Shown here piece after piece: positions 1 to 64,000 of a stretch of 64,000 nucleotides of DNA. Position 1 is the stretch's first letter. Each line of letters begins with the position of its first letter. Position numbers and translations under genes: made by a program. The notes beneath the pieces were generated by a model, which ran no database searches, was not told the origin of the DNA, and saw only the letters and a list, made by a program, of their open reading frames with translations. This stretch comes from Pseudomonas asgharzadehiana (GTDB lineage Bacteria > Pseudomonadota > Gammaproteobacteria > Pseudomonadales > Pseudomonadaceae): assembly GCF_019139815.1 (NCBI RefSeq), contig NZ_CP077079.1, forward strand, positions 558,001-622,000. The letters run 5' to 3'.

Positions 1-1028
1 AGGTTTCTGACTTCGGCGAGGCGCCGCCAGCCATCGGCCTCCACCGCGGCCCACTGCTGTTTCCCTGTGGATAACCCTTTGAGGTCGGCCAATGCCTGGC
101 AGTAATCGGCAAAGGGCTTGGCCAGCCAACTGGCGGGCAGCGAAGGGGTGGGCAGGTACTCATCGCAGCCGCGTATCTGGCGTTGCAACTGATCGAACGC
201 CAGGCGGCGGGCCATCGACGTGTCGCGTTGCTGGCGCACGCGTTTGCCTGCGGTGACGGTTTCGCTGAGGGGCAGCCCGAGGTCGTCGATCGACAGTCGC
301 AGGGTTGAGGCACGGCCTGCTGCGCAAAGTGGCTGGTAGGTGGGTGTATTGATGCGGTTATAGCAGCAGGGTGCCACTGCCAGTTGCTTGCAGCCGGCGG
401 CGCTGGCCAGTTGCAACAGGCGCACGTGCAGGTCGCCGCAGGCGTGCAGGGCGACTGGCGTGTGCTCCGCGTTGAGCACCACGTGCGCCATCACATCTTG
501 CAGGCGATGGGTAACGGTCAGTCGATGGTGGTCGCTCAAGGCTTGGCCGGCCGCGATCAAGGCCGGGTCATGTTCCAGGCAGGTCAGTTGCTGGCCGGTG
601 CACAGCAGTCGCCGGCCAAGGTGGCCTTTGCCGGCGCACCAGTCCAGCCAGTGGGTCGGCGTTTGCGCAAAGTGAAGGGCCGCGCCGAAGGCTTCGATCT
701 GTTGCCATTTGCGGCCCGGTACGTCGACGCTCAGGCGATGCGCGGCGGGTGGCAAGCGCTGCGCCGGTAACTTATCCACAGCGCTGAGGCGCACGGCCTC
801 GGCGGCCAATGCAGCGAAAGGCGCGGGCGCGGGCACTTCATGAGGGTGGTTGTGGCTGGTTTCGGCATCGGCCAAGGTGCGTTGGCGCAACCATTGGGCG
901 AGTTCGGGCAGTTCGCTTTCCCAAGGCAACCGTTGATGCGTAAAGGGCCGTGGTCGCCACAGCCCTTGATGCTCGGTCAGGAACGCATCCAGCGCTCTGA
1001 AGCGTGTTTCAACGTCCCTGGCAGGCAT
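1..1028 (-). CDS. SAM-dependent methyltransferase (Methyltransf_32-like), 3' end outside the window
   Basis: My own translation from the ATG at 1028 stays open to base 1, giving about 342 residues with no stop, so the gene runs off the left edge. It starts MPARDVETRF. A Rossmann-type SAM-binding motif, DWCAGKGHLGRR, lies near residue 165, followed by CLEHDP (the acidic end of the second strand), ALHACGDLH and APCCYN. This set of motifs is typical of the PF13679 type of methyltransferase. The substrate cannot be told from sequence. The start overlaps the end of the upstream permease gene by 20 bases on the same strand, so co-transcription with the amino acid importer is possible, though a functional link is not evident. 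The fold assignment is fairly sure; the role is unknown. Confidence 0.7.
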   Translation of the reverse strand, partial: MPARDVETRFRALDAFLTEHQGLWRPRPFTHQRLPWESELPELAQWLRQRTLADAETSHNHPHEVPAPAPFAALAAEAVRLSAVDKLPAQRLPPAAHRLSVDVPGRKWQQIEAFGAALHFAQTPTHWLDWCAGKGHLGRRLLCTGQQLTCLEHDPALIAAGQALSDHHRLTVTHRLQDVMAHVVLNAEHTPVALHACGDLHVRLLQLASAAGCKQLAVAPCCYNRINTPTYQPLCAAGRASTLRLSIDDLGLPLSETVTAGKRVRQQRDTSMARRLAFDQLQRQIRGCDEYLPTPSLPASWLAKPFADYCQALADLKGLSTGKQQWAAVEADGWRRLAEVRN

Positions 1029-1698
1029 CGACGCGCAGCCAGCGTTCCAGCAGTTTGAAGCCTTGTACCAACAGGTAGGAGATCAAGAGATAGAACACGC
1101 CGGCAGTGAAGAACATTTCCACGGTCAGGTAATTGCGCGCAATGATCGTGCGGGCCATGCCGGTCAGTTCCAGCAAGGTCACGGTGCTCGCCAGCGAGCT
1201 GGCCTTGAGCATCAGGATCACTTCGTTGCTGTAGGCCGGCAACCCGATGCGGGCGGCGCGGGGCAGGATGATATAGAACAGCGTCTTGGGCCGGGACATG
1301 CCCAGGGCGCGAGCCGCTTCGATTTCTCCAGGCGGGATGGCCTGGATGGCGCCGCGCAGGATCTCGGCGATATAAGCGGCCGTGTGCAGGGTCATGGTGG
1401 CGGTGGCACACCAGAACGGGTCGCGCAGGTACTTCCACATGAAGCTGGAGCGGATGCTGTCGAATTGGGCCAGGCCGTAGTAGACCAGGAACAACTGCAC
1501 CAGCAGCGGCGTACCGCGGAAGAAAAAGATGTAGGCATAAGGCAGCGAGCGCACGTACCAGCGCTTGGAAGAGCGCGCGATACCCAGCGGGATGGCCAGG
1601 ATAAGGCCGAGAACCACGGCGATGCCGACCAGCTCAAGGGTCAGCACGGCGCCCTGGATAAACTTCGGCAGCCACTTAAGGATGACTTCCCATTCCAT
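1009..1698 (-). CDS. Basic amino acid ABC transporter, inner-membrane permease (HisM/ArtM type)
   Basis: A 229-residue permease of a polar amino acid ABC importer, the second of two paired permeases here. It begins MEWEVILKWLPKFIQGA and has about five hydrophobic segments. The family's ATPase-contact (EAA) loop is visible as EAARALGMSRPKTLFYIILP near residue 140. The frame stays open further upstream, but the ATG at 1698 overlaps the stop of the neighbouring permease (TAATG) and gives the usual family length, so I chose it. With the other permease, the binding protein at 2465 and the ATPase at 3231 it forms a complete importer. Arginine, ornithine, lysine or histidine are likely substrates by family; which one is not decidable from sequence. 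Confidence 0.88.
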   Translation of the reverse strand: MEWEVILKWLPKFIQGAVLTLELVGIAVVLGLILAIPLGIARSSKRWYVRSLPYAYIFFFRGTPLLVQLFLVYYGLAQFDSIRSSFMWKYLRDPFWCATATMTLHTAAYIAEILRGAIQAIPPGEIEAARALGMSRPKTLFYIILPRAARIGLPAYSNEVILMLKASSLASTVTLLELTGMARTIIARNYLTVEMFFTAGVFYLLISYLLVQGFKLLERWLRVDACQGR

Positions 1699-2390
1699 TA
1701 CGTCGTCCTCACGAAGCCGCGTGCGGCGCGGTTTTCCAGCAAGTGCATCGCCACCATCGACAAGGATGTGAGGCCCAGGTAGATGAGCGCGGCGACCATG
1801 TAGAAGGTGAACGGCTGTTTGGTGACGGTGACGGCGATTTGCGCATGGCGCATGATTTCTTCCAGGCCGATGACCGTGACCAGCGCGGTGTCCTTCATCA
1901 GGATCAGGAACAGGTTGCCCAGCCCCGGCAGGGCGATACGCCACATCTGCGGCATGATCAGCCGGGTGAAAATGCGCGACTTCGACAGGCCCAACGCCAC
2001 GCCGGCTTCTCGGTGGCCTTTGGGGATCGAGATGATCGCACCGCGTAGCACTTCTGTGGCGTAGGCGCCGAAACACAGGCCCAGCGCGATCACGCCAGCG
2101 GCGAAGGCGCTGAGCGACAAGTCGGGAATGCCGAGCCATTCACCCAGCCCGCGCATGGCGTTGATGGTGCCGAAGTAAATCAGCAACACCCACAACAGCT
2201 CCGGCACGCCGCGAACGATGGTCGAATAAGTACCGCCCAGCCATTGCAGCGGCTTGTACGGCGAAGTCTTGGCCAAGGCACCGGCAAGGCCCAGTAGCAA
2301 CCCCAGGCACAGGGCCGTGAGCGCCAGTTTGACGGTCATCAGCGCGCCGGCGGCAAGCGCGGGGCCGAATCCGTAAAGATCGAGATTCAT
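1698..2390 (-). CDS. Basic amino acid ABC transporter, inner-membrane permease (HisQ/ArtQ type)
   Basis: A 230-residue membrane permease starting MNLDLYGFGPALAAGAL. It is hydrophobic throughout, with the EAA loop seen as EAGVALGLSKSRIFTRLIMP around residue 145. It pairs with the downstream permease, whose start codon overlaps this stop, so the two are probably translationally coupled. An in-frame ATG lies ten codons upstream at 2420; I prefer 2390 because HisQ-like proteins usually begin directly before the first membrane helix. Gene order on the minus strand is ATPase, binding protein, this permease, second permease. Confidence 0.88.
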   Translation of the reverse strand: MNLDLYGFGPALAAGALMTVKLALTALCLGLLLGLAGALAKTSPYKPLQWLGGTYSTIVRGVPELLWVLLIYFGTINAMRGLGEWLGIPDLSLSAFAAGVIALGLCFGAYATEVLRGAIISIPKGHREAGVALGLSKSRIFTRLIMPQMWRIALPGLGNLFLILMKDTALVTVIGLEEIMRHAQIAVTVTKQPFTFYMVAALIYLGLTSLSMVAMHLLENRAARGFVRTT

Positions 2391-2464
2391 GGTGTTTTCA
2401 TATCGCGGCAGGCATTGCATAAAGCCGGCGCGCTCAAGGGAGCGCGCCGGTCAGGTCGCTCAGA

Positions 2465-3217
2465 TCATTCGATGCTGAACGGGAAGTACTTGTCGTTGAT
2501 CTTCTTATAGGTGCCGTCTGCCTTGATCTCTGCCAGGGCTTTGTTCAGGCGCTCGCGCAGCGGGTCGCCCTTGCGTACGGCGATACCGATCTTGTCGCTC
2601 TCTACAACCGGGTCGCCCTTGAACTCGTAGGCGGAACCGTCTTTGCTCTTGAGCCATTCGTATTGCACGTACTTGTCGGCGAGGATGCCGTCGAGGCGGC
2701 CAGAAGTCAGGTCCAGGTAGGCGTTTTCCTGGGTGTCGTACAGTTTGGCTTCGGTGTCCGGCAGCTTGTCTTCCAGGTAGCTACCGGCCAGGGTCGCGCG
2801 CTGTGCACCGATGACTTTGCCCTTGAGGTAGCCGGCGTCGGTCTTGAAGTCGGCAGTGGCTTTAGGCGCGATGAACTGCAGCTTGTTGGAGTAGTACGGG
2901 TCGGTAAAGTCAACGGCCTGCTTGCGTTCATCGGTGATCGACAGCGAAGACACCAGAAAGTCGAACTTCTTGGCATTCAGGGCCGGGATGATGCCGTCCC
3001 AGTCGGAGACATACACTTCGCACTTCTCGACTTTCATTTTGGCGCACAGGGCGTCGCCGATGTCTTTGTCGAAGCCCACGACGTTGCCGCTGGTGTCTTT
3101 ATTGTTGAAGGGCGGGTAGGCCGCTTCGATCCCCATTTTCAAGGTTTCTGCCATGGCCGTGGCGCTGAACGCCATCGAGACGGCCGCAGCCAGAAGGAAT
3201 TTTTTATAGTTCTGCAT
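2465..3217 (-). CDS. Periplasmic lysine/arginine/ornithine/histidine-type binding protein
   Basis: A 250-residue solute-binding protein of SBP family 3. It starts MQNYKKFLLAAAVSMAFSAT with a signal peptide ending near AMA-ET. The mature part shows family hallmarks: KMGIEAAYPPFNN at the first strand, VGFDKDIGDALCAKM, and the hinge-region string DFLVSSLSITDERK. A GGAG lies about 10 bases upstream of the ATG at 3217. The frame is open to 3283, but the extra residues lack signal-peptide character, so they are not coding. It captures the amino acid in the periplasm and passes it to the two permeases encoded just downstream. The ATPase gene ends 13 bases upstream, which supports a single operon. 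Confidence 0.9.
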   Translation of the reverse strand: MQNYKKFLLAAAVSMAFSATAMAETLKMGIEAAYPPFNNKDTSGNVVGFDKDIGDALCAKMKVEKCEVYVSDWDGIIPALNAKKFDFLVSSLSITDERKQAVDFTDPYYSNKLQFIAPKATADFKTDAGYLKGKVIGAQRATLAGSYLEDKLPDTEAKLYDTQENAYLDLTSGRLDGILADKYVQYEWLKSKDGSAYEFKGDPVVESDKIGIAVRKGDPLRERLNKALAEIKADGTYKKINDKYFPFSIE

Positions 3218-3230
3218 GCATGTTGCTCCG

Positions 3231-4004
3231 TTAGCGGTTGCTGGACATGAATTGTTTGCAGCGCGCCGAAAGCGGGTTTTCAAACACCTGCTGTGGCGAT
3301 CCTTGCTCTTCGATCAGGCCTTGGTGCAGAAACACCACTTCACTGGAGACCTGACGGGCGAAGCCCATTTCGTGGGTGACCAGCAGCATGGTGCGGCCTT
3401 CATCGGCCAGCGCGCGGATCACATTAAGTACTTCCTGAACCATTTCCGGGTCAAGGGCGGAAGTGGGCTCGTCGAACAGGATGACCTTGGGTTGCATGGC
3501 CAGGGTGCGCGCGATGGCTGCCCGTTGCTGCTGGCCACCGGACAATTGCGCCGGGTAGGCGTGGCGCTTGTCGGCGATACCGACCTTGTCCAGCAAGGCT
3601 TCGGCCACTTCTATTGCCTCGGCCTTACTCTGGCCGAGCACACGGCGGGGCGCCTCGATGATGTTGTCGAGGATGCTCATGTGCGGCCACAGGTTAAAAT
3701 TCTGAAACACAAAACCGATTTCGCTGCGCAGGCGATTGATCTGCCTGCCATCGGCGGCCATCAGCTCGCCGTTCTTCGCGGCCTTGAGCTTGAGTGCTTC
3801 GCCGGCCACCAGGATTTCGCCCTGGTGCGGGTTTTCCAGCAGATTGATGCAGCGCAGGAATGTGGACTTGCCGGAACCGGAGGAACCCAGGATCGAGATC
3901 ACATCGCCGTCGCGAGCGGTGAGCGAGATACCTTTGAGTACCTCCAGCTCACCATAGCGTTTATGCAAGTTGCGGATTTCAAGCGCGGGCGTGGCCTCGG
4001 CCAT
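3231..4004 (-). CDS. Basic amino acid ABC transporter ATPase (HisP type)
   Basis: A 257-residue cytoplasmic ATPase starting [20 protein letters not shown]. It has Walker [10 protein letters not shown] near residue 40, a Q-loop in [12 protein letters not shown], signature [13 protein letters not shown], Walker [14 protein letters not shown] and switch His in [10 protein letters not shown]. Length and motifs match HisP/ArtP. I chose the ATG at 4004 because AGAGGT sits about 10 bases upstream; an ATG seven codons earlier (4025) is also in frame. It is the first gene of the minus-strand importer operon (ATPase, binding protein, two permeases). It lies divergently from the GABA-type permease gene, with about 550 bases between them. 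Confidence 0.92.
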
Positions 4005-4448
4005 GTGCGTACCTCTTGTGTTCATTGCGATCTGCGCTGTTGGGGGCCTTCCTGGCGAGGCGCCAAGCTAGCATAGCGTTTGGATGACACCAACAGCGGC
4101 GCGGACGGTAAACAGACGGTGTGCGGCAGGTTGTCGCATCGGCACAGCAGGGTGTCGCGCCATCAACAACCGAACAACCGTTTGAACCTGAAAAGCCGCA
4201 GGCTTCGCGTAAAAAAGGGCGCGATGGTGCCAGCTTTGGCCGGGTGTTGGAAGGGTTAAACGGGCAAACGGTCGCCCTGGGCTCTTTTATGGGGCGTCAC
4301 GCGCTTGCTGTGTGTGGTTTTGGTGCGCGTGTGCACGTTGAATATGGGTCGCACGGTAACGCTATAGCGAAATGCCATTGTTCTCAATGACTTGCGATGA
4401 CTGTTGAAATCTCTTGCAGCCCGCGCCAATGGGGGCTTTGTAACATTT
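4005..4448. other. Intergenic region between the divergent transporter genes
   Basis: This stretch of more than 400 bases separates the importer operon (minus) from the GABA-type permease gene (plus). Short open frames occur on both strands but none looks like a protein family, has a good ribosome site or shows coding character. I found no convincing sigma-54 site facing the minus-strand operon. The right edge runs into the -24/-12 element annotated separately at 4449. Activator sites for that promoter would be expected in this stretch, but I could not identify any with confidence. Confidence 0.5.
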
Positions 4449-4464
4449 TGGCGCAAATCTTGCG
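4449..4464 (+). promoter_or_regulatory. Sigma-54 (-24/-12) promoter for the GABA-type permease gene
   Basis: TGGCGCAAATCTTGCG fits the sigma-54 consensus TGGCACG-N4-TTGCW, with GG and GC separated by exactly 10 bases. It lies 93 bases before the ATG at 4557, so the predicted start site would be near 4474 and the leader about 80 bases. Inferred from sequence only. Confidence 0.65.
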
Positions 4465-4556
4465 TAAAAAATAAAGAACGCCCTGTTGGTTTCTTTTCAC
4501 GAGGAGGAGTCCAGGCCGGGCGGACCGTTTTCGCAATTCCTCGCAAAGGTGTGTCA

Positions 4557-5948
4557 ATGAGTAGTACGCAAAGCTCCAATGACCTCGAACAGGGGCTCAA
4601 ACCGCGTCACGTCACCATGCTGTCGATTGCCGGCGTTATTGGCGCCGGCCTGTTTGTCGGCTCCGGCCACGCGATTGCCGCCGCCGGCCCCGCCGTACTG
4701 CTGGCCTATGCCGCTGCGGGTACGCTGGTGGTCTTGGTCATGCGCATGCTGGCCGAAATGGCCGTGGCGTCACCGGATACCGGTTCGTTCTCCACCTATG
4801 CCGACCGTGCGATCGGTCATTGGGCCGGGTTCACCATTGGTTGGCTGTACTGGTGGTTCTGGGTGCTGGTGATTCCGTTGGAAGCCAACGCCGCCGCCAC
4901 CATCCTGCATGCCTGGTTCCCCGATGTGGCCATCTGGGCCTTTACCTTGGTCATCACGTTGTTGCTGACGGTGACCAATTTGTTCAGCGTGAAGAACTAT
5001 GGCGAGTTCGAGTTCTGGTTTGCGTTGATCAAGGTCGTAGCGATCGTGGGTTTTGTGATCCTCGGCCTGGCGGCGATTTTCGGCTTCCTGCCTACCAGCC
5101 AGGTCAGCGGCGTGTCGCACTTGTTCGATACGCAAGGCTTTATGCCTAACGGCATGGGCGCGGTATTGGCGGCCATCCTCACCACTATGTTCTCGTTCAT
5201 GGGCACCGAGATCGTCACCATTGCAGCGGCTGAGTCGAAAAACCCAGGCCAGCAAATTACCAAGGCCACCAACTCGGTGATCTGGCGGATTGGCTTGTTC
5301 TATCTGCTGTCGATCTTCATCGTCGTATCCCTAGTGCCGTGGAACGATCCGACCCTGGCGGCGGTGGGTTCGTACCAGACCGTGCTGGAGCGCATGGGTA
5401 TCCCGAATGCCAAGCTGATCGTCGACCTGGTGGTGTTGGTTGCCGTGACCAGTTGCCTGAACTCGGCGCTGTACACCGCTTCGCGCATGCTGTTTTCCCT
5501 GGGGCGACGCGGTGATGCACCGGCGGTGTCCAAGCGCACCAATAAAAGCGGCACGCCTTACTGGGCGGTGATGTTGTCCACCGGCGCGGCATTCCTGGCG
5601 GTGTTCGCCAACTACGTGGCACCGGCGGCGGTGTTCGAGTTCCTGCTGGCCAGCTCCGGTGCCATCGCGTTGCTGGTGTACCTGGTGATCGCGGTGTCGC
5701 AACTGCGCATGCGCCAGAAACGCATGGCGGCGGGCGAGAAGATCGTCTTCAAGATGTGGCTGTTCCCTGGCCTGACCTACGCGGTGATGGTGTTTATCGT
5801 GGGGACGCTGACCATCATGCTGTTCCAGGAGGCGCACCGGGTCGAGATCATCGCGACCGGGATTTTGAGCGTGCTGGTGGTGATGGCGGGGCTGTTCGTA
5901 TCGAGCCGTCGCAAGGCACAGCGAGCGGGTGCCGCGGTACTTAGCTGA
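4557..5948 (+). CDS. gabP: GABA-type amino acid permease (APC superfamily)
   Basis: A 463-residue inner-membrane permease with about twelve hydrophobic segments. It starts MSSTQSSNDLEQGLKPRHV followed by the APC hallmark SIAGVIGAGLFVGSG in helix 1. The GTEIVTIAAAESKNP stretch around residue 220 is typical of the amino acid transporter family. Overall it looks most like GabP, which imports 4-aminobutyrate with protons; other amines or amino acids cannot be excluded. AAGGTG precedes the ATG at 4557 by about 8 bases; the frame is open upstream to 4404 but that part crosses the sigma-54 promoter. It stands alone, with a REP element 15 bases after the stop. Confidence 0.8.
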   Translation: MSSTQSSNDLEQGLKPRHVTMLSIAGVIGAGLFVGSGHAIAAAGPAVLLAYAAAGTLVVLVMRMLAEMAVASPDTGSFSTYADRAIGHWAGFTIGWLYWWFWVLVIPLEANAAATILHAWFPDVAIWAFTLVITLLLTVTNLFSVKNYGEFEFWFALIKVVAIVGFVILGLAAIFGFLPTSQVSGVSHLFDTQGFMPNGMGAVLAAILTTMFSFMGTEIVTIAAAESKNPGQQITKATNSVIWRIGLFYLLSIFIVVSLVPWNDPTLAAVGSYQTVLERMGIPNAKLIVDLVVLVAVTSCLNSALYTASRMLFSLGRRGDAPAVSKRTNKSGTPYWAVMLSTGAAFLAVFANYVAPAAVFEFLLASSGAIALLVYLVIAVSQLRMRQKRMAAGEKIVFKMWLFPGLTYAVMVFIVGTLTIMLFQEAHRVEIIATGILSVLVVMAGLFVSSRRKAQRAGAAVLS

Positions 5949-5963
5949 ATGCATGCGGTCACG

Positions 5964-5991
5964 TGTGGGAGGGGGCAAGCCTCTTCCCACA
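5964..5991. repeat. Single REP-like palindrome
   Basis: TGTGGGAGGGGGCAAGCC is followed by CTTCCCACA, an imperfect hairpin related to the other GTGGGAGGGGGC repeats in the window. It lies between two convergent genes (gabP and the small protein at 6004) and may act as a transcript end structure. Confidence 0.75.
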
Positions 5992-6003
5992 TTTTGTTTG
6001 GTG

Positions 6004-6417
6004 TCAGTCTTGGGAAGTCACCAGCGCCTGGGACGCCGCCACGTAGTCCGCCTGGAACGCTGGCGATTCAATCCACGCCAGGGCGGCCGCTTCATCATCG
6101 CTGTCTGTGGCCCACTGCCGATACTCGATCAGCGCCGCCAGAATAAAGTCGGTGGCTTCTTCTTCGCCTTCCTGCTCCAGCACCAGCGCCAACAGCGGGT
6201 GGCTCAGGAACGCGGCGCACAGCGCCTGCTGGCTGTTCTGGCCGGCGTCGCGCATCTGCACGAACAACTCGGTCAAATCCACCGACTCAAGGTCGATGCG
6301 GCTGTCGTCGCCCTCGAATGCATCCGGCTTGGCCGCGACGGCGCGTTGGGTGCGGTTTTGCTTGGCCTTGGTCTTTGCCCGCTGGGCACGTTTTTGCTGC
6401 TTGTTCGGCGAGGCCAT
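6004..6417 (-). CDS. Conserved hypothetical protein, 137 residues
   Basis: Starts MASPNKQQKRAQRAKTKAK with a strongly basic, probably disordered N-terminal 30 residues. An acidic helical body follows, with LTELFVQMRDAGQNSQQALC, HPLLALVLEQEGEEEATDF and a C-terminal tail rich in Ala and Gln. There is no signal peptide or membrane segment. The frame continues upstream to 6549, but the chosen ATG begins the lysine-rich start and the extra part is low-quality sequence. I do not recognise a named domain. The basic head with an acidic tail suggests nucleic acid or ribosome contact, but this is only a guess. It converges on gabP and is divergent from the transporter gene at 6588. Confidence 0.7.
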   Translation of the reverse strand: MASPNKQQKRAQRAKTKAKQNRTQRAVAAKPDAFEGDDSRIDLESVDLTELFVQMRDAGQNSQQALCAAFLSHPLLALVLEQEGEEEATDFILAALIEYRQWATDSDDEAAALAWIESPAFQADYVAASQALVTSQD

Positions 6418-6587
6418 GGGCTTACGTCCTGTGTTTAAGGATCTGGGTGGCGTATTGAAGCGCAGGTCGGAGCAAATCCCAAGGGCTTGCGGGTGTGTTT
6501 CGTCTCGTGGCCTCTGCGGGTTATTGCTCGACCACCGCTCGGTAGGCACATAAGCTCACGCTTTTGCGACACGCCAGAGCCTCACTC

Positions 6588-7553
6588 ATGACCCGCGACG
6601 CCCTCGAACACCACCAGATCCCCCTCTATTTCGTCACCGTCCTCCTGGCTGCCGTCTTTGGCCTGCTCGCGCCTTCATGGGCTCACAGTCTCAACGAATG
6701 GATCACGCCCGCCATCGCGATACTGATGTACGCGATGTTCCTGCAAATTCCCTTTCTGGACCTGCGTGCAGGCTTGAGCAACAAGCGCTTCCTGTCGGCG
6801 TTGTTGCTGGCCAATTTCATTTTGGTGCCGCTGCTGGTGTGGGCATTGACCCGTGGCCTGGTAGAGCGTCCGGCGCTGTTGGTGGGGGCGTTGCTGGTGT
6901 TGCTGACGCCGTGCATCGACTACGTGGTGGTGTTCACCCACATCGGCAAGGGCGATTCGCGGTTGATGTTGGCGGCCACGCCGGTGCTGTTGTTGCTGCA
7001 GTTGGCGTTGTTGCCGGTGTACCTGGGGGTGATGCTGGGGGCGCAGTCCGAAGGGGTGGTGGTGGCAGGGCCGTTTGTGCAGGCGTTTGTGGGGTTGATC
7101 GTGCTGCCTATGATTCTGGCGGTGTTGACGGCGTCCGTGGCGCGGCGTTCTTCGGTCGTCAGCGCTTGGAGCGGTGCATGGGCCTGGCTGCCGGTGCCGG
7201 CCATGGCGTTGGTGCTGTTCGTGGTGATCGGTTCGCAGATCACCTCGGTGGTGCGGGATATCGAGCTGTTGGTGCCGGTGATTCCGGTCTACCTGGGCTT
7301 TGCGCTGCTGGCGCCGTGGATGGGAGTTCTGGCTTCGCGGCTGTGTGCATTGCCTGCGATCACGGCGCGTGCGGTGACGTTCAGCGCGTCGACGCGTAAT
7401 TCCCTGGTGGTATTACCCCTGGCGCTGGCCCTGCCCGAAGACGTACGCGGGCTGGCGGCCACGGCGGTAATCCTGCAGACCTTGATCGAATTGGTTGCCG
7501 AGTTGATCTACGTTCGCCTCGTTCCTGTCGTGGTGTGGCCTGCAAATCGATAA
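6588..7553 (+). CDS. ACR3/BASS-family transporter, annotated elsewhere as arsenic resistance protein
   Basis: A 321-residue membrane protein with about ten hydrophobic helices starting MTRDALEHHQIPLYFVTVLL. The segment LLTPCIDYVVVFTHIGKGD near residue 110 resembles the conserved Pro-Cys region of ACR3-type arsenite exporters in the bile acid:sodium symporter superfamily. The overall topology and length fit that superfamily. There is no arsR, arsC or arsH gene nearby, so a role in arsenite export is not supported by context; organic anion transport is equally possible. An in-frame ATG at 6564 is an alternative start; no strong ribosome site decides between them. Confidence 0.65.
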   Translation: MTRDALEHHQIPLYFVTVLLAAVFGLLAPSWAHSLNEWITPAIAILMYAMFLQIPFLDLRAGLSNKRFLSALLLANFILVPLLVWALTRGLVERPALLVGALLVLLTPCIDYVVVFTHIGKGDSRLMLAATPVLLLLQLALLPVYLGVMLGAQSEGVVVAGPFVQAFVGLIVLPMILAVLTASVARRSSVVSAWSGAWAWLPVPAMALVLFVVIGSQITSVVRDIELLVPVIPVYLGFALLAPWMGVLASRLCALPAITARAVTFSASTRNSLVVLPLALALPEDVRGLAATAVILQTLIELVAELIYVRLVPVVVWPANR

Positions 7554-7640
7554 TCGCGTGAATGTTGGGGTTTGTTCAGGCGCTATTCAGGGGTGCCCTC
7601 GGCACCATGAGTCGGCGCTTCCCACCTGACAGGTCTACCG

Positions 7641-9248
7641 ATGGATCACCGCAACCGTTTTCGCCTGGAGTCCCTGGGCATCTTTATGTTTGCCTTGCTG
7701 CTGTTCACCTGGGGCATCTGGGACCAACAGCCCCAGGGGTTCGATGGGCGTTGGGCGCTGTTCCTGCAAGAAATGTTTCGCCATGGCGCAAGTTTTTTCC
7801 CCACGACCTACGGCCAGCCCTACGCGGATTACCCTGGCACCGCGACCTTCTTCAGCTTTGTATTTGCCCGCTGGTTCGGCGCGCCCAATCATCTGGCGAA
7901 CGTATTGCCCACCGCCCTGGCGTCCGCCGGCGTCATTGCCCTGATCTATCGCTTGTTGGTCCCGTCGAATCGGCAGTGGGCGCTGCTCAGCGTGCTGCTG
8001 ACCTTGCTGACGACGCAACTGCTGGAGAAGTCGCGCTCGGTGTGCCTGGACCAGATGGTGGCTTTGCTCTGTGTCGGCAGCTTTTACCTGCTGCACAGTG
8101 GCGAACGCTTGGGCTCGCGGCTAAGGCCGTTGATGGTGTTCCCGCTGTTCATCCTTGGGTTTGCCGTGCGCGGGCCATTGGGGTTGATCGAGGTCTGTGG
8201 CGTGGTGTGTGTGTATTGGGCGCTGGGCAAGCCTGGGGAGCGCGTCAGGCAGGTGCTGGCTCACGGCATCGTCGGCCTGGTATTGCTGGCGTTCTGTTGG
8301 TGGCTGCTGGTGAAGCTGGCGCGTATCAGCGGTGGCGACGCCTTTGCCGACGAAGTGTTCAGGATGCAAGTGGCTGGGCGGCTGGATGAAAGCGGCGAGC
8401 CGTTCTACTTCTACTTTCAGTTGAGTCTGTATCGCTATTTCCCCGTGGTGCCGCTGGCGTTGGCCACGTTGGTTGCGTTGCGTCATCGCTGGTCTGTGCG
8501 ACACGTCGATGCCGAGGTGCAGTTGGTGGCAAGGCTTGGCGCCTGTGGCTTGATGATCTTGCTCGGTTTGTCGGTGCCGCACTTCAAACGTGCTTATTAC
8601 ATCCTGCCCATGGTTCCAATGTTTGCCGCTGTCGCCGCCTATGGGCTGCTTCGGGCGCAAGGCGCGTTCGTGGGTGTGCGCCGCTGCTATGAAGGCCTTG
8701 TCGTGGCGCTACCGGCGTTATGCGTGATCGTGGTTTTTGTGTGCCGGCATGGGTGGCAGAAGCACGGTTACTGGCCTGATGTTTCGTTGCTGATGTTGGT
8801 GGGAGCGCTGGTGGTACTGCAAGGGGCGGTGCTGATCGCCTGGCGCCGGGCCGGGCGATTGGTGTGGCTCAGCTTGATCGCATTAACGGCGCAATGGCTG
8901 CTGCTGGTGAGTGTGGTGGAGCCGGCCAAGGATCTGCAGTTCGACACCCGCGTGTTTGTTGGCCAGGTGGAGGCGTTGCGTAAGGCACAACCGGGCCCCT
9001 TGGTGTTTATCAACCTCGGTCGCGATACCTGGGCGGTGCGCTACATGATGAACCTGGACCACGACGAGCAGCCGGTGTTTATCGGCGGCAATCAGTTGGA
9101 CCGATTGGAAGCCGTGCCCCGACCGGCGTGGGTGCTTGTGGCGCGCAAGGAGACTGCGCTGTTGAAGGGCACACCGTTGGAGTATCTGACGCCGGCGTTC
9201 AATGGGCGATTGAATGACAACCCATTGCTGGTGTTTCGGCTGGAGTAA
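7641..9248 (+). CDS. GT-C family membrane glycosyltransferase (GT39/ArnT-like)
   Basis: A 535-residue polytopic protein starting MDHRNRFRLESLGIFMFALL, with about ten to twelve hydrophobic segments and a short soluble C-terminal part. An acidic, aromatic-rich loop after helix 1 (WDQQPQGFDGRWALFLQEM) and FPTTYGQPYADYPG resemble the catalytic periplasmic loop of polyprenyl-phosphate-dependent GT-C enzymes such as ArnT and PMT. SRSVCLDQMVALL matches the second conserved block. Such enzymes transfer a sugar from a lipid carrier to lipid A, protein or glycan on the outer face of the inner membrane. The acceptor is unknown. No arn genes are adjacent. Confidence 0.65.
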   Translation: MDHRNRFRLESLGIFMFALLLFTWGIWDQQPQGFDGRWALFLQEMFRHGASFFPTTYGQPYADYPGTATFFSFVFARWFGAPNHLANVLPTALASAGVIALIYRLLVPSNRQWALLSVLLTLLTTQLLEKSRSVCLDQMVALLCVGSFYLLHSGERLGSRLRPLMVFPLFILGFAVRGPLGLIEVCGVVCVYWALGKPGERVRQVLAHGIVGLVLLAFCWWLLVKLARISGGDAFADEVFRMQVAGRLDESGEPFYFYFQLSLYRYFPVVPLALATLVALRHRWSVRHVDAEVQLVARLGACGLMILLGLSVPHFKRAYYILPMVPMFAAVAAYGLLRAQGAFVGVRRCYEGLVVALPALCVIVVFVCRHGWQKHGYWPDVSLLMLVGALVVLQGAVLIAWRRAGRLVWLSLIALTAQWLLLVSVVEPAKDLQFDTRVFVGQVEALRKAQPGPLVFINLGRDTWAVRYMMNLDHDEQPVFIGGNQLDRLEAVPRPAWVLVARKETALLKGTPLEYLTPAFNGRLNDNPLLVFRLE

Positions 9249-9324
9249 GTAAGAGGGTGCGTTAACCGCGCGGCAAGCGAATTCACTGCCGCGCAGCCGC
9301 CGTGCGCGGATAAGTTAAATCCCA

Positions 9325-9354
9325 GGCAACAAAAAACCCGCACTAGGCGGGTTT
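9325..9354 (-). terminator. Rho-independent terminator after tRNA-Phe
   Basis: An 8-bp stem AAACCCGC / GCGGGTTT with loop ACTAG; on the minus strand the stem is followed by a run of six T (three of which can pair in the stem). It sits 45 bases after the 3' end of the minus-strand tRNA gene. It could also serve the glycosyltransferase gene on the plus strand, where the T-run is poorer. Confidence 0.8.
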
Positions 9355-9398
9355 CTTGTGTGTTTCAGATGACGTTTGCACCACCTGAAACTAATGAG

Positions 9399-9474
9399 TG
9401 GTGCCCAGAGACGGAATCGAACCGCCGACACGGGGATTTTCAATCCCCTGCTCTACCGACTGAGCTATCTGGGC
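9399..9474 (-). tRNA. tRNA-Phe (GAA)
   Basis: On the minus strand the 76-base gene begins GCCCAGATAGCTCAGTCGG and ends TCTGGGCACCA. The acceptor stem GCCCAGA/TCTGGGC is perfect, the D-loop contains AGCTCAGTCGGTAGAGC, the anticodon loop reads ATTGAAAATC (anticodon GAA), and the T-loop contains GGTTCGATTCC. The CCA end is encoded. All standard tRNA features are present. Confidence 0.97.
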
Positions 9475-9484
9475 AACGGGGCGC

Positions 9485-9513
9485 ATTAAACGAGTTTTTC
9501 AGGGGGTCGTCAA
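9485..9513 (-). promoter_or_regulatory. Sigma-70 promoter of tRNA-Phe
   Basis: On the minus strand TTGACG (-35) and TTTAAT (-10) are separated by 17 bases. They are followed by a GC-rich discriminator (GCGCCCC), as expected for a growth-rate/stringently controlled stable RNA promoter. The tRNA 5' end lies about 10 bases after the -10 box. Confidence 0.75.
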
Positions 9514-9577
9514 GCAAGTTTTCAAAAAATATTTAATTATTACCGTCGCTTACGTGCCGACCCCGGTTTTTGATCAA

Positions 9578-9850
9578 TTATTGAGCAGGTGGCACGTAAC
9601 CTTCGGCCTGGGCGTATTCCTCGCCGGAAAAGAACTTATCCATTTCGCCCGCCAGGTATTTACGGTCTTCGGCGTTCATCATGTTCAGGCGTTTTTCGTT
9701 GATCAGCAGGGTCTGGTGTTTCAACCAGTCACCCCAGGCTTTGGCCGAGACGTGGTCGTAAATGTCCTGGCCCTTGGCGCCTGGGTACGGCGGGCGTTCC
9801 AGGGCTGGCAGTTTTTCTTTGTACTTGCGGCACATTACGGTGCGGGTCAT
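9578..9850 (-). CDS. yggX: Probable Fe(2+)-trafficking / oxidative damage protection protein YggX
   Basis: A 90-residue protein starting [21 protein letters not shown]. The conserved Cys7 in VMCRKYK, the block [16 protein letters not shown] and the helix [20 protein letters not shown] are hallmarks of YggX, which helps protect iron-sulfur proteins and handles labile iron. The length matches the family. Its ATG overlaps the mutY stop by four bases (ATGA), so translation is probably coupled. The mutY-yggX pairing is a conserved arrangement and makes sense because MutY is an iron-sulfur enzyme that repairs oxidative damage. Confidence 0.95.
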
Positions 9851-10914
9851 GACGAAACTCCTGCGTTCAATACGTCGGCCGCGCGCTTCAGCAGTTTTTT
9901 CACCGGGGCGGCAAGGCCCAGGCGCGGCGGGGTGGCGAGGTTATACCAGAGCCAGTCGGCCTCGGCCACGTGGTGGGCGGTTTCCTCGACCCGCACCAGC
10001 CAGGGTTCGATGGCCAGTTGGAAATGGCTGAAGGTGTGAACCAGCCCCGGCAGTTCCAGATGCTTGCCCAGTTCGAGCGCATGCTGGTTGGCCAGGTGTT
10101 CGAGATCGTGCAGGTCGTCCAGCTCCGGCAAACTCCACAAACCGCCCCACAGGCCTGTGGACGGGCGACGATAAAGCAGGATCTCGCCCTCGGCATTGGC
10201 CAGCATCGGCATCAATGTGCGCTTCTGCGGGACGGTCTTGCGCGGCTTGGGGATCGGGTAGCGCGTCTCCAGGCCGAGCATATGCGCTTCGCAGCCTTTT
10301 TCCAGCGGGCACAGCAGGCAACTGGGTTTGCTGCGGGTGCAGAGCGTGGCGCCCATGTCCATCATCGCCTGGGTGTAGGCGTTGACGCGATCATGGGGCG
10401 TGAAGCGTTCTGCGGTGGCCCACAGCTGTTTGGCCACCTTGGGCTCGCCCGGGTAACCCTCTTGAGCGGTAAAGCGTGCCAGCACGCGCTTGACGTTGCC
10501 GTCGAGGATCGGTGCGCGCAGGCCCATGCTCAGGCTGGCGATCGCGCCGGCGGTGGACAAGCCGATGCCGGGTAATTCGGTGAGCTTTTCTACATCGCGG
10601 GGAAACTCGCCGCCGTACTCGGCCACGATTATTTTTGCGGTCTTGTGCAGGTTGCGCGCCCGGGTGTAGTAACCCAGGCCGGTCCACAGGTGCAGCACTT
10701 CGTCTTCCGGCGCGGCGGCCAGGGCTTGGACCGTTGGCAGCGAGGCCATGAAACGGTCGAAGTAATTGAGTACGGTGCTGACCTGGGTCTGTTGCAGCAT
10801 GATCTCCGACACCCACACCCGGTACGGTGTGATGCCCTGTTGCCAGGGCAAGTCGTGGCGACCGTGGCGGTCGTACCAGTCCAGCACCGCCGTTGAAAAC
10901 TGCTCGTTTCTCAT
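9847..10914 (-). CDS. mutY: A/G-specific adenine DNA glycosylase MutY
   Basis: A 355-residue base-excision repair enzyme that removes adenine mispaired with 8-oxoguanine. The N-terminal HhH-GPD domain shows EIMLQQTQV (catalytic Glu), the helix-hairpin-helix [12 protein letters not shown], and the catalytic Asp in [11 protein letters not shown]. The iron-sulfur ligands lie in [17 protein letters not shown] (C-X6-C-X2-C-X5-C). The C-terminal NUDIX-like domain, from about residue 230, recognises 8-oxoG. The start overlaps the asmA-like stop by four bases and the end overlaps yggX by four, giving a three-gene coupled chain. Confidence 0.96.
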
Positions 10915-13127
10915 CGTTTGAACAGGCCTTTCAAAGCATCTTTGAGCTGTGGGTTGACCTTGTCGAGCTTCTCTTCCAGCTTGTCGCTGAGCTTGTTGCC
11001 GGCCGCCTTGATCGCGACCTGGCTCAAGCCGTCCTTATCCAGGCGGCAGGCCTTGGCGCCCAGTTCCAGCGGGCCACGGCAGCGCAGCGGCACTTCGATG
11101 TCGCGGAAGTTGGCGCCCACCTCGCAGGCCGGGTCGGGCACTTCGCGCTGATCGCCTTCGACGATGATGCCGACGCGGTAGTCCATGCCCAGCACGCGCA
11201 GGTCGACGTCGCCGTTGCCGTTGACCGCCAGGCCAGGGATGCGCACTTTCAAGTCGGGGTTGTTGGCCACGCCGTTACGGAAAGTCAGGTTGCCCTTCAG
11301 CTCCTGGAACGGCGTGTCTTTGCCGCGCTGTTCGCCGCTCAGGGTCTTGCGGTTGAGCATGGCGATGCCGGTGCACAGTTGCTGTTCAAGGTTGGCGTTG
11401 AGCAGCACGCCGTTGTTGATCACAACACTGGCGCTGCCGTTGAGGCTGTCGATCAGGGCCTTCTGGCTATTGCCACGGCCAGTGAGGCTGCTGTCGAGCG
11501 TGACCTGGCCTTTCACCGGCGGCGTTTGCCCCTGGGCTTGCAGGATGCGTTCGACCGGTACTTGCTTGATCCGGCTTTGCAGCGCCAACACCGGCACGTC
11601 CTGGCGCACATCGAGGGTGCCGTTGGCCTGGAAGGTGCCGTTGTAGAGGCCTCCGCTGAGGGTGTCGAGCTTGAGCTGGCCATCGATGCCGGAGGCTTTG
11701 AGCACGGCGTCCTGGATCGGCAGTTTGCTCAGGGTCAGTTGGCCGAAGGCCAGGTCGGCGTCTACGTCCAGCTTGCGCAGGTGCGCCAGAGGCAGCAGTT
11801 TGTCGGTGCTCCAGGCGCCTTTGGTCGGTGCCTCCGGCAGCGGTGTAGTGCCGCCGGCTGCCATGGCGCCGGCTTCGCTGTTCTGCACTTCGGCCTGGCG
11901 CGCGGCAGTTGCGCCCTTGGCGGATTCGGACTTGGCCGGCAGGTAGTTGTCGGCGTTGAACGTATCGCCCTTGAGCTGCACGCGCAGCGCCTGCTTGGCG
12001 AAATCGTCCACGGCGATGCGGCCGGTGAAGGTGCTGCCGTCGAGTTTCAGGTTCAGGTCTTCCAGGGCCAGGCTGGTGGGCGTGCCCTTGAGGCGGCTGA
12101 CCAGTTCTACCTTGCTCAGGCTGCCCTCGGCCATCGCCGGCAACGGGCTGCCGACGCTGTCGAGGAACTTGGCCAGGTCGAACTGGGCAATGGACAGGGC
12201 GCCGCTGAGCTGCGGGGTTTTGTCCAGGTCGTTGACCTTCAGTTCGCCCAGCGCGCGCAGCTGGTTGGCCGAGAATTTCATGTTGGTCCATTCGGCGATA
12301 TTGGCCGCCTGGTCCACCAGCAATTGACCCTGGGTGGAGAAGGTCACGGTCTTGCCTTGCAACGGTTCGCCGGTGGCTTCGCCGCTGATGCGCATGTCTT
12401 CGAACTGGTAGCGCTTGAGCGCACGCTCGATGCGCAGGTTGCCGTTAAGCTCGGTCTTGACGCGCATCACCGGCTGGTTGCTGCCGAAGAACGCGGTGAG
12501 TTTCACCGGAATGCTCGCGCCTTCATGCACGGCGCCGGCGCTCAGTTGGATGCTTTCGGCGCTGAACTGCTTGCCGGTCTGCTCGTCGTTGTATTCGATG
12601 CGAGCGTTGTTGACGGTCAGGCTGTCGATGTCCAGGCGGATAGGCTGTGCGGGTTTTTCGGGTTTGGTTTCAGCCGCCGGTTCCGCCGGGGCGGGGGCGG
12701 GCGCGCCGGCCGTTGCGGCGGGCACGTTCTTGCCGATGTCTTCCCAGTTGCCATGGCCTTGCTTGTCGCGGTTCAGGCGCAGGTTCAGGCCTTCGACACG
12801 CACGTCGCTCATCTGCACTTCGCGGCGCAGCAGTGGCAGCACACGCACCGAAAGGCCAAGCATTTGCAGGTCTGCAAAAGGTTGGGTCGGGGCGGTCAGG
12901 GTGGCCACGCTGGCTTCGTGCAGTTCAAGGCCGAGCCAGGGGAACAGGCTCCAACCGATATCGCCATTGAGCGTCAGCTCGATGTGGGCCTTGTCGCGGG
13001 CAATCTGGCGAATCTCTTCTTTGTAGTCGTTGGGATCGAAAAGGTGGGTCAGGGCAAAGCCAAGAGCCACAATGATCAGCAACAGCCCGAGAAGTACCAG
13101 ACCCAGGATTTTGCCGAACGCTTTCAT
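10911..13127 (-). CDS. AsmA-family inner-membrane-anchored periplasmic protein
   Basis: A 738-residue protein starting MKAFGKILGLVLLGLLLIIV, a single N-terminal membrane anchor. It continues directly into the AsmA signature FDPNDYKEEIRQIARDK and LNGDIGWSLFPWLGLEL. The rest is beta-rich with a Pro/Ala linker near residue 145 (APAPAEPAAETKPEKP) and a C-terminal AsmA_2-like part ending DLRVLGMDYRVGI. The AsmA family is linked to outer-membrane lipid transport and assembly. AGGA lies about 8 bases before the ATG at 13127. It overlaps mutY by four bases, an odd partner for an envelope protein but a coupling that could simply be co-expression. Confidence 0.9.
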   Translation of the reverse strand: MKAFGKILGLVLLGLLLIIVALGFALTHLFDPNDYKEEIRQIARDKAHIELTLNGDIGWSLFPWLGLELHEASVATLTAPTQPFADLQMLGLSVRVLPLLRREVQMSDVRVEGLNLRLNRDKQGHGNWEDIGKNVPAATAGAPAPAPAEPAAETKPEKPAQPIRLDIDSLTVNNARIEYNDEQTGKQFSAESIQLSAGAVHEGASIPVKLTAFFGSNQPVMRVKTELNGNLRIERALKRYQFEDMRISGEATGEPLQGKTVTFSTQGQLLVDQAANIAEWTNMKFSANQLRALGELKVNDLDKTPQLSGALSIAQFDLAKFLDSVGSPLPAMAEGSLSKVELVSRLKGTPTSLALEDLNLKLDGSTFTGRIAVDDFAKQALRVQLKGDTFNADNYLPAKSESAKGATAARQAEVQNSEAGAMAAGGTTPLPEAPTKGAWSTDKLLPLAHLRKLDVDADLAFGQLTLSKLPIQDAVLKASGIDGQLKLDTLSGGLYNGTFQANGTLDVRQDVPVLALQSRIKQVPVERILQAQGQTPPVKGQVTLDSSLTGRGNSQKALIDSLNGSASVVINNGVLLNANLEQQLCTGIAMLNRKTLSGEQRGKDTPFQELKGNLTFRNGVANNPDLKVRIPGLAVNGNGDVDLRVLGMDYRVGIIVEGDQREVPDPACEVGANFRDIEVPLRCRGPLELGAKACRLDKDGLSQVAIKAAGNKLSDKLEEKLDKVNPQLKDALKGLFKR

Positions 13128-13442
13128 GGGCGAGTCCTTGTATGTCGATTTCAAAATTTAGCCGCAGAGTATAACGCCCGACGGCCTGCATCAGTTCACC
13201 GATCGTTACATTGTATCCACGGCGGCCAGAACGGGAATTTGACGTCAATAAAAGCGAAATTTCCGATAAAAGTGATATCACTTTGGTTTTTCTGACGCTA
13301 ATCTTTGCGCGTTCGTCCGCCTTCTGCGACCTATCGTCGCGCCAAAATGGAGCTTCACTCAACAAAAACGGCCACGCTTTGCGTGCAAGGCCGAGGGAGA
13401 GAGCGCCTGACGGACAACGACTAATAACTGGGGGAAACACCA
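13128..13442. other. Intergenic region between asmA-like and the OFA transporter gene
   Basis: About 315 bases with divergent genes on both sides. It is AT-richer than its surroundings from 13200 to 13330. The one clear element is the perfect 16-base palindrome at 13269. A strong ribosome site (GGGGGAA) precedes the ATG at 13443. No gene is seen here. Confidence 0.5.
13269..13284. promoter_or_regulatory. Perfect 16-bp palindrome, candidate operator
   Basis: AAAGTGATATCACTTT is a perfect inverted repeat without a spacer, 158 bases before the OFA transporter start. It has the size and symmetry of a binding site for a dimeric repressor. The protein that would bind it is not identifiable from this window. 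Confidence 0.45.
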
Positions 13443-15104
13443 ATGAGCACTAGCACCGCGGCGGGTCACACCGCCGAGCAGCCTGCGTTCCTGTCCAAGG
13501 AGCGCATTATCGCCAAGCCCGGGTTCAACCGCTGGCTGGTTCCACCGGCCGCCCTGGCCATCCACCTCTGCATCGGCATGGCCTACGGTTTCTCGGTGTT
13601 CTGGCTGCCGCTGTCCAAGGCGCTGGGCATCACCAAGCCGTTGGCCTGCGCGCCGGACATGAGCTTTATCGCCCAAGTCTTCTCGTCCCAATGCGACTGG
13701 CCCATCTCCATGCTGGGCTGGATCTACACCCTGTTCTTCATCTTCCTGGGCTGCTCGGCGGCGATCTGGGGCGGCTGGCTGGAACATGCCGGGCCGCGTA
13801 AGGCCGGTGTGGTATCGGCCCTGTGCTGGTGCGGTGGCCTGCTGATCTCGGCGCTGGGTATCTATACCCACCAGATCTGGCTGATGTGGATCGGTTCCGG
13901 CGTGATCGGCGGTATCGGCCTGGGCCTGGGTTATATCTCGCCCGTATCGACTTTGATCAAGTGGTTCCCGGACAAGCGCGGCATGGCCACCGGCATGGCG
14001 ATCATGGGCTTTGGCGGCGGCGCTATGGTGGGCGCGCCCCTGGCGGCTGCGCTGATGGGCCACTTCGCATCGCCGAGCGGCGTGGGCGTGTGGCAGAGCT
14101 TCCTGGTGATGGCCGCGATTTACTTCGTGTTCATGATCGGCGGCGCACTGTCCTACCGCGTGCCGCCGACCGGCTGGAAGCCTGAGGGCTGGACCGCGCC
14201 GGCGAAAAAAGCCAGCAACGCGATGATCACTCACCGTCACGTGCATGTGAACGTGGCATGGAAAACCCCGCAATTCCGCTTGGTATGGCTGGTGTTGTGC
14301 CTGAACGTATCGGCCGGTATCGGCATCCTCGGCATGGCTTCGCCGCTGTTGCAGGAAGTGTTCGGCGGCAAGTTGCTGGGTGTGGATGTGCCGTTCGGCC
14401 AACTGGACGCCGGGCAACTTGCGTCCATTGCCGCCATCGCGGCGGGTTTCACCGGCCTGCTGAGCCTGTTCAACATCGGTGGCCGGTTCTTCTGGGCGTC
14501 GTTCTCCGACTACCTGGGGCGCAAAAACACCTACTTCGTGTTCTTCGCTCTGGGCTTTGCCCTGTACGCGCTGATCCCGAACCTGGGGCACCTGGGCAAC
14601 GTGGCGCTGTTCGTGGCGGCGTTCTGCATCATCCTGTCGATGTACGGCGGTGGTTTTGCGACCGTTCCGGCCTACCTGGCGGACCTGTTCGGTACGCAGA
14701 TGGTGGGTGCGATCCACGGCCGCCTGCTGACCGCATGGGCAGCGGCGGGCGTACTGGGCCCGGTATTGGTGAACTACCTGCGTGAATATCAATTGAGCAT
14801 TGGCGTTGAACGCGCCGCGGCCTATGACATCACTTTGTACATCCTCGCCGGCTTGCTGGTGCTGGGCTTTATCTGCAACCTGCTGGTGCGCCCGGTGGCC
14901 GACAAGTACTTCATGACCGATGCCGAGTTGGCCGCCGAACAGGCGCTGGGCCATGACAAAGGCGCTGACGCCACCACCGTGCTGGAGTGGAAAGCCTCTG
15001 CCGGCAGCAAGCCGGTGGCGATTGCCGCCTGGCTGGTAGTGGGTATTCCGTTGGCGTGGGGTGTGTGGGTGACCCTGCAGAAGACGGCGGTACTGTTCCA
15101 CTAA
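13443..15104 (+). CDS. OFA-family MFS transporter (oxalate/formate antiporter-like)
   Basis: A 553-residue major facilitator protein starting MSTSTAAGHTAEQPAF. About twelve membrane helices are present with an OFA-type first helix (LAIHLCIGMAYGFSVFWLPL) and the MFS loop motif in WFPDKRGMATGMAIMGFGGG. A second half begins near residue 275 (RLVWLVLCLNVSAGIGILGM). It is longer than typical (about 410-450) because of an extended loop after helix 1 with several Cys (CAPDM, SSQCDW) and an extra C-terminal helix. Substrates of the family are small carboxylates; the actual one is unknown. The ribosome site GGGGGAA precedes the ATG. Confidence 0.85.
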   Translation: MSTSTAAGHTAEQPAFLSKERIIAKPGFNRWLVPPAALAIHLCIGMAYGFSVFWLPLSKALGITKPLACAPDMSFIAQVFSSQCDWPISMLGWIYTLFFIFLGCSAAIWGGWLEHAGPRKAGVVSALCWCGGLLISALGIYTHQIWLMWIGSGVIGGIGLGLGYISPVSTLIKWFPDKRGMATGMAIMGFGGGAMVGAPLAAALMGHFASPSGVGVWQSFLVMAAIYFVFMIGGALSYRVPPTGWKPEGWTAPAKKASNAMITHRHVHVNVAWKTPQFRLVWLVLCLNVSAGIGILGMASPLLQEVFGGKLLGVDVPFGQLDAGQLASIAAIAAGFTGLLSLFNIGGRFFWASFSDYLGRKNTYFVFFALGFALYALIPNLGHLGNVALFVAAFCIILSMYGGGFATVPAYLADLFGTQMVGAIHGRLLTAWAAAGVLGPVLVNYLREYQLSIGVERAAAYDITLYILAGLLVLGFICNLLVRPVADKYFMTDAELAAEQALGHDKGADATTVLEWKASAGSKPVAIAAWLVVGIPLAWGVWVTLQKTAVLFH

Positions 15105-15118
15105 CACTGCAAAACCCT

Positions 15119-15207
15119 TGTGGGAGGGGGCTTGCTCCCGATGACGGTGGCTCAGCCGCATAGTTGCTGGCTGATCTACCGCTATCGGGAGCAAGCCCCC
15201 TTTCACA
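15119..15207. repeat. REPIN (paired inverted REP elements)
   Basis: TGTGGGAGGGGGCTTGCTCCCGAT and its inverted partner ATCGGGAGCAAG...CACA bound an 89-base element. The right arm has one change (CCCTTTCACA for CCCTCCCACA). It lies between the OFA transporter stop and the hisB promoter. Confidence 0.9.
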
Positions 15208-15293
15208 TTGAAGGTGCGAAGTTTTCATAAGTCGGTCCCACATGTACACACATGTCTATCCCCGACACTCCATCAGTCTTATCCCCTTCGATG

Positions 15294-15322
15294 TTTCTGT
15301 TTAGCGCCCGCGCCCCTATAAT
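15294..15322 (+). promoter_or_regulatory. Candidate sigma-70 promoter of the his cluster
   Basis: A perfect TATAAT at 15317-15322 lies 38 bases before the hisB start. A poor -35 (TTTCTG) sits 17 bases upstream. The -10 match is good but the -35 is weak. Confidence 0.5.
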
Positions 15323-15360
15323 GGCTGCCTTTTTCGCCCAATGATTTTGCGGAGCTGGTG

Positions 15361-15954
15361 ATGGCCGAACGTAAGGCGTCCGTCGAGCGCGACACTCTGG
15401 AAACCCAGATCAAAGCCTCGATCAACCTGGATGGCACCGGAAAGGCCCGATTTGATATCGGTGTACCTTTTCTTGAGCACATGCTGGACCAGATCGCCCG
15501 TCACGGGCTGATCGACCTGGATATCGTCAGCAAGGGCGACCTGCATATCGACGACCACCACACGGTGGAAGACGTGGGCATCACGCTCGGCCAGGCCTTT
15601 GCCAAGGCCATCGGCGACAAAAAAGGCATCCGTCGCTACGGCCACGCCTATGTCCCGCTGGACGAAGCGCTGTCGCGCGTGGTCATCGACTTCTCCGGCC
15701 GCCCAGGCCTGCAGATGCATGTGCCGTACACCCGCGCCACCGTGGGTGGCTTCGACGTCGACCTGTTCCAGGAATTTTTCCAGGGTTTCGTCAACCACGC
15801 ACTCGTCAGCCTGCACATCGACAACCTGCGCGGCACCAACACCCACCACCAGATCGAAACCGTGTTCAAGGCTTTTGGCCGTGCATTGCGCATGGCCGTC
15901 GAGCTGGATGACCGCATGGCCGGGCAAATGCCCTCGACCAAGGGCGTTCTGTAA
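15361..15954 (+). CDS. hisB: Imidazoleglycerol-phosphate dehydratase HisB
   Basis: A 197-residue monofunctional dehydratase: imidazole glycerol phosphate to imidazole acetol phosphate, the sixth reaction class of histidine synthesis. It has the family signatures [33 protein letters not shown] (metal-binding His cluster) and the second half [20 protein letters not shown] with GTNTHHQIE. It lacks the phosphatase domain found in the bifunctional enteric HisB. GGAG precedes the ATG at 15361; a GTG one codon upstream is less likely. It is the first gene of hisB-hisH-DUF2164-hisA-hisF and overlaps hisH by one base. Confidence 0.97.
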
Positions 15955-16592
15955 TGCAGACGGTCGCGGTTATCGATTACGGCATGGGTAACCTGCACTC
16001 GGTCGCCAAGGCCCTCGAACACGTGGGGGCCGGCAAGGTGCTGATCACCAGCGATGCCAAGGTGATCCGCGAAGCCGACCGCGTGGTGTTCCCAGGGGTT
16101 GGCGCGATTCGCGATTGCATGGCCGAGATCCGCCGCCTGGGCTTTGACAGCCTGGTGCGCGAAGTCAGCCAGGACCGTCCGTTCCTCGGCATTTGCGTGG
16201 GCATGCAAGCCTTGCTCGAGCGCAGTGAAGAGAACGACGGCGTCGACTGCATCGGCCTGTTTCCCGGCCAGGTGAAGTTCTTCGGCAAGGACCTGCACGA
16301 AGACGGCGCCCATCTGAAGGTCCCGCACATGGGCTGGAACGAAGTCAGCCAGACCGTGGAACACCCGTTGTGGCACGACATTCCGGACATGGCGCGTTTC
16401 TACTTCGTGCACAGCTACTACATCGCCGCCGGTAACCCGCGCCAGGTGGTGGGGGGTGGGCACTACGGCGTCGATTTCGCCGCAGCGCTGGCTGAAGGCT
16501 CGCGTTTTGCCGTGCAGTTCCACCCGGAGAAGAGCCATACCCATGGCCTGCAATTGCTGCAGAACTTCGCCGCCTGGGATGGGCGCTGGTAA
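15954..16592 (+). CDS. hisH: Imidazole glycerol phosphate synthase, glutaminase subunit HisH
   Basis: A 212-residue class I glutamine amidotransferase that supplies ammonia to HisF. The nucleophile Cys lies in [15 protein letters not shown] (about Cys81), and the catalytic His-Glu pair in [14 protein letters not shown] near the C-terminus. [13 protein letters not shown] gives the oxyanion-region glycines. Its ATG overlaps the hisB stop (TAATG). Its partner hisF lies two genes downstream, after DUF2164 and hisA. Confidence 0.97.
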
Positions 16593-16850
16593 ATGGCCAG
16601 GAAGCCGAAGCAGCCGATCTTGAGCCTCACGCCCGAACAGGAGAGTGAGGCTACCCTCAAGATCAAGCGTTTCATGGAAGATCGCTTCGAACTCAAGTTG
16701 GGGTCGTTCGAGGTCGCCGAGATTCTCGAATTGTTCACCCACGAAGTGGCGCCGCATTATTACAACAGGGCGATTTTCGACACGCAGACGCTCCTTAAAG
16801 AAAGGTTCGAAAGCATCGAAAGCGACTTGTGGTCGCTTGAGAAACCCTGA
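16593..16850 (+). CDS. DUF2164 family protein inside the his cluster
   Basis: An 85-residue soluble protein starting MARKPKQPILSLTPEQESEA, directly abutting the hisH stop. The pattern LKIKRFMEDRFELKLGSFEVAEILELF followed by APHYYNRAIFDTQ matches DUF2164. The length is typical. No catalytic residues or membrane segments are evident and no function is established. Its position between hisH and hisA with no gap on the left and 39 bases on the right implies co-transcription with histidine biosynthesis. Confidence 0.88.
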   Translation: MARKPKQPILSLTPEQESEATLKIKRFMEDRFELKLGSFEVAEILELFTHEVAPHYYNRAIFDTQTLLKERFESIESDLWSLEKP

Positions 16851-16889
16851 TTTCCCAAGCATTGCTGAATTTCGAATAAGGTTTGCCAG

Positions 16890-17627
16890 ATGCTGATTAT
16901 CCCCGCTATCGATCTCAAGGACGGCGCCTGCGTACGTCTGCGCCAAGGCCGTATGGAAGACTCCACCGTGTTCTCCGATGACCCGGTGAGCATGGCTGCC
17001 AAATGGGTGGAAGGGGGCTGCCGTCGTCTGCATCTGGTGGACTTGAACGGCGCCTTCGAAGGCCAGCCGGTCAATGGCGAGGTGGTCACCGCGATCGCCA
17101 AGCGTTACCCGAACCTGCCGATCCAGATCGGCGGCGGTATCCGCTCCCTGGAAACCATCGAGCATTACGTCAAGGCCGGCGTGAGCTACGTGATCATCGG
17201 CACCAAGGCCGTGAAAGACCCCGCCTTCGTCGCCGAAGCCTGCCGCGCGTTCCCGGGCAAAGTGATCGTCGGCCTGGACGCTAAAGATGGTTTCGTCGCT
17301 ACCGACGGTTGGGCTGAAATCAGCACCGTGCAGGTGATCGACCTGGCCAAGCAGTTCGAAGCCGACGGCGTCTCTGCCATCGTTTATACCGATATCGCCA
17401 AAGACGGCATGATGCAGGGCTGCAACGTGCCGTTCACCGCCGCATTGGCGGCCGCGACGAAGATCCCGGTGATCGCGTCCGGCGGTATTCACAACCTGGG
17501 CGACATCAAGTCGCTGCTGGACGCCAAGGCGCCAGGGATCATCGGCGCGATCACCGGCCGGGCGATCTACGAAGGGACCCTGGATGTCGCCGAGGCCCAG
17601 GCTTACTGCGATGCCTACAACGGCTGA
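16890..17627 (+). CDS. hisA: ProFAR isomerase HisA
   Basis: A 245-residue (beta/alpha)8-barrel enzyme that isomerises ProFAR to PRFAR. It has [20 protein letters not shown] with the catalytic Asp, the phosphate-binding half-barrel motifs [16 protein letters not shown] and [16 protein letters not shown], and the second catalytic Asp in [12 protein letters not shown]. It ends ten bases before hisF, with which it shares ancestry; both half-barrel glycine motifs are intact. Confidence 0.97.
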
Positions 17628-17636
17628 GGACTGACC

Positions 17637-18407
17637 ATGGCGCTGGCCAAACGCATCATCCCTTGCCTGGACGTCGACAACGGTCGCGTGGTCAAGGGCG
17701 TCAAGTTCGAGAACATCCGCGATGCCGGCGACCCGGTGGAAATCGCCCGTCGCTACGATGAGCAAGGTGCCGACGAGATTACCTTTCTCGACATCACCGC
17801 CAGCGTCGACGGCCGCGACACCACGTTGCATACCGTCGAGCGCATGGCCAGCCAGGTGTTTATCCCGCTGACCGTGGGCGGCGGCGTGCGCACCGTGCAA
17901 GACATCCGCAACCTGCTCAACGCCGGCGCGGACAAGGTATCGATCAACACGGCCGCGGTGTTCAACCCGGAATTCGTCGGCGAAGCCGCGCAGCACTTCG
18001 GCTCGCAATGCATCGTGGTGGCCATCGACGCCAAGAAGGTCTCGGGCCCGGGTGAAACCCCGCGCTGGGAGATCTTCACCCACGGCGGGCGCAAGCCCAC
18101 CGGCCTGGACGCGGTGGAGTGGGCGATGAAGATGGAAGGCCTGGGCGCCGGGGAAATCCTGCTGACCAGCATGGACCAGGACGGCATGAAAAATGGCTTC
18201 GACCTGGGCGTGACCCGCGCCATCAGCGATGCGCTGGGCATTCCGGTGATCGCGTCCGGCGGCGTCGGCAACCTGCAGCATTTGGCCGATGGCGTGATCG
18301 AAGGCCATGCCAGCGCGGTGCTGGCGGCGAGTATTTTCCACTTTGGCGAATACACTGTTCCCGAGGCCAAGGCCTACATGGCGGCACGCGGTATCGTCGT
18401 TCGCTAA
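17637..18407 (+). CDS. hisF: Imidazole glycerol phosphate synthase, cyclase subunit HisF
   Basis: A 256-residue barrel enzyme that, with HisH ammonia, makes imidazole glycerol phosphate and AICAR from PRFAR. It shows [19 protein letters not shown] with the catalytic Asp near residue 11, [29 protein letters not shown] with the second catalytic Asp, and [18 protein letters not shown]. The length is standard. It closes the his cluster; a binding-protein-like gene begins 67 bases later on the same strand. Confidence 0.97.
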
Positions 18408-18473
18408 ACGTCGCTGGACACCGTGGCAGGCGCGGGGCACTCTCTGCGCTTGCCATGGATTCCGGTAACTTTC

Positions 18474-19229
18474 ATGTTCAAACAGCTGCTGCTCGCTCTC
18501 GCCAGCATTTCCGTGCTGATGGTCGGTACCGCCCGATCCGAAGAACCGTCTGACGCCTCCCTGGTGTTGCTCACGGAAAATTTCCCGCCTTACAACATGG
18601 CGAAAAACGGCAAGAACTTCGCCAAGGACGAGAACATCGAAGGCATCGCCGTGGACATCGTGCGCGAGACCTTCAAGCGCGCCGGTATTTCCTACAACCT
18701 CACCTTGCGTTTTCCTTGGGAGCGAATCTACAAACTCGCCCTGGAGAAGCCCGGCTATGGCGTGTTCGTCATGGCCCGCCTGCCCGACCGCGAAGCGCTG
18801 TTCAAGTGGGTCGGCCCCATCGGTCCGGATGACTGGGTACTGCTCGCCAAAGCCGACAGCAAGATCAAGCTGGATGACGTGAAACAGGCGCGGTGCTACA
18901 AGATCGGCGCCTACAAGGGCGATGCCATCGCCGAGAGCCTGGAAAAGCAGGGCCTCAACCCGATCGTCGCGTTGCGTGACCAGGACAACGCGCAAAAGCT
19001 GATGGATGGCCAGATAGACCTATGGGCCACAGGTGATCCGGCGGGCCGATACCTGGCCCGCCAGGTCGGGGTGACCCAACTCAGAACCGTGCTGCGCTTC
19101 AACAGTGCGCAGCTTTATCTGGCGCTGAACAAAGACGTGCCGGATGACGTGATGGTCAGGCTGCAAGCGGCCCTTGATCAGTTACGGAGTGAGGGCGTTG
19201 TCGATCAAATCATGGCCCGTTACCTGTAG
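18474..19229 (+). CDS. Periplasmic solute-binding-like protein (SBP_bac_3 type), orphan
   Basis: A 251-residue protein starting MFKQLLLALASISVLMVGTA, a signal peptide with likely cleavage after ARS. The mature part resembles family-3 binding proteins (VLLTENFPPYNMAKNG, IEGIAVDIVRETFKRAG, GVFVMARLPDREALFKWVGP). There is no permease or ATPase gene nearby, so it is an orphan sensor or scavenging protein. Earlier in-frame codons back to 18423 would add a non-signal extension, so I chose the ATG at 18474. Its last 48 bases overlap the convergent Vps62-like gene. Confidence 0.8.
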   Translation: MFKQLLLALASISVLMVGTARSEEPSDASLVLLTENFPPYNMAKNGKNFAKDENIEGIAVDIVRETFKRAGISYNLTLRFPWERIYKLALEKPGYGVFVMARLPDREALFKWVGPIGPDDWVLLAKADSKIKLDDVKQARCYKIGAYKGDAIAESLEKQGLNPIVALRDQDNAQKLMDGQIDLWATGDPAGRYLARQVGVTQLRTVLRFNSAQLYLALNKDVPDDVMVRLQAALDQLRSEGVVDQIMARYL

Positions 19230-20474
19230 ATCCGGCTCCGCTTGTGCGGCTTCTTCCCTTGGGGTTGCCTCTTGCGGCAGCGGCTCGGTGTCGGGAGATT
19301 CGCTCATATAAACGTGATCGCCATTGGTGTAGCTGACGGTCGCTGAAACCTGGCTGCCATCCTGACGCAGCAGGCAGTACTCACTGTGTAACAGGTAAGC
19401 GGCCACGGCCTTTTTCGGCGGGACATAGATGATGATCTCCAAGGGCGAGGAATGACTCCAGCCTTTCGCGGAGCGTTGGGTATGCGTGAAGTCACGATCC
19501 AGCTGCGCCGAAAAACTCAACTCAAACGCCTGTGGATGCGCAGGCCACTCTTTGCATAAGTCGATGCTGGTATTGAACGCCAAGGCCCTGGCATTTGTGC
19601 CCAGTTCCCCTTTGGAGGCCGTCCACATAAACGGCTGAGGGGTCTGCCCGGTGTTGTGCCCGAAGCCGCCGAGGCGATAACGGTCCGTGCGTTCGAGCCG
19701 GTAGGTGGGCGACGACTGAAGCTGTTCGACCGCGCTCAGTTCCGGGTCTTTTACGCAAAACCACGGCAGCTCGCAGGCGTGCAGCGTGGCGGTGTTTTCA
19801 TCCAGGGAGGGGATTTCGTGCCCGGTGAGAACCGGAGGTGACGGTAGGTCGCTCAGATGGGTGGTCAACGCCAGGCGCAGGGAGTAGGCCTCAATACCTG
19901 GCTTGGCATAACTGCCATGACCAAGGAAGGTACCGGGCGCCAGGTAAGCTTCGCCGACGGGCGCCTCGGGTGCGGTGATCGACCAGATGCTTAAATCGTT
20001 GGCGCAGCCGCTGCCTTTATCGTTCCAGATCAGCTCGCCCAATTGCGCCGTCACGACCAGGTCTTCGCGCACACAGCGCACGGCATGGCGCGAGGGTTTG
20101 TCGTAGCCGACGCCACACACCAGCCCCATCGTGACGTAGCCCTGCGGCGCAAGCGGGCGCCAGATGGAAAGGTTGCTATGCGCCCCGGTCCCTTCATCGT
20201 GCCACACCCGTTGGTAGTCAACGGGCGGACGCAGCGCCGTGCCGTCGGCCTTATTCGCGTCGCTCACCACTGCGACGATCTTGCCTTGGTTGATATTGCG
20301 GTAGTGACCGACCGCGATATCGCCCAAGGCGTAAAACGAACTCAGCGCATCGGATGTTGTGCTGGGTCGCCAGAGGCCGACGGCCTTTTGTGCGCTGGAA
20401 CCCTTATCGTTCCACAGCGGCAAGAACTCGCTGGTAAAGCTGATGAGCAGGTCGTTGAATTGCAGAGGTTGCAT
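19182..20474 (-). CDS. Vps62-related protein (eukaryote-like DUF946/VPS62 fold)
   Basis: A 430-residue protein starting MQPLQFNDLLISFTSEFLPL. It contains repeats of a motif seen in fungal Vps62 and plant DUF946 proteins: LWNDKGSSAQKAVGLWRP followed by ALGDIAVGHY; VWHDEGTGAHSNLSIWRPLA with PQGYVTMGLVCG; and LIWNDKGSGCANDLSIWSI. There is no signal peptide or membrane segment. A C-terminal 80-residue part (SFSAQLDRDFTHTQRSAKGW, YVPPKKAVAAYLLHSEY) looks beta-rich. GGAG lies 8 bases before the ATG at 20474; an ATG at 20504 is an alternative. Function in bacteria is unknown. Its stop lies 48 bases inside the convergent binding-protein gene. Confidence 0.75.
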   Translation of the reverse strand: MQPLQFNDLLISFTSEFLPLWNDKGSSAQKAVGLWRPSTTSDALSSFYALGDIAVGHYRNINQGKIVAVVSDANKADGTALRPPVDYQRVWHDEGTGAHSNLSIWRPLAPQGYVTMGLVCGVGYDKPSRHAVRCVREDLVVTAQLGELIWNDKGSGCANDLSIWSITAPEAPVGEAYLAPGTFLGHGSYAKPGIEAYSLRLALTTHLSDLPSPPVLTGHEIPSLDENTATLHACELPWFCVKDPELSAVEQLQSSPTYRLERTDRYRLGGFGHNTGQTPQPFMWTASKGELGTNARALAFNTSIDLCKEWPAHPQAFELSFSAQLDRDFTHTQRSAKGWSHSSPLEIIIYVPPKKAVAAYLLHSEYCLLRQDGSQVSATVSYTNGDHVYMSESPDTEPLPQEATPREEAAQAEPDLQVTGHDLIDNALTP

Positions 20475-20537
20475 GGAAAACGCTCCAGTTGATGGGAGCA
20501 TCAACTGTCGAGCAGCGAGCGCGTGGGCGGGCTGTAT

Positions 20538-21323
20538 CTATCTATGCGCAGGAAGGTAGGTGCCGTTTTTGCCGTGACCGGCCATGGCCTGATTACTGCG
20601 CACACTGATCATCAACTTGATGTCGATCCACTCCACGCCCTGTGCCTTGAGCGTGGGCAATTCGCGCTCCAGCACCGCCAGGGTTTGCGGGTAAGGGTGG
20701 CCGATCATCACGGCCGAGCCTTGTTTGTGGGCCAGCTTGATTGCGGTTTGCAGTTGGGTGGTGATCGCCGCTTCGGTGCGTTCGTCGTCCAGGAATACAT
20801 CCCGCGAGACATGGGCCAGGCCGATCTTCTGTGCCTCGGCGGCGGCTACGGTTTGCGCGCTGGTGCGGCTGTCGACAAAGAACTTGTTGCGCCGTTGCAG
20901 CTCGGCCATCAACCAGGCCATGGCGGCGGGTTGCGCGGTCATGCGGCTGCCCATGTGGTTGTTGACGCCGGCGGTGTAGGGCACGGCGTTGAACGCGGCG
21001 TCCAGGCGTTTGCCCAGCTCTTCGATAGGCAGCTCGGGATGCCAGGCGAACGGGCCGGTGGCCGGGTCCATGGGCATGTGCAGCATCACGATCTTGCCGG
21101 CTTTGTGGGCTTCGCGGGCGAATTCGGCGGCGTGAGGCGTGTCGGGCATGATCGCCGTGGTCACCGGCCCGGGGAGGGCCAGCACGCGACGATCCCGGGG
21201 CAGGTTTTGCCCGAGATCATCGATGATCAGGGTGAGATAGGCTTTGCGCGGCTCACCGGCCGGGGTCGCGTGGGCGACCCCGGCCAGGCTGCACAATACT
21301 GCGATGATCAGGGCAAAGCGCAT
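20538..21323 (-). CDS. Divergent polysaccharide deacetylase family protein (YibQ/DUF610)
   Basis: A 261-residue exported protein starting MRFALIIAVLCSLAGVAHA (signal peptide). The body has the divergent deacetylase fold: YLTLIIDDLGQN, VTTAIMPDTPHAAEFA, IVMLHMPMDP and VNNHMGSRMTA, where Asp-Asp and His residues could bind metal. VMIGHPYPQTLAVLE closes the fold. It ends AMAGHGKNGTYLPAHR. It lies one base from ctpA with the same orientation (envC-ctpA-yibQ order), a conserved envelope cluster. The biochemical activity is not established. Confidence 0.88.
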   Translation of the reverse strand: MRFALIIAVLCSLAGVAHATPAGEPRKAYLTLIIDDLGQNLPRDRRVLALPGPVTTAIMPDTPHAAEFAREAHKAGKIVMLHMPMDPATGPFAWHPELPIEELGKRLDAAFNAVPYTAGVNNHMGSRMTAQPAAMAWLMAELQRRNKFFVDSRTSAQTVAAAEAQKIGLAHVSRDVFLDDERTEAAITTQLQTAIKLAHKQGSAVMIGHPYPQTLAVLERELPTLKAQGVEWIDIKLMISVRSNQAMAGHGKNGTYLPAHR

Positions 21324-21324
21324 A

Positions 21325-22653
21325 TCAACGGCTGCGCGTAATGCTCAGGCCCTTGAGCAGGCTCAGCGCCTGGGCCAACTGGTAATCATCGTCCTGTGGC
21401 ATCGGCTTGGCTTTGGCTGCGCTGCCGGTCGGCTGGTCGGCGCCGCCGTTGCCATTGCCCAGGTGGCCTTGCAGGTCCGCCTCTTTGTAGTACTCGCTGT
21501 CGACCTCGTTGGTGATCTTGGCCTTGCGTACTTCAATGTCCGGGACAATGCCCTGGGCCTGGATCGAGCGACCGTTCGGCGTGTAGTACAAGGCCGTGGT
21601 GATCTTCAACGCGCGTTCGTTGTTCAGCGGCAATACGGTTTGCACCGAGCCTTTGCCGAAGCTGGTGGTGCCCATCAGCACGCCACGTTTCTGGTCTTGC
21701 AAGGCGCCGGCGACGATTTCCGAGGCCGAGGCGCTGCCGCCGTTGATCAGCACGGCCAGTGGCACGTTTTCGCTGAGGTCGTTGCCGGTGGCCGAGAAGC
21801 GCAGCTCGGAATTGGCGATACGGCCCTTGGTGTAGACGATCAGGCCCTTGGTGATGAAGTGGTCGACCACTTCCACCGCCGATTGCAGCACGCCGCCTGG
21901 GTTGTTACGCAGGTCGAGCACGATGCCGCTGAGTTTCTTGCCGTTGTCCTTGCGCAGCTTGGCCAGGGCCTTGGCCACTTCGTCGCCGGTCTTGACCTGG
22001 AATTGAGTGATGCGGATGTAACCGTAGCCCGACTCCAGCAACTGGCTCTTCACGCTCTTGACCATGATCGTCGCGCGGGTCAGCGTCACGTCGAACGGGT
22101 TGCCGCCGTCGCGTACCAGGGTCAGGGTGATTTTCTGGCCGATCTTGCCGCGCATCTTGTCGACGGCTTCGGTCATGGTCTGGCCACGGGTCGGCTGGCC
22201 GTTGATCTTGACGATAAAGTCGCCGGCCTGGATGCCGGCCTTGGAAGCCGGGGTGTCGTCGATCGGCGAAACCACTTTGATGTTGCCGTCTTCGGCGCCG
22301 ACTTCGATGCCCAGGCCGCCGAATTCACCGCTGGTGCTTTCCTGCAGCTCGGCGAAATCTTCCGGGCCCAGGTAGGCGGAGTGCGGGTCGAGGTTGCTGA
22401 GCATGCCCTTGATGGCGTTCTCCAGCAGGGTCTTGTCGTCTACGGGTTCAACATAGGCTGCCTTGATCCGGTCCATGACCTCTGCAAAGGTGCGCAGCTC
22501 GTCCAGCGGCAACGGCGCCCTGGTGGTCGCGGCAGAGGACGCGGCCGTGGCGGCGGGTGCAGCCGGGGCGGCCTGGTCGGCGAAAGCCAGAGGCGCGCCG
22601 ATCACCAGGGCGATCGTCAGGGCCAGCGAAGTGAGGCGGGACAAATGCAGCAT
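21325..22653 (-). CDS. Carboxy-terminal processing protease CtpA-like (S41 family)
   Basis: A 442-residue periplasmic serine protease with an N-terminal signal sequence (LALTIALVIGAPLAFA). It has an Ala/Pro-rich linker, a PDZ domain around residues 105-185 (FGGLGIEVGAEDGNIKVVSP) and the S41 catalytic core with LDLRNNPGGVL, INGGSASASEIVAGAL (nucleophile Ser) and GTTSFGKGSVQTV (catalytic Lys). Such proteases trim or degrade periplasmic cell-wall enzymes; in Pseudomonas, CtpA acts with a lipoprotein adaptor. It lies between envC, which controls amidases, and yibQ, consistent with cell-wall remodelling. Confidence 0.93.
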   Translation of the reverse strand: MLHLSRLTSLALTIALVIGAPLAFADQAAPAAPAATAASSAATTRAPLPLDELRTFAEVMDRIKAAYVEPVDDKTLLENAIKGMLSNLDPHSAYLGPEDFAELQESTSGEFGGLGIEVGAEDGNIKVVSPIDDTPASKAGIQAGDFIVKINGQPTRGQTMTEAVDKMRGKIGQKITLTLVRDGGNPFDVTLTRATIMVKSVKSQLLESGYGYIRITQFQVKTGDEVAKALAKLRKDNGKKLSGIVLDLRNNPGGVLQSAVEVVDHFITKGLIVYTKGRIANSELRFSATGNDLSENVPLAVLINGGSASASEIVAGALQDQKRGVLMGTTSFGKGSVQTVLPLNNERALKITTALYYTPNGRSIQAQGIVPDIEVRKAKITNEVDSEYYKEADLQGHLGNGNGGADQPTGSAAKAKPMPQDDDYQLAQALSLLKGLSITRSR

Positions 22654-22683
22654 GTCGAACGAACTCCTAGTGTAGATGCGGCC

Positions 22684-23979
22684 CTATCCTTGGGAACGGC
22701 ACCATTGTGCGGGATCGCTCGGGCGACCCTGCTGACGAATAGCGAAGTACAGCGCCGGGGTGTCCTGGCCACCACTGTTACCGACAGTGGAGATGGATTC
22801 ACCGGCTTTTACAACATCACCTGCCGACTTGAGCAATGTCTGATTGTGGCCATAAAGGCTCAAATAGCCATTACCGTGGTCGAGAATTACCAATAAACCG
22901 GCGCCCCGCAGCCAATCGGCAAATACCACGCGCCCACCGTGAACGGCATGCACCTGGCTGCCGGCGGAGGCGCTGATCATCACCCCATCCCACTTGGCGC
23001 GGGTGTCATCGCCACGGGTTTCCCCAAAGCGTGCCAGCAATCGACCATCAACTGGCCATGGAAGTTTGCCTCGGGCTGAAGCAAAAGGGCCGCCGAAGGA
23101 CTCGCCGGCGCTGGAAACCAGCGGGCCTGGGGCGGAATGCGCCGGTTTACGGGGCGCCGGGGCGTCGGTGGTGGCTGCCAGTTCGGCCTCACGCTGACGC
23201 TTTTTTTCCGCTTCCTGCTGGGCGATCAGCGCTTTTTGCCGCGCTTCTTCAGCCTCACGTGCCTGGCGCGCCAGGGTTTCTTCGATGGTCTTGAGCACTT
23301 TGGCCAGGTCGGCCTGGTCCTGCTCGCGGGCCTGCAGCTTGGCGTCGCGGGCTTTCACGTCGTCATTGAGTTTGGCCAGTGCCAGCTGGCGCTCCTTGCG
23401 GACCTTGTCGAGCTCATCGCGCTGGGTGTCGAGGGCGCTTTTCTGGTCCTGCAACTGCGACTGCTGGTTGGCGATCTCCTGTTCCACGTTGACCAACTGG
23501 CGCAGCGTCTCGTTGAAGCTTTTGAGCTGCTCCAGGCGGGCCTTGCTCAGGTAGTCGTAGTAGGTGAGGGTGCGCGCGAATTTCTCGGGGTTCTGCTGGT
23601 TGAGCAGCAGCTTGAGGTATTCCTGGCGGCCGCTCTGGTAGGCGGCGCGGGCCTGGATCGCGATCAGGCGTTGCTGTTCAACGCGTGCGCTCTGGAGTTT
23701 TTTTTTCTCAGCGTCGAGTCGCTCCAGTTCCGACTCGCTCTTCTTTAGTTCTTTTTGCAGCTCCTGGACTTGCTTTTCCAGCTTGCCCATTTCGGTTTCC
23801 GTGCCGCGCAGGTCTTTCTGCACTCCGGATTTTTCTTCCTGGAGCTTGCCGAGCAGTTTTTTCAGCTCGGTAATGTCCTGACGCGTAGCGTCCAACTGTT
23901 GTTGGGTTTGTGCGCGCTCATCGGCAAACGCCGGTTGGAGCAGGCAGACAAGAGCGAGGGTAATCAAGGCGCGAAGCAT
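22684..23979 (-). CDS. envC: Murein hydrolase activator EnvC
   Basis: A 431-residue periplasmic protein starting MLRALITLALVCLLQPAFA (signal peptide). A long coiled coil follows from about 25 to 260, rich in Glu, Gln and Lys (QLDATRQDITELKKLLGKLQ). It ends in a LytM/M23 domain from about 310 (LPWPVDGRLLARFGETRG, AGSQVHAVHGGRVVFADWL, LVILDHGNGYLSLYGHN). The LytM core lacks the full zinc-ligand set (GRLLARFGE where active enzymes have HxxxD), as in EnvC, which activates AmiA/AmiB amidases rather than cutting peptidoglycan. I chose the ATG at 23979 because the signal sequence begins there; the frame is open to 24048. Confidence 0.93.
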   Translation of the reverse strand: MLRALITLALVCLLQPAFADERAQTQQQLDATRQDITELKKLLGKLQEEKSGVQKDLRGTETEMGKLEKQVQELQKELKKSESELERLDAEKKKLQSARVEQQRLIAIQARAAYQSGRQEYLKLLLNQQNPEKFARTLTYYDYLSKARLEQLKSFNETLRQLVNVEQEIANQQSQLQDQKSALDTQRDELDKVRKERQLALAKLNDDVKARDAKLQAREQDQADLAKVLKTIEETLARQAREAEEARQKALIAQQEAEKKRQREAELAATTDAPAPRKPAHSAPGPLVSSAGESFGGPFASARGKLPWPVDGRLLARFGETRGDDTRAKWDGVMISASAGSQVHAVHGGRVVFADWLRGAGLLVILDHGNGYLSLYGHNQTLLKSAGDVVKAGESISTVGNSGGQDTPALYFAIRQQGRPSDPAQWCRSQG

Positions 23980-24125
23980 AGAGGCGGGCGACACCAGGGA
24001 AAGGGACGGTCTAGTATGCCCGCCAAGCGCTGCAAAAAAAACGCCCAATTGGGGCCGGCGGGCAAGTTAGCTGCCGAGTGGCGGCGGTATGGCAAAAAGA
24101 CATCTTCCAAACACCGCAAAGCTAA

Positions 24126-24214
24126 TGTGGGAGGGGGCTTGCTCCGATGGCAGGGTGTCAGTCGGTATATGTATCAACTGGCACGCCGCTATCGGGAGCA
24201 AGCCCCCTCCCACA
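24126..24214. repeat. REPIN (paired inverted REP elements)
   Basis: Outer arms TGTGGGAGGGGGCTTGCTCC and GGGAGCAAGCCCCCTCCCACA face each other across a roughly 45-base spacer. The left arm lacks one C of the usual GCTCCCGAT. It lies between envC and gpmI, both on the minus strand, downstream of gpmI. Confidence 0.92.
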
Positions 24215-24236
24215 CTGCTGTGCGGTGTGGTTGAAA

Positions 24237-25763
24237 TCACACCAGGATTGAAGTGCCAGTCATCTCAACCGGCTTCTCCAGCCCCATCAACATCAGCATT
24301 GTCGGCGCGACATCCGCCAGCACCCCGCCGTTACGCACTTTGAAATCACGCTTGCCGACGTAGATGAACGGCACCGGCTCGGTGGTGTGGGCGGTGTGGG
24401 CCTGGCCCGTGGATTCGTCGGACATTTGCTCGCAGTTGCCGTGGTCGGCGGTGATGAGTGCTTCGCCGCCGACTTTTTCCAGCGCGTCGGCGATGCGGCC
24501 CACGCACAGGTCCAGGCATTCCACGGCCTTGACCGCCGCCTCCAGGTTACCGCTGTGGCCGACCATGTCGCCGTTGGCGTAGTTGACCACGATCACGTCA
24601 TAACGCTGGTTCTCGATGGCGTCGACGATTTTGTCGGTCACCTCCGGAGCGCTCATTTCCGGCTGCAAATCGTAGGTGGCGACTTTTGGCGACGGGATCA
24701 GGATGCGCTCTTCCCCGGGGAACGGTTCTTCACGCCCGCCCGAGAAGAAGAACGTCACGTGGGCGTATTTTTCGGTTTCGGCGATGCGCAGCTGGGTCTT
24801 GCCGTTTTTTGCCAGGTAATCGCCCAGCACGTTGTCCAGGCTGCCCGGCGCAAAGGCGGCCGGGGCTGGAATACTGGCGGCGTACTGCGTCAGGCCCACG
24901 TACTGCACTTTGGGTTGGCGCGCGCGTTCGAATTCCTTGAAGCCGTCTTCGACGAACACGCGGCTCAGCTCGCGGGCACGGTCGGCGCGGAAGTTCATGA
25001 ACACCACGGCGTCGCCGTCCTCAACCTTCACCGGCTCGCCGATGGTAGTGGCCTTGACGAACTCATCGCTTTCGCCGCGCGCGTAGGCGGCTTCCAGGCC
25101 TTGCTGGGCGGTGGCGGCGTTGAAGTCGGCCTGGCCGTCGACGATCAGGTTGTAGGCCTGGGATACGCGGTCCCAGCGGTTGTCGCGGTCCATGGCGAAG
25201 TAGCGGCCCACGATGCTGGCGATGCGGCCCTTGCCCAGGGCGGCGAAGGTGGCGTCCAGCAGTTCGATGGACGATTGCGCACTTTTGGGTGGCGTGTCCC
25301 GGCCGTCGAGGAAGGCGTGCAGGTAAATCTTGTCGGCGCCACGCTTGAACGCCAGTTCGGCCATGGCCACCAGATGGTCCTGGTGGCTGTGTACGCCGCC
25401 GTCCGACAGCAGGCCCATGAAGTGCACGGCCTTGCCGGCGGCCACTGCTTTATCCACCGCAGCGCAGATGGTCGGGTTCTCGAAGAACTCGCCATCGCGG
25501 ATCGCCTTGGTCACGCGGGTGAAGTCCTGATACACCACTCGTCCGGCACCGAGGTTCATGTGGCCGACTTCCGAATTGCCCATCTGGCCGTCCGGCAGGC
25601 CCACGTCCATGCCGGAGCCGGAGATGAGGCCGTTGGGCACGGTGGCGGTCAAACGGTCCAGCACCGGCTTGCGCGCCGCGTAGACCGCGTTGTCGTGGTG
25701 GCTTTCACTGTGTCCAAAGCCATCGAGAATTATCAGGACCAAAGGTTTAGGCGTGGTAGTCAT
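24237..25763 (-). CDS. gpmI: 2,3-bisphosphoglycerate-independent phosphoglycerate mutase GpmI
   Basis: A 508-residue manganese enzyme that interconverts 3- and 2-phosphoglycerate. It starts [20 protein letters not shown], the first metal-binding Asp, with the phosphorylated Ser in [19 protein letters not shown] near residue 65. The inserted transferase domain follows (about 80-315), and the C-terminal metal site has [11 protein letters not shown] and [16 protein letters not shown] lies five bases before the ATG at 25763; the frame is open to 25841 but that part is not conserved in type. It is divergent from the yibN-grxC-secB cluster, a common gammaproteobacterial arrangement. Confidence 0.97.
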
Positions 25764-25854
25764 AGATCCTCTCGCGGCGGTAATAAAGGAAGGCAATTGA
25801 AAAGGGAGTGGCAGTTTAAAGCGAAGTTCCGACCACGTCACCGCTTTACGGGGG

Positions 25855-25882
25855 TTGGCCCCCCCTGACGGCTGTGTATACT
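25855..25882 (+). promoter_or_regulatory. Candidate sigma-70 promoter of the yibN-grxC-secB cluster
   Basis: TTGGCC and TATACT with a 16-base spacer, 32 bases before the rhodanese-like gene. This is a good -10 and a fair -35. Confidence 0.55.
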
Positions 25883-25914
25883 TACCGCCATTTTAACGCC
25901 CTGGAACCTCCTTG

Positions 25915-26328
25915 ATGGTTGATCACCTGATTGCATTTGCCACTGCCCACTATCTGCTCGTGGGTGCCTTCGTCATCTTGCTGGCGCTGCTGATCGCTCA
26001 CGAATTGAGCCGCGGTGGCCGCAGCCTGAGCACCTCGGAGCTGACCGCGCTGGTCAACAAGGATGAAGCCATTGTGGTGGATATCCGCCCCGCCAAGGAG
26101 TTCGCCGCCGGCCACATCGTCGGTGCCCTGAACATTCCCCAGGACAAGCTGATCGCGCGCCTGGCCGAGCTGGAAAAGCACAAGGCCAAGACCATCATCC
26201 TGGTCGACGCCCAAGGCCAGCACGCCGGCACCCACGCTCGCGAAATGCTCAAGACCGGTTTCACCGCCGCCAAGCTGTCCGGTGGCATCGGCAGCTGGCG
26301 CGCCGATAACCTGCCTCTGGTGAAGTGA
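25915..26328 (+). CDS. Membrane-anchored rhodanese-like protein (YibN type), no catalytic cysteine
   Basis: A 137-residue protein with one N-terminal membrane helix (LLVGAFVILLALLIAHEL) and a rhodanese domain (IVVDIRPAKEFAAGHIVGALNIP ... FTAAKLSGGIGSWRADNLPL). Where active rhodaneses have the Cys loop, this protein reads LVDAQGQHAGTHA, and there is no Cys anywhere in it, so sulfur transfer is not possible by the usual route. Its neighbours grxC and secB are the same as for E. coli yibN. It may serve as a binding or scaffold module at the inner membrane. The ATG at 25915 is preferred over the TTG one codon before. Confidence 0.88.
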   Translation: MVDHLIAFATAHYLLVGAFVILLALLIAHELSRGGRSLSTSELTALVNKDEAIVVDIRPAKEFAAGHIVGALNIPQDKLIARLAELEKHKAKTIILVDAQGQHAGTHAREMLKTGFTAAKLSGGIGSWRADNLPLVK

Positions 26329-26329
26329 T

Positions 26330-26584
26330 ATGACCCAGGTTGTCGTGTATTCCAGCGATTGGTGCCCTTACTGCATGCGGGCCAAGGCCCTGCTTGAGAA
26401 AAAGGGTGTTGCCTTCGAAGAGATCAAGGTCGACGGCAAACCCCAGGTACGCGCCGAAATGGCCCAGAAGGCCGGCCGCACGTCGGTCCCGCAGATCTGG
26501 ATCGGCGCCAAACATATCGGTGGCTGCGATGACCTGTTCGCTCTTGAGCGCGCCGGTAAACTGGATGCGCTGCTGTCCGCTTAA
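26330..26584 (+). CDS. grxC: Glutaredoxin 3 GrxC
   Basis: An 84-residue thiol-disulfide oxidoreductase starting MTQVVVYSSDWCPYCMRAK, with the dithiol active site CPYC at about residues 12-15. TSVPQIWIGAKHIGGCDDL carries the cis-Pro and the glutathione-binding GG(C)DD block. It uses glutathione to reduce protein disulfides. One base separates it from the rhodanese-like stop, and secB follows 35 bases later. An extra Cys in GGCDD is as in E. coli GrxC. Confidence 0.97.
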   Translation: MTQVVVYSSDWCPYCMRAKALLEKKGVAFEEIKVDGKPQVRAEMAQKAGRTSVPQIWIGAKHIGGCDDLFALERAGKLDALLSA

Positions 26585-26619
26585 CCCCTTAAAGACCCCA
26601 AGATAAAGAAGGATCTGCG

Positions 26620-27099
26620 ATGACTGATCAACAGAACACCGAAGCAGCAGAAGCTCAAGGCCCACAGTTCTCGCTGCAGCGTATCTATGTGCGTGACCTG
26701 TCGTTCGAAGCGCCGAAAAGCCCGGCCATCTTCCGTCAGGAATGGACCCCAAGCGTTGCGCTGGATCTGAACACCCGCCAAAAAGCCCTGGAAGGTGACT
26801 TCCACGAAGTCGTGCTGACGCTGTCGGTCACCGTCAAGAATGGCGAAGAAGTGGCCTTCATCGCTGAAGTACAACAGGCCGGCATCTTCCTGATCCAGGG
26901 CCTGGACGAAGCATCCATGAGCCACACCCTGGGCGCGTTCTGCCCGAACATCCTGTTCCCGTATGCCCGCGAGACCCTGGACAGCCTGGTCACCCGTGGC
27001 TCGTTCCCTGCGCTGATGCTGGCCCCGGTGAACTTCGATGCCCTGTACGCCCAAGAGCTGCAGCGCATGCAACAGGAAGGTTCGTCGACGGTTCAGTAA
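26620..27099 (+). CDS. secB: Protein export chaperone SecB
   Basis: A 159-residue tetrameric cytoplasmic chaperone that holds preproteins unfolded and delivers them to SecA. It starts [20 protein letters not shown] and shows the conserved [19 protein letters not shown], then [26 protein letters not shown], the loop [21 protein letters not shown] and [15 protein letters not shown]. The length is typical. It is the last gene of the yibN-grxC-secB set and is followed 18 bases later by a REPIN. Confidence 0.97.
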
Positions 27100-27116
27100 G
27101 TCGATGCGGTAAAAAA

Positions 27117-27205
27117 TGTGGGAGGGGGCTTGCTCCCGATAGCGGTGTACCAGTCACATCAGTGTCGACTGGCAACCCGTCATCGGGAGCAAGCCCCCTC
27201 CCACA
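27117..27205. repeat. REPIN (paired inverted REP elements)
   Basis: Full arms TGTGGGAGGGGGCTTGCTCC on the left and the perfect inverted GGGAGCAAGCCCCCTCCCACA on the right, 89 bases overall. It lies between the convergent secB and trmL genes and probably serves as their shared end structure. Confidence 0.93.
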
Positions 27206-27218
27206 TTTGTTTTGCGTG

Positions 27219-27674
27219 TTATTTGAAACCGAGTTGGCGCCAGCCTTCGTACACGGCCACCGCCACGGTGTTGGACAGGTTCAGGCTGCGACAGCCTTCA
27301 CGCATCGGCAAACGCAAGCGATGGCCGTCGGGCAGGGCGTCCAGTACCTCTGCCGGCAGGCCACGGCTTTCCGGGCCGAACAGGAAGGCATCGCCCTCGG
27401 CAAAACTGGCATCATGGAACGGCCGCGAACCCTTGGTAGTGAACGCGAACAAGCGCGGATGGCCCAGGCTTTCCAGGCAACTGGCCAGGTCGGCGTGGCG
27501 CTGCAAGGTGGCGTACTCGTGGTAGTCCAGCCCGGCGCGGCGCAGGCGCTTGTCGTCCATGTCGAAGCCCAAAGGTTCGATCAAATGCAGGTGGCAGCCA
27601 CTGTTGGCGCACAGCCTGATAACGTTGCCGGTATTCGGCGGAATTTCTGGTTGAAAAAGGATGACGTGAAACAT
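27219..27674 (-). CDS. trmL: tRNA (cytidine(34)-2'-O)-methyltransferase TrmL
   Basis: A 151-residue SPOUT enzyme that methylates the ribose of the wobble base in tRNA-Leu isoacceptors. It starts MFHVILFQPEIPPNTGNVIR (motif 1), then LHLIEPLGFDMDDKRLRRAGLDY. The trefoil-knot motifs are FLFGPESRGLP and LRLPMREGCRSLNLSNTVAVAVYE. CGGAG lies about 8 bases before the ATG at 27674. The frame is open to 27998 but the extension runs through the divergent gene. Its ATG shares two bases with the ATG of the plus-strand gene at 27673. Confidence 0.96.
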   Translation of the reverse strand: MFHVILFQPEIPPNTGNVIRLCANSGCHLHLIEPLGFDMDDKRLRRAGLDYHEYATLQRHADLASCLESLGHPRLFAFTTKGSRPFHDASFAEGDAFLFGPESRGLPAEVLDALPDGHRLRLPMREGCRSLNLSNTVAVAVYEGWRQLGFK

Positions 27675-28113
27675 GCACGGCTCCGAAGGCAAAGATGCGC
27701 TGCATTCTACCCCCGAAGAGGACCCCAGGCCGAAGCTATTGCCACGGGTCATGGGCTCATTGGCGATTGTCGGTTTGATGGTGGGCTTGATGATCGGCCG
27801 CCTGACTATCCCCGATCCGGTGCAATTGCAGCAGGTAGAGACAATAAGCGACGGCGTGGTGGTGTGGTTCAACAGTGAACCCAAGCTGCACGGCGAGCAT
27901 GTCGACGGCACCGTGGCGCTGCTGTTCGACGCCCAGGGCAAGGTCGCCAGCGGGCAGCTCAAGGTCAATGAAAGGGACGTGAACTGGCGCATTCGCAAGA
28001 CCGATGGAGGTTTGCTGCTGAACCTGGTGGCGGCTCGGCCGTTGCGCGGGGAGTGGAAAGGCGAGGAGGTCGATGACCGCTGGCGGCTGGAGATCCATCT
28101 CCAAGAGCAATAA
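27673..28113 (+). CDS. Hypothetical single-pass membrane protein, 146 residues
   Basis: Starts MHGSEGKDALHSTPEEDPRP, a short cytoplasmic part, then one hydrophobic helix (VMGSLAIVGLMVGLMIGRL, about residues 27-45). A periplasmic beta-rich tail follows (VVVWFNSEPKLHGEHVDGTV, WRLEIHLQEQ). I do not recognise a named domain. The proposed ATG overlaps the trmL ATG head-on by two bases; AAGGA lies about 14 bases upstream, inside trmL. A later start such as the ATG before GSLAIVG would avoid the overlap but leave no spacing for a ribosome site. A 50-base direct repeat begins at the stop codon. Confidence 0.7.
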   Translation: MHGSEGKDALHSTPEEDPRPKLLPRVMGSLAIVGLMVGLMIGRLTIPDPVQLQQVETISDGVVVWFNSEPKLHGEHVDGTVALLFDAQGKVASGQLKVNERDVNWRIRKTDGGLLLNLVAARPLRGEWKGEEVDDRWRLEIHLQEQ

Positions 28114-28230
28114 AAGAGGGAGTTCCCGGCCTGCCTGTACCAGGGCTCCCAAAACGGGGTGAAGCCAGAGGCTTCGGTGTTAAAGAGGGGATTCTCGGCC
28201 TGCCTGTACCAAGGTCCCCGAAACTGGGTT
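28111..28230. repeat. Two tandem 50-base imperfect direct repeats, 70-base period
   Basis: Copy 1 (28111-28160) and copy 2 (28181-28230) both contain CGGCCTGCCTGTACCA flanked by a GAGGG-rich start and a GGG-rich end; about 80 percent identical. Each can form a small hairpin (GGGAG...CTCCC in copy 1). They are unrelated to the GTGGGAGGGGGC repeats. Copy 1 begins at the stop codon of the hypothetical membrane protein gene. Confidence 0.75.
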
Positions 28231-28298
28231 GTACTGGGGTTATTGCAGGGGGCGTGCCAAAACTTGCATTTGCCGCTTGAGAAAATGCCAAAAAGCGC

Positions 28299-28330
28299 AA
28301 AGCCCCGGAATACGGGGCTTTGGTTGTTTC
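28299..28330 (+). terminator. Rho-independent terminator
   Basis: Stem AAGCCCCG / CGGGGCTT with loop GAATA, followed on the plus strand by TTGGTTGTTTCT. It follows the plus-strand hypothetical gene and the tandem repeat. It could also stop minus-strand ntrC transcripts, where a T-run follows after GCGC. Confidence 0.7.
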
Positions 28331-28448
28331 TACTGCTAAGGAGTTTGTAGCGAAAGCGATAGGCGAGTTTTCTGGTCTGTGCTCAATGCCGGTTCATAGT
28401 GCATTGAAGCGGTGCACAAACCCGAGCGTTATGAAGATCCAAATGTGA

Positions 28449-29885
28449 TCAGGCTTCATCACCCTCATCATCATCCCCACCATCAACCTTCATCCCCAAT
28501 TCCTTGATCTTGCGCGTCAGGGTGTTACGCCCCCAACCCAGCAACACCGCAGCATCGCGACGACGGCCGGCGGTGTGCTTCAGCGCGGTCTCGATCATGA
28601 TCCGCTCGAATGCCGGCACGGCGCTGTCCAGCAGGTTTGACTGGCCACGAGCCAGCGCCTGGTCAGCCCATTGACGCAGTGCCTGTTCCCAATTGGTCAC
28701 CGGGGCCGAATCCTGCGGCAGGCTCAGCAGCTCCGGCGGCAGGTCGCTGATATGCACTTCGCGCCCGGACGCCATCACCGTGATCCAGCGGCAGGTGTTC
28801 TCCAGTTGGCGCACGTTGCCAGGCCATGGCAGGTTCTTGAGGTACTCCTCGGTCTCGCTCTTGAGCAACTTCGGCTCAACGGCCAGTTCCTGGGCGGCGC
28901 GGCTGAGGAAGTGGCGAGCGAGGGTCGGGATGTCTTCGCGGCGGTCCGACATCCGTGGGATGTGGATGCGGATCACGTTGAGGCGGTGAAACAAGTCCTC
29001 GCGGAACTTGCCCGCGTGCACCAGGGTTTCCAGGTTCTGGTGGGTGGCTGCGATGATGCGCACGTCGACCTTTACCGGGGTGTGCCCGCCGACGCGGTAA
29101 AACTCACCGTCCGCCAGTACCCGCAGCAAGCGGGTTTGGGTGTCGGCGGGCATGTCGCCGATTTCGTCGAGGAACAACGTGCCGCCGTCAGCTTGTTCAA
29201 AGCGCCCGCGACGCAGGTTGGCCGCACCGGTGAATGCGCCTTTCTCATGGCCGAACAGTTCGGACTCCATCAAGTCTTTCGGAATCGCCGCCATGTTCAG
29301 CGCGATAAACGGCGAGGCTGCCCGCGGGCTGTGGCGATGCAGGGCGTGGGCCACCAGCTCTTTACCGGTACCCGACTCGCCGTTGATCAGTACGGTGATG
29401 TTGGAGTGGCTCAAGCGCCCAATAGCGCGAAACACTTCCTGCATCGCCGGCGCTTCGCCGATGATTTCCGGGGTGCGGGTGAGGGTGGGTGGGGCTTCCT
29501 GGTTTTGTTGCTCCTGGGCGTGCTGGTTGGCGCGCTTGACCAGTGCGACGGCTTCGTCCACGTCGAATGGCTTGGGCAGGTATTCGAACGCGCCGCCCTG
29601 GTAGGACGCGACAGCGCTGTCCAGGTCCGAGTGCGCGGTCATGATGATCACCGGCAGGCGCGGGTGTTGTTCGCGAATCCGCGCCAACAGGTCCAGGCCA
29701 CTGGCGCCGGGCATGCGGATGTCGGAGATGATCACGTCGGGCTGCTGGCGCGCCAGGCGGCTCATCACCCCGTCGGCGCTGTCGAAGCTCTGGGTGGTCA
29801 TGCCTTCCTGTTGCAAGGCTTTCTCGAGGACCCAGCGGATAGAACGGTCGTCATCGACGATCCAGACAGTTTCACTACGGCTCAT
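28449..29885 (-). CDS. ntrC: Nitrogen regulation response regulator NtrC (GlnG)
   Basis: A 478-residue sigma-54 activator. The receiver domain (about 1-125) has phospho-acceptor Asp55 in VIISDIRMPG. The AAA+ domain has Walker A GESGTGKE, the sigma-54 contact loop GAFTGA, Walker B GGTLFLDEIGDMP and the arginine-finger region REDLFHRLNV. The C-terminal Fis-type helix-turn-helix reads RRRDAAVLLGWGRNTLTRKIKELGM. It ends in an acidic tail (DDDEGDEA). It overlaps ntrB by four bases. When NtrB phosphorylates it under nitrogen limitation it activates sigma-54 promoters such as that of glnA; a matching promoter and sites are visible upstream of glnA here. Confidence 0.97.
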   Translation of the reverse strand: MSRSETVWIVDDDRSIRWVLEKALQQEGMTTQSFDSADGVMSRLARQQPDVIISDIRMPGASGLDLLARIREQHPRLPVIIMTAHSDLDSAVASYQGGAFEYLPKPFDVDEAVALVKRANQHAQEQQNQEAPPTLTRTPEIIGEAPAMQEVFRAIGRLSHSNITVLINGESGTGKELVAHALHRHSPRAASPFIALNMAAIPKDLMESELFGHEKGAFTGAANLRRGRFEQADGGTLFLDEIGDMPADTQTRLLRVLADGEFYRVGGHTPVKVDVRIIAATHQNLETLVHAGKFREDLFHRLNVIRIHIPRMSDRREDIPTLARHFLSRAAQELAVEPKLLKSETEEYLKNLPWPGNVRQLENTCRWITVMASGREVHISDLPPELLSLPQDSAPVTNWEQALRQWADQALARGQSNLLDSAVPAFERIMIETALKHTAGRRRDAAVLLGWGRNTLTRKIKELGMKVDGGDDDEGDEA

Positions 29886-30967
29886 GTCGTGGGGGCTCCT
29901 TGTTCCAATGGCAGGAAGATCGAGAACGTGGTGTGGCCGGGGTGGCTCTCACATTCGATCAGGCCCTGGTGCTGGCTGATGATGTTCTGGGTGATGGCCA
30001 GGCCCAGCCCGGTACCGTCCGGGCGGCCGCTGACCATGGGAAAGAAAATGGTTTCCTGCAGTTCCGTGGGAATGCCCGGGCCGTTGTCGATGATCTCGAC
30101 CTTGGTCACCAGGCGATGGCGCACATGGCCGATGGTGAACTGGCGCAAGGCGCGGGTGCGCAGGCTGATGCGGCCCAGGCGCAGCTCGTTCTGGCTGCTG
30201 ATGGCTTGCATGGCGTTACGCACGATATTGAGCACCGCTTGGATCATCTGTTCGCGGTCGATCAGGACGTCGGGAATGCTTGGGTCGTAGTCGCGCACCA
30301 AGGTGATGCAGCCCTGGCTTTCGGCCTCGACCAATTGGCAGACGCGCTCCAGTACTTCATGCACGTTGGTCATCGCCAGCGACGGCAGTTTGTTCGAGCC
30401 GAGCATGCGGTCCACAAGGTTTCGCAGGCGGTCGGCCTCTTCGATGATGACGTTGGTGTAGTCCTTGAGATGCTCCTCCGGCAGCTCGCGGGCCAGCAGC
30501 TGCGCCGCGCCGCGAATGCCGCCCAGGGGGTTCTTGATCTCATGGGCCAGGCCGCGCACCAGCATCTTGCTGGTTTCCTGCTTGGACAGCTGCGCTTCTT
30601 CCTTGGTGATGCGCAGCAGTCGGTCGCGAGGGTGGACTTCAAGCAGCAGCAGGGTGGCGCCGTTGCTCAGGATCGGGGTCACGGCGTAGTCGACGGTCAG
30701 GGTCTGGCCGGTCAGGGCGGTGAGCATCGCCTCGCGCTTGGTGAACGGGTGTGCCTGCTCCACGGCCTGGCGCAACGAACTCAGGGCTTCGGCCGACTCG
30801 GTGAATAATTCGCTGATGAACTGCCCATGGCTGCGCTGGCCGCTGATGGCCAGGAGCATCTCTGCCGCCGGGTTCATGTACTCAAGGCGCAGGTCGTCAT
30901 TGAGCAGGATGGTCGCGGTGGTCAGGTTGTCGAGTAGCAAACGGTGCAGTGCATCGCTGATGGTCAT
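29882..30967 (-). CDS. ntrB: Nitrogen regulation sensor kinase NtrB (GlnL)
   Basis: A 361-residue soluble histidine kinase without membrane segments. The N-terminal PAS domain covers about 1-120 (LLNDDLRLEYMNPAAEMLL). The phosphorylated His lies in MLVRGLAHEIKNPLGGIRG (about His145), then N-box VLNIVRNAMQA, G1 VEIIDNGPGIP and G2 GTGLGLAI. It phosphorylates or dephosphorylates NtrC according to nitrogen status sensed through PII. Its last four bases overlap the ntrC start. The operon lies downstream of glnA on the same strand, but two other genes come between. Confidence 0.97.
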   Translation of the reverse strand: MTISDALHRLLLDNLTTATILLNDDLRLEYMNPAAEMLLAISGQRSHGQFISELFTESAEALSSLRQAVEQAHPFTKREAMLTALTGQTLTVDYAVTPILSNGATLLLLEVHPRDRLLRITKEEAQLSKQETSKMLVRGLAHEIKNPLGGIRGAAQLLARELPEEHLKDYTNVIIEEADRLRNLVDRMLGSNKLPSLAMTNVHEVLERVCQLVEAESQGCITLVRDYDPSIPDVLIDREQMIQAVLNIVRNAMQAISSQNELRLGRISLRTRALRQFTIGHVRHRLVTKVEIIDNGPGIPTELQETIFFPMVSGRPDGTGLGLAITQNIISQHQGLIECESHPGHTTFSIFLPLEQGAPTT

Positions 30968-31263
30968 CGGGACCTCTTTTGGAGCAAGGCGCGGGCTTGA
31001 GGCACACGCTGATACAAGGAAAATGCAAAAACCAAACCAAGGCTCCGAAAAGAAGCGTTAATCCCCTGAAATAGGGGTTTAAGGCGCGAAACTGTGGCGT
31101 TCTGCCAGCTTGGCCGGGAAGTTTCGAACCAAAATGGGGTGAGTCAGTGGGAAGGGTGCAGGTCGTCGCACCAATATAGTGCGGTTTTGTGAGGTTTGTT
31201 CAGGAAGTGATGAGAGAGTGCTCTCGGCGGCTGTGCGAGAGCGATCTCAGTGGTGGGGCTTTA
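30968..31263. other. Intergenic region upstream of ntrB
   Basis: About 300 bases between the cupin lipoprotein stop and the ntrB start on the minus strand. It contains an imperfect hairpin at 31058-31083 (TTAATCCCCT / AGGGGTTTAA, loop GAAAT) without a clear T-run, which may attenuate or end transcription from the cupin gene. I found no gene and no convincing sigma-54 site. Confidence 0.45.
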
Positions 31264-31689
31264 TCAGTGTGGCTGGGAGAGTGGCATGCCCGCGCTGCCG
31301 GCGTAAAAGACCAGCAGTTCCACCGGTGTGCTTCCGGTTCTGCCGCGATGGACTGTGCCTACCATCTCGGCCAGGGTTTGCCCTTGTGTCAGGGTGAGGG
31401 CTTGCCCACCTTTACGGGCTTCAACGATCAACTCGCCCGAGAGGATATACGCTGCGTTCGGCATGGGGTGGCTGTGCCAGGGTAACTGCGTATTCGCGGG
31501 GATCTTGAGCCGCAACAGCGTGAGTTCCGGCGGTCCGGAGGGGTAGGCCTTGTAAGGTGTTCCGTCCCATGATGCGCTGCTCTGCAGCAGGGTTTCCTTT
31601 TCGATTTGCACGACGTTTTTCGGCTGGCTGCTGCAGCCTAGGGCAGACAAGCAGGCCGCTGTTGCGATCAAGCATTTGAGGGCTTCCAT
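31264..31689 (-). CDS. Cupin-domain lipoprotein, 141 residues
   Basis: Starts MEALKCLIATAACLSALGCS, a lipoprotein signal with lipobox LSALGC, so it is probably lipid-anchored in the envelope. The body is a small single-domain cupin: IPANTQLPWHSHPMPNAAYILSG has the first His pair and the typical Gly, and TLAEMVGTVHRGRTGSTPVEL the second motif with one His. Metal binding is plausible. Substrate and role are unknown. It lies between the chorismate mutase and ntrB, all on the minus strand, with a gap of about 100 bases to the former. Confidence 0.8.
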   Translation of the reverse strand: MEALKCLIATAACLSALGCSSQPKNVVQIEKETLLQSSASWDGTPYKAYPSGPPELTLLRLKIPANTQLPWHSHPMPNAAYILSGELIVEARKGGQALTLTQGQTLAEMVGTVHRGRTGSTPVELLVFYAGSAGMPLSQPH

Positions 31690-31788
31690 GGTTTGGTTTC
31701 ATCCCGTTCGCTGAGTGGCCGGTCAGGCTACGATCGCTGTTCGGGGAGGGATGCCGGAAGGTGCCTAAAATAATGTGGGTGTCATCCG

Positions 31789-32328
31789 TTATTGGCCTGT
31801 GCGAATACACAGCTCGGCCGTGGCGCGGATCATCGCCAGTTGCCGCAGCGGGTCGTTCAGCGGCTCATGCACCGCTTCGGCCAGCCAGTGAGGGCACTGC
31901 GGGTCGCTACGTTGGGGGGTGAAGTCCGCCAGTTGTTGCAGCAGGCGTGTTTGCAATTGATCCAGCTGCGGGCGAATCTGCTTCACCAGGTCCGGGCGCG
32001 GATCGTCGGGTGCCTTGCCCTGGAACTGCCAATCGGACAGGTGGGTGTACTGCACCAGCTTGTTTGCCTCGATCTGGGCCGAGAAGAATTGCTCGGCGGC
32101 GGCGGGTGCCAGTTTGTAGCTCGGCGCCTGGGCGACAACGCTGGCGATCACTTCTTGTTCGCGCTTCTTATCTTCCACCGGTTTTTTGCTGTCCCATTTG
32201 CTCAGCGCCACCTGGTCGGCGATTTCCAGGCGTTCGGCGATGCTGTTGAGCAGCGGCTCAAGAGTGGGGGGCGCAGCCAATGCACTGGCGCTGAAAAACA
32301 CTAAAGCGAACGCAAGTCGACGTTTCAA
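31789..32328 (-). CDS. Secreted gamma-type chorismate mutase (*AroQ)
   Basis: A 179-residue periplasmic enzyme starting MKRRLAFALVFFSASALAAP (signal peptide). The AroQ helix reads LNSIAERLEIADQVALSKWD followed by KKPVEDKKREQEVI, with the Arg and Lys expected for chorismate binding. A second helical part ends LRQLAMIRATAELCIRTGQ, with two Cys (PQCPHW and ELCIR) that can form the disulfide seen in the gamma class. It converts chorismate to prephenate outside the cytoplasm. Why Pseudomonas exports it is unclear. It lies immediately downstream of glnA, separated by the glnA terminator. Confidence 0.88.
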   Translation of the reverse strand: MKRRLAFALVFFSASALAAPPTLEPLLNSIAERLEIADQVALSKWDSKKPVEDKKREQEVIASVVAQAPSYKLAPAAAEQFFSAQIEANKLVQYTHLSDWQFQGKAPDDPRPDLVKQIRPQLDQLQTRLLQQLADFTPQRSDPQCPHWLAEAVHEPLNDPLRQLAMIRATAELCIRTGQ

Positions 32329-32378
32329 TGCTGATCTCCTTGTGGGAGGGAGGGGGGATTCGGGTTAATTCCCGGGCA

Positions 32379-32408
32379 AAAAAAGACCTCCCGAAGGAGG
32401 CCTTTTTC
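32379..32408 (-). terminator. Rho-independent terminator of glnA
   Basis: Stem CCTCC / GGAGG with a four-base loop (TTCG on the minus strand) extended by A/T pairing; seven T follow on the minus strand. It lies 30 bases after the glnA stop and is symmetric enough to act in both directions. Confidence 0.85.
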
Positions 32409-32437
32409 ATCACGCTGCGTCAAGCAGCGCTACCGGA

Positions 32438-33844
32438 TCAGCAGCTGTAGTACAGCTCGTATTCCAGTGGGTGTACGAAGGTGCGAACCTTGATTTCTTC
32501 TTCGCTTTTGAGCTCGATGTAGGCATCGATGAAGTCGTCGCTGAATACGCCGCCTTTGGTCAGGAACGCACGGCCCTTGTCCAGCTCTTCCAGGGCTTCT
32601 TTCAGGCTGCCGCACACTTGTGGGATCTCTTTGGCCTCTTCAGGCGGCAGGTCGTACAAGTTTTTGTCGGCGGCATCGCCTGGGTGGATCTTGTTCTGGA
32701 TGCCGTCCAGGCCAGCCATGACCAGCGCAGCGAAGGCCAGGTATGGGTTGGCTGCCGGATCAGGGAAGCGCGCTTCGATACGGCGAGCGCGTGGGCTGGA
32801 CACGTAAGGAATACGGATCGAGGCGGAACGGTTGCGAGCCGAGTAGGCCAGCATCACCGGTGCTTCGAAACCTGGGACCAGACGCTTGTAGGAGTTGGTC
32901 GACGGGTTGGTGAAGCCGTTCAGGGCCTTACCGTGCTTGATGATACCGCCGATGAAGTACAGGGCGGTGTCGGACAGGCCGGCATAACCTTCGCCGGCGA
33001 AGGTGTTCTTGCCTTCTTTGGCGATGGACAGGTGAACGTGCATACCCGAACCGTTATCGCCGTACAGTGGCTTAGGCATGAAGGTAGCGGTACGGCCGTA
33101 GGCATCAGCTACGTTGTGTACGCAGTACTTCAGGGTCTGGACTTCGTCAGCCTTGGCTACCAGGGTGTTGAACTTCACGCCGATTTCGTTCTGGCCGGCA
33201 GTCGCCACTTCGTGGTGGTGAACTTCGATGACCAGGCCCATTTCTTCCATGGCGTTGCACATGGAGGTACGGATTTCGTGGTCGTGGTCGAACGGCGGAA
33301 CCGGGAAGTAGCCACCTTTGACGCCTGGACGGTGGCCTTTGTTGCCGCCTTCCACGTCCTGGTCGGACATCCACGAGCCTTGCTCGGAGAAGATTTTGAA
33401 CATGGAACCGGAGATGTCGGACTTGAACTTGACCGAATCAAAGATGAAGAACTCTGGTTCCGGGCCTACGAATACGGTGTCGCCGATACCGGTCGACTTC
33501 AGGTATTCCTCGGCGCGCTTGGCGATCGCACGTGGGTCGCGATCGTAGCCTTGCATGGTCGAAGGCTCGATCACGTCGCAGACGATGATCAGGGTTGGGT
33601 CTTCGGTGAACGGGTCAAGGACGGCAGTGCTGTCGTCCGGCATCAGGATCATGTCGGAGGCTTCGATGCCTTTCCAGCCGGCAATGGAGGAACCGTCGAA
33701 CATTTTGCCTTCTTCGAAGAAAGCATCATCCAGCGCGTCGCGAGCCGGCATGGTCACGTGGTGCTGAGTGCCTTTGGTGTCCGTGAAGCGCAGATCAATC
33801 CATTTAACGTCATGATCTTTGATGAGTTGAACCGACTTCGACAT
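32438..33844 (-). CDS. glnA: Glutamine synthetase type I GlnA
   Basis: A 468-residue dodecameric enzyme that makes glutamine from glutamate, ammonia and ATP. It starts [20 protein letters not shown]. Signatures are [17 protein letters not shown], the metal site in [29 protein letters not shown], the ATP region [19 protein letters not shown], and the adenylylation Tyr in [14 protein letters not shown] near residue 397, so activity is expected to be controlled by adenylylation. GGAGGAC precedes the ATG at 33844. Upstream lie a -24/-12 promoter at 33947 and NtrC-like sites near 34043 and 34074, so transcription should rise under nitrogen limitation. Confidence 0.98.
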
Positions 33845-33946
33845 AGTGTCCTCCGGGTGGCTTCGGGCTGGGGTAGTGGAGTTAGCCCTTAGAATGTGGG
33901 TGATGCCGGCGCGGATAGTCCGCCATGGCAACCTGCCTCACAAGAG

Positions 33947-33962
33947 AGCAAATTGCATGCCA
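33947..33962 (-). promoter_or_regulatory. Sigma-54 (-24/-12) promoter of glnA
   Basis: On the minus strand TGGCATGCAATTTGCT matches TGGCACG-N4-TTGCW with one change, and GG and GC are exactly 10 bases apart. The predicted start site is near 33936, giving a leader of about 90 bases. Confidence 0.8.
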
Positions 33963-34034
33963 GTGCGCCAACATGGGTTTTTTGCGCCAAAAGCGACCCT
34001 ATAAAGGTGCGCAGCGACAAAAGCCCGAAAATAG

Positions 34035-34082
34035 CGCACTGCAATGTGGCGCATGCGCATGCAAATGCACCGCTTTAGTGCG
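34035..34082 (-). promoter_or_regulatory. Candidate NtrC enhancer sites for glnA
   Basis: TGCACCGCTTTAGTGCG at 34066-34082 fits the NtrC consensus TGCACC-N5-GGTGCA in ten of twelve positions. A weaker match, CGCACTGCAATGTGGCG, lies at 34035-34051. Their centres are about 138 and 107 bases upstream of the predicted glnA start site, close to the well-known enteric spacing of -140 and -108. Confidence 0.6.
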
Positions 34083-34107
34083 TTGCGGTGTGAGTGCATA
34101 TTAACTG

Positions 34108-34136
34108 GTTAAACCTTGAGCGATTTCCGCTATAAT
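34108..34136 (+). promoter_or_regulatory. Candidate sigma-70 promoter of thiI
   Basis: A perfect TATAAT at 34131-34136 with a weak -35 (GTTAAA) 17 bases upstream, 43 bases before the thiI start. It lies just outside the NtrC sites that serve the divergent glnA. Confidence 0.6.
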
Positions 34137-34178
34137 CCGCGCCCCCCTTTTTCAGCAGGCCCGGCGCGCGCTGTTTCC

Positions 34179-35633
34179 ATGAAATTAATCGTTAAAGTCT
34201 TCCCCGAAATCACCATCAAGAGCCGACCGGTACGGATGCGTTTTATCCGTCAATTGGCCAAGAACATCCGTGCCGTGCTCCGAGATCTGGACCCGGCTGT
34301 GGTGGTGAATGGCGTGTGGGACAACCTCGAGCTGGAAACCCGCCTGACCGACGCCAAAGCCTTGAAGGATATGACCGAGCGCCTGAGCTGCATGCCGGGC
34401 ATCGCACACTTCCTGCAGGTTGACGAGTACGCGCTGGGCGACTTCGACGACATCACCGAAAAATGCAAACTGCATTTTGGCGACAGCCTTGAAGGCAAGA
34501 TTTTTTCGGTGCGCTGCAAGCGTGCCGGCAAGCACCCGTTCAGCTCCATGGACGTGGAGAAATACGTCGGCAGCAAGCTGCGTCGCGAGTGCGGCGCCGC
34601 TGGAATTTCCCTGAAAGCGCCGCAAATTGAAGTGCGCATGGAAATTCGCGACCAACGGTTGTTTGTGATCCACAGCCAGCACAACAGCATCGGCGGCTAC
34701 CCGCTCGGCGCCCTGGAACAGACCCTGGTGCTGATGTCCGGCGGTTTCGATTCCACGGTGGCGGCCTACCAGATCATGCGCCGCGGCCTGATGAGCCACT
34801 TCTGCTTCTTCAACCTGGGTGGGCGCGCACACGAATTGGGCGTGATGGAAGTTGCGCACTTTATCTGGAAGAAGTACGGCAGCTCCCAACGCGTGCTATT
34901 TGTGAGCGTACCGTTCGAGGAAGTGCTGGGCGAAATTCTCGGCAAAGTCGATAACAGTCATATGGGCGTGGTATTGAAGCGTATGATGTTGCGCGCGGCC
35001 TCCCGTATCGCCGATCAATTGCAGATCGACGCGCTGGTGACCGGCGAAGCGATTTCCCAGGTTTCCAGCCAGACGCTGCCGAACCTGTCGCTGATCGACT
35101 GCGTGACCGAGAAGCTGGTGCTGCGCCCGCTGATCGCCAGCCACAAGCAGGACATCATCGATTTGGCGGAAGAAATCGGCACCGCCGACTTCGCCAAGCA
35201 TATGCCTGAATATTGCGGGGTCATCTCGGTGAATCCCAAGACCCACGCCAAGCGCAACCGCGTGGAGTACGAAGAACAACAGTTCGACATGGCGATTCTG
35301 GAGCGTGCGCTCGAGAACGCCAAACTGGTGCCGATCGATCGGGTTATCGACGAGTTGGGCCAGGATGTGCAGATCGAAGAAGTCAGCGAAGCTCTGGCCG
35401 GTCAGATCGTCATCGATATCCGTCACCCGGATGCCGCTGAAGACGAGCCGCTGGAAATCGCCGGCATCGACGTACAAACGCTGCCGTTCTATGCATTGAA
35501 CGCGCGTTTCAAGGAACTGGATGACAGCCGTCAGTACCTGCTGTATTGCGACAAAGGCGTGATGAGTCGCCTGCATGCCCACCATTTGCTCAGTGAGGGG
35601 CATGCCAATGTGCGCGTTTATCGACCGAGCTAA
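34179..35633 (+). CDS. thiI: tRNA 4-thiouridine synthetase / thiamine sulfurtransferase ThiI with rhodanese domain
   Basis: A 484-residue enzyme starting [20 protein letters not shown] (ferredoxin-like and THUMP domains, to about 165). The PP-loop ATP site [21 protein letters not shown] follows near residue 190. The C-terminal rhodanese domain (about 400-484) carries the active Cys in [18 protein letters not shown]. It makes 4-thiouridine at tRNA position 8 and can supply sulfur for the thiamine thiazole. No strong ribosome site is present; the ATG at 34179 begins the conserved domain, while the frame is open to 34116. It is divergent from glnA. Confidence 0.95.
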
Positions 35634-35772
35634 GAGCCCGGGGCTGTTTGCCTGTGGCCTGCGTCACCGGCCCCCCGACTCTGCCGTCAAGCTGTAACGG
35701 CAAGGCCTGACTCTACTGTAAATCGCTGCCACGACCTGTCAGCACACCGAATCCTCTGATCGAGATACACAA

Positions 35773-37593
35773 GTGATCGAAAATCTACGTAACATCGCCA
35801 TCATTGCTCACGTTGACCATGGTAAAACCACCCTGGTAGACAAACTCCTGCGTCAATCCGGCACCCTGGAGCGCAACGAGCTCAACGACGAGCGCGTGAT
35901 GGACTCCAACGACCAGGAAAAAGAGCGCGGTATTACCATCCTGGCAAAAAACACCGCTATCAACTGGAACGGCTACCACATCAACATCGTGGATACCCCG
36001 GGCCACGCCGACTTCGGCGGCGAAGTAGAACGCGTAATGTCGATGGTCGACTCCGTTCTGCTGCTGGTTGACGCTCAAGACGGCCCTATGCCGCAAACCC
36101 GTTTTGTGACCAAGAAGGCTTTCGAAGCCGGCCTGCGTCCGATCGTGTGCATCAACAAGGTTGACCGTCCAGGCGCGCGTCCGGACTGGGTTCTGGACCA
36201 GATCTTCGACCTGTTCGACAACCTGGGCGCCACCGAAGAGCAGCTGGACTTCAAGGTCGTCTACGCCTCGGCCCTGAACGGCATTGCCGGTCTTGACCAC
36301 ACCGACATGGCTGAAGACATGACCCCGCTGTACCAGTCGATCGTCGACAACGTACCGGCGCCGAAAGTTGACCGTGAAGGTCCGTTCCAGATGCAGATCT
36401 CGGCACTGGACTACAACAGCTTCCTGGGTGTTATCGGCGTTGGCCGTATCGCTCGCGGCAGCGTCAAGCCGAACACCCCGGTTGTGGCTATCGGCGCCGA
36501 CGGCAAGAAGCGTAACGGTCGTATCCTGAAGCTGATGGGTCACCACGGCCTGCACCGCATCGACGTCGAAGAAGCCTTCGCCGGCGACATCGTGTGCGTC
36601 AGCGGTATGGACTCGCTGTTCATCTCCGACACCCTGTGCCAGCCGGACAACGTCGAGGCGATGAAGCCTCTGACCGTTGACGAGCCAACCGTTTCCATGA
36701 CCTTCCAGGTAAACGACTCGCCGTTCTGCGGTAAAGAAGGCAAGTTCGTGACCTCCCGTAACATCAAGGAGCGTCTGGACAAAGAGCTGCTGTACAACGT
36801 TGCACTGCGCGTTGAAGAAGGCGACTCGGCTGACAAGTTCAAGGTTTCCGGCCGTGGTGAGCTGCACCTCTCGGTACTGATCGAAACCATGCGTCGCGAA
36901 GGCTTCGAAATGGGCGTTGGTCGTCCTGAAGTGATCATCCGTCAGGTTGACGGCGTGAAGCAGGAACCGTTCGAAAACGTGACCATCGACACCCCTGAAG
37001 AATCCCAGGGCAAGGTCATGGAAGAGATGGGCCTGCGTAAGGGCGACCTGACCAACATGGTGCCGGATGGCAAGGGCCGTGTACGTCTGGAATACAACAT
37101 CCCTGCTCGCGGTCTGATCGGTTTCCGTAACCAGTTCCTGACCCTGACCAACGGCGCCGGCATCCTGACCTCGATCTTCGATCGCTACGACACCATGAAG
37201 TCCGGCGACATGTCCGGCCGTCAGAACGGTGTTCTGGTATCGGTAGAAACCGGCAAGGCACTGACCTACTCCCTGGAAACCCTCCAGGCGCGTGGCAAGC
37301 TGTTCGTTGAACACGGTCAAGAGATCTACAACGGTCAGATCGTTGGTCTGAACAGCCGTGACAACGACATGGGCGTCAACCCAACCAAAGGCAAGAAGCT
37401 CGACAACATGCGTGCTTCGGGTAAAGACGAAACCATCGCCCTGGTCCCACCTGTTCGCTTCACCCTGGAACAGGCCCTGGAATTCATCCAGGACGACGAG
37501 CTGTGCGAAGTTACGCCTAAGTCGATCCGTCTGCGTAAGAAGATCCTGGACGAAGGCGAGCGTACCCGCGCTGCCAAGAAAGCCAAGAACTGA
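35773..37593 (+). CDS. typA: Ribosome-associated GTPase TypA/BipA
   Basis: A 606-residue translational GTPase starting (GTG) [23 protein letters not shown] motifs are AHVDHGKTT (G1), the switch I region [24 protein letters not shown] (G3) and [15 protein letters not shown] (G4). Domains II (about 205-290), III, V and the BipA-specific C-terminal domain follow ([15 protein letters not shown]). It acts in ribosome assembly and stress or low-temperature growth. The GTG is the only start that keeps the family N-terminus; an ATG is absent nearby. A strong terminator follows the stop. Confidence 0.97.
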
Positions 37594-37612
37594 GTTAACT
37601 CAGGCTGAATGA

Positions 37613-37649
37613 AAAACGCCCCCGGTCGAAAGGCCGGGGGCGTTTTTTT
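37613..37649 (+). terminator. Rho-independent terminator of typA
   Basis: Ten-base GC-rich stem ACGCCCCCGG / CCGGGGGCGT with a short loop containing GAAA, followed by seven T on the plus strand. Confidence 0.95.
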
Positions 37650-37684
37650 GTGCCTGCAGAATTTGGGGTGCCTGTACTGGCGTT

Positions 37685-37757
37685 ATCGGGAGCAAGCCCC
37701 CTCCCACTTTTTGGTTTGTGAACATAGTCAAAGGTGGGAGGGGGCTTGCCCACGATG
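37685..37757. repeat. REP pair in the opposite relative orientation
   Basis: Left arm ATCGGGAGCAAG...CTCCCAC (37685-37707) and right arm GTGGGAGGGGGCTTGCCCACGAT (37734-37757) with a 26-base spacer. The GTGGG ends point inward, unlike the other pairs in this window where they form the outer ends. It lies between convergent typA and the YkgJ-family gene. Confidence 0.88.
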
Positions 37758-37786
37758 AGGCCCTTGAAAGCCCCAAAAAACCTGGA

Positions 37787-38221
37787 TCAGAACTTGTCGA
37801 GGGTCTTGAGCTTGGTCTCGCGCACCACTTCCTTGGGCTTGTACGCACAGTACCCCGGCCGCGGCCCGATCTTCGGGTGGTTGCGGCAAGTGTCCGGGCG
37901 CTTGTCATAAATGGTGCAAAAGCGCGTCTTACGATCCAGGTACAGGCAATCGTTGTTGCTCATGCGCTGCAGGGTAAAAATTTCCGACTTGGAATTGAAG
38001 CGCTCGACAATGCCTTCCTTCTGCAAGCGCTTGGCGATGTTCTTCGGCGGATCGCCGCGCTCGAATTCATCGACGATGCCAATGCGGATCAGGTCCTTGA
38101 TCTTCACTTCGACCGGCAGCGTGCAGCAGCTGGACACACAACCGCCACACATGTGCGCGGAATATTTTTGCCAGGTCTCAAGACGGTCGAGTTCCGCGGC
38201 TGCGATCAGTTGGGGCTTCAT
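37787..38221 (-). CDS. YkgJ-family cysteine cluster protein (zinc/iron-chelating domain)
   Basis: A 144-residue cytoplasmic protein starting MKPQLIAAAELDRLETWQKY. Eight cysteines occur: four in MCGGCVSSCCTLPVEV near residue 25, then NDCLYLD, RFCTIYDKRPDTCRNHP and GYCAYKP. This CxxCxxxCC plus spaced Cys pattern is the YkgJ/UPF0153 domain, thought to chelate zinc or iron. The function is not established. It converges on typA, with a REP pair between them. Confidence 0.88.
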   Translation of the reverse strand: MKPQLIAAAELDRLETWQKYSAHMCGGCVSSCCTLPVEVKIKDLIRIGIVDEFERGDPPKNIAKRLQKEGIVERFNSKSEIFTLQRMSNNDCLYLDRKTRFCTIYDKRPDTCRNHPKIGPRPGYCAYKPKEVVRETKLKTLDKF

Positions 38222-38447
38222 CAGGGTTCCAGGGTGAGGCGATATCAGGGCGCGCGATCATACCGGGATTGGTGGTTTTTTGAACAATCTTTTCAAGATT
38301 TCATCTGTGGCCATGATTGGGCACGGCCCCTGCATCTAATTCACGCAACGATGAATGAGTTAAAAAACTGACGAACCAGAGCGTCTGCCATCTGTCAGAC
38401 CGTCTAGGCTCTAGCAACTCCTTCTATCTCGCCCGAGGTCGCATTTG

Positions 38448-40898
38448 ATGTCTCAGGAACCACTTGCACGAGAAGCAGAGGTAGCCGCATTTCGCGATGC
38501 CGTCTTGACCAAACTCACCTACGCGGTGGGCAAGGACCCGGATCACGCCTTCGACCATGACTGGTTCGAAGCCATTGCCCTGGCCGCCCGCGACCAGATG
38601 GTCGACCACTGGATGGACCATACCCGGCGGATTTACCGCAAAGGTCAGAAGCGGGTCTATTACCTGTCCCTGGAATTCCTGATCGGCCGCTTGCTCTACG
38701 ACAGCCTGAGTAATCTGGGGGTGTTGGAGATCGCTCGCGATGCGCTGGCGGAGCTGGGCGTCGACCTGGAACGCATCCGCCTGCTGGAGCCCGACGCGGC
38801 GCTGGGCAACGGTGGTCTGGGCCGCCTGGCGGCGTGCTTTATGGAAAGCATGTCGACCCTGGGCATTGCCGGCCACGGCTATGGCATTCGGTATGAACAT
38901 GGCTTGTTCCGCCAGGCGATTGTCGATGGCTGGCAACAGGAGCAAACCGAACGCTGGCTGGATTTCGGCAACCCGTGGGAATTCGAGCGCGCCGAGGTGA
39001 TTTACCCGATCGGCTTTGGCGGCAGCGTCGAAACCGTGGCGGACGCCTCCGGCAAGATGATCCAGGTGTGGTCGCCCAACGAAACCGTACGTGCCGTGGC
39101 CTACGACACCCCGGTGGTCGGCTGGCGTGGCGCCAGCGTCAACACCCTGCGCCTGTGGCGGGCACGGGCGGTGGAAGACTTGCACCTGGAGCGCTTCAAC
39201 GCCGGTGACCACCTGGGCGCCGTGGCGGAAGTGGCCCGCGCCGAAAGCATCTCCCGCGTGCTTTACCCGGCCGACAGCACCGAAGCGGGGCAGGAACTGC
39301 GCCTGCGCCAGGAATATTTCTTCGTTTCCGCCTCCCTGCAAGACCTGCTGCGCCGTCACAAGAACATGCATGGCTCGGTGCTCAGCCTGGGCGAACACGC
39401 AGCAATCCAACTCAACGACACCCACCCGTCCATCGCCGTGGCCGAGTTGATGCGGCAACTGGTCGACCTGCATGACATTCCCTGGGAAGCCGCGTGGGAC
39501 GTCACCGTCGAAACGCTTTCCTACACCAACCACACGCTGCTACCCGAGGCATTGGAAACCTGGCCGGTAGGCTTGATGGAGCGCATGCTGCCCCGGCATA
39601 TGCAGATCATTTACCTGATCAACGCCCAGCACATTGACTCGCTGCGGGCCAAGGGCATTCACGACTTCGACGTCCTGCGCGCCGTATCGCTGATCGAAGA
39701 GGACAACGGCCGCCGCGTGCGCATGGGTAACCTGGCGTTCCTCGGCTCCCACAGCGTTAACGGTGTATCCGGCCTGCACACCCAATTGATGCGCAGCACG
39801 GTGTTTTCAGAACTGCACAAACTCTACCCGGAGCGCATCAACAACAAAACCAACGGCATCACCTTCCGCCGCTGGCTGTACCAGGCCAACCCCAAACTCA
39901 CCGCCATGCTGGTGGATGCCCTGGGGCCGGATATCCTCGACAACATCGAAACCCGGCTGGGCGAGCTGGAAACCTTTGCCGAGAAGCAGGCGTTCCGCAA
40001 GGCCTTCGCTGACCAGCGCCTGCACAGTAAGCGAGCATTGGCCGATATCATCCATGAGCGCCTGGGCATTTCGGTGAACCCGGCAGCGATGTTCGATGTG
40101 CAGGTCAAACGGATCCACGAATACAAGCGTCAACTGCTCAACCTGCTGCACACCGTGGCGCTGTACCAGGCGATCCGTGCCGAGCCGGGCACCGACTGGG
40201 TGCCACGGGTGAAGATCTTCGCGGGCAAGGCGGCGGCCAGTTATCACCAGGCCAAGCTGATCATCAAGCTGACCAACGACATCGCCCGCACCGTCAACAA
40301 CGACCCGACCGTGCGCGGCTTGCTCAAAGTGGTGTTCCTGCCCAACTACAACGTGAGCCTCGCGGAAAGCATCATTCCGGCGGCGGACTTGTCGGAGCAG
40401 ATATCCACGGCCGGTTTCGAGGCGTCGGGCACCAGCAACATGAAATTCGGCCTCAACGGCGCGCTGACCATCGGCACCATGGACGGTGCCAACGTGGAGA
40501 TGCACGAGCGCGTGGGCGCCGAGCACATGTTTATCTTCGGCCTCAGTGCCCAGCAGGTCGAGGCGCGCAAGCATGCCGGCGAATTCAATGCCGGGCCGGA
40601 CATCGCCGCCTCGCATCGCCTCAACGATGTGCTGCAAGCGATCCGTGGCGGGGTGTTTTCGCCGGATGATCCGGGCCGCTACGTGGGCTTGATCGACGGG
40701 CTGATCGACTATGACCGCTTCCTGGTCTGCGCCGACTTCGACTCCTACTGGGACGCCCAGGCCAAGGTCGAAGCGCATTGGCACGATTCCAAGGCATGGT
40801 GGCGTTCGGCGGTGCTCAATACGGCGCGGATGGGCTGGTTCTCTTCGGACCGCACGATCCGCGAATACGCTACCGAGATCTGGAAAGCGCTCGACTAA
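38448..40898 (+). CDS. glgP: Glycogen/maltodextrin phosphorylase GlgP
   Basis: An 816-residue PLP-dependent phosphorylase that releases glucose 1-phosphate from alpha-1,4-glucans. It starts MSQEPLAREAEVAAFRDAVL. Hallmarks are YYLSLEFLIGRLLYDSLSNL, NGGLGRLAACFMES, LNDTHPSIAVAELMR and the PLP-Lys site EASGTSNMKFGLNGALTIG near residue 660. GAGGT precedes the ATG at 38448. Regulatory phosphorylation or AMP sites of the animal enzymes are not expected. It stands alone; other glycogen genes are not in the window. A REPIN begins 16 bases after the stop. Confidence 0.96.
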   Translation: MSQEPLAREAEVAAFRDAVLTKLTYAVGKDPDHAFDHDWFEAIALAARDQMVDHWMDHTRRIYRKGQKRVYYLSLEFLIGRLLYDSLSNLGVLEIARDALAELGVDLERIRLLEPDAALGNGGLGRLAACFMESMSTLGIAGHGYGIRYEHGLFRQAIVDGWQQEQTERWLDFGNPWEFERAEVIYPIGFGGSVETVADASGKMIQVWSPNETVRAVAYDTPVVGWRGASVNTLRLWRARAVEDLHLERFNAGDHLGAVAEVARAESISRVLYPADSTEAGQELRLRQEYFFVSASLQDLLRRHKNMHGSVLSLGEHAAIQLNDTHPSIAVAELMRQLVDLHDIPWEAAWDVTVETLSYTNHTLLPEALETWPVGLMERMLPRHMQIIYLINAQHIDSLRAKGIHDFDVLRAVSLIEEDNGRRVRMGNLAFLGSHSVNGVSGLHTQLMRSTVFSELHKLYPERINNKTNGITFRRWLYQANPKLTAMLVDALGPDILDNIETRLGELETFAEKQAFRKAFADQRLHSKRALADIIHERLGISVNPAAMFDVQVKRIHEYKRQLLNLLHTVALYQAIRAEPGTDWVPRVKIFAGKAAASYHQAKLIIKLTNDIARTVNNDPTVRGLLKVVFLPNYNVSLAESIIPAADLSEQISTAGFEASGTSNMKFGLNGALTIGTMDGANVEMHERVGAEHMFIFGLSAQQVEARKHAGEFNAGPDIAASHRLNDVLQAIRGGVFSPDDPGRYVGLIDGLIDYDRFLVCADFDSYWDAQAKVEAHWHDSKAWWRSAVLNTARMGWFSSDRTIREYATEIWKALD

Positions 40899-40914
40899 AC
40901 CGCGCAGATCCAAA

Positions 40915-41004
40915 TGTGGGAGGGGGCTTGCTCCCGATAGCGGAGTGTCAGTTTGCAGATATGTGGACTGGTACCCTGCTATCGGGAGCAAGCCCCCTCC
41001 CACA
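40915..41004. repeat. REPIN (paired inverted REP elements)
   Basis: Perfect 25-base arms, starting TGTGGGAGGGGGCTTGCTCC on the left and inverted on the right. This is the most symmetrical element in the window. It sits between glgP and the DUF2339 gene, both on the plus strand. Confidence 0.94.
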
Positions 41005-41055
41005 TTGGGTTCACGTCGATATACTGAGCGCCGGTTTGCTTAGGGAATATCGACC

Positions 41056-44000
41056 ATGCAATGGATTTTCATGCTGATTGGCCTGGTGCTCGGCTGGACG
41101 CTCGATGAGTCGTTCTATGATGCGGGCATCGGTGCGCTGCTGGGGTTGGGCATCGGCCAGGCGATTCGCCTGTCGAAGCTGGCGACCCAGGCGCAGCAGC
41201 AGGCACGTCAGTTGGAAACCACGCAAAAGGCGCTGATCGCCCTGGGTGAACGCCTGCGGCAACTCGAAGTGCCCACGCCGTCGAGCACCGTCATTTTTGA
41301 AGCGCCTGCTCCTGAACCGACACCTGTCGCCAAGGCACCCGAGCTGGTGTGGGAACTGCCTGCCGAATTGGCGCCTGCCGCCAGGGTCGCCGAACCGAGC
41401 CAACCGTTGCCGGATGATGTCTGGGCGCCTGCGCCGACGCCACGTCCACCTCAAGAACCGGTCGCGCCGCGCGGCCCCAACCTGATCGAGCGCGCCATTG
41501 GCGGCGCGCGCAATTGGCTGTTTGGGGGCAACACCGTGCTGCGGGTCGGGGTGGTGCTGTTGTTCCTCGGCCTGGCGTTCCTGTTGCGCTATGCCACTGA
41601 AGGCATGGTGGTGCCGATCGAACTGCGTTACGCCGGCGTGGCCGCTGCCGCACTCGCCCTGTTGGGCCTGGGCTGGTGGTTGCGGCTGCGTAACAGCAAC
41701 TACGGCTTGATGCTGCAAGGCACCGGTATCGCGGTGTTGTACCTCACAGTATTTGCGGCGATGCGCCTGCACCCGCTGATTGATCCTGGTGCGGCCCTGG
41801 GCATGCTGGTGGCGGTCACGGTGTTCTCGGCGATCCTGGCGATCACCCAGGACGCGCTGGGGTTGGCCTGCGCGGCGGCGCTCGGGGGTTTTGCGGCACC
41901 GATTCTCACATCCACCGGCGCCGGTAACCATGTGGCGCTGTTCAGCTATTTCGCCCTGCTCAATACCGGCATCCTCGCTATTGCCTGGTTCAAGGCCTGG
42001 CGCTTGCTCAACCTGATCGGCTTTGTCGGCACCTTCGGCATCGGCTTCGCCTGGGGCATGCGTTCCTACACGCCGGAACTGCTGTGGAGCACCGAGCCGT
42101 TCCTGATGCTGTTTTTCCTGATGTACCTGGCCATCGGCCTGTTGTTCGCCCGGCGCAAGTTGCAGGAAATGGGCGAGGCGCCAGAGGAGCGTGAGGCGTT
42201 GCTGCGCTGGTCGGCGGCCAAAGGCGATTATGTCGACGGCAGCATGCTGTTCGGCCCGCCACTGGTGGGCTTTGGTTTGCAGTTCGCGTTGGTACAACAC
42301 CTGGAGTTCGCCGCAGCGTTCAGCGCACTCGGCCTGGGCATTATCTATATGGGCCTGGCGCGTGTGTTGAGCGGTGGGCGGGCCTTGCTACTGGCGGAAA
42401 CCTGCCTGGCGTTGGGTGTGATCTTTGCCAGCCTGGCGATTGCGCTGGGTCTCGATGCGCGCTGGACCGCTGCGGCCTGGGCGGTGGAAGGCGCGGGGAT
42501 CTTCTGGCTGGGGCTGCGTCAGCAACGACCGTTGGCGCGGGCCTTTGGGTTACTGCTGCAACTGGGCTCGGCGCTGGCGTTCCTCAGCGAACTGCGTATC
42601 GGCGAGCACACCTTGCTCGACGGCGCGCCGCTGGGTGCGTTGCTGCTGGGCGCGGCGTTGTTGTTCAGCTTCCTTCAGTTGCGCCAGGCGCCGAGCGAGC
42701 AGGCGGCGGCCTGGGAGCGCCGTGGCCTGCCGGTACTGGCGAGCCTGGGCCTGGGCTTTTTGTACCTGCTGGCGCCGTTGCTGCTGCTGACCCAAGGCAC
42801 CGCTGTCAGCTGGGCCATCGCCGGCTTGGTGACGCTGCTTGTTGGCCTGCGCATTGGCTCGCGCACCTTCCTGTTTACCGCGTTCGCCGTGCAGTTGCTG
42901 GGTGGCGCGTTGTTTCTGCTGCGATTGCAGGGCGGTGAGGGCGAGGCGGTGTTCAATGCCGGTTGGAGTGGTTTGCTCACCGCCTCGCTGATCGGCCTGG
43001 CTTTGATCGGCGGCATGCTGCTGGCGGCGCGCGACGACATGGTGCGCAGTGATGTGCGTCTGTTGCGTGGCCTTTCGGTGGTGTTGCTGGCCGGCCTGGT
43101 GTTGATCAACCTCGCCGTGCTGTTCGTGCTGCCGTGGGAAAGCGCCAGTGGCGTCTGGGCGGCCAGTGGTTTGTTGATCATCTGGCTGAGCCTGTACCTG
43201 CAACAGCGCGTGAGTTTTGTATTTGGTTTGCTGCTGCAACTGATCGGTGGTGGCTCCTTCCTGCTGGCGGTGCCGGACTTGCTGGGGCCGTTGACGAGCG
43301 AAGGTCTGCGCCCCTTGGCTCACAGCGGCTTCTGGACGCCGATGGTACTCGGCCTGGCCGCTCTGGTCGGTGCCTGGCGCTTGCAGCGCGAACCACATGC
43401 GCCGGTGTTTGCTCAGTTGCAACTGCAACGCCTATCCGATGTGTTGCTGGTGTGGGGCGCGGCCTGGTGGACGATGGCGCTGACCGGCGAAGTGCTGCGT
43501 TTTGTTCCCGACGAGTTGCAGGGCGCCTTCCTGCTCGGGATCGCGGCCGTCAGCGTGGCGATCTGGACGCTGCTGGCGACACGCCTGCGCTGGGTGTCGC
43601 TGGGTAGGCTCTGCACCCTGTTGATGCCGGCGGCGGGCATTGTGCTGCTGGCCTCGGCGCACACCTATTACCACCCGGCGGCGCAGTACGGTTGGTTGGC
43701 GTGGCTGGCGGTGTTTGTGGTGCATTTTGTCTCGCTGCGGCGCTTGGCGGCGGTGGCGCCGGGCAGGGCGCTGAGCATCGCCCATGTATTGGGCTGCTGG
43801 ATGCTGATCGGCATGCTGGCGCTGGAATTGCGCTACGGCTTGCTGCGCTTTTCCGCCGAATACAACGCCTGGCGCTGGTTGGGCTGGGCGATCCTGCCAA
43901 GCCTCTACCTGGTGCTGGCCGCCGCGCCGCGCAACTGGCCGTGGCCGGTGTCGGCGTATCCACGGGAATATCGCGTGCTTGCGGCACTGCCGTTGGCCGT

Positions 44001-44571
44001 GTTGATGCTCGGTTGGTTCTGGCTGGCGAACAGCTTCAGCGACGGCACGGCCAACCCGTTGCCCTATGTGCCATTGCTTAACCCGCTGGACCTGGGCCTG
44101 TTGTTCGCCTTGCTGGGGGTGTACGTGTGGTCGCGCAGTGTGGCGCCGCAACGCGGACCACGGGCCGAGTTGCTCGCCCAGGGCGTTGCGGGGCTTTCAC
44201 TGTTTGCGTTCTTCACCGCGCTGGTGATGCGCACCTCCCACCATTGGGGCGCCGTCCCCTTCCAGTTGGACGCGTTGCTCGAATCGATGTTGGTGCAGGC
44301 CGGCCTGTCGATTGTCTGGACCCTGATCGCCCTCGGCCTGATGATCGGTGGCCACCTGCGTCATCGGCGCGAGGTGTGGCTGATCGGCGCGGCGTTGATT
44401 GCCGTGGTGGTGGCTAAGTTGTTTTTTGTCGAGCTGAGCAACCGTGGCGGCTTGGCGCGAATCGTGTCGTTTATCGGCGTGGGCGGGCTGTTGCTGGTGG
44501 TGGGCTACTTCGCGCCGCTGCCGCCCAAGCGTGTCGAACCTGTGCTGCAAACTCAAGGAGCATCCTCTTGA
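41056..44571 (+). CDS. DUF2339 family large polytopic membrane protein
   Basis: A 1171-residue protein starting MQWIFMLIGLVLGWTLDESF. After a first helix comes a short Gln-rich coiled segment (about 40-80) and a Pro-rich linker (TPSSTVIFEAPAPEPTPVA, to about 145). Some thirty hydrophobic segments then fill the rest of the chain. GGNTVLRVGVVLLFLGLAFL, the typical DUF2339 entry helix, lies near residue 155. The length and topology fit DUF2339, whose function is unknown. The next gene overlaps it by four bases, so the two probably work together at the inner membrane. Confidence 0.85.
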   Translation: MQWIFMLIGLVLGWTLDESFYDAGIGALLGLGIGQAIRLSKLATQAQQQARQLETTQKALIALGERLRQLEVPTPSSTVIFEAPAPEPTPVAKAPELVWELPAELAPAARVAEPSQPLPDDVWAPAPTPRPPQEPVAPRGPNLIERAIGGARNWLFGGNTVLRVGVVLLFLGLAFLLRYATEGMVVPIELRYAGVAAAALALLGLGWWLRLRNSNYGLMLQGTGIAVLYLTVFAAMRLHPLIDPGAALGMLVAVTVFSAILAITQDALGLACAAALGGFAAPILTSTGAGNHVALFSYFALLNTGILAIAWFKAWRLLNLIGFVGTFGIGFAWGMRSYTPELLWSTEPFLMLFFLMYLAIGLLFARRKLQEMGEAPEEREALLRWSAAKGDYVDGSMLFGPPLVGFGLQFALVQHLEFAAAFSALGLGIIYMGLARVLSGGRALLLAETCLALGVIFASLAIALGLDARWTAAAWAVEGAGIFWLGLRQQRPLARAFGLLLQLGSALAFLSELRIGEHTLLDGAPLGALLLGAALLFSFLQLRQAPSEQAAAWERRGLPVLASLGLGFLYLLAPLLLLTQGTAVSWAIAGLVTLLVGLRIGSRTFLFTAFAVQLLGGALFLLRLQGGEGEAVFNAGWSGLLTASLIGLALIGGMLLAARDDMVRSDVRLLRGLSVVLLAGLVLINLAVLFVLPWESASGVWAASGLLIIWLSLYLQQRVSFVFGLLLQLIGGGSFLLAVPDLLGPLTSEGLRPLAHSGFWTPMVLGLAALVGAWRLQREPHAPVFAQLQLQRLSDVLLVWGAAWWTMALTGEVLRFVPDELQGAFLLGIAAVSVAIWTLLATRLRWVSLGRLCTLLMPAAGIVLLASAHTYYHPAAQYGWLAWLAVFVVHFVSLRRLAAVAPGRALSIAHVLGCWMLIGMLALELRYGLLRFSAEYNAWRWLGWAILPSLYLVLAAAPRNWPWPVSAYPREYRVLAALPLAVLMLGWFWLANSFSDGTANPLPYVPLLNPLDLGLLFALLGVYVWSRSVAPQRGPRAELLAQGVAGLSLFAFFTALVMRTSHHWGAVPFQLDALLESMLVQAGLSIVWTLIALGLMIGGHLRHRREVWLIGAALIAVVVAKLFFVELSNRGGLARIVSFIGVGGLLLVVGYFAPLPPKRVEPVLQTQGASS

Positions 44572-45923
44572 TCGGTAAGTTGAGCGTCGCCGTGGTCGGC
44601 ATGAGTGCGGTGTTGTCGGCCTGGGCCCAGGAAGCCCCGACGGATTTCGCCAGCCAGGTGCCGTTGAGCGTCAGCGGTAACGGCCCATGGTATCGCCTTG
44701 AGTTGCCGTTGGCCGTGCAATTGAATGCGCGTCAGGCGGACCTCAGTGATGTGCGCGTATTCAACGCCGCCGGTGAGCCCCAGGCGTATGCGCTGTCGCG
44801 ACAGGCCTCCCAGCGCACGGAAAGCCGCCACGTCGTCGACGTGAAGTGGTTCCCGCTTTACGCTGCCGACACCCGCCAAACCCTGCCCGGCGTGGTGATG
44901 AAAACCACCCCTGAGGGCACGCTGGTGGAAATCAAACCATCCGCCGCCACTAAACCCGGCAAACAGGTGCTGCGCGGCTGGGTGCTTGACGCCAGCGCGA
45001 TCAAGGCGCCGTTGCAGCAACTGAGCCTGGACTGGAGCCGCGAGCAAGACGGTTTCCAGCGTTTCAGCATTGAAGCCAGTGATGACCTGCAGCACTGGGA
45101 ATCCTGGGGCGATGGGCAAGTGGCGCGCTTGTCGTTCGCCGACGAGCGGGTCGAGCAACATGACGTCAGCCTGCCGGGGCAATCGGCGCGTTACCTGCGC
45201 CTGGTGTGGCAAGGTCAGGCGGCGCCGCTGCTGACCTCGGCCAAACTGGCAAGTGCTACCAGCAGCAACTTGCCGCTGCCGCTGGTGTGGTCGCAGCCTT
45301 TGGCCGGTACGCGACTCAAGGCCGGCGAATACAGTTGGCAACTGCCCACGGGGCTGAGTGTGGAACGCTTGCGTATTGAGCTGAAGCAGCCCAACACGCT
45401 CGCGCCGGTGATGTTGGCGGGGCGAAGTGATGCCAGGCAAGCGTGGCAGCCCTTGAGCAATGGTTTGCTGTACCGCCTGGCCCAGAACGGCCAGGACGTG
45501 GTGCAGGATGAATTGCAGTTACCGGGCCAGGTGGTCAACCAGCTCAAGCTGCAGGTGGACGAGCGCGGCGGTGGCCTGGGCACTGAAGCACCGGCGCTGC
45601 GTTTTGCCGTGCGCACCACCCAACTGGTGTTCCTGGCGCGAGGGGAGCCACCGTTCAGCCTGGCGCTGGGCAATGCTTCGGTGAAGGCCGCGAACCTGCC
45701 GCTGTCGACCCTTATCCCGGACTACAGCTTCGAGCGTCTCAAGGCGCTGGGGCAAGCCAAAATAGCCGGGGAGGTTGCGGTTGCGCCGCCTGCGGTTACG
45801 GCGGCTGTGGAGAGTGGGCCGAACTGGAAAAAGCTCGGGCTCTGGGCCGTATTATTGCTCGGCGTGGCCGCGCTGGGCGCCATGGCCTACAGTTTGCTGC
45901 GCAAGCCGCCGGTGGCACGTTAA
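44568..45923 (+). CDS. DUF3999 family exported, membrane-anchored protein, TTG start
   Basis: A 451-residue protein starting MIGKLSVAVVGMSAVLSAWA (signal peptide). The body is beta-rich and periplasmic (FSIEASDDLQHWESWGDGQV resembles a discoidin/sugar-binding-like strand pattern). One C-terminal helix (LGLWAVLLLGVAALGAMAYSL) ends in a basic tail, the layout of DUF3999. The start is TTG at 44568, supported by a perfect AAGGAG seven bases upstream and by the four-base overlap (TTGA) with the DUF2339 stop. No ATG suits the signal peptide. The function is unknown. Confidence 0.82.
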   Translation: MIGKLSVAVVGMSAVLSAWAQEAPTDFASQVPLSVSGNGPWYRLELPLAVQLNARQADLSDVRVFNAAGEPQAYALSRQASQRTESRHVVDVKWFPLYAADTRQTLPGVVMKTTPEGTLVEIKPSAATKPGKQVLRGWVLDASAIKAPLQQLSLDWSREQDGFQRFSIEASDDLQHWESWGDGQVARLSFADERVEQHDVSLPGQSARYLRLVWQGQAAPLLTSAKLASATSSNLPLPLVWSQPLAGTRLKAGEYSWQLPTGLSVERLRIELKQPNTLAPVMLAGRSDARQAWQPLSNGLLYRLAQNGQDVVQDELQLPGQVVNQLKLQVDERGGGLGTEAPALRFAVRTTQLVFLARGEPPFSLALGNASVKAANLPLSTLIPDYSFERLKALGQAKIAGEVAVAPPAVTAAVESGPNWKKLGLWAVLLLGVAALGAMAYSLLRKPPVAR

Positions 45924-46032
45924 ATAAAGTCCATGAACTCTATTGGGTTTTAATCCTCTGATAGGAGGAAATACGCCCCGACTCGCGTTAAACTGCGCGG
46001 GTTTTCAAGCCCCCCATTCTTCGGAGCCTTAC

Positions 46033-47043
46033 ATGTCCCGCGTTACCTTGAGTCGCTATTTGATTGAGCAGACCCGCAGCAACAACACGCCTGCCGATCT
46101 GCGCTTCCTTATCGAAGTGGTGGCGCGTGCTTGCAAGGAAATCAGCCACGCCGTGTCCAAAGGCGCACTGGGTGGTGTCCTGGGCAGCATGGGCACCGAA
46201 AACGTGCAGGGCGAAGTGCAGAAGAAGCTCGACGTACTCTCCAACGAGATCCTGCTCGAAGCCAACGAATGGGGTGGCCACCTGGCCGGCATGGCGTCCG
46301 AAGAAATGGACAATGCCTACCAGATCCCCGGCAAGTACCCCAAAGGCGCCTACCTGCTGGTATTCGACCCGCTGGACGGCTCGTCCAACATCGACATCAA
46401 CGCACCGGTCGGCACCATCTTCTCCGTGCTGCGTTGCCCGAACGAATACCTGAGCCAGAATGAAGCCCTGAACGAAAAGGCGTTCCTGCAGCCGGGTACC
46501 GAGCAGGTGGCTGCCGGCTACGCGATCTACGGCCCGCAGACCATGCTGGTGCTGACCCTGGGTGACGGCGTCAAAGGCTTCACCCTGGACCGTGAAATGG
46601 GCAGCTTCGTACTGACCCACGAAGACATCACCATTCCTGCCTCTACGCAGGAATTCGCGATCAACATGTCCAACCAGCGCCACTGGGAAGAACCGGTCAA
46701 GCGCTATGTCAACGAGTTGATGGAAGGCGAAGAAGGCCCGTTGAAGAAGAACTTCAACATGCGCTGGGTAGCTGCGATGGTGGCTGACGTGCACCGTATC
46801 CTCACCCGTGGTGGCCTGTTCATGTACCCGCGCGACAGCCGCGAGCCGTCCAAACCGGGCAAGCTGCGCCTGATGTACGAAGCCAACCCGATGTCATTCC
46901 TGGTTGAGCAGGCGGGCGGCGCGTCCACCGACGGCCACCAGCGCATCCTCGACATCCAGCCTGAAGGCCTGCACCAGCGGGTGGCGGTGTTCCTGGGTTC
47001 CAAGGAAGAAGTTGAGCGTGTGACGGCTTATCACAAGAAGTAA
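46033..47043 (+). CDS. fbp: Fructose-1,6-bisphosphatase class 1 Fbp
   Basis: A 336-residue gluconeogenic enzyme that hydrolyses fructose 1,6-bisphosphate. It starts [20 protein letters not shown]. The metal and substrate site reads [23 protein letters not shown] (about 110-130), [37 protein letters not shown] gives the C-terminal motif, and the AMP-site region lies at the N-terminus. CGGAG precedes the ATG at 46033; the open frame back to 45943 lacks a start context. A terminator follows directly. Confidence 0.97.
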
Positions 47044-47093
47044 GCCGTTGTGACAAGTGATCGGCGTAAATGTGAGCCGGTTCACCCTTAAAG

Positions 47094-47130
47094 AAGCCCC
47101 GAAACGTTTCAGCGTTTTCGGGGCTTTTTT
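47094..47130 (+). terminator. Rho-independent terminator of fbp
   Basis: Eleven-base stem AAGCCCCGAAA / TTTCGGGGCTT with a short loop, followed by a run of T on the plus strand. Confidence 0.93.
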
Positions 47131-47219
47131 GTTTTTGCGCCTCGGGAACCAGACACCTGTTTTCCCTTCTAAGCTTCTGGCAGATACCCACGCTGCTTTG
47201 TCCCTCCAGGAGTTATTCC

Positions 47220-47474
47220 ATGTCGTTACGCCGTCTTGCCCTGCTGACTTTCTGCGTGCTGTTGGCCGCCTGCAGCAAGGTCAATCAAGAGAATTATGCG
47301 AAGTTGTCGGCCGGAATGCCCAAGGCTGAGGTCGAGTCGTTGCTGGGTAAGCCAACCGACTGCTCCGGCGCACTGGGTATGTCCAGTTGCACGTGGGGCG
47401 ATAAAACCAGCTTTATCAGCGTTCAATATGCCGGTGACAAAGTTCTGATGTTTTCCGGGCAAGGCCTGAAGTAA
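47220..47474 (+). CDS. Small lipoprotein, BamE/SmpA-like fold (84 residues)
   Basis: Starts MSLRRLALLTFCVLLAACSK with lipobox LLAAC, so it is lipid-anchored. The mature part NYAKLSAGMPKAEVESLLGKPTDCSG has the GM(T/P)xxEVxxLLGxP turn typical of BamE-like/DUF3862 beta-lactamase-inhibitor folds. Two further Cys (TDCSG, SSCTWG) could form a disulfide. It precedes the lipocalin by 30 bases and may be co-transcribed. The role is unknown. A ribosome site (CAGGAGTT) lies about 8 bases before the ATG. Confidence 0.8.
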   Translation: MSLRRLALLTFCVLLAACSKVNQENYAKLSAGMPKAEVESLLGKPTDCSGALGMSSCTWGDKTSFISVQYAGDKVLMFSGQGLK

Positions 47475-47504
47475 ACCGGGGCGAGAGCCTGCGGGAGAAG
47501 AAGA

Positions 47505-48074
47505 ATGATGCGTTTTGTTGTGTTCCTTTGCGCCAGCCTGTTTTTGGCGGGCTGCGCCAGCCATTCTGGCGATGATTTGCAACCCAAGACCGCCGGTAGC
47601 GTCAACCTCAAGCGTTACCAGGGCACCTGGTATGAGTTGGCCCGACTGCCGATGTACTTCCAGCGCAATTGTGCGCAGTCCGAAGCCCGTTACACCTTGC
47701 TGCCCGATGGCGACATGTCGGTATTCAACCGCTGCTTGACGACCGAATGGAAGTGGGAAGAAGCCAAGGGCACCGCGACGCCGCAAGTGCCTGGTAAAAC
47801 GGACAAGCTCTGGGTGGAATTCAATAACTGGTTTACCGCGCTGTTGCCGGGCGTCGCCAAGGGCGATTACTGGGTGCTGTACGTCAGCGATGACTACAAG
47901 ACCGCCATCGTCGGCAGCCCGAGCCGGCGCTACATGTGGATTCTATCGCGCACGCCAACGGTGAGCGCCGATACCCGCGAAGACCTGCTGAGCAGGGCGC
48001 GGCAGCAGGGGTACGACACCACGCGGTTGATCTGGCGTACGTCGGATAAGCAGATGGCCAAGACGTCGCAGTAA
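47505..48074 (+). CDS. blc: Bacterial lipocalin Blc-type outer-membrane lipoprotein
   Basis: A 189-residue lipoprotein with signal MMRFVVFLCASLFLAGCASH (lipobox LAGC). The lipocalin signature is VNLKRYQGTWYELARLPMYF (GxW), then CAQSEARYTLLPDGDMSVFNRC (likely disulfide Cys) and VLYVSDDYKTAIVGSPSRRYMWILSR (strands G-H, with the lipocalin Arg). It binds lysophospholipids or other hydrophobic molecules at the outer membrane in relatives. A second ATG one codon on is equally possible as start. It converges on hutF. Confidence 0.93.
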   Translation: MMRFVVFLCASLFLAGCASHSGDDLQPKTAGSVNLKRYQGTWYELARLPMYFQRNCAQSEARYTLLPDGDMSVFNRCLTTEWKWEEAKGTATPQVPGKTDKLWVEFNNWFTALLPGVAKGDYWVLYVSDDYKTAIVGSPSRRYMWILSRTPTVSADTREDLLSRARQQGYDTTRLIWRTSDKQMAKTSQ

Positions 48075-48096
48075 CCCAGCATCACGCAAATCAAAC

Positions 48097-48124
48097 GGTG
48101 GGAGGGGGCTTGCCCCCTCCCACC
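48097..48124. repeat. Single REP palindrome with perfect stem
   Basis: GGTGGGAGGGGGC / GCCCCCTCCCACC form a perfect 13-base stem with a TT loop, between the convergent blc and hutF stops (hutF stop begins three bases later). It probably ends both transcripts. Confidence 0.93.
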
Positions 48125-48127
48125 TGT

Positions 48128-49492
48128 TTAACCGAGTAAATCCTTCAGTACCTGCGTAAATGCGCGGTTGCTTTCTTCCTCGCCGGCATGGCGCCCATCG
48201 CGCACCACCCACTTGCCGTTCACCAGGACATCGCGCACTTGCCGATCGCCACCGGCGAACAGCCAGCGATTGAGAATCCCATCCTCGCTGGCCGTTGCCA
48301 GGTATGGATCGTTACCGTCCAGCACAATCCAATCCGCGCGTTTACCCACTTCCAACCGACCAATCGGCTGCCCTAGTGCCCGCGCGCCGCCATCCAGCGC
48401 CGCATCGAACAGCGTCCGCCCGACCATCGGTTGATCGTTACGATACAAACGGTTGCGCCGTTGATCGCGCAGGCGCTGGCCGTATTCGAGCCAGCGCAAT
48501 TCCTCTACCACACTCAGCGATACATGGCTGTCGGAGCCAATGCCCAGGCGCCCGCCCTGGGCGAGAAAATCCACCGCCGGGAAAATCCCATCGCCCAGGT
48601 TGGCTTCGGTGGTCAGGCACAGGCCGGCAATCGCGCGGCTCCTGGCCATGCGTGTGACCTCGTCGGCATCGGCATGGGTGGCGTGCACCAGGCACCAACG
48701 CTCATCCACCTCGACGTTGTCATACAGCCATTGCAGGGGGCGCTTGCCGCTCCAGGCCAGGCAGTCGTCGACTTCTTTTTGCTGTTCGGCGATGTGGATG
48801 TGCACCGGGCACGCTTTGTCACTGGCAGCCAGCACTTCCTCGATCTGTTGTGGCGTGACTGCGCGCAGGGAGTGGAAACACAGGCCCAGTTGCTGCGCCG
48901 GTTGCGCCGCGAGGATCGGCTGCAAGCGCGCCTGCAAGTCCAGATAATGTTCGGTGCTGTTGATAAACCGCCGCTGGCCTTCATTCGGTGCCTGGCCACC
49001 AAATCCGGAGTGGGTATAGAGCACCGGCAGCAACGTCAGCCCCATCCCACTGCTGGCCGCCGCCTGGCTGATCTGGCGCGACAGCTCCGTGCGGTCGGCA
49101 TACGGCTGGCCGCTGACATCGTGATGCACATAGTGAAACTCGGCCACCGAGGTGTAGCCAGCCTTGAGCATCTCGATATACAGCTGGCGCGCGATGATCT
49201 GCAATTGCTCCGGGCTGATCTTGCCAACCATGCGGTACATCAGCTCGCGCCAGGTCCAGAAGCTGTCATTCGGGTTGCCGGCCACTTCGGCCAAGCCTGC
49301 CATGGCGCGCTGGAAAGCATGGGAATGCAGGTTAGGCATGCCCGCCAAAACCGGGCCTCTCAACCGTTCGGCGGCAGCGGAACTGGCATTGGCCGTGACC
49401 TGTGTCAGTCGCCCGTCGGCGCTGACTTCAAGGCGTACATCGTTGGCCCATCCACTAGGCAGCAGCGCGCGTTCGGCAAAAAAAGCGGACAT
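48128..49492 (-). CDS. hutF: Formimidoylglutamate deiminase HutF
   Basis: A 454-residue amidohydrolase that converts N-formimino-glutamate to N-formyl-glutamate and ammonia, the fourth step of the five-step Hut pathway. It starts MSAFFAERALLPSGWANDVR. Metal-binding His pair: MPNLHSHAFQRAMAG. Further active-site His: CPVHIHIAEQQKEV and LVHATHAD; C-terminal Asp: GIGSDSHVSLSVVEELRWLEY. It is transcribed away from hutC from a promoter covered by a HutC operator. Together with hutG it makes the hutF-hutG branch typical of Pseudomonas, in contrast to direct formimidase. Confidence 0.97.
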   Translation of the reverse strand: MSAFFAERALLPSGWANDVRLEVSADGRLTQVTANASSAAAERLRGPVLAGMPNLHSHAFQRAMAGLAEVAGNPNDSFWTWRELMYRMVGKISPEQLQIIARQLYIEMLKAGYTSVAEFHYVHHDVSGQPYADRTELSRQISQAAASSGMGLTLLPVLYTHSGFGGQAPNEGQRRFINSTEHYLDLQARLQPILAAQPAQQLGLCFHSLRAVTPQQIEEVLAASDKACPVHIHIAEQQKEVDDCLAWSGKRPLQWLYDNVEVDERWCLVHATHADADEVTRMARSRAIAGLCLTTEANLGDGIFPAVDFLAQGGRLGIGSDSHVSLSVVEELRWLEYGQRLRDQRRNRLYRNDQPMVGRTLFDAALDGGARALGQPIGRLEVGKRADWIVLDGNDPYLATASEDGILNRWLFAGGDRQVRDVLVNGKWVVRDGRHAGEEESNRAFTQVLKDLLG

Positions 49493-49521
49493 GATCAGAA
49501 CACTCCGGTCGTGTGTTTATT

Positions 49522-49537
49522 TGTATATACATATACA
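49522..49537. promoter_or_regulatory. HutC operator between hutF and hutC
   Basis: TGTATATACATATACA contains the perfect inverted repeat TGTATATACA, the TGTA-N2-TACA core typical of hut operators. It overlaps the predicted -10 box of hutF. Confidence 0.8.
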
Positions 49538-49558
49538 GACGTTTGCCTGCTCGGTAAA
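49530..49558 (-). promoter_or_regulatory. Candidate sigma-70 promoter of hutF
   Basis: On the minus strand TTTACC (-35) and TATATG (-10) are 17 bases apart. The -10 lies inside the HutC operator, so bound HutC would block polymerase. Confidence 0.6.
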
Positions 49559-49600
49559 CTCCGGCAATCTATGCATCTTTTCCCTCTGCAAGGATTCCCT

Positions 49601-50350
49601 GTGCCGACTCCGCCCGCCAACTCTTCGCTGGCTGCCCACATGGACGAAAGTCCGGCGCCCTTGTATGCCCGCGTCAAACAAATGATCAGCCAGCAGATCC
49701 TCAACGGCAACTGGCCGCCGCATTATCGCGTGCCGTCGGAGAGTGAACTGGTCAGCCAACTGGGCTTCAGCCGCATGACCATCAACCGCGCCCTGCGCGA
49801 GCTCACCGCCGAAGGTTTGCTGGTGCGCATGCAAGGCGTCGGCACGTTTGTCGCCGAGCCCAAGAGCCAGTCGGCGCTGTTCGAGGTGCACAACATTGCC
49901 GATGAAATCGCCTCCCGTGGTCATCGGCATACCTGCCAAGTCATTCATCTGGGCGAAGAAGCGGCCGGTTCCGAGCGCGCTGTTGCCCTGGAAATGCGCG
50001 AAGGCGGGCGGGTGTTTCATTCGCTGATCGTGCATTTCGAAAATGACATTCCCGTGCAAATCGAAGACCGTTTCGTCAACGCCCTGGTCGCTCCGGAATA
50101 TTTGCAGCAAGACTTCACCCAGCAAACGCCCTATGCCTACCTGAACCAGGTTGCACCGCTGACGGAAGGTGAGCACGTCGTCGAAGCGATTCTTGCCGAC
50201 GCTGACGAGTGCAAGCTGCTGCAAATCGAACCCACCGAACCCTGCCTGTTGATTCGCCGCCGCACGTGGTCGGGTCGCCAGCCGGTGACCGCCGCACGGC
50301 TGATCCATCCCGGCTCTCGTCACAGCCTCGAAGGACGTTTCAGCAAATGA
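49601..50350 (+). CDS. hutC: Histidine utilisation repressor HutC (GntR/HutC family)
   Basis: A 249-residue transcriptional repressor. The N-terminal winged helix (about 25-95) reads PLYARVKQMISQQILNGNWP, RVPSESELVSQLGFSRMTINRALRELTAEGLLVRMQGVGTFV, and the C-terminal UTRA ligand domain ends ARLIHPGSRHSLEGRF. Urocanate is the known inducer in relatives. I chose the GTG at 49601 because AAGGA stands 6-7 bases upstream (the ATG at 49571 is in frame but lacks a site). Operators at 49522 and 51230 suggest it controls hutF and hutU onwards, and probably itself. Its stop overlaps the hutD ATG. Confidence 0.93.
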   Translation: MPTPPANSSLAAHMDESPAPLYARVKQMISQQILNGNWPPHYRVPSESELVSQLGFSRMTINRALRELTAEGLLVRMQGVGTFVAEPKSQSALFEVHNIADEIASRGHRHTCQVIHLGEEAAGSERAVALEMREGGRVFHSLIVHFENDIPVQIEDRFVNALVAPEYLQQDFTQQTPYAYLNQVAPLTEGEHVVEAILADADECKLLQIEPTEPCLLIRRRTWSGRQPVTAARLIHPGSRHSLEGRFSK

Positions 50351-50907
50351 GTGCGGTAAAGGTCTGGCGCGCTGCCGAATACGTAAGCATGCCGTGGAAA
50401 AACGGCGGCGGCAGCACCGAAGAAATCGCCCGTGACGCCGGCACCGGCCTGGATGGCTTTGGCTGGCGCCTGTCGATTGCCGATATTAGCGAGTCGGGCG
50501 GTTTTTCCACGTTTGCCGGTTATCAGCGCGTGATTACCGTTATCCAGGGTGCCGGCATGGTGTTGACCGTGGACGCAGAAGAGCAGCGCGGCCTGTTACC
50601 GCTGCAGCCGTTCGCATTCAAGGGCGACAGCCAAGTGTCGTGCCGCCTGATCACCGGGCCGATCCGCGATTTCAACCTGATCTATTCGCCCCAGCGTTAC
50701 CACGCGCGCTTGCAGTGGGTTGACGGCGTGCAGCGGTTTTTCAGTACGGCGCAGACGGTGTTGGTGTTCAGCGTGGCGGATGAGGTGAAGGTGCTGGGCG
50801 AGAAGCTGGGCCATCACGATTGCCTGCAGGTTGACGGTGACAACGAGCTGCTGGACGTCTGCGTCACTGGCCGCTGCTGCATTATCGAACTGACCCCGCG
50901 CGGGTAA
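50347..50907 (+). CDS. hutD: HutD family protein
   Basis: A 186-residue cupin-like protein starting MSAVKVWRAAEYVSMPWKNG, with GGGSTEEIARDAG and the bicupin-type strands ISESGGFSTFAGYQRVITVIQGAG, all typical of HutD. HutD has been described as restraining hut expression to safe levels, not as a catabolic enzyme. It starts at ATGA overlapping the hutC stop. A REPIN follows five bases after the stop, so its own transcript may end there. Confidence 0.93.
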   Translation: MSAVKVWRAAEYVSMPWKNGGGSTEEIARDAGTGLDGFGWRLSIADISESGGFSTFAGYQRVITVIQGAGMVLTVDAEEQRGLLPLQPFAFKGDSQVSCRLITGPIRDFNLIYSPQRYHARLQWVDGVQRFFSTAQTVLVFSVADEVKVLGEKLGHHDCLQVDGDNELLDVCVTGRCCIIELTPRG

Positions 50908-50911
50908 AAAA

Positions 50912-51000
50912 TGTGGGAGGGGGCTTGCCCTCGATTGCGGTACGTCAGTGCCGAGTGGACTGACTGATACACCGCTATCGGGAGCAAGCCCCCTCCCACA
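50912..51000. repeat. REPIN (paired inverted REP elements) between hutD and hutU
   Basis: Arms TGTGGGAGGGGGCTTGCCCTCGA and ATCGGGAGCAAG...CCCACA bound an 89-base element; the left inner part has drifted (CCCTCGATTG for TCCCGATAG). It separates hutCD from the hutU promoter. Confidence 0.92.
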
Positions 51001-51007
51001 TTTGTTT

Positions 51008-51207
51008 TGTGTCGTTCCTAAAAACTGTTTCCAACCCGCGCACCAATTTGTTACCGAATGCCCCAGCGTGACGCAATGTCATGCGGTCATCACACATTCC
51101 CTTCGCCGCAAAACCCTTCCCTAAGAAATTTCATCAAGCCCCGAAGCCTTAATTTCCAAGGCTTACAGACGCCCTCAAAAAAAATTTCCACAACCCGCTC
51201 CTCAAGT
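51008..51207. other. Upstream control region of hutU
   Basis: Between the REPIN and the hutU promoter lie about 200 bases without a gene. A CGCACC half-site at 51039-51044 resembles half of an NtrC site. The 7+7 inverted repeat annotated at 51144 is the clearest structure. Activator (NtrC or CbrB) binding sites are expected here from what is known of hut in Pseudomonas; I cannot assign them firmly. Confidence 0.4.
51144..51164. promoter_or_regulatory. Inverted repeat upstream of hutU, candidate activator site
   Basis: AAGCCTT and AAGGCTT separated by 7 bases, centred about 81 bases before the predicted hutU start site. The symmetry and position fit an activator site, but no named protein is matched. 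Confidence 0.4.
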
Positions 51208-51223
51208 TGGCCGCTTGATTGCA
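51208..51223 (+). promoter_or_regulatory. Sigma-54 (-24/-12) promoter of hutU
   Basis: TGGCCGCTTGATTGCA matches TGGCACG-N4-TTGCW, with GG and GC exactly 10 bases apart. The predicted start site, near 51234, falls inside the HutC operator. Confidence 0.78.
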
Positions 51224-51227
51224 TATG

Positions 51228-51241
51228 CTTGTACATACAAG
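51228..51241. promoter_or_regulatory. HutC operator over the hutU start site
   Basis: CTTGTACATACAAG with core TGTACATACA (TGTA-N2-TACA); its reverse complement, CTTGTATGTACAAG, is the same as the hut operator reported for P. putida, as I recall it. It covers the start point predicted from the sigma-54 promoter. Confidence 0.85.
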
Positions 51242-51312
51242 TAAAGATGTGTGCGTAAGACCCTGCTTCGCACCATTTCTGTTCGTGCATTGATCGCCGA
51301 GGAGTCCGAGTT

Positions 51313-52983
51313 GTGACCAAGCCTACAAAATACCGTGACGTTGAAATCCGCGCCGCCCGCGGTAACAAGCTCACCGCCAAAAGCTGGCTGACCGAAGCGC
51401 CGCTGCGCATGCTGATGAACAACCTCGACCCGCAGGTAGCCGAAAACCCGAAAGAACTGGTGGTGTATGGCGGTATCGGCCGTGCCGCGCGTAACTGGGA
51501 GTGCTACGACCAGATCGTCGAGAGCCTCACCCATCTGAACGACGACGAAACCCTGCTGGTGCAATCGGGCAAGCCGGTCGGCGTGTTCAAGACCCACAGC
51601 AATGCGCCGCGCGTGCTGATCGCCAACTCCAACCTGGTGCCGCACTGGGCGAGCTGGGAACACTTTAACGAACTGGATGCCAAGGGCCTGGCCATGTACG
51701 GCCAGATGACCGCTGGCAGCTGGATCTACATCGGCAGCCAAGGCATCGTGCAAGGCACCTACGAAACCTTCGTCGAGGCCGGTCGCCAGCATTACGACAG
51801 CAACCTCAAAGGTCGCTGGGTACTCACCGCCGGCCTCGGCGGCATGGGCGGGGCGCAACCTCTGGCTGCAACCCTGGCCGGTGCGTGCTCGCTGAACATC
51901 GAGTGCCAGCAGGTCAGCATCGATTTCCGCCTGGCCAGCCGCTATGTCGACGAGCAAGCCACTGACCTCGACGACGCCTTGGCCCGCATCGCCAAGTACA
52001 CCCAGGAAGGCAAGGCCATCTCGATCGCCCTGTTGGGTAACGCGGCAGAAATTTTGCCGGAGCTGGTCAAGCGCGGCGTGCGCCCGGACATGGTCACCGA
52101 CCAGACCAGCGCCCACGACCCGCTCAACGGTTACCTGCCGGCCGGCTGGACCTGGGACGAATACCGCGCCCGCGCCAAGACCGAGCCGGCTGCCGTGATC
52201 AAGGCGGCCAAACAGTCGATGGCCGTGCACGTCAAGGCCATGCTGGAATTCCAGAAACAAGGCATCCCGACCTTCGACTACGGCAACAACATTCGCCAGA
52301 TGGCCCAGGAAGAAGGCGTGGAAAACGCCTTTGATTTCCCAGGTTTCGTACCGGCGTATATCCGCCCACTGTTCTGCCGTGGTATCGGCCCGTTCCGTTG
52401 GGCGGCGCTGTCCGGCGACCCGCAGGACATCTACAAGACCGACGCCAAAGTCAAAGAACTGATCCCCGACGACGCCCACCTGCACAATTGGCTGGACATG
52501 GCCCGCGAGCGCATCAGCTTCCAGGGCTTGCCGGCGCGCATTTGTTGGGTCGGCTTGGGCCAGCGCGCCAAGCTGGGCCTTGCGTTCAACGAAATGGTAC
52601 GCAGCGGCGAGCTCTCGGCACCGGTGGTCATCGGCCGCGATCACCTCGACTCCGGCTCGGTCGCCAGCCCCAACCGCGAAACCGAATCCATGCAGGACGG
52701 CTCCGACGCCGTGTCCGACTGGCCGCTGCTTAACGCCTTGCTCAACACTGCGAGCGGCGCGACCTGGGTCTCGCTGCACCACGGTGGTGGCGTCGGCATG
52801 GGCTTCTCGCAACATTCGGGCATGGTCATCGTGTGTGACGGCACCGACGAAGCGGCCGAGCGGATTGCGCGCGTGTTGCACAACGACCCGGCGACCGGGG
52901 TGATGCGTCACGCAGACGCCGGTTACCAGATCGCCATCGACTGCGCCAAGGAGCAGGGCCTCAATCTCCCAATGATCAAATAA
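51313..52983 (+). CDS. hutU: Urocanate hydratase HutU
   Basis: A 556-residue NAD-dependent enzyme that converts urocanate to imidazolone propionate. It starts (GTG) [20 protein letters not shown]. Features: [17 protein letters not shown] (NAD site), the conserved Cys in [14 protein letters not shown] (about Cys409), and [19 protein letters not shown] near the C-terminus. GAGGAGT lies upstream of the GTG; the next in-frame ATG would cut the conserved N-terminus. It begins the inducible catabolic operon behind a sigma-54 promoter and a HutC operator. A REP element follows six bases after the stop. Confidence 0.97.
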
Positions 52984-52988
52984 CCCAA

Positions 52989-53016
52989 TGTGGGAGGGAG
53001 CAAGCCCCCTCCCACA
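52989..53016. repeat. Single REP palindrome between hutU and the NCS1 permease gene
   Basis: TGTGGGAGGGAGCAAGCC followed by CCCTCCCACA; an imperfect hairpin of the same repeat family, inside the hut operon. Confidence 0.88.
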
Positions 53017-53053
53017 CTGGATCTGTAGACAATCCATCAGAGGTTGAATACCC

Positions 53054-54514
53054 ATGGCTGCAAACGACACCACCCCGTTGATCGAAAGGCGTTCGATCGA
53101 CTACATCCCGGAAGCGGAAAGACATGGTCGTCTCTTGAGTCAGTTCACCCTGTGGATGGGGGCCAACCTGCAAATCACCGCGATTGTCACCGGCGCCCTG
53201 GCCGTGGTGCTGGGCGGTGATGTGTTCTGGTCGCTGATCGGTCTGTTGGTCGGCCAACTGATCGGCGGCGGCGTCATGGCCTTGCATGCGGCGCAAGGGC
53301 CCAAGCTTGGCCTGCCGCAGATGATCTCCAGTCGCGTGCAATTTGGCGTGTATGGCGCGGCCATTCCGATCGTGCTGGTGTGTCTGATGTACCTGGGGTT
53401 CACCGCAACCGGCACGGTGCTTTCCGGCCAGGCGCTGGGCCAGTTGTTTGGCGTCAGCGACAGCGTTGGCATCCTGATCTTCGCCAGTGTCATCGTGCTG
53501 GTCACGGTGCTTGGCTACCGGGTGATCCACTTCATCGGGCGCGTCGCCAGCGTGGTTGGGGTGATTGCCTTTGTGTACCTGTTCAGCCGCCTGATGAGCC
53601 AGACCGACGTGGGCGCACTCCTGCAGATCCGCCATTTCAGTTGGAGCAGTTTCCTGCTGGCGGTGTCGCTCGCGGCCTCCTGGCAAATCGCGTTCGGCCC
53701 TTATGTGGCGGACTATTCACGCTACCTGCCAAGCAATACGTCCTCGGTGAAAACCTTTCTGGCCGCCGGCGCGGGTTCGGTCATCGGCGCGCAGGTGGCG
53801 ATGATTCTCGGTGTGTTTGCCGCCGCCATGTCCAATGGGCAATTCGCCGGTCACGAGGTGGCTTACATCGTGGGCCTGAGTGGTACAGGTGCTACCGCTG
53901 CCCTGCTGTATTTCAGCATTGCGTTCGGCAAGGTCACCATCTCGACGCTTAACTCCTATGGCAGCTTCATGTGCATCGCGACCATCATCAGCGGCTTTCG
54001 TGGTCGGCTGGAGGTCACGCGCCTGCAGCGCCTGGTGTTCGTGTTGGCCATCGTCGGTACGGCGACCCTGATTGCCTTGCTCGGCCAGCACTCGTTCCTG
54101 GGGGCGTTCAAATCTTTCATCCTGTTCCTGCTGGCGTTCTTCACGCCATGGAGCGCGATCAACCTGGTGGATTACTACTGCATCACCCGCGAGCGCTATG
54201 ACGTGCCGGCGTTGGCCGATCCGAACGGTCGCTACGGCCGCTGGAACGCGCTGGGTATCAGCGTGTATGTGTTCGGCGTGCTGGTGCAGTTGCCGTTCAT
54301 CTCTACCAAGTTCTACACAGGGCCTCTGGTGGCCGCGTTGGGTGACGTGGATATCTCCTGGATCATCGGCCTGGTGCTTCCCGCCGCCCTGTATTACCTG
54401 TGTGCGAAAAAATGGCACGCCAGCGTGCCCGATCAACTGATCCTGCCGGTCGAGCAGGACAGCGCTGTAGCCACGAAAACAAGCGGAGCCGGTCGCGCTG
54501 CGGCGCAGGCCTGA
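53054..54514 (+). CDS. NCS1-family permease of the hut locus, probable urocanate transporter
   Basis: A 486-residue inner-membrane transporter of the cytosine/purine (CodB-like) NCS1 family, with about twelve helices. It starts MAANDTTPLIERRSIDYIPE, the Ile-Glu-Arg-Ser-Ile lead of the family, followed by FTLWMGANLQITAIVTGALA. FGPYVADYSRYLP near residue 220 is the conserved core helix. In the hut locus of P. fluorescens this position is occupied by a transporter assigned to urocanate (hutTu); the call here is from context and family, not from a motif. It lies between hutU and hutX, with AGAGG before the ATG. Confidence 0.85.
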   Translation: MAANDTTPLIERRSIDYIPEAERHGRLLSQFTLWMGANLQITAIVTGALAVVLGGDVFWSLIGLLVGQLIGGGVMALHAAQGPKLGLPQMISSRVQFGVYGAAIPIVLVCLMYLGFTATGTVLSGQALGQLFGVSDSVGILIFASVIVLVTVLGYRVIHFIGRVASVVGVIAFVYLFSRLMSQTDVGALLQIRHFSWSSFLLAVSLAASWQIAFGPYVADYSRYLPSNTSSVKTFLAAGAGSVIGAQVAMILGVFAAAMSNGQFAGHEVAYIVGLSGTGATAALLYFSIAFGKVTISTLNSYGSFMCIATIISGFRGRLEVTRLQRLVFVLAIVGTATLIALLGQHSFLGAFKSFILFLLAFFTPWSAINLVDYYCITRERYDVPALADPNGRYGRWNALGISVYVFGVLVQLPFISTKFYTGPLVAALGDVDISWIIGLVLPAALYYLCAKKWHASVPDQLILPVEQDSAVATKTSGAGRAAAQA

Positions 54515-54582
54515 CAGGACGTGGACAAGGCAGGACGCCTTTTGACTGCCGTAATCCATTTCATGATTGGGAGCGTCACACA

Positions 54583-55548
54583 ATGAAAATGCATAAGACC
54601 CTGCTCACCACCTTGCTTTCTGCGGGCTTGCTGGCCAGCGCCGGCGCCCAGGCGGCGGGGTGGTGCGAGTCCGGCAAACCGGTGAAATTCGCCGGCCTGA
54701 ACTGGGAAAGCGGCATGTTGCTCACGGACATCCTGCAAACCGTGCTGGAAAAAGGCTACGACTGTAAAACCGACAGCCTGCCGGGTAACTCCATCACCAT
54801 GGAAAATGCCCTGAGCAGCAACGACATCCAAGTGTTTGCCGAAGAATGGGTGGGCCGCAGCGAAGTCTGGAACAAGGCCGAGAAGGCCGGCAAAGTCGTC
54901 GGCGTCGGCGCGCCGGTGGTGGGTGCGATTGAAGGTTGGTACGTGCCGCGCTACGTAATCGAAGGCGACGCCAAGCGCAAGCTTGCAGCCAAGGCGCCGG
55001 ACCTGAAAAACATCGCTGACCTAGCCAAATACGCCTCGGTGTTCAAAGACCAGGAAGAACCCTCCAAAGGCCGTTTCTATAACTGCCCGGCCGGCTGGAC
55101 CTGCGAGCTCGACAACAGCGAAATGCTCAAAAGCTATGGCCTGGAAAGCAGCTACACCAACTTCCGCCCAGGCACCGGCCCGGCGCTGGATGCGGCGGTG
55201 CTGTCGAGCTACAAGCGTGGCGAGCCGATCCTGTTCTACTACTGGTCGCCTACCCCGCTGATGGGCCAGGTCGACCTGGTCAAACTCGAAGAAAAACCCG
55301 GTGTGGACAAGACCGTGAGCATCAAGGTCGGCCTGTCCAAGACTTTCCACGAGCAAGCCCCGGAACTGGTGGCCGTGCTGGAGAAGGTCAACCTGCCGAT
55401 CGACCTGCTGAACCAGAACCTGGGGCGCATGGCCAAAGAGCGAATCGACTCGCCGAAATTGGCGAAGGTTTTCCTCAAGGAACATCCTGAAGTCTGGCAC
55501 GCCTGGGTCAGTGAAGACGCAGCCAAGAAAATCGACGCGGCCTTGTAG
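54583..55548 (+). CDS. hutX: Histidine ABC transporter, periplasmic binding protein HutX
   Basis: A 321-residue periplasmic protein starting MKMHKTLLTTLLSAGLLASA (signal peptide, cleavage near AQA-AG). The mature part is OpuAC-like (glycine-betaine type): KFAGLNWESGMLLTDILQ, GNSITMENALSSNDIQVFAEEW and LFYYWSPTPLMGQVDLVKLEE. Two Cys pairs (GWCESG, YDCKTD; YNCPAGWTCE) could form disulfides. It belongs with HutW and HutV downstream and feeds histidine into the pathway. I chose the ATG at 54583 because the signal peptide begins there; the frame is open to 54400. Confidence 0.92.
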   Translation: MKMHKTLLTTLLSAGLLASAGAQAAGWCESGKPVKFAGLNWESGMLLTDILQTVLEKGYDCKTDSLPGNSITMENALSSNDIQVFAEEWVGRSEVWNKAEKAGKVVGVGAPVVGAIEGWYVPRYVIEGDAKRKLAAKAPDLKNIADLAKYASVFKDQEEPSKGRFYNCPAGWTCELDNSEMLKSYGLESSYTNFRPGTGPALDAAVLSSYKRGEPILFYYWSPTPLMGQVDLVKLEEKPGVDKTVSIKVGLSKTFHEQAPELVAVLEKVNLPIDLLNQNLGRMAKERIDSPKLAKVFLKEHPEVWHAWVSEDAAKKIDAAL

Positions 55549-55619
55549 GTCAAGTGTGCGCGGCTACCCTGAGGGGTGGCCGGGCGCCTGGCTACAACCC
55601 ACTGGATCGAGAGCACGCT

Positions 55620-56471
55620 ATGTTTCCTGAGAGTTTTACGTTTTCCATCGCCGACTGGGTCAACGGTTGGGTGGATTCACTGGTCACCAATTACGGCGAT
55701 GTGTTCCGGCACATCTCCGACACGCTGCTGTGGGCCATCGTCAACCTGGAAGGCCTGCTGCGCGCAGCGCCGTGGTGGCTGATGCTGGCGATTGTCGGCG
55801 GCATTGCCTGGCACGCCACGCGCAAAGTACTGACCACTGCGGTAATTGTCGGCCTGCTGTTCCTGGTGGGCGCGGTTGGCCTGTGGGACAAGCTGATGCA
55901 AACCCTGGCGCTGATGATGGTCGCCACGGTGATCTCGGTGCTGATCGGCATTCCGCTGGGCATCCTGTCGGCGCGCAGCAATCGTCTGCGTTCGGTGCTG
56001 ATGCCGCTGCTCGACATCATGCAAACCATGCCCAGTTTCGTGTACCTGATCCCGGTGCTGATGCTGTTCGGCCTGGGCAAAGTCCCGGCGATTTTCGCCA
56101 CGGTGATCTACGCAGCACCGCCCTTGATTCGCCTCACCGACCTGGGGATTCGCCAGGTCGACGGCGAAGTCATGGAAGCCATCAACGCCTTCGGCGCCAA
56201 CCGCTGGCAGCAACTGTTCGGCGTACAACTGCCGTTGGCGCTGCCGAGCATCATGGCCGGCATCAACCAGACCACCATGATGGCGCTGTCGATGGTGGTG
56301 ATTGCCTCGATGATCGGCGCCCGTGGCTTGGGTGAAGACGTCCTGGTCGGCATCCAGACGCTGAACGTCGGCCGTGGCCTTGAGGCCGGGCTGGCAATCG
56401 TGATTCTTGCAGTGGTCATCGACCGCATTACCCAGGCCTATGGTCGTCCACGGCATGAGGCGAACAAATGA
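55620..56471 (+). CDS. hutW: Histidine ABC transporter, permease HutW
   Basis: A 283-residue ProW-like permease starting [20 protein letters not shown]. It has six or seven hydrophobic helices and the EAA-type loop [20 protein letters not shown] followed by [19 protein letters not shown]. The N-terminal 50 residues (ending [12 protein letters not shown]) are shorter than in E. coli ProW. The ATG at 55620 is chosen from the family N-terminus; the open frame back to 55554 is not conserved. It overlaps hutV by four bases. Confidence 0.92.
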
Positions 56472-57292
56472 CTACCGTCAGCAAAATCGAAGTCAAAAAC
56501 GTCTTCAAGATTTTCGGCAACCGTTCCCAAGAAGCGCTGGCGCTGGTTGGCCAGGGCAAGACCAAGGACCAGGTGTTGGCCGAGACCGGTTGTGTGGTTG
56601 GCGTGAACGATCTGTCCCTGAGCATCGATACCGGTGAGATCTTTGTGATCATGGGCCTGTCGGGCTCCGGCAAATCCACCCTGGTGCGCCACTTCAACCG
56701 CCTGATCGACCCCACCAGCGGCGCGATCCTGGTGGACGGCGAAGACATCCTGCAGCTGGACATGGACGCCCTGCGCCAATTTCGTCGGCACAAAATCAGC
56801 ATGGTGTTCCAGAGTTTCGGCCTGTTGCCGCACAAAACCGTGCTCGACAACGTTGCCTACGGCCTCAAGGTGCGTGGCGAAACCAAACAGGTGTGCGCCG
56901 AACGCGCGTTGCACTGGATCGAAACCGTGGGCCTCAAGGGCTACGAAAACAAATACCCGCACCAGCTTTCCGGCGGCATGCGCCAGCGCGTCGGCCTGGC
57001 CCGTGCCTTGGCGGCCGATACCGACATCATCCTGATGGACGAAGCCTTCAGCGCCCTCGACCCGCTGATCCGCGCCGAGATGCAGGACCAGTTGCTGGAG
57101 CTGCAAAAGACCCTGCACAAGACCATCGTATTTATCACCCACGACCTCGATGAGGCCGTACGCATAGGCAACCGCATTGCCATCCTCAAGGACGGCAAGC
57201 TGATCCAGGTCGGCACGCCGCGGGAGATCCTGCATTCGCCGGCGGATGAATATGTGGACCGGTTTGTTCAGCGGCGGGCGGCGGTGGTCTGA
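56468..57292 (+). CDS. hutV: Histidine ABC transporter, ATPase HutV
   Basis: A 274-residue ATPase starting [20 protein letters not shown]. Walker A is [16 protein letters not shown] (about 68), the Q-loop [14 protein letters not shown], the signature [16 protein letters not shown], Walker [14 protein letters not shown] and the switch His [10 protein letters not shown]. It is ProV-like but stops after the ATPase domain, without the two CBS domains that sense osmotic strength in ProV, so this importer is probably not osmoregulated. It ends 27 bases before a REP-like hairpin. Confidence 0.93.
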
Positions 57293-57318
57293 TCCAGGTT
57301 TTGTGGTGGGGCTACTGG

Positions 57319-57346
57319 CCTCATCGGGGGCTTGCTCCCGATGAGG
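57319..57346. repeat. REP-like hairpin between hutV and hutH1
   Basis: CCTCATCGGG / CCCGATGAGG form a perfect 10-base stem around GGCTTGCT. This is a shorter REP variant sharing GGGGCTTGCTCCCGAT with the main family. No T-run follows. Confidence 0.85.
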
Positions 57347-57381
57347 CCGGCAAAGCTGTAGAGAATATGAAGAGGTCAACC

Positions 57382-58890
57382 ATGTCCCAGGCAGCAAAAA
57401 TCATCATCGCCGATACGCCCTTGCGCTGGCAGGACGTAGTCGCCGTCGCCCGCCACGGCGCGGCGCTCGAACTCTCGGGCCAGGCCTGGGCGCGCATCGA
57501 CAATGCCCAGGCCATCGTGCAGCGCATCGTCAGCAGCGGCGAACGCGCCTACGGCGTGAATACCGGCCTGGGCGCGCTGTGCAATGTCTCGCTCGAAGGC
57601 GAGCAACTCAGCCAGCTGTCGCGCAATACCTTGCTCAGCCATGCCTGTGGCGTTGGCCCGGTACTCAGCGATGAGCAAACCCGCGCGATCATCTGCGCGG
57701 CGGTCATCAACTACAGCCACGGCAAGTCCGGCGTACACCCGCAGGTGGTGCAGGCCTTGCTGGCCCTGCTGAATCACAGCATCACGCCGCAAGTGCCCTC
57801 CCAGGGCTCGGTGGGTTACCTGACCCACATGGCCCATGTCGGCGTGGCCTTGCTGGGTGTGGGCAACGTGAGCTATCGCGGCCAGGTCGTTTCGGCGCAG
57901 CACGCATTGCAAGCCGAAGGTTTACCGCCTGTGGTACTCGGCGCCAAGGACGGCCTGTGCCTGGTCAACGGCACGCCGTGCATGACTGGCCTGAGCTGCC
58001 TGGCCCTGGCCGACGCCCATCACTTGCTGCAATGGGCCGACGTGATCGGCGCCATGAGCTTCGAGGCCCAGCGCGGTCAGATCGACGCGTTCGATGCACA
58101 GATCATCGCCCTCAAACCGCACCCCGGCATGCAGCTCGTCGGCAGCAACCTGCGGGCGCTGCTCGATGGCAGCGAAGTGATCGCCGGCAGCCAAGGCATT
58201 CGCACCCAGGACGCCTTGAGCATCCGTTCGATCCCGCAGATCCACGGCGCCGCGCGTGACCAGGTGGAACACGCCACGCGTCAGATCGAGACCGAACTCA
58301 ACAGTGCCACCGACAACCCGCTGGTGCTCGGCACCCCGGCCCATTACCGCGTGGTGTCCCAGGCCAACCCGCACGGCCAGTCCGTGGCGCTGGCCGCCGA
58401 TATGCTCGCCATTGCCATGGCCGAAATCGGCTCGGTGGCCGAACGTCGCCTGGACCGTTTGATCAACCCGCACGTCAGCGGTTTGCCGGCGTTCCTGGTG
58501 AGTCACCCCGGGGTCAATTCCGGAATGATGATCGTGCAGTACGTCGCTGCTTCGCTGTGCGGGCAAAACCGCCAGTTGGCGCAGCCGGCGGTACTCGACA
58601 ACTTCGTCACCTCGGGCCTGCAGGAAGACCACCTGAGCATGGGCACCAACGCCGCGCTCAAGCTGCACCAGGTATTGGCCAACGTTACCCAGATTCTTGC
58701 CATCGAATATCTGCTGGCGGCCCAGGCGTTCGAGTTCCTCAAGAGCCAGCGCTTTGGCGTCGGCACCGACCGCGCCTGGCGCCTGCTGCGTGAGGTCGTG
58801 CCGGCCTATGCAGAAGACCGCTGGCTGGCGCCGGATATCGCGGCGGCCGCCACATTGCTCAAAGACACCGCACTACCGAATTTGCACTAA
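57382..58890 (+). CDS. hutH1: Histidine ammonia-lyase-like protein HutH1, MIO triplet absent
   Basis: A 502-residue full-length member of the HAL/PAL lyase family starting MSQAAKIIIADTPLRWQDVV. It keeps YGVNTGLGALCNV, SHACGVG, LVNGTPCMTGLSCLALA and QEDHLSMG. However, the MIO region reads GSVGYLTHMAHVGVALLGVG (about 142-161): against HutH2 ([15 protein letters not shown]) the Ala-Ser-Gly that cyclises into the electrophilic MIO is missing, with no frameshift. The active-site Tyr of QDPYSLRC is replaced (QDALSIRS) and NFHAEPV reads NPHGQSV. Histidine ammonia-lyase activity is therefore unlikely. AGAGGT lies 7 bases before the ATG at 57382. It precedes hutH2 by 39 bases. Confidence 0.88.
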   Translation: MSQAAKIIIADTPLRWQDVVAVARHGAALELSGQAWARIDNAQAIVQRIVSSGERAYGVNTGLGALCNVSLEGEQLSQLSRNTLLSHACGVGPVLSDEQTRAIICAAVINYSHGKSGVHPQVVQALLALLNHSITPQVPSQGSVGYLTHMAHVGVALLGVGNVSYRGQVVSAQHALQAEGLPPVVLGAKDGLCLVNGTPCMTGLSCLALADAHHLLQWADVIGAMSFEAQRGQIDAFDAQIIALKPHPGMQLVGSNLRALLDGSEVIAGSQGIRTQDALSIRSIPQIHGAARDQVEHATRQIETELNSATDNPLVLGTPAHYRVVSQANPHGQSVALAADMLAIAMAEIGSVAERRLDRLINPHVSGLPAFLVSHPGVNSGMMIVQYVAASLCGQNRQLAQPAVLDNFVTSGLQEDHLSMGTNAALKLHQVLANVTQILAIEYLLAAQAFEFLKSQRFGVGTDRAWRLLREVVPAYAEDRWLAPDIAAAATLLKDTALPNLH

Positions 58891-58900
58891 GTACGTATTC

Positions 58901-58912
58901 AAAAAAAATAAT
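58901..58912 (+). promoter_or_regulatory. A-rich Hfq/Crc-like site before hutH2
   Basis: AAAAAAAATAAT directly before AAGGAG of hutH2 fits the AANAANAA motif used by Hfq/Crc in Pseudomonas for translational catabolite repression. Inferred from sequence only. Confidence 0.5.
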
Positions 58913-58929
58913 TCACAAGGAGAACGAAT

Positions 58930-60462
58930 GTGACTGCGCTAAACCTGATTCCAGGCCAATTGAGCCTCGCCCAACTGCGTGCCATCTACCAGCAGCCGGT
59001 AACCCTCAGCCTGGATGACAGCGCCACGGCCCAGATCGAAGCCAGCGTTGCGTGCGTGGAGCAGATTCTCGCCGAGAACCGCACGGCCTATGGCATCAAC
59101 ACCGGTTTCGGCTTGCTTGCGTCCACCCGCATCGCCAGCGAAGACCTGGAAAACCTGCAGCGCTCCCTAGTGCTGTCCCATGCCGCCGGCGTCGGCGAGC
59201 CGATCAGCGATGCGCTGGTGCGGCTGGTCATGGTGCTCAAGGTCAACAGCTTGAGCCGTGGGTTTTCGGGGATTCGTCGGCAGGTGATCGATGCGTTGAT
59301 CGCGCTGATCAATGCCGAGGTGTACCCGCATATTCCGTTGAAAGGCTCGGTGGGCGCTTCCGGTGACCTGGCGCCGTTGGCCCACATGTCCTTGGTACTG
59401 CTCGGCGAAGGCAAGGCGCGCTACAAAGGTGAATGGCTGGAGGCGACGCAAGCGCTGAAAGTCGCCGGCCTCACGCCGCTGACCCTGGCCGCCAAAGAAG
59501 GCCTGGCGCTGCTCAACGGCACCCAGGTCTCCACGGCCTATGCCTTGCGCGGCCTGTTCGAAGGCGAAGACCTGTTCGCCGGCGCCCTGGCGTGTGGCGG
59601 CCTCACCGTGGAAGCGGTGCTCGGTTCGCGCTCGCCGTTCGACGCATGCATTCACGCCGCCCGTGGCCAGCGTGGGCAGATCGATTCGGCCGCCGCCTAC
59701 CGCGATCTGCTCGGCGAAAGCAGCCAGGTCTCGCAGTCGCACCAGAACTGCGACAAGGTTCAAGACCCGTACTCCCTGCGCTGCCAGCCACAAGTGATGG
59801 GCGCCTGCCTCACCCAATTGCGCCAGGCTGCCGAGGTGCTGGTGGTCGAAGCCAACGCCGTGTCGGATAACCCGTTGGTCTTCGCGGCCGAAGGTGACGT
59901 GATCTCCGGCGGCAACTTCCACGCCGAACCGGTGGCCATGGCGGCTGACAACATGGCGCTGGCCATCGCCGAAATCGGCTCGCTCAGTGAGCGTCGCATC
60001 TCGTTGATGATGGACAAGCACATGTCGCAACTGCCGCCGTTCCTGGTCGGCAATGGCGGCGTGAACTCCGGTTTCATGATCGCCCAGGTCACCGCAGCCG
60101 CATTGGCCAGCGAGAACAAGGCACTGGCCCATCCCCATAGCGTCGACAGCCTGCCGACCTCCGCCAACCAGGAAGACCACGTGTCGATGGCCCCGGCTGC
60201 GGGCAAGCGCCTGTGGGAAATGGCCGAGAACACCCGTGGCATCCTGGCCGTCGAATGGCTGGCGGCATGCCAGGGCCTGGACCTGCGCGAAGGCCTGAAA
60301 ACCTCGCCCAAGCTGGAAAAGGCCCGCGGCATCCTGCGTGACAAAGTGGCGTTCTATGAAAAGGACCGCTTCTTCGCCCCGGACATCATCGCCGCCAGCG
60401 AACTGCTCGCCAGCCGCTGCCTGAATGAGCTGGTGCCGGCCGAGCTGCTGCCGAGCCTGTAA
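58930..60462 (+). CDS. hutH2: Histidine ammonia-lyase HutH2, MIO triplet present
   Basis: A 510-residue enzyme that deaminates histidine to trans-urocanate, the entry step of the pathway. It starts (GTG) [20 protein letters not shown]. The MIO triplet Ala143-Ser144-Gly145 is in [16 protein letters not shown], with [41 protein letters not shown] and [13 protein letters not shown] completing the active site. AAGGAG lies 8 bases before the GTG; the ATG at 58928 overlaps it but reads straight into TGA. It is the likely functional lyase of the locus, in contrast to the HutH1 neighbour. Confidence 0.97.
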
Positions 60463-60479
60463 GGCACCCTGGCACTTCT

Positions 60480-60503
60480 GTGGTGAGCAGGCCTGCTCAC
60501 CAC
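60480..60503. promoter_or_regulatory. Perfect 24-bp palindrome between hutH2 and hutT
   Basis: GTGGTGAGCAGG and its exact inverse form a perfect palindrome 17 bases after the hutH2 stop. No T-run follows, so it is more likely an mRNA processing or stability hairpin than a terminator; a REP-like element of another type is also possible. Confidence 0.6.
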
Positions 60504-60548
60504 GGAAATAGCCGTTGTCACGCGCGTGGCTTTTAATTTTCTCAGGAT

Positions 60549-60556
60549 AAAAATAA
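60549..60556 (+). promoter_or_regulatory. A-rich Hfq/Crc-like site before hutT
   Basis: AAAAATAA within GGATAAAAATAATAGG, just upstream of the hutT start, fits AANAANAA. Inferred from sequence only. Confidence 0.45.
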
Positions 60557-60568
60557 TAGGGACGAGAA

Positions 60569-61978
60569 ATGCACCAGCAAGAAAAGGCTTTGAAACGCGG
60601 GCTGAGCGCCCGACATATTCGCTTCATGGCACTGGGGTCGGCGATCGGCACCGGGCTGTTCTACGGCTCCGCCTCGGCCATCCAGATGGCCGGCCCCGCC
60701 GTGCTGCTGGCCTACCTGATCGGCGGTGCCGCGGTGTTCATGGTGATGCGCGCCCTTGGCGAGATGGCCGTGCACAACCCAGTGGCCGGCTCCTTCGGCC
60801 AGTACGCCAGCACCTATCTGGGGCCTATGGCCGGTTTTATCCTGGGGTGGACCTACGCGTTTGAAATGATCATCGTCTGCCTGGCCGACGTCACCGCGTT
60901 CGGTATCTACATGGGCTTTTGGTTTCCCGAGGTGGCGCGTTGGGTCTGGGTGCTCGGTATCGTGTTCCTGATCGGCGGCCTGAACCTGTGCAACGTCAAG
61001 GTCTTTGGCGAGATGGAATTCTGGCTGTCGCTGCTCAAGGTCGGCGCGATTGTCGCGATGATCCTCGGCGGCTTTGGCATCATGCTGTTCGGCATCCATT
61101 CGGCGGGCGAAACCCAGGCCGTCGGCCTGAGCAACCTGTGGGCCCACGGTGGGTTCATGCCCAATGGCGTCGGCGGCCTGATCGCTTCGTTCGCGGTGGT
61201 GATGTTCGCGTTCGGCGGCATCGAAATCATCGGCATCACCGCCGGTGAAGCCAAGGACCCGCAACGGGTGATCCCCAAGGCGATCAATGCCGTGCCGCTG
61301 CGCATTCTCTTGTTCTACGTGCTGACGCTGTTTGTGCTGATGGCCATCTACCCATGGCCGCAGATCGGCAGCCAGGGCAGCCCGTTCGTGCAGATCTTCA
61401 GCAACCTGGGCATCGGTTCGGCGGCGACCATCCTCAATATTGTGGTGATCTCGGCGGCGGTCTCGGCCATCAACAGCGACATCTTCGGCGCTGGCCGCAT
61501 GATGTACGGCCTGGCCCAGCAAGGGCAGGCGCCCAAGGGCTTTGCGCGGTTGTCCAGGCAGGGCGTGCCGTGGATGACCGTGGTGGTGATGGGCGCGGCG
61601 CTGCTGGGCGGTGTGGTGCTCAACTATGTGATCCCTGAAAACGTGTTCCTGGTGATCGCCTCCATCGCGACGTTCGCCACGGTGTGGGTATGGCTGATGA
61701 TTTTGGTCACCCAAGTCGCGATGCGCCGCTCGATGACCAAGGCACAGGTCGCCGAACTGGCATTCCCGGTGCCGTTCTGGCCCTATGCACCGGCAGCGGC
61801 CATTGTTTTCATGCTGTTCGTGTTTGGCGTGCTCGGTTACTTCCCCGACACCCAGGCTGCCTTGCTGGTCGGTGCCGTGTGGATCGTGCTGTTGGTCGTT
61901 GCCTACCTGCTGTGGGTAAAACCCGCCGCCGGGCAAGCGGCCAGGGTCCATTACGAACCGGCTGTGTCTCATCGATAA
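60569..61978 (+). CDS. hutT: Histidine permease HutT (APC superfamily)
   Basis: A 469-residue amino acid permease starting [20 protein letters not shown], with twelve predicted helices and the APC lead motif [40 protein letters not shown] near residue 220 is the conserved sixth-helix region. HutT is the main histidine importer of Pseudomonas hut loci and complements HutXWV. AGGGACGAG stands before the ATG. hutI follows 15 bases after the stop. Confidence 0.95.
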
Positions 61979-61993
61979 CTTAGGGAGGCGTTG

Positions 61994-63199
61994 ATGAAAA
62001 CCCTTTGGCAACACTGCCACGTCGCAACCATGGCAGGCGGCAACTACTCGATCATCGAGGATGCCGCCATGGTCACTGCCGGCTCGCTGATTGAGTGGAT
62101 CGGCCCGCGCAGCGAAGTACCGGTGGCGGATTACGCCCAACGGCACGACCTGCAAGGCGCGTGGGTCACCCCCGGGCTGATTGACTGCCACACCCACACG
62201 GTGTTCGGCGGCAATCGCAGCGGCGAATTCGAGCAACGCCTTCAGGGCGTGAGCTACGCCGAGATCGCGGCCCAGGGCGGCGGTATTGCCAGCACCGTGC
62301 GTGCCACCCGCGCTGCCACCGAAGACGAACTGTTTGCCGGCGCGCACAAGCGCCTGCGCAGTTTGCTGCGTGATGGCGTGACCACCGTGGAGATCAAGTC
62401 CGGCTACGGCCTGGACCTGGCCAACGAACGCAAGATGCTGCGCGTGGCTCGTCGCCTGGGTGAAGCGTTGCCGGTCAGCGTGCGCGCCACCTGCCTGGCG
62501 GCCCATGCGTTACCGCCCGAGTACAAGGACCATGCCGACGATTACATCGAGCACATCTGCAACGAGATGCTTCCGGCGCTGGCGGCTGAAGGGCTGGTGG
62601 ATGCGGTGGATGCGTTCTGCGAATACCTGGCGTTTTCCACCGAGCAGGTGGAGCGAGTCTTCCAGGTTGCGCGGCAACTGGGCCTGCCGGTGAAGCTGCA
62701 CGCCGAGCAACTGTCGTCGCTGCACGGCTCCAGCTTGGCGGCGCGTTACCAGGCGTTGTCGGCGGACCACCTGGAATTCATGACTGAAGAAGATGCCATC
62801 GCCATGGCCGCCGCCGGCACCGTCGCGGTCTTGCTGCCGGGTGCGTTTTACTTCCTGCGTGAAACCCAGTTGCCGCCGATGGACGCGTTGCGCAAGCACG
62901 GCGTGAAGATCGCCATCGCCAGCGACCTCAACCCTGGCACCTCGCCGGCGCTGTCGGTGCGCCTGATGTTGAACATGGCCTGCACCCTGTTCCGAATGAC
63001 CCCGGAAGAAGCCCTGGCCGGCGCCACGCAACATGCGGCGACCGCGTTGGGCATGGGCGACACCCACGGTTCGCTGGAAGTGGGCAAGGTTGCCGACTTT
63101 GTCGCCTGGCAGATCGATCGCCCCGCCGACCTGGCCTACTGGCTGGGCGGCGAACTGGATAAACGCGTCGTGCGCCATGGCGTCGACGTCACCGTTTAA
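61994..63199 (+). CDS. hutI: Imidazolonepropionase HutI
   Basis: A 401-residue amidohydrolase that opens the ring of imidazolone propionate to formimino-glutamate, the third step. It starts [20 protein letters not shown]. Metal and substrate residues: [52 protein letters not shown], and [19 protein letters not shown] with the C-terminal Asp. GGGAGG precedes the ATG at 61994; a TTG one codon earlier is less likely. HutG begins 12 bases after the stop. Confidence 0.97.
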
Positions 63200-63210
63200 G
63201 GAGCATTGCT

Positions 63211-64000
63211 GTGGATAAGGTTCTGAATTTCAAACAAGGCCGTGTGCCGCTGCTAATCAGCATGCCCCACGCCGGGCTGCGCCTTACCCCTGCGGTCGAG
63301 GCCGGGCTGATTGCCGAGGCGCAAAGCCTGCCGGATACGGACTGGCATATCCCGCGGTTATATGACTTTGCCGAAGAGCTGGGCGCCAGCACGCTCTCGG
63401 CACAGTACTCACGGTTTGTCATCGACTTGAACCGGCCCTCCGATAACAAACCGCTCTATGCCGGTGCCACCACCGGCCTCTATCCGCAGACGCTGTTTGA
63501 CGGCGTGCCGTTGTTCCGTGAAGGGCAGGCGCCCTCCGAGGAGGAACGTGCCAGCTACCTGCAAAAAATCTGGGGCCCGTATCACCGCCAACTGCAGGAA
63601 GAACTGGCACGCCTCAAGGCTGAGTTCGGTTACGCGCTGCTGTTTGACGCCCACTCGATCCGTTCGGTGATCCCGCACCTGTTCGAAGGCAAATTACCGG
63701 ACTTCAACCTCGGCACCTTCAACGGCGTCGCCTGTGACCCGGAATTGGCCAGTCAGTTGGAAGCCATCTGCGCCCAGCATCCCCCGTACACCCATGTGCT
63801 GAACGGGCGCTTCAAGGGCGGCCACATCACCCGGCACTACGGCAACCCGGCGCAGGATATTCATGCGGTGCAGCTGGAGTTGTGTCAAAGCACCTATATG
63901 GAAGAAATGGAGCCGTTTCGCTATCGACCTGACCTGGCCGAGCCGACTCGGGTGGTGCTTAAGCAATTGCTGGAGGGTTTGTTGGCTTGGGGGCAAAACC
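63211..64000 (+). CDS. hutG: N-formylglutamate deformylase HutG, 3' end outside the window
   Basis: The first 263 codons of an N-formylglutamate amidohydrolase that yields glutamate and formate, the last step of this Hut branch. It starts (GTG) MDKVLNFKQGRVPLLISMPH. The likely metal-binding His residues are in SMPHAGLRL, DTDWHIPRLY, LFDAHSIRSVIPHLFEG and FKGGHITRHYGNP. AAGGAG lies 7 bases before the GTG at 63211. The family is about 265-270 residues, so only the last few residues are missing at the right edge. Confidence 0.94.
   Translation, partial: MDKVLNFKQGRVPLLISMPHAGLRLTPAVEAGLIAEAQSLPDTDWHIPRLYDFAEELGASTLSAQYSRFVIDLNRPSDNKPLYAGATTGLYPQTLFDGVPLFREGQAPSEEERASYLQKIWGPYHRQLQEELARLKAEFGYALLFDAHSIRSVIPHLFEGKLPDFNLGTFNGVACDPELASQLEAICAQHPPYTHVLNGRFKGGHITRHYGNPAQDIHAVQLELCQSTYMEEMEPFRYRPDLAEPTRVVLKQLLEGLLAWGQN

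Follow-up and report, generated by a model that had tools for sequence, protein, structure and literature searches.

Side by side in its hut operon, Pseudomonas asgharzadehiana carries two genes of the histidine ammonia-lyase (HAL) fold, of which the second, hutH2, encodes the Ala-Ser-Gly triplet that forms the MIO cofactor and the first, hutH1, does not. What, then, does the HutH1 protein do? The window, by which we mean the whole 64,000-nucleotide stretch of DNA that was analysed, has the gene order hutU, NCS1 transporter, hutXWV, hutH1, hutH2, amino acid permease, hutI and hutG, and its relevant features are as follows.

51313..52983, forward strand: hutU, urocanase; an ORF matching the annotated hutU in L076.
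53054..54514, forward strand: NCS1-family transporter (family match) in the hutTu position, and by that position putatively hutTu.
54583..55548, forward strand: hutX, OpuAC-type (betaine family) binding protein, from profile matches and alignment.
55620..56471, forward strand: hutW, betaine/choline-type ABC permease by its best models, all under their cut-offs.
56468..57292, forward strand: hutV, betaine/proline/choline-family ABC ATPase; TIGR01186 over its cut-off.
57317..57348, no strand: REP-like 12-bp perfect inverted repeat with an 8-base loop, seen by eye inside the 89-base hutV-hutH1 gap.
57382..58890, forward strand: hutH1, a 502-aa HAL-fold protein without MIO triplet (ORF, Pfam PF00221, AlphaFold model).
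57805..57840, forward strand: GSVGYLTHMAHV, the MIO-less motif in which Tyr replaces Ala-Ser-Gly-Asp (sequence); its first 11 residues are found in 204/298 genus genomes.
58207..58230, forward strand: QDALSIRS, with Tyr280 changed to Leu and Gln277 and Arg283 retained (alignment).
58366..58386, forward strand: NPHGQSV, with Phe329 changed to Pro; the core rows have Ala in 13 and Pro in 12 of 25.
58930..60462, forward strand: hutH2, canonical MIO histidase of 510 aa; Ala-Ser-Gly at 59356-59364, TIGR01225 at 729.1 bits (cut-off 539.15).
61994..63199, forward strand: hutI, imidazolonepropionase; an ORF matching the annotated hutI in L065.

The hutH1 ORF in the window is intact and open from its ATG start. 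HutH1 and HutH2 are 38-39% identical, and in their pairwise alignment the HutH1 stretch GSVGY---LTHMAHV faces the ASG-bearing stretch of HutH2, with the codons for Gly (57814-57816) and Tyr (57817-57819) beside the gap. In P. putida HAL numbering, which we anchored by the PDB titles of the P. putida HAL mutants D145A, Y280F, F329A and F329G, a single Tyr stands, as aligned, in place of Ala142-Ser143-Gly144-Asp145, and HutH1 has Leu for Tyr280 and Pro for Phe329. The initial annotation had described an intact protein with the triplet missing at a gap around 57816/57817, and QDPYSLRC and NFHAEPV turned into QDALSIRS and NPHGQSV; all of this proved accurate. P. putida HutH itself (EC 4.3.1.3, PDB 1b8f) has Ala-Ser-Gly, Tyr280 and Phe329, all three of which HutH1 lacks. 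Tyr280 and Phe329 are presumably the MIO-side residues of the active site, whereas Tyr53, His83, Asn195, Gln277, Arg283 and Glu414, which we take to be its substrate-binding and acid-base groups, are invariant in HutH1 (25/25 core rows and 32/32 in a second set). MIO is the established route to ammonia loss in the HAL fold; the triplet is absent from HutH1, and therefore MIO cannot form. Judged by its sequence, HutH1 falls outside the histidine ammonia-lyases as their chemistry defines them. The fold is nonetheless predicted to be that of the family: Pfam PF00221 (aromatic amino acid lyase) matches at 551.8 bits, and an AlphaFold model that used 33 alignment rows shows the HAL fold across nearly the full length at pLDDT 91.3, single-sequence prediction reaching only 35.6. 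From sequence and predicted fold, the combination of HAL fold and no MIO is common to HutH1 and ergothionase.

We surveyed 298 Pseudomonas genomes with an exact coding pattern for GSVGYLTHMAH, which occurred in 204, the reversed control pattern giving zero matches among the rows listed. HutH1 itself matched in 208 of these genomes at E<=1e-120, and the four positives without the exact pattern (G269, G291, G361 and G477) have the four weakest scores among the 208 matches. The triplet was absent in all 29 genus loci read besides the window. A scan of named genomes yielded 589 confirmed candidate loci, and in the best 80 of these the triplet was absent throughout, with GS[VA]GYL and QD[PA]LS, QED kept, and YG[IV][NT]TG in 80/80. 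Leu at the Tyr280 site was found in 80/80 of the same loci and 25/25 core rows, and the replacement Tyr was identical in 25/25 and 80/80 likewise; the replacement Tyr is a conserved new site, more than a hole. The Phe329 site is Ala or Pro in 25/25 core rows. Against the window, omega of HutH1 was 0.063-0.118 over 32 pairs, which indicates purifying selection; its median dN/dS of 0.078 compares with 0.025 for HutH2 (32 pairs each), HutH1 evolving about three times faster. The invariance of these presumed active-site residues together with purifying selection thus argues for an enzyme and not a relic. The initial annotation's view of a maintained, non-decaying protein fits an omega near 0.08 and the spread of the motif, and the conservation of both the gap and the Tyr loss, which it had proposed to examine among orthologues, is borne out.

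The HutH1 clade extends to Erwinia, Burkholderiaceae and Rhizobiaceae. Searching plasmids with tblastn found an Erwinia copy at 72% and Burkholderia and Rhizobium copies at about 52%, and the plasmid copies fetched read GSVGY---LTHMAHV or GSAGY---LTHNAH[TN]. With the Agrobacterium member L069 as query, 23 of 398 phylum-wide genomes gave a match at E<=1e-80, and GSxGY was present in all 24 matching loci. The MIO columns were taken out before a tree was built from 70 selected rows; most of the 173 extracted proteins, chiefly near-duplicates, were left out. The tree resolved three clades: 25 rows of the HutH1 type (SH-aLRT 100), separate from them 30 MIO histidases (97), and four rows of the ergothionase type (100); a Klebsiella/Agrobacterium L072 pair and a Priestia/L101 pair fell outside all three. 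Neither one common MIO-less clade (P = 0.63) nor the other grouping (P = 0.685) was rejected. Sequence and branching place HutH1, itself conserved, in a MIO-free lineage within the HAL fold. The outgroup of the tree contained a third HAL-fold gene of the window genome, with its MIO triplet present, that lies outside the window (G000:C1:696649-698013, L003).

The closest functional precedent is ergothionase, which has an ammonia-lyase fold without MIO and converts ergothioneine to trimethylamine and thiourocanate (PMC13405746). The Treponema denticola enzyme (PDB 6s7j) reads SSIGEGDITTLSHI, one residue shorter than HAL and with Asp kept, whereas HutH1 reads GSVGY---L; Asn195 is lost in the former and kept in HutH1. 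Ergothionase-type rows share Leu at Tyr280 with HutH1 (4/4 and 25/25) but keep Phe329 and have Asp or Glu at 330 (4/4), where the HutH1 core has no Phe329 and His or Val at 330 (25/25). Membership of HutH1 in the T. denticola lineage was ruled out by the separate branch (support 100), the different deletion and residue 330. The Klebsiella plasmid lyase L070 and Agrobacterium L072 resemble HutH1 in GSVGY---L and in Tyr280 to Leu, and differ from it in Asn195 to Gly/Ser, in LIATAH or LIATSH for LTHMAH, and in lying outside the 25-row clade.

The surroundings of such lyases bear on the product. A Klebsiella pneumoniae plasmid (L076, NZ_CP138707.1, 151854-165197) has a hut cluster comprising hutG, hutI, an NCS1-type permease, hutU, an importer, the MIO-less lyase, hutD, hutC and hutF, with a single lyase place on the plasmid at E<=1e-30; at E<=1e-95, matches to this lyase occur in 162 Klebsiella plasmid records. 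On a Priestia plasmid, likewise, the only lyase place holds a MIO-less lyase gene, accompanied by hutU, hutI and a gene of the agmatinase family. Neither lyase falls within the 25-row HutH1 clade, so that their contexts speak for the MIO-less group at large more than for HutH1. Inside the clade, the L182 locus of Pseudogemmobacter encodes HutC, F, I, G, U and D, and its flanks are free of HutH2. One region of G815 (L117) combines a full hut cluster with two lyases, an ergothionase-type one with GSLGAADL and a HutH1-type one (5513-7045 and 9481-11037, respectively); at E<=1e-50 that genome had no MIO histidase, its only other HAL-like gene being of the GHFYGG kind, not a histidase. Several hut loci with a MIO-less lyase thereby point to urocanate as the likely product. 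Among 20 genomes carrying a HutH1-type gene, 19 also have a MIO histidase (ASG read in 19/19), so that urocanate as the HutH1 product is not forced there, and HutH1 is to be seen as an addition to, not a substitute for, the enzyme of histidine breakdown. An added lyase agrees with the dispensability of hutH1 for growth on histidine, which the initial annotation had mentioned and which a review confirms (PMC8871633).

Among the best 80 of the 589 named loci, HutU, HutI, HutG or HutF occurred in the flanks of 25, and hutC or any of these four in 74, leaving six with neither. In 20 further loci, at least two of HutU, HutI, HutG and HutF lay within 20 kb in 16, HutC alone in two, and none in two; L109 and L116 have flanks without hutC and without hut catabolic genes. 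Importers varied, with an OpuA-type in 22, an amino-acid (PAAT) type in 43 and neither in 15 of the best 80 loci. PAAT is thus commoner than the betaine-type importer, so importer type leaves the substrate unsettled. In Pseudomonas the neighbor is of the betaine family: HutX has two box Trp residues, Trp172 and Trp221, which line up with Trp140 and Trp188 of E. coli ProX (chain 1r9l). HutX matched in 198 of the 298 genus genomes at E<=1e-110; HutH1 and HutX occurred together in 195, HutH1 only in 13, HutX only in three and neither in 87, an association inflated by relatedness. EgtU, a betaine-family binding protein with an aromatic cage for a histidine betaine, offers a precedent for the HutX type; it is a different transporter, ergothioneine-specific, with no more than a small response to hercynine (PMC9732360). 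The review cited above has HutXWV taking part in histidine uptake, and a betaine-only importer is therefore not favoured (PMC8871633).

HutH1 is most likely a lyase for N-methylated histidine, joining, most likely as a variant, the known MIO-free trimethylamine-lyases of the HAL fold. We consider it probable that it is a lyase that dispenses with MIO and forms urocanate or a close analogue. A narrower proposal, to which we would give not quite an even chance, is that it converts hercynine (histidine betaine, N-alpha-trimethylhistidine), imported by HutXWV, to urocanate and trimethylamine independently of MIO. HutH1 would hold the histidine-like substrate via the retained carboxylate and imidazole groups and take the beta-proton, and the tertiary amine would be expelled; because this amine leaves more readily than ammonia, no electrophilic MIO should be needed. 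The urocanate would be broken down by HutU-HutI-HutF/G and would relieve HutC, whose repression operates when urocanate is absent; the review that states this also describes hutTu as the urocanate transporter of SBW25 (PMC8871633). Catalysis, the urocanate product, the trimethylamine leaving group and the hercynine substrate are all things that we infer. Hercynine is favoured because it is the simplest histidine derivative that has a better leaving group than ammonia and yields ordinary urocanate, because the presumed carboxylate and imidazole residues are kept, because a betaine-family importer adjoins hutH1 in Pseudomonas, and because ergothionase does such chemistry on the 2-thio analogue. 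Counted against it are the greater frequency of PAAT importers, the part ascribed to HutXWV in histidine uptake, the loci whose flanks have no hut genes, the MIO histidase present in 19/20 genomes, the faster evolution of HutH1 and the pAtA6 locus described below, which hints at betaines containing sulfur as substrates of one or more members.

A lyase of the same MIO-free kind might act on some other substrate, namely ergothioneine or its sulfonate (giving thiourocanate or sulfo-urocanate), N-alpha-mono- or dimethylhistidine, or imidazolyl-lactate (with loss of water). We judge this unlikely for HutH1, while recognizing that the solved MIO-less precedent is ergothionase. On pAtA6, L069 adjoins a molybdopterin S/N-oxide reductase and an amidohydrolase, neighbors that resemble the ergothioneine sulfonate pathway reportedly present in Agrobacterium radiobacter. 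A SolA-type N-methyl amino acid oxidase gene follows the lyase gene in several rhizobia (5/80 of the best 80 loci), suggesting monomethylated amino acids there. Ergothioneine is also a candidate substrate of the beta-proteobacterial HutH1 subclade. When 120 Burkholderiaceae genomes were searched with the ergothionase-type L071, all 24 matches at E<=1e-70 were MIO histidases, so the ergothionase of Burkholderia sp. HME13 (GenBank BAM63550) could be another MIO-less type. Against these other substrates stand the absence from the HutH1 core (25/25) of Phe329 and the acidic residue 330 of the ergothionase type, and the company of ordinary hut genes; among the ORFs identified in the part of the operon within the window, none is evidently devoted to a thio- or sulfo-product.

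The Klebsiella-type lyase matched in 56 of the same 120 Burkholderiaceae genomes, and the 20 matching loci read there were 17 MIO histidases and three with GSVGYLAPEAH. The latter fit a third MIO-less type, GSVGYL[GA]PE[GA]H, which retains Tyr280 and Phe329, has Asp at 330 and is a candidate for the Burkholderia ergothionase. Its examples are L101 (G579:C1:3171496-3172947), from the window's family, and L258, L259 and L260, from three Burkholderiaceae genomes.

HutH1 could instead be a paralogue that has lost catalysis and serves as a binding protein, a regulator or a partner subunit of HutH2, since it has no MIO, has lost two more active-site residues and adjoins hutH2. We regard this as decidedly improbable, given that the six presumed substrate and acid-base residues are invariant, the new Tyr is conserved, an Erwinia plasmid carries a HutH1-type gene with an importer of its own, and in some hut clusters the one lyase found is HutH1-type or a MIO-less relative. 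The last point, with G815, where no MIO histidase matched at E<=1e-50, speaks against an obligate partner of HutH2. Of the three roles that the initial annotation had suggested, a lyase with different chemistry is thus best supported; a histidine- or urocanate-binding regulator is disfavoured by the retention of all six residues, and a HutH2 partner by the clusters just named. The initial annotation had mentioned neither the precedent of ergothionase as a MIO-less enzyme nor the conservation of the new Tyr.

That HutH1 is a slow or specialised histidine ammonia-lyase working without MIO appears very doubtful. The gene is mostly named histidine ammonia-lyase in the annotated records examined, HutH1 passes the broad NCBIfam histidase model NF006871 (549.4 bits, cut-off 524), and G815 has a hut cluster with no MIO histidase detected. 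It narrowly misses the TIGR01225 equivalog, however (536.9 bits, cut-off 539.15), and ammonia loss in this fold has MIO as its established route; moreover, 19/20 genomes keep a MIO histidase besides, and hutH1 is not needed on histidine according to the review (PMC8871633). There is a vanishingly small chance of a sequencing error or fresh pseudogene, which the exact motif in 204/298 genomes, the 80/80 loci (best 80 of 589) and omega of 0.063-0.118 over 32 pairs rule out as a recent event or artefact.

Returning to the hercynine proposal in its full extent, hutXWV-hutH1 would be an import-and-cleave module for histidine betaine, and HutH1 the second lineage of MIO-free trimethylamine-lyases, having lost MIO in a way of its own. 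Present in about two-thirds of the sampled Pseudomonas species and in many rhizobia and Burkholderiaceae, it would channel into the hut pathway the histidine betaine that comes from fungi, cyanobacteria and actinobacteria, and would release trimethylamine; in this breadth we advance it tentatively, as somewhat less than an even prospect. A biocrust study found that histidine betaine released by a cyanobacterium was not taken up by the study's isolates and was nevertheless depleted in the soil water, from which its authors deduced consumption by other microorganisms (PMC4595634). If true, the module would account for the dispensability of hutH1 on histidine, assign HutXWV a substrate, supply a gene marker for histidine betaine users that could tell who consumes this compound in soil, reveal a further soil source of trimethylamine, and provide a natural case of a cofactor-dependent lyase fold operating cofactor-free. 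Pathway reconstructions meanwhile count two histidases where one enzyme probably acts otherwise.

Some loci lie further afield. The MIO-less lyase at L072:3932-5479 on an Agrobacterium tumefaciens plasmid (GSVGYLIATSHI) is followed by genes for a CoA transferase, a 3-hydroxyacyl-CoA dehydrogenase and an enoyl-CoA hydratase, a set that would suit an aryl-acrylate product broken down as CoA ester, perhaps with another aromatic betaine as source. Family scans of some neighbors found no common partner among the orphan loci L171, L195, L203 and L223; L195 and L203 have tsaD/folB as neighbors, and the one L223 protein scanned gave no family. No hut markers were found near the L171 lyase; in that locus, from Ciceribacter sichuanensis (L171:8001-13752), the HutH1-type lyase is followed by cytochrome c and by xanthine-dehydrogenase-like iron-sulfur and molybdopterin subunits.
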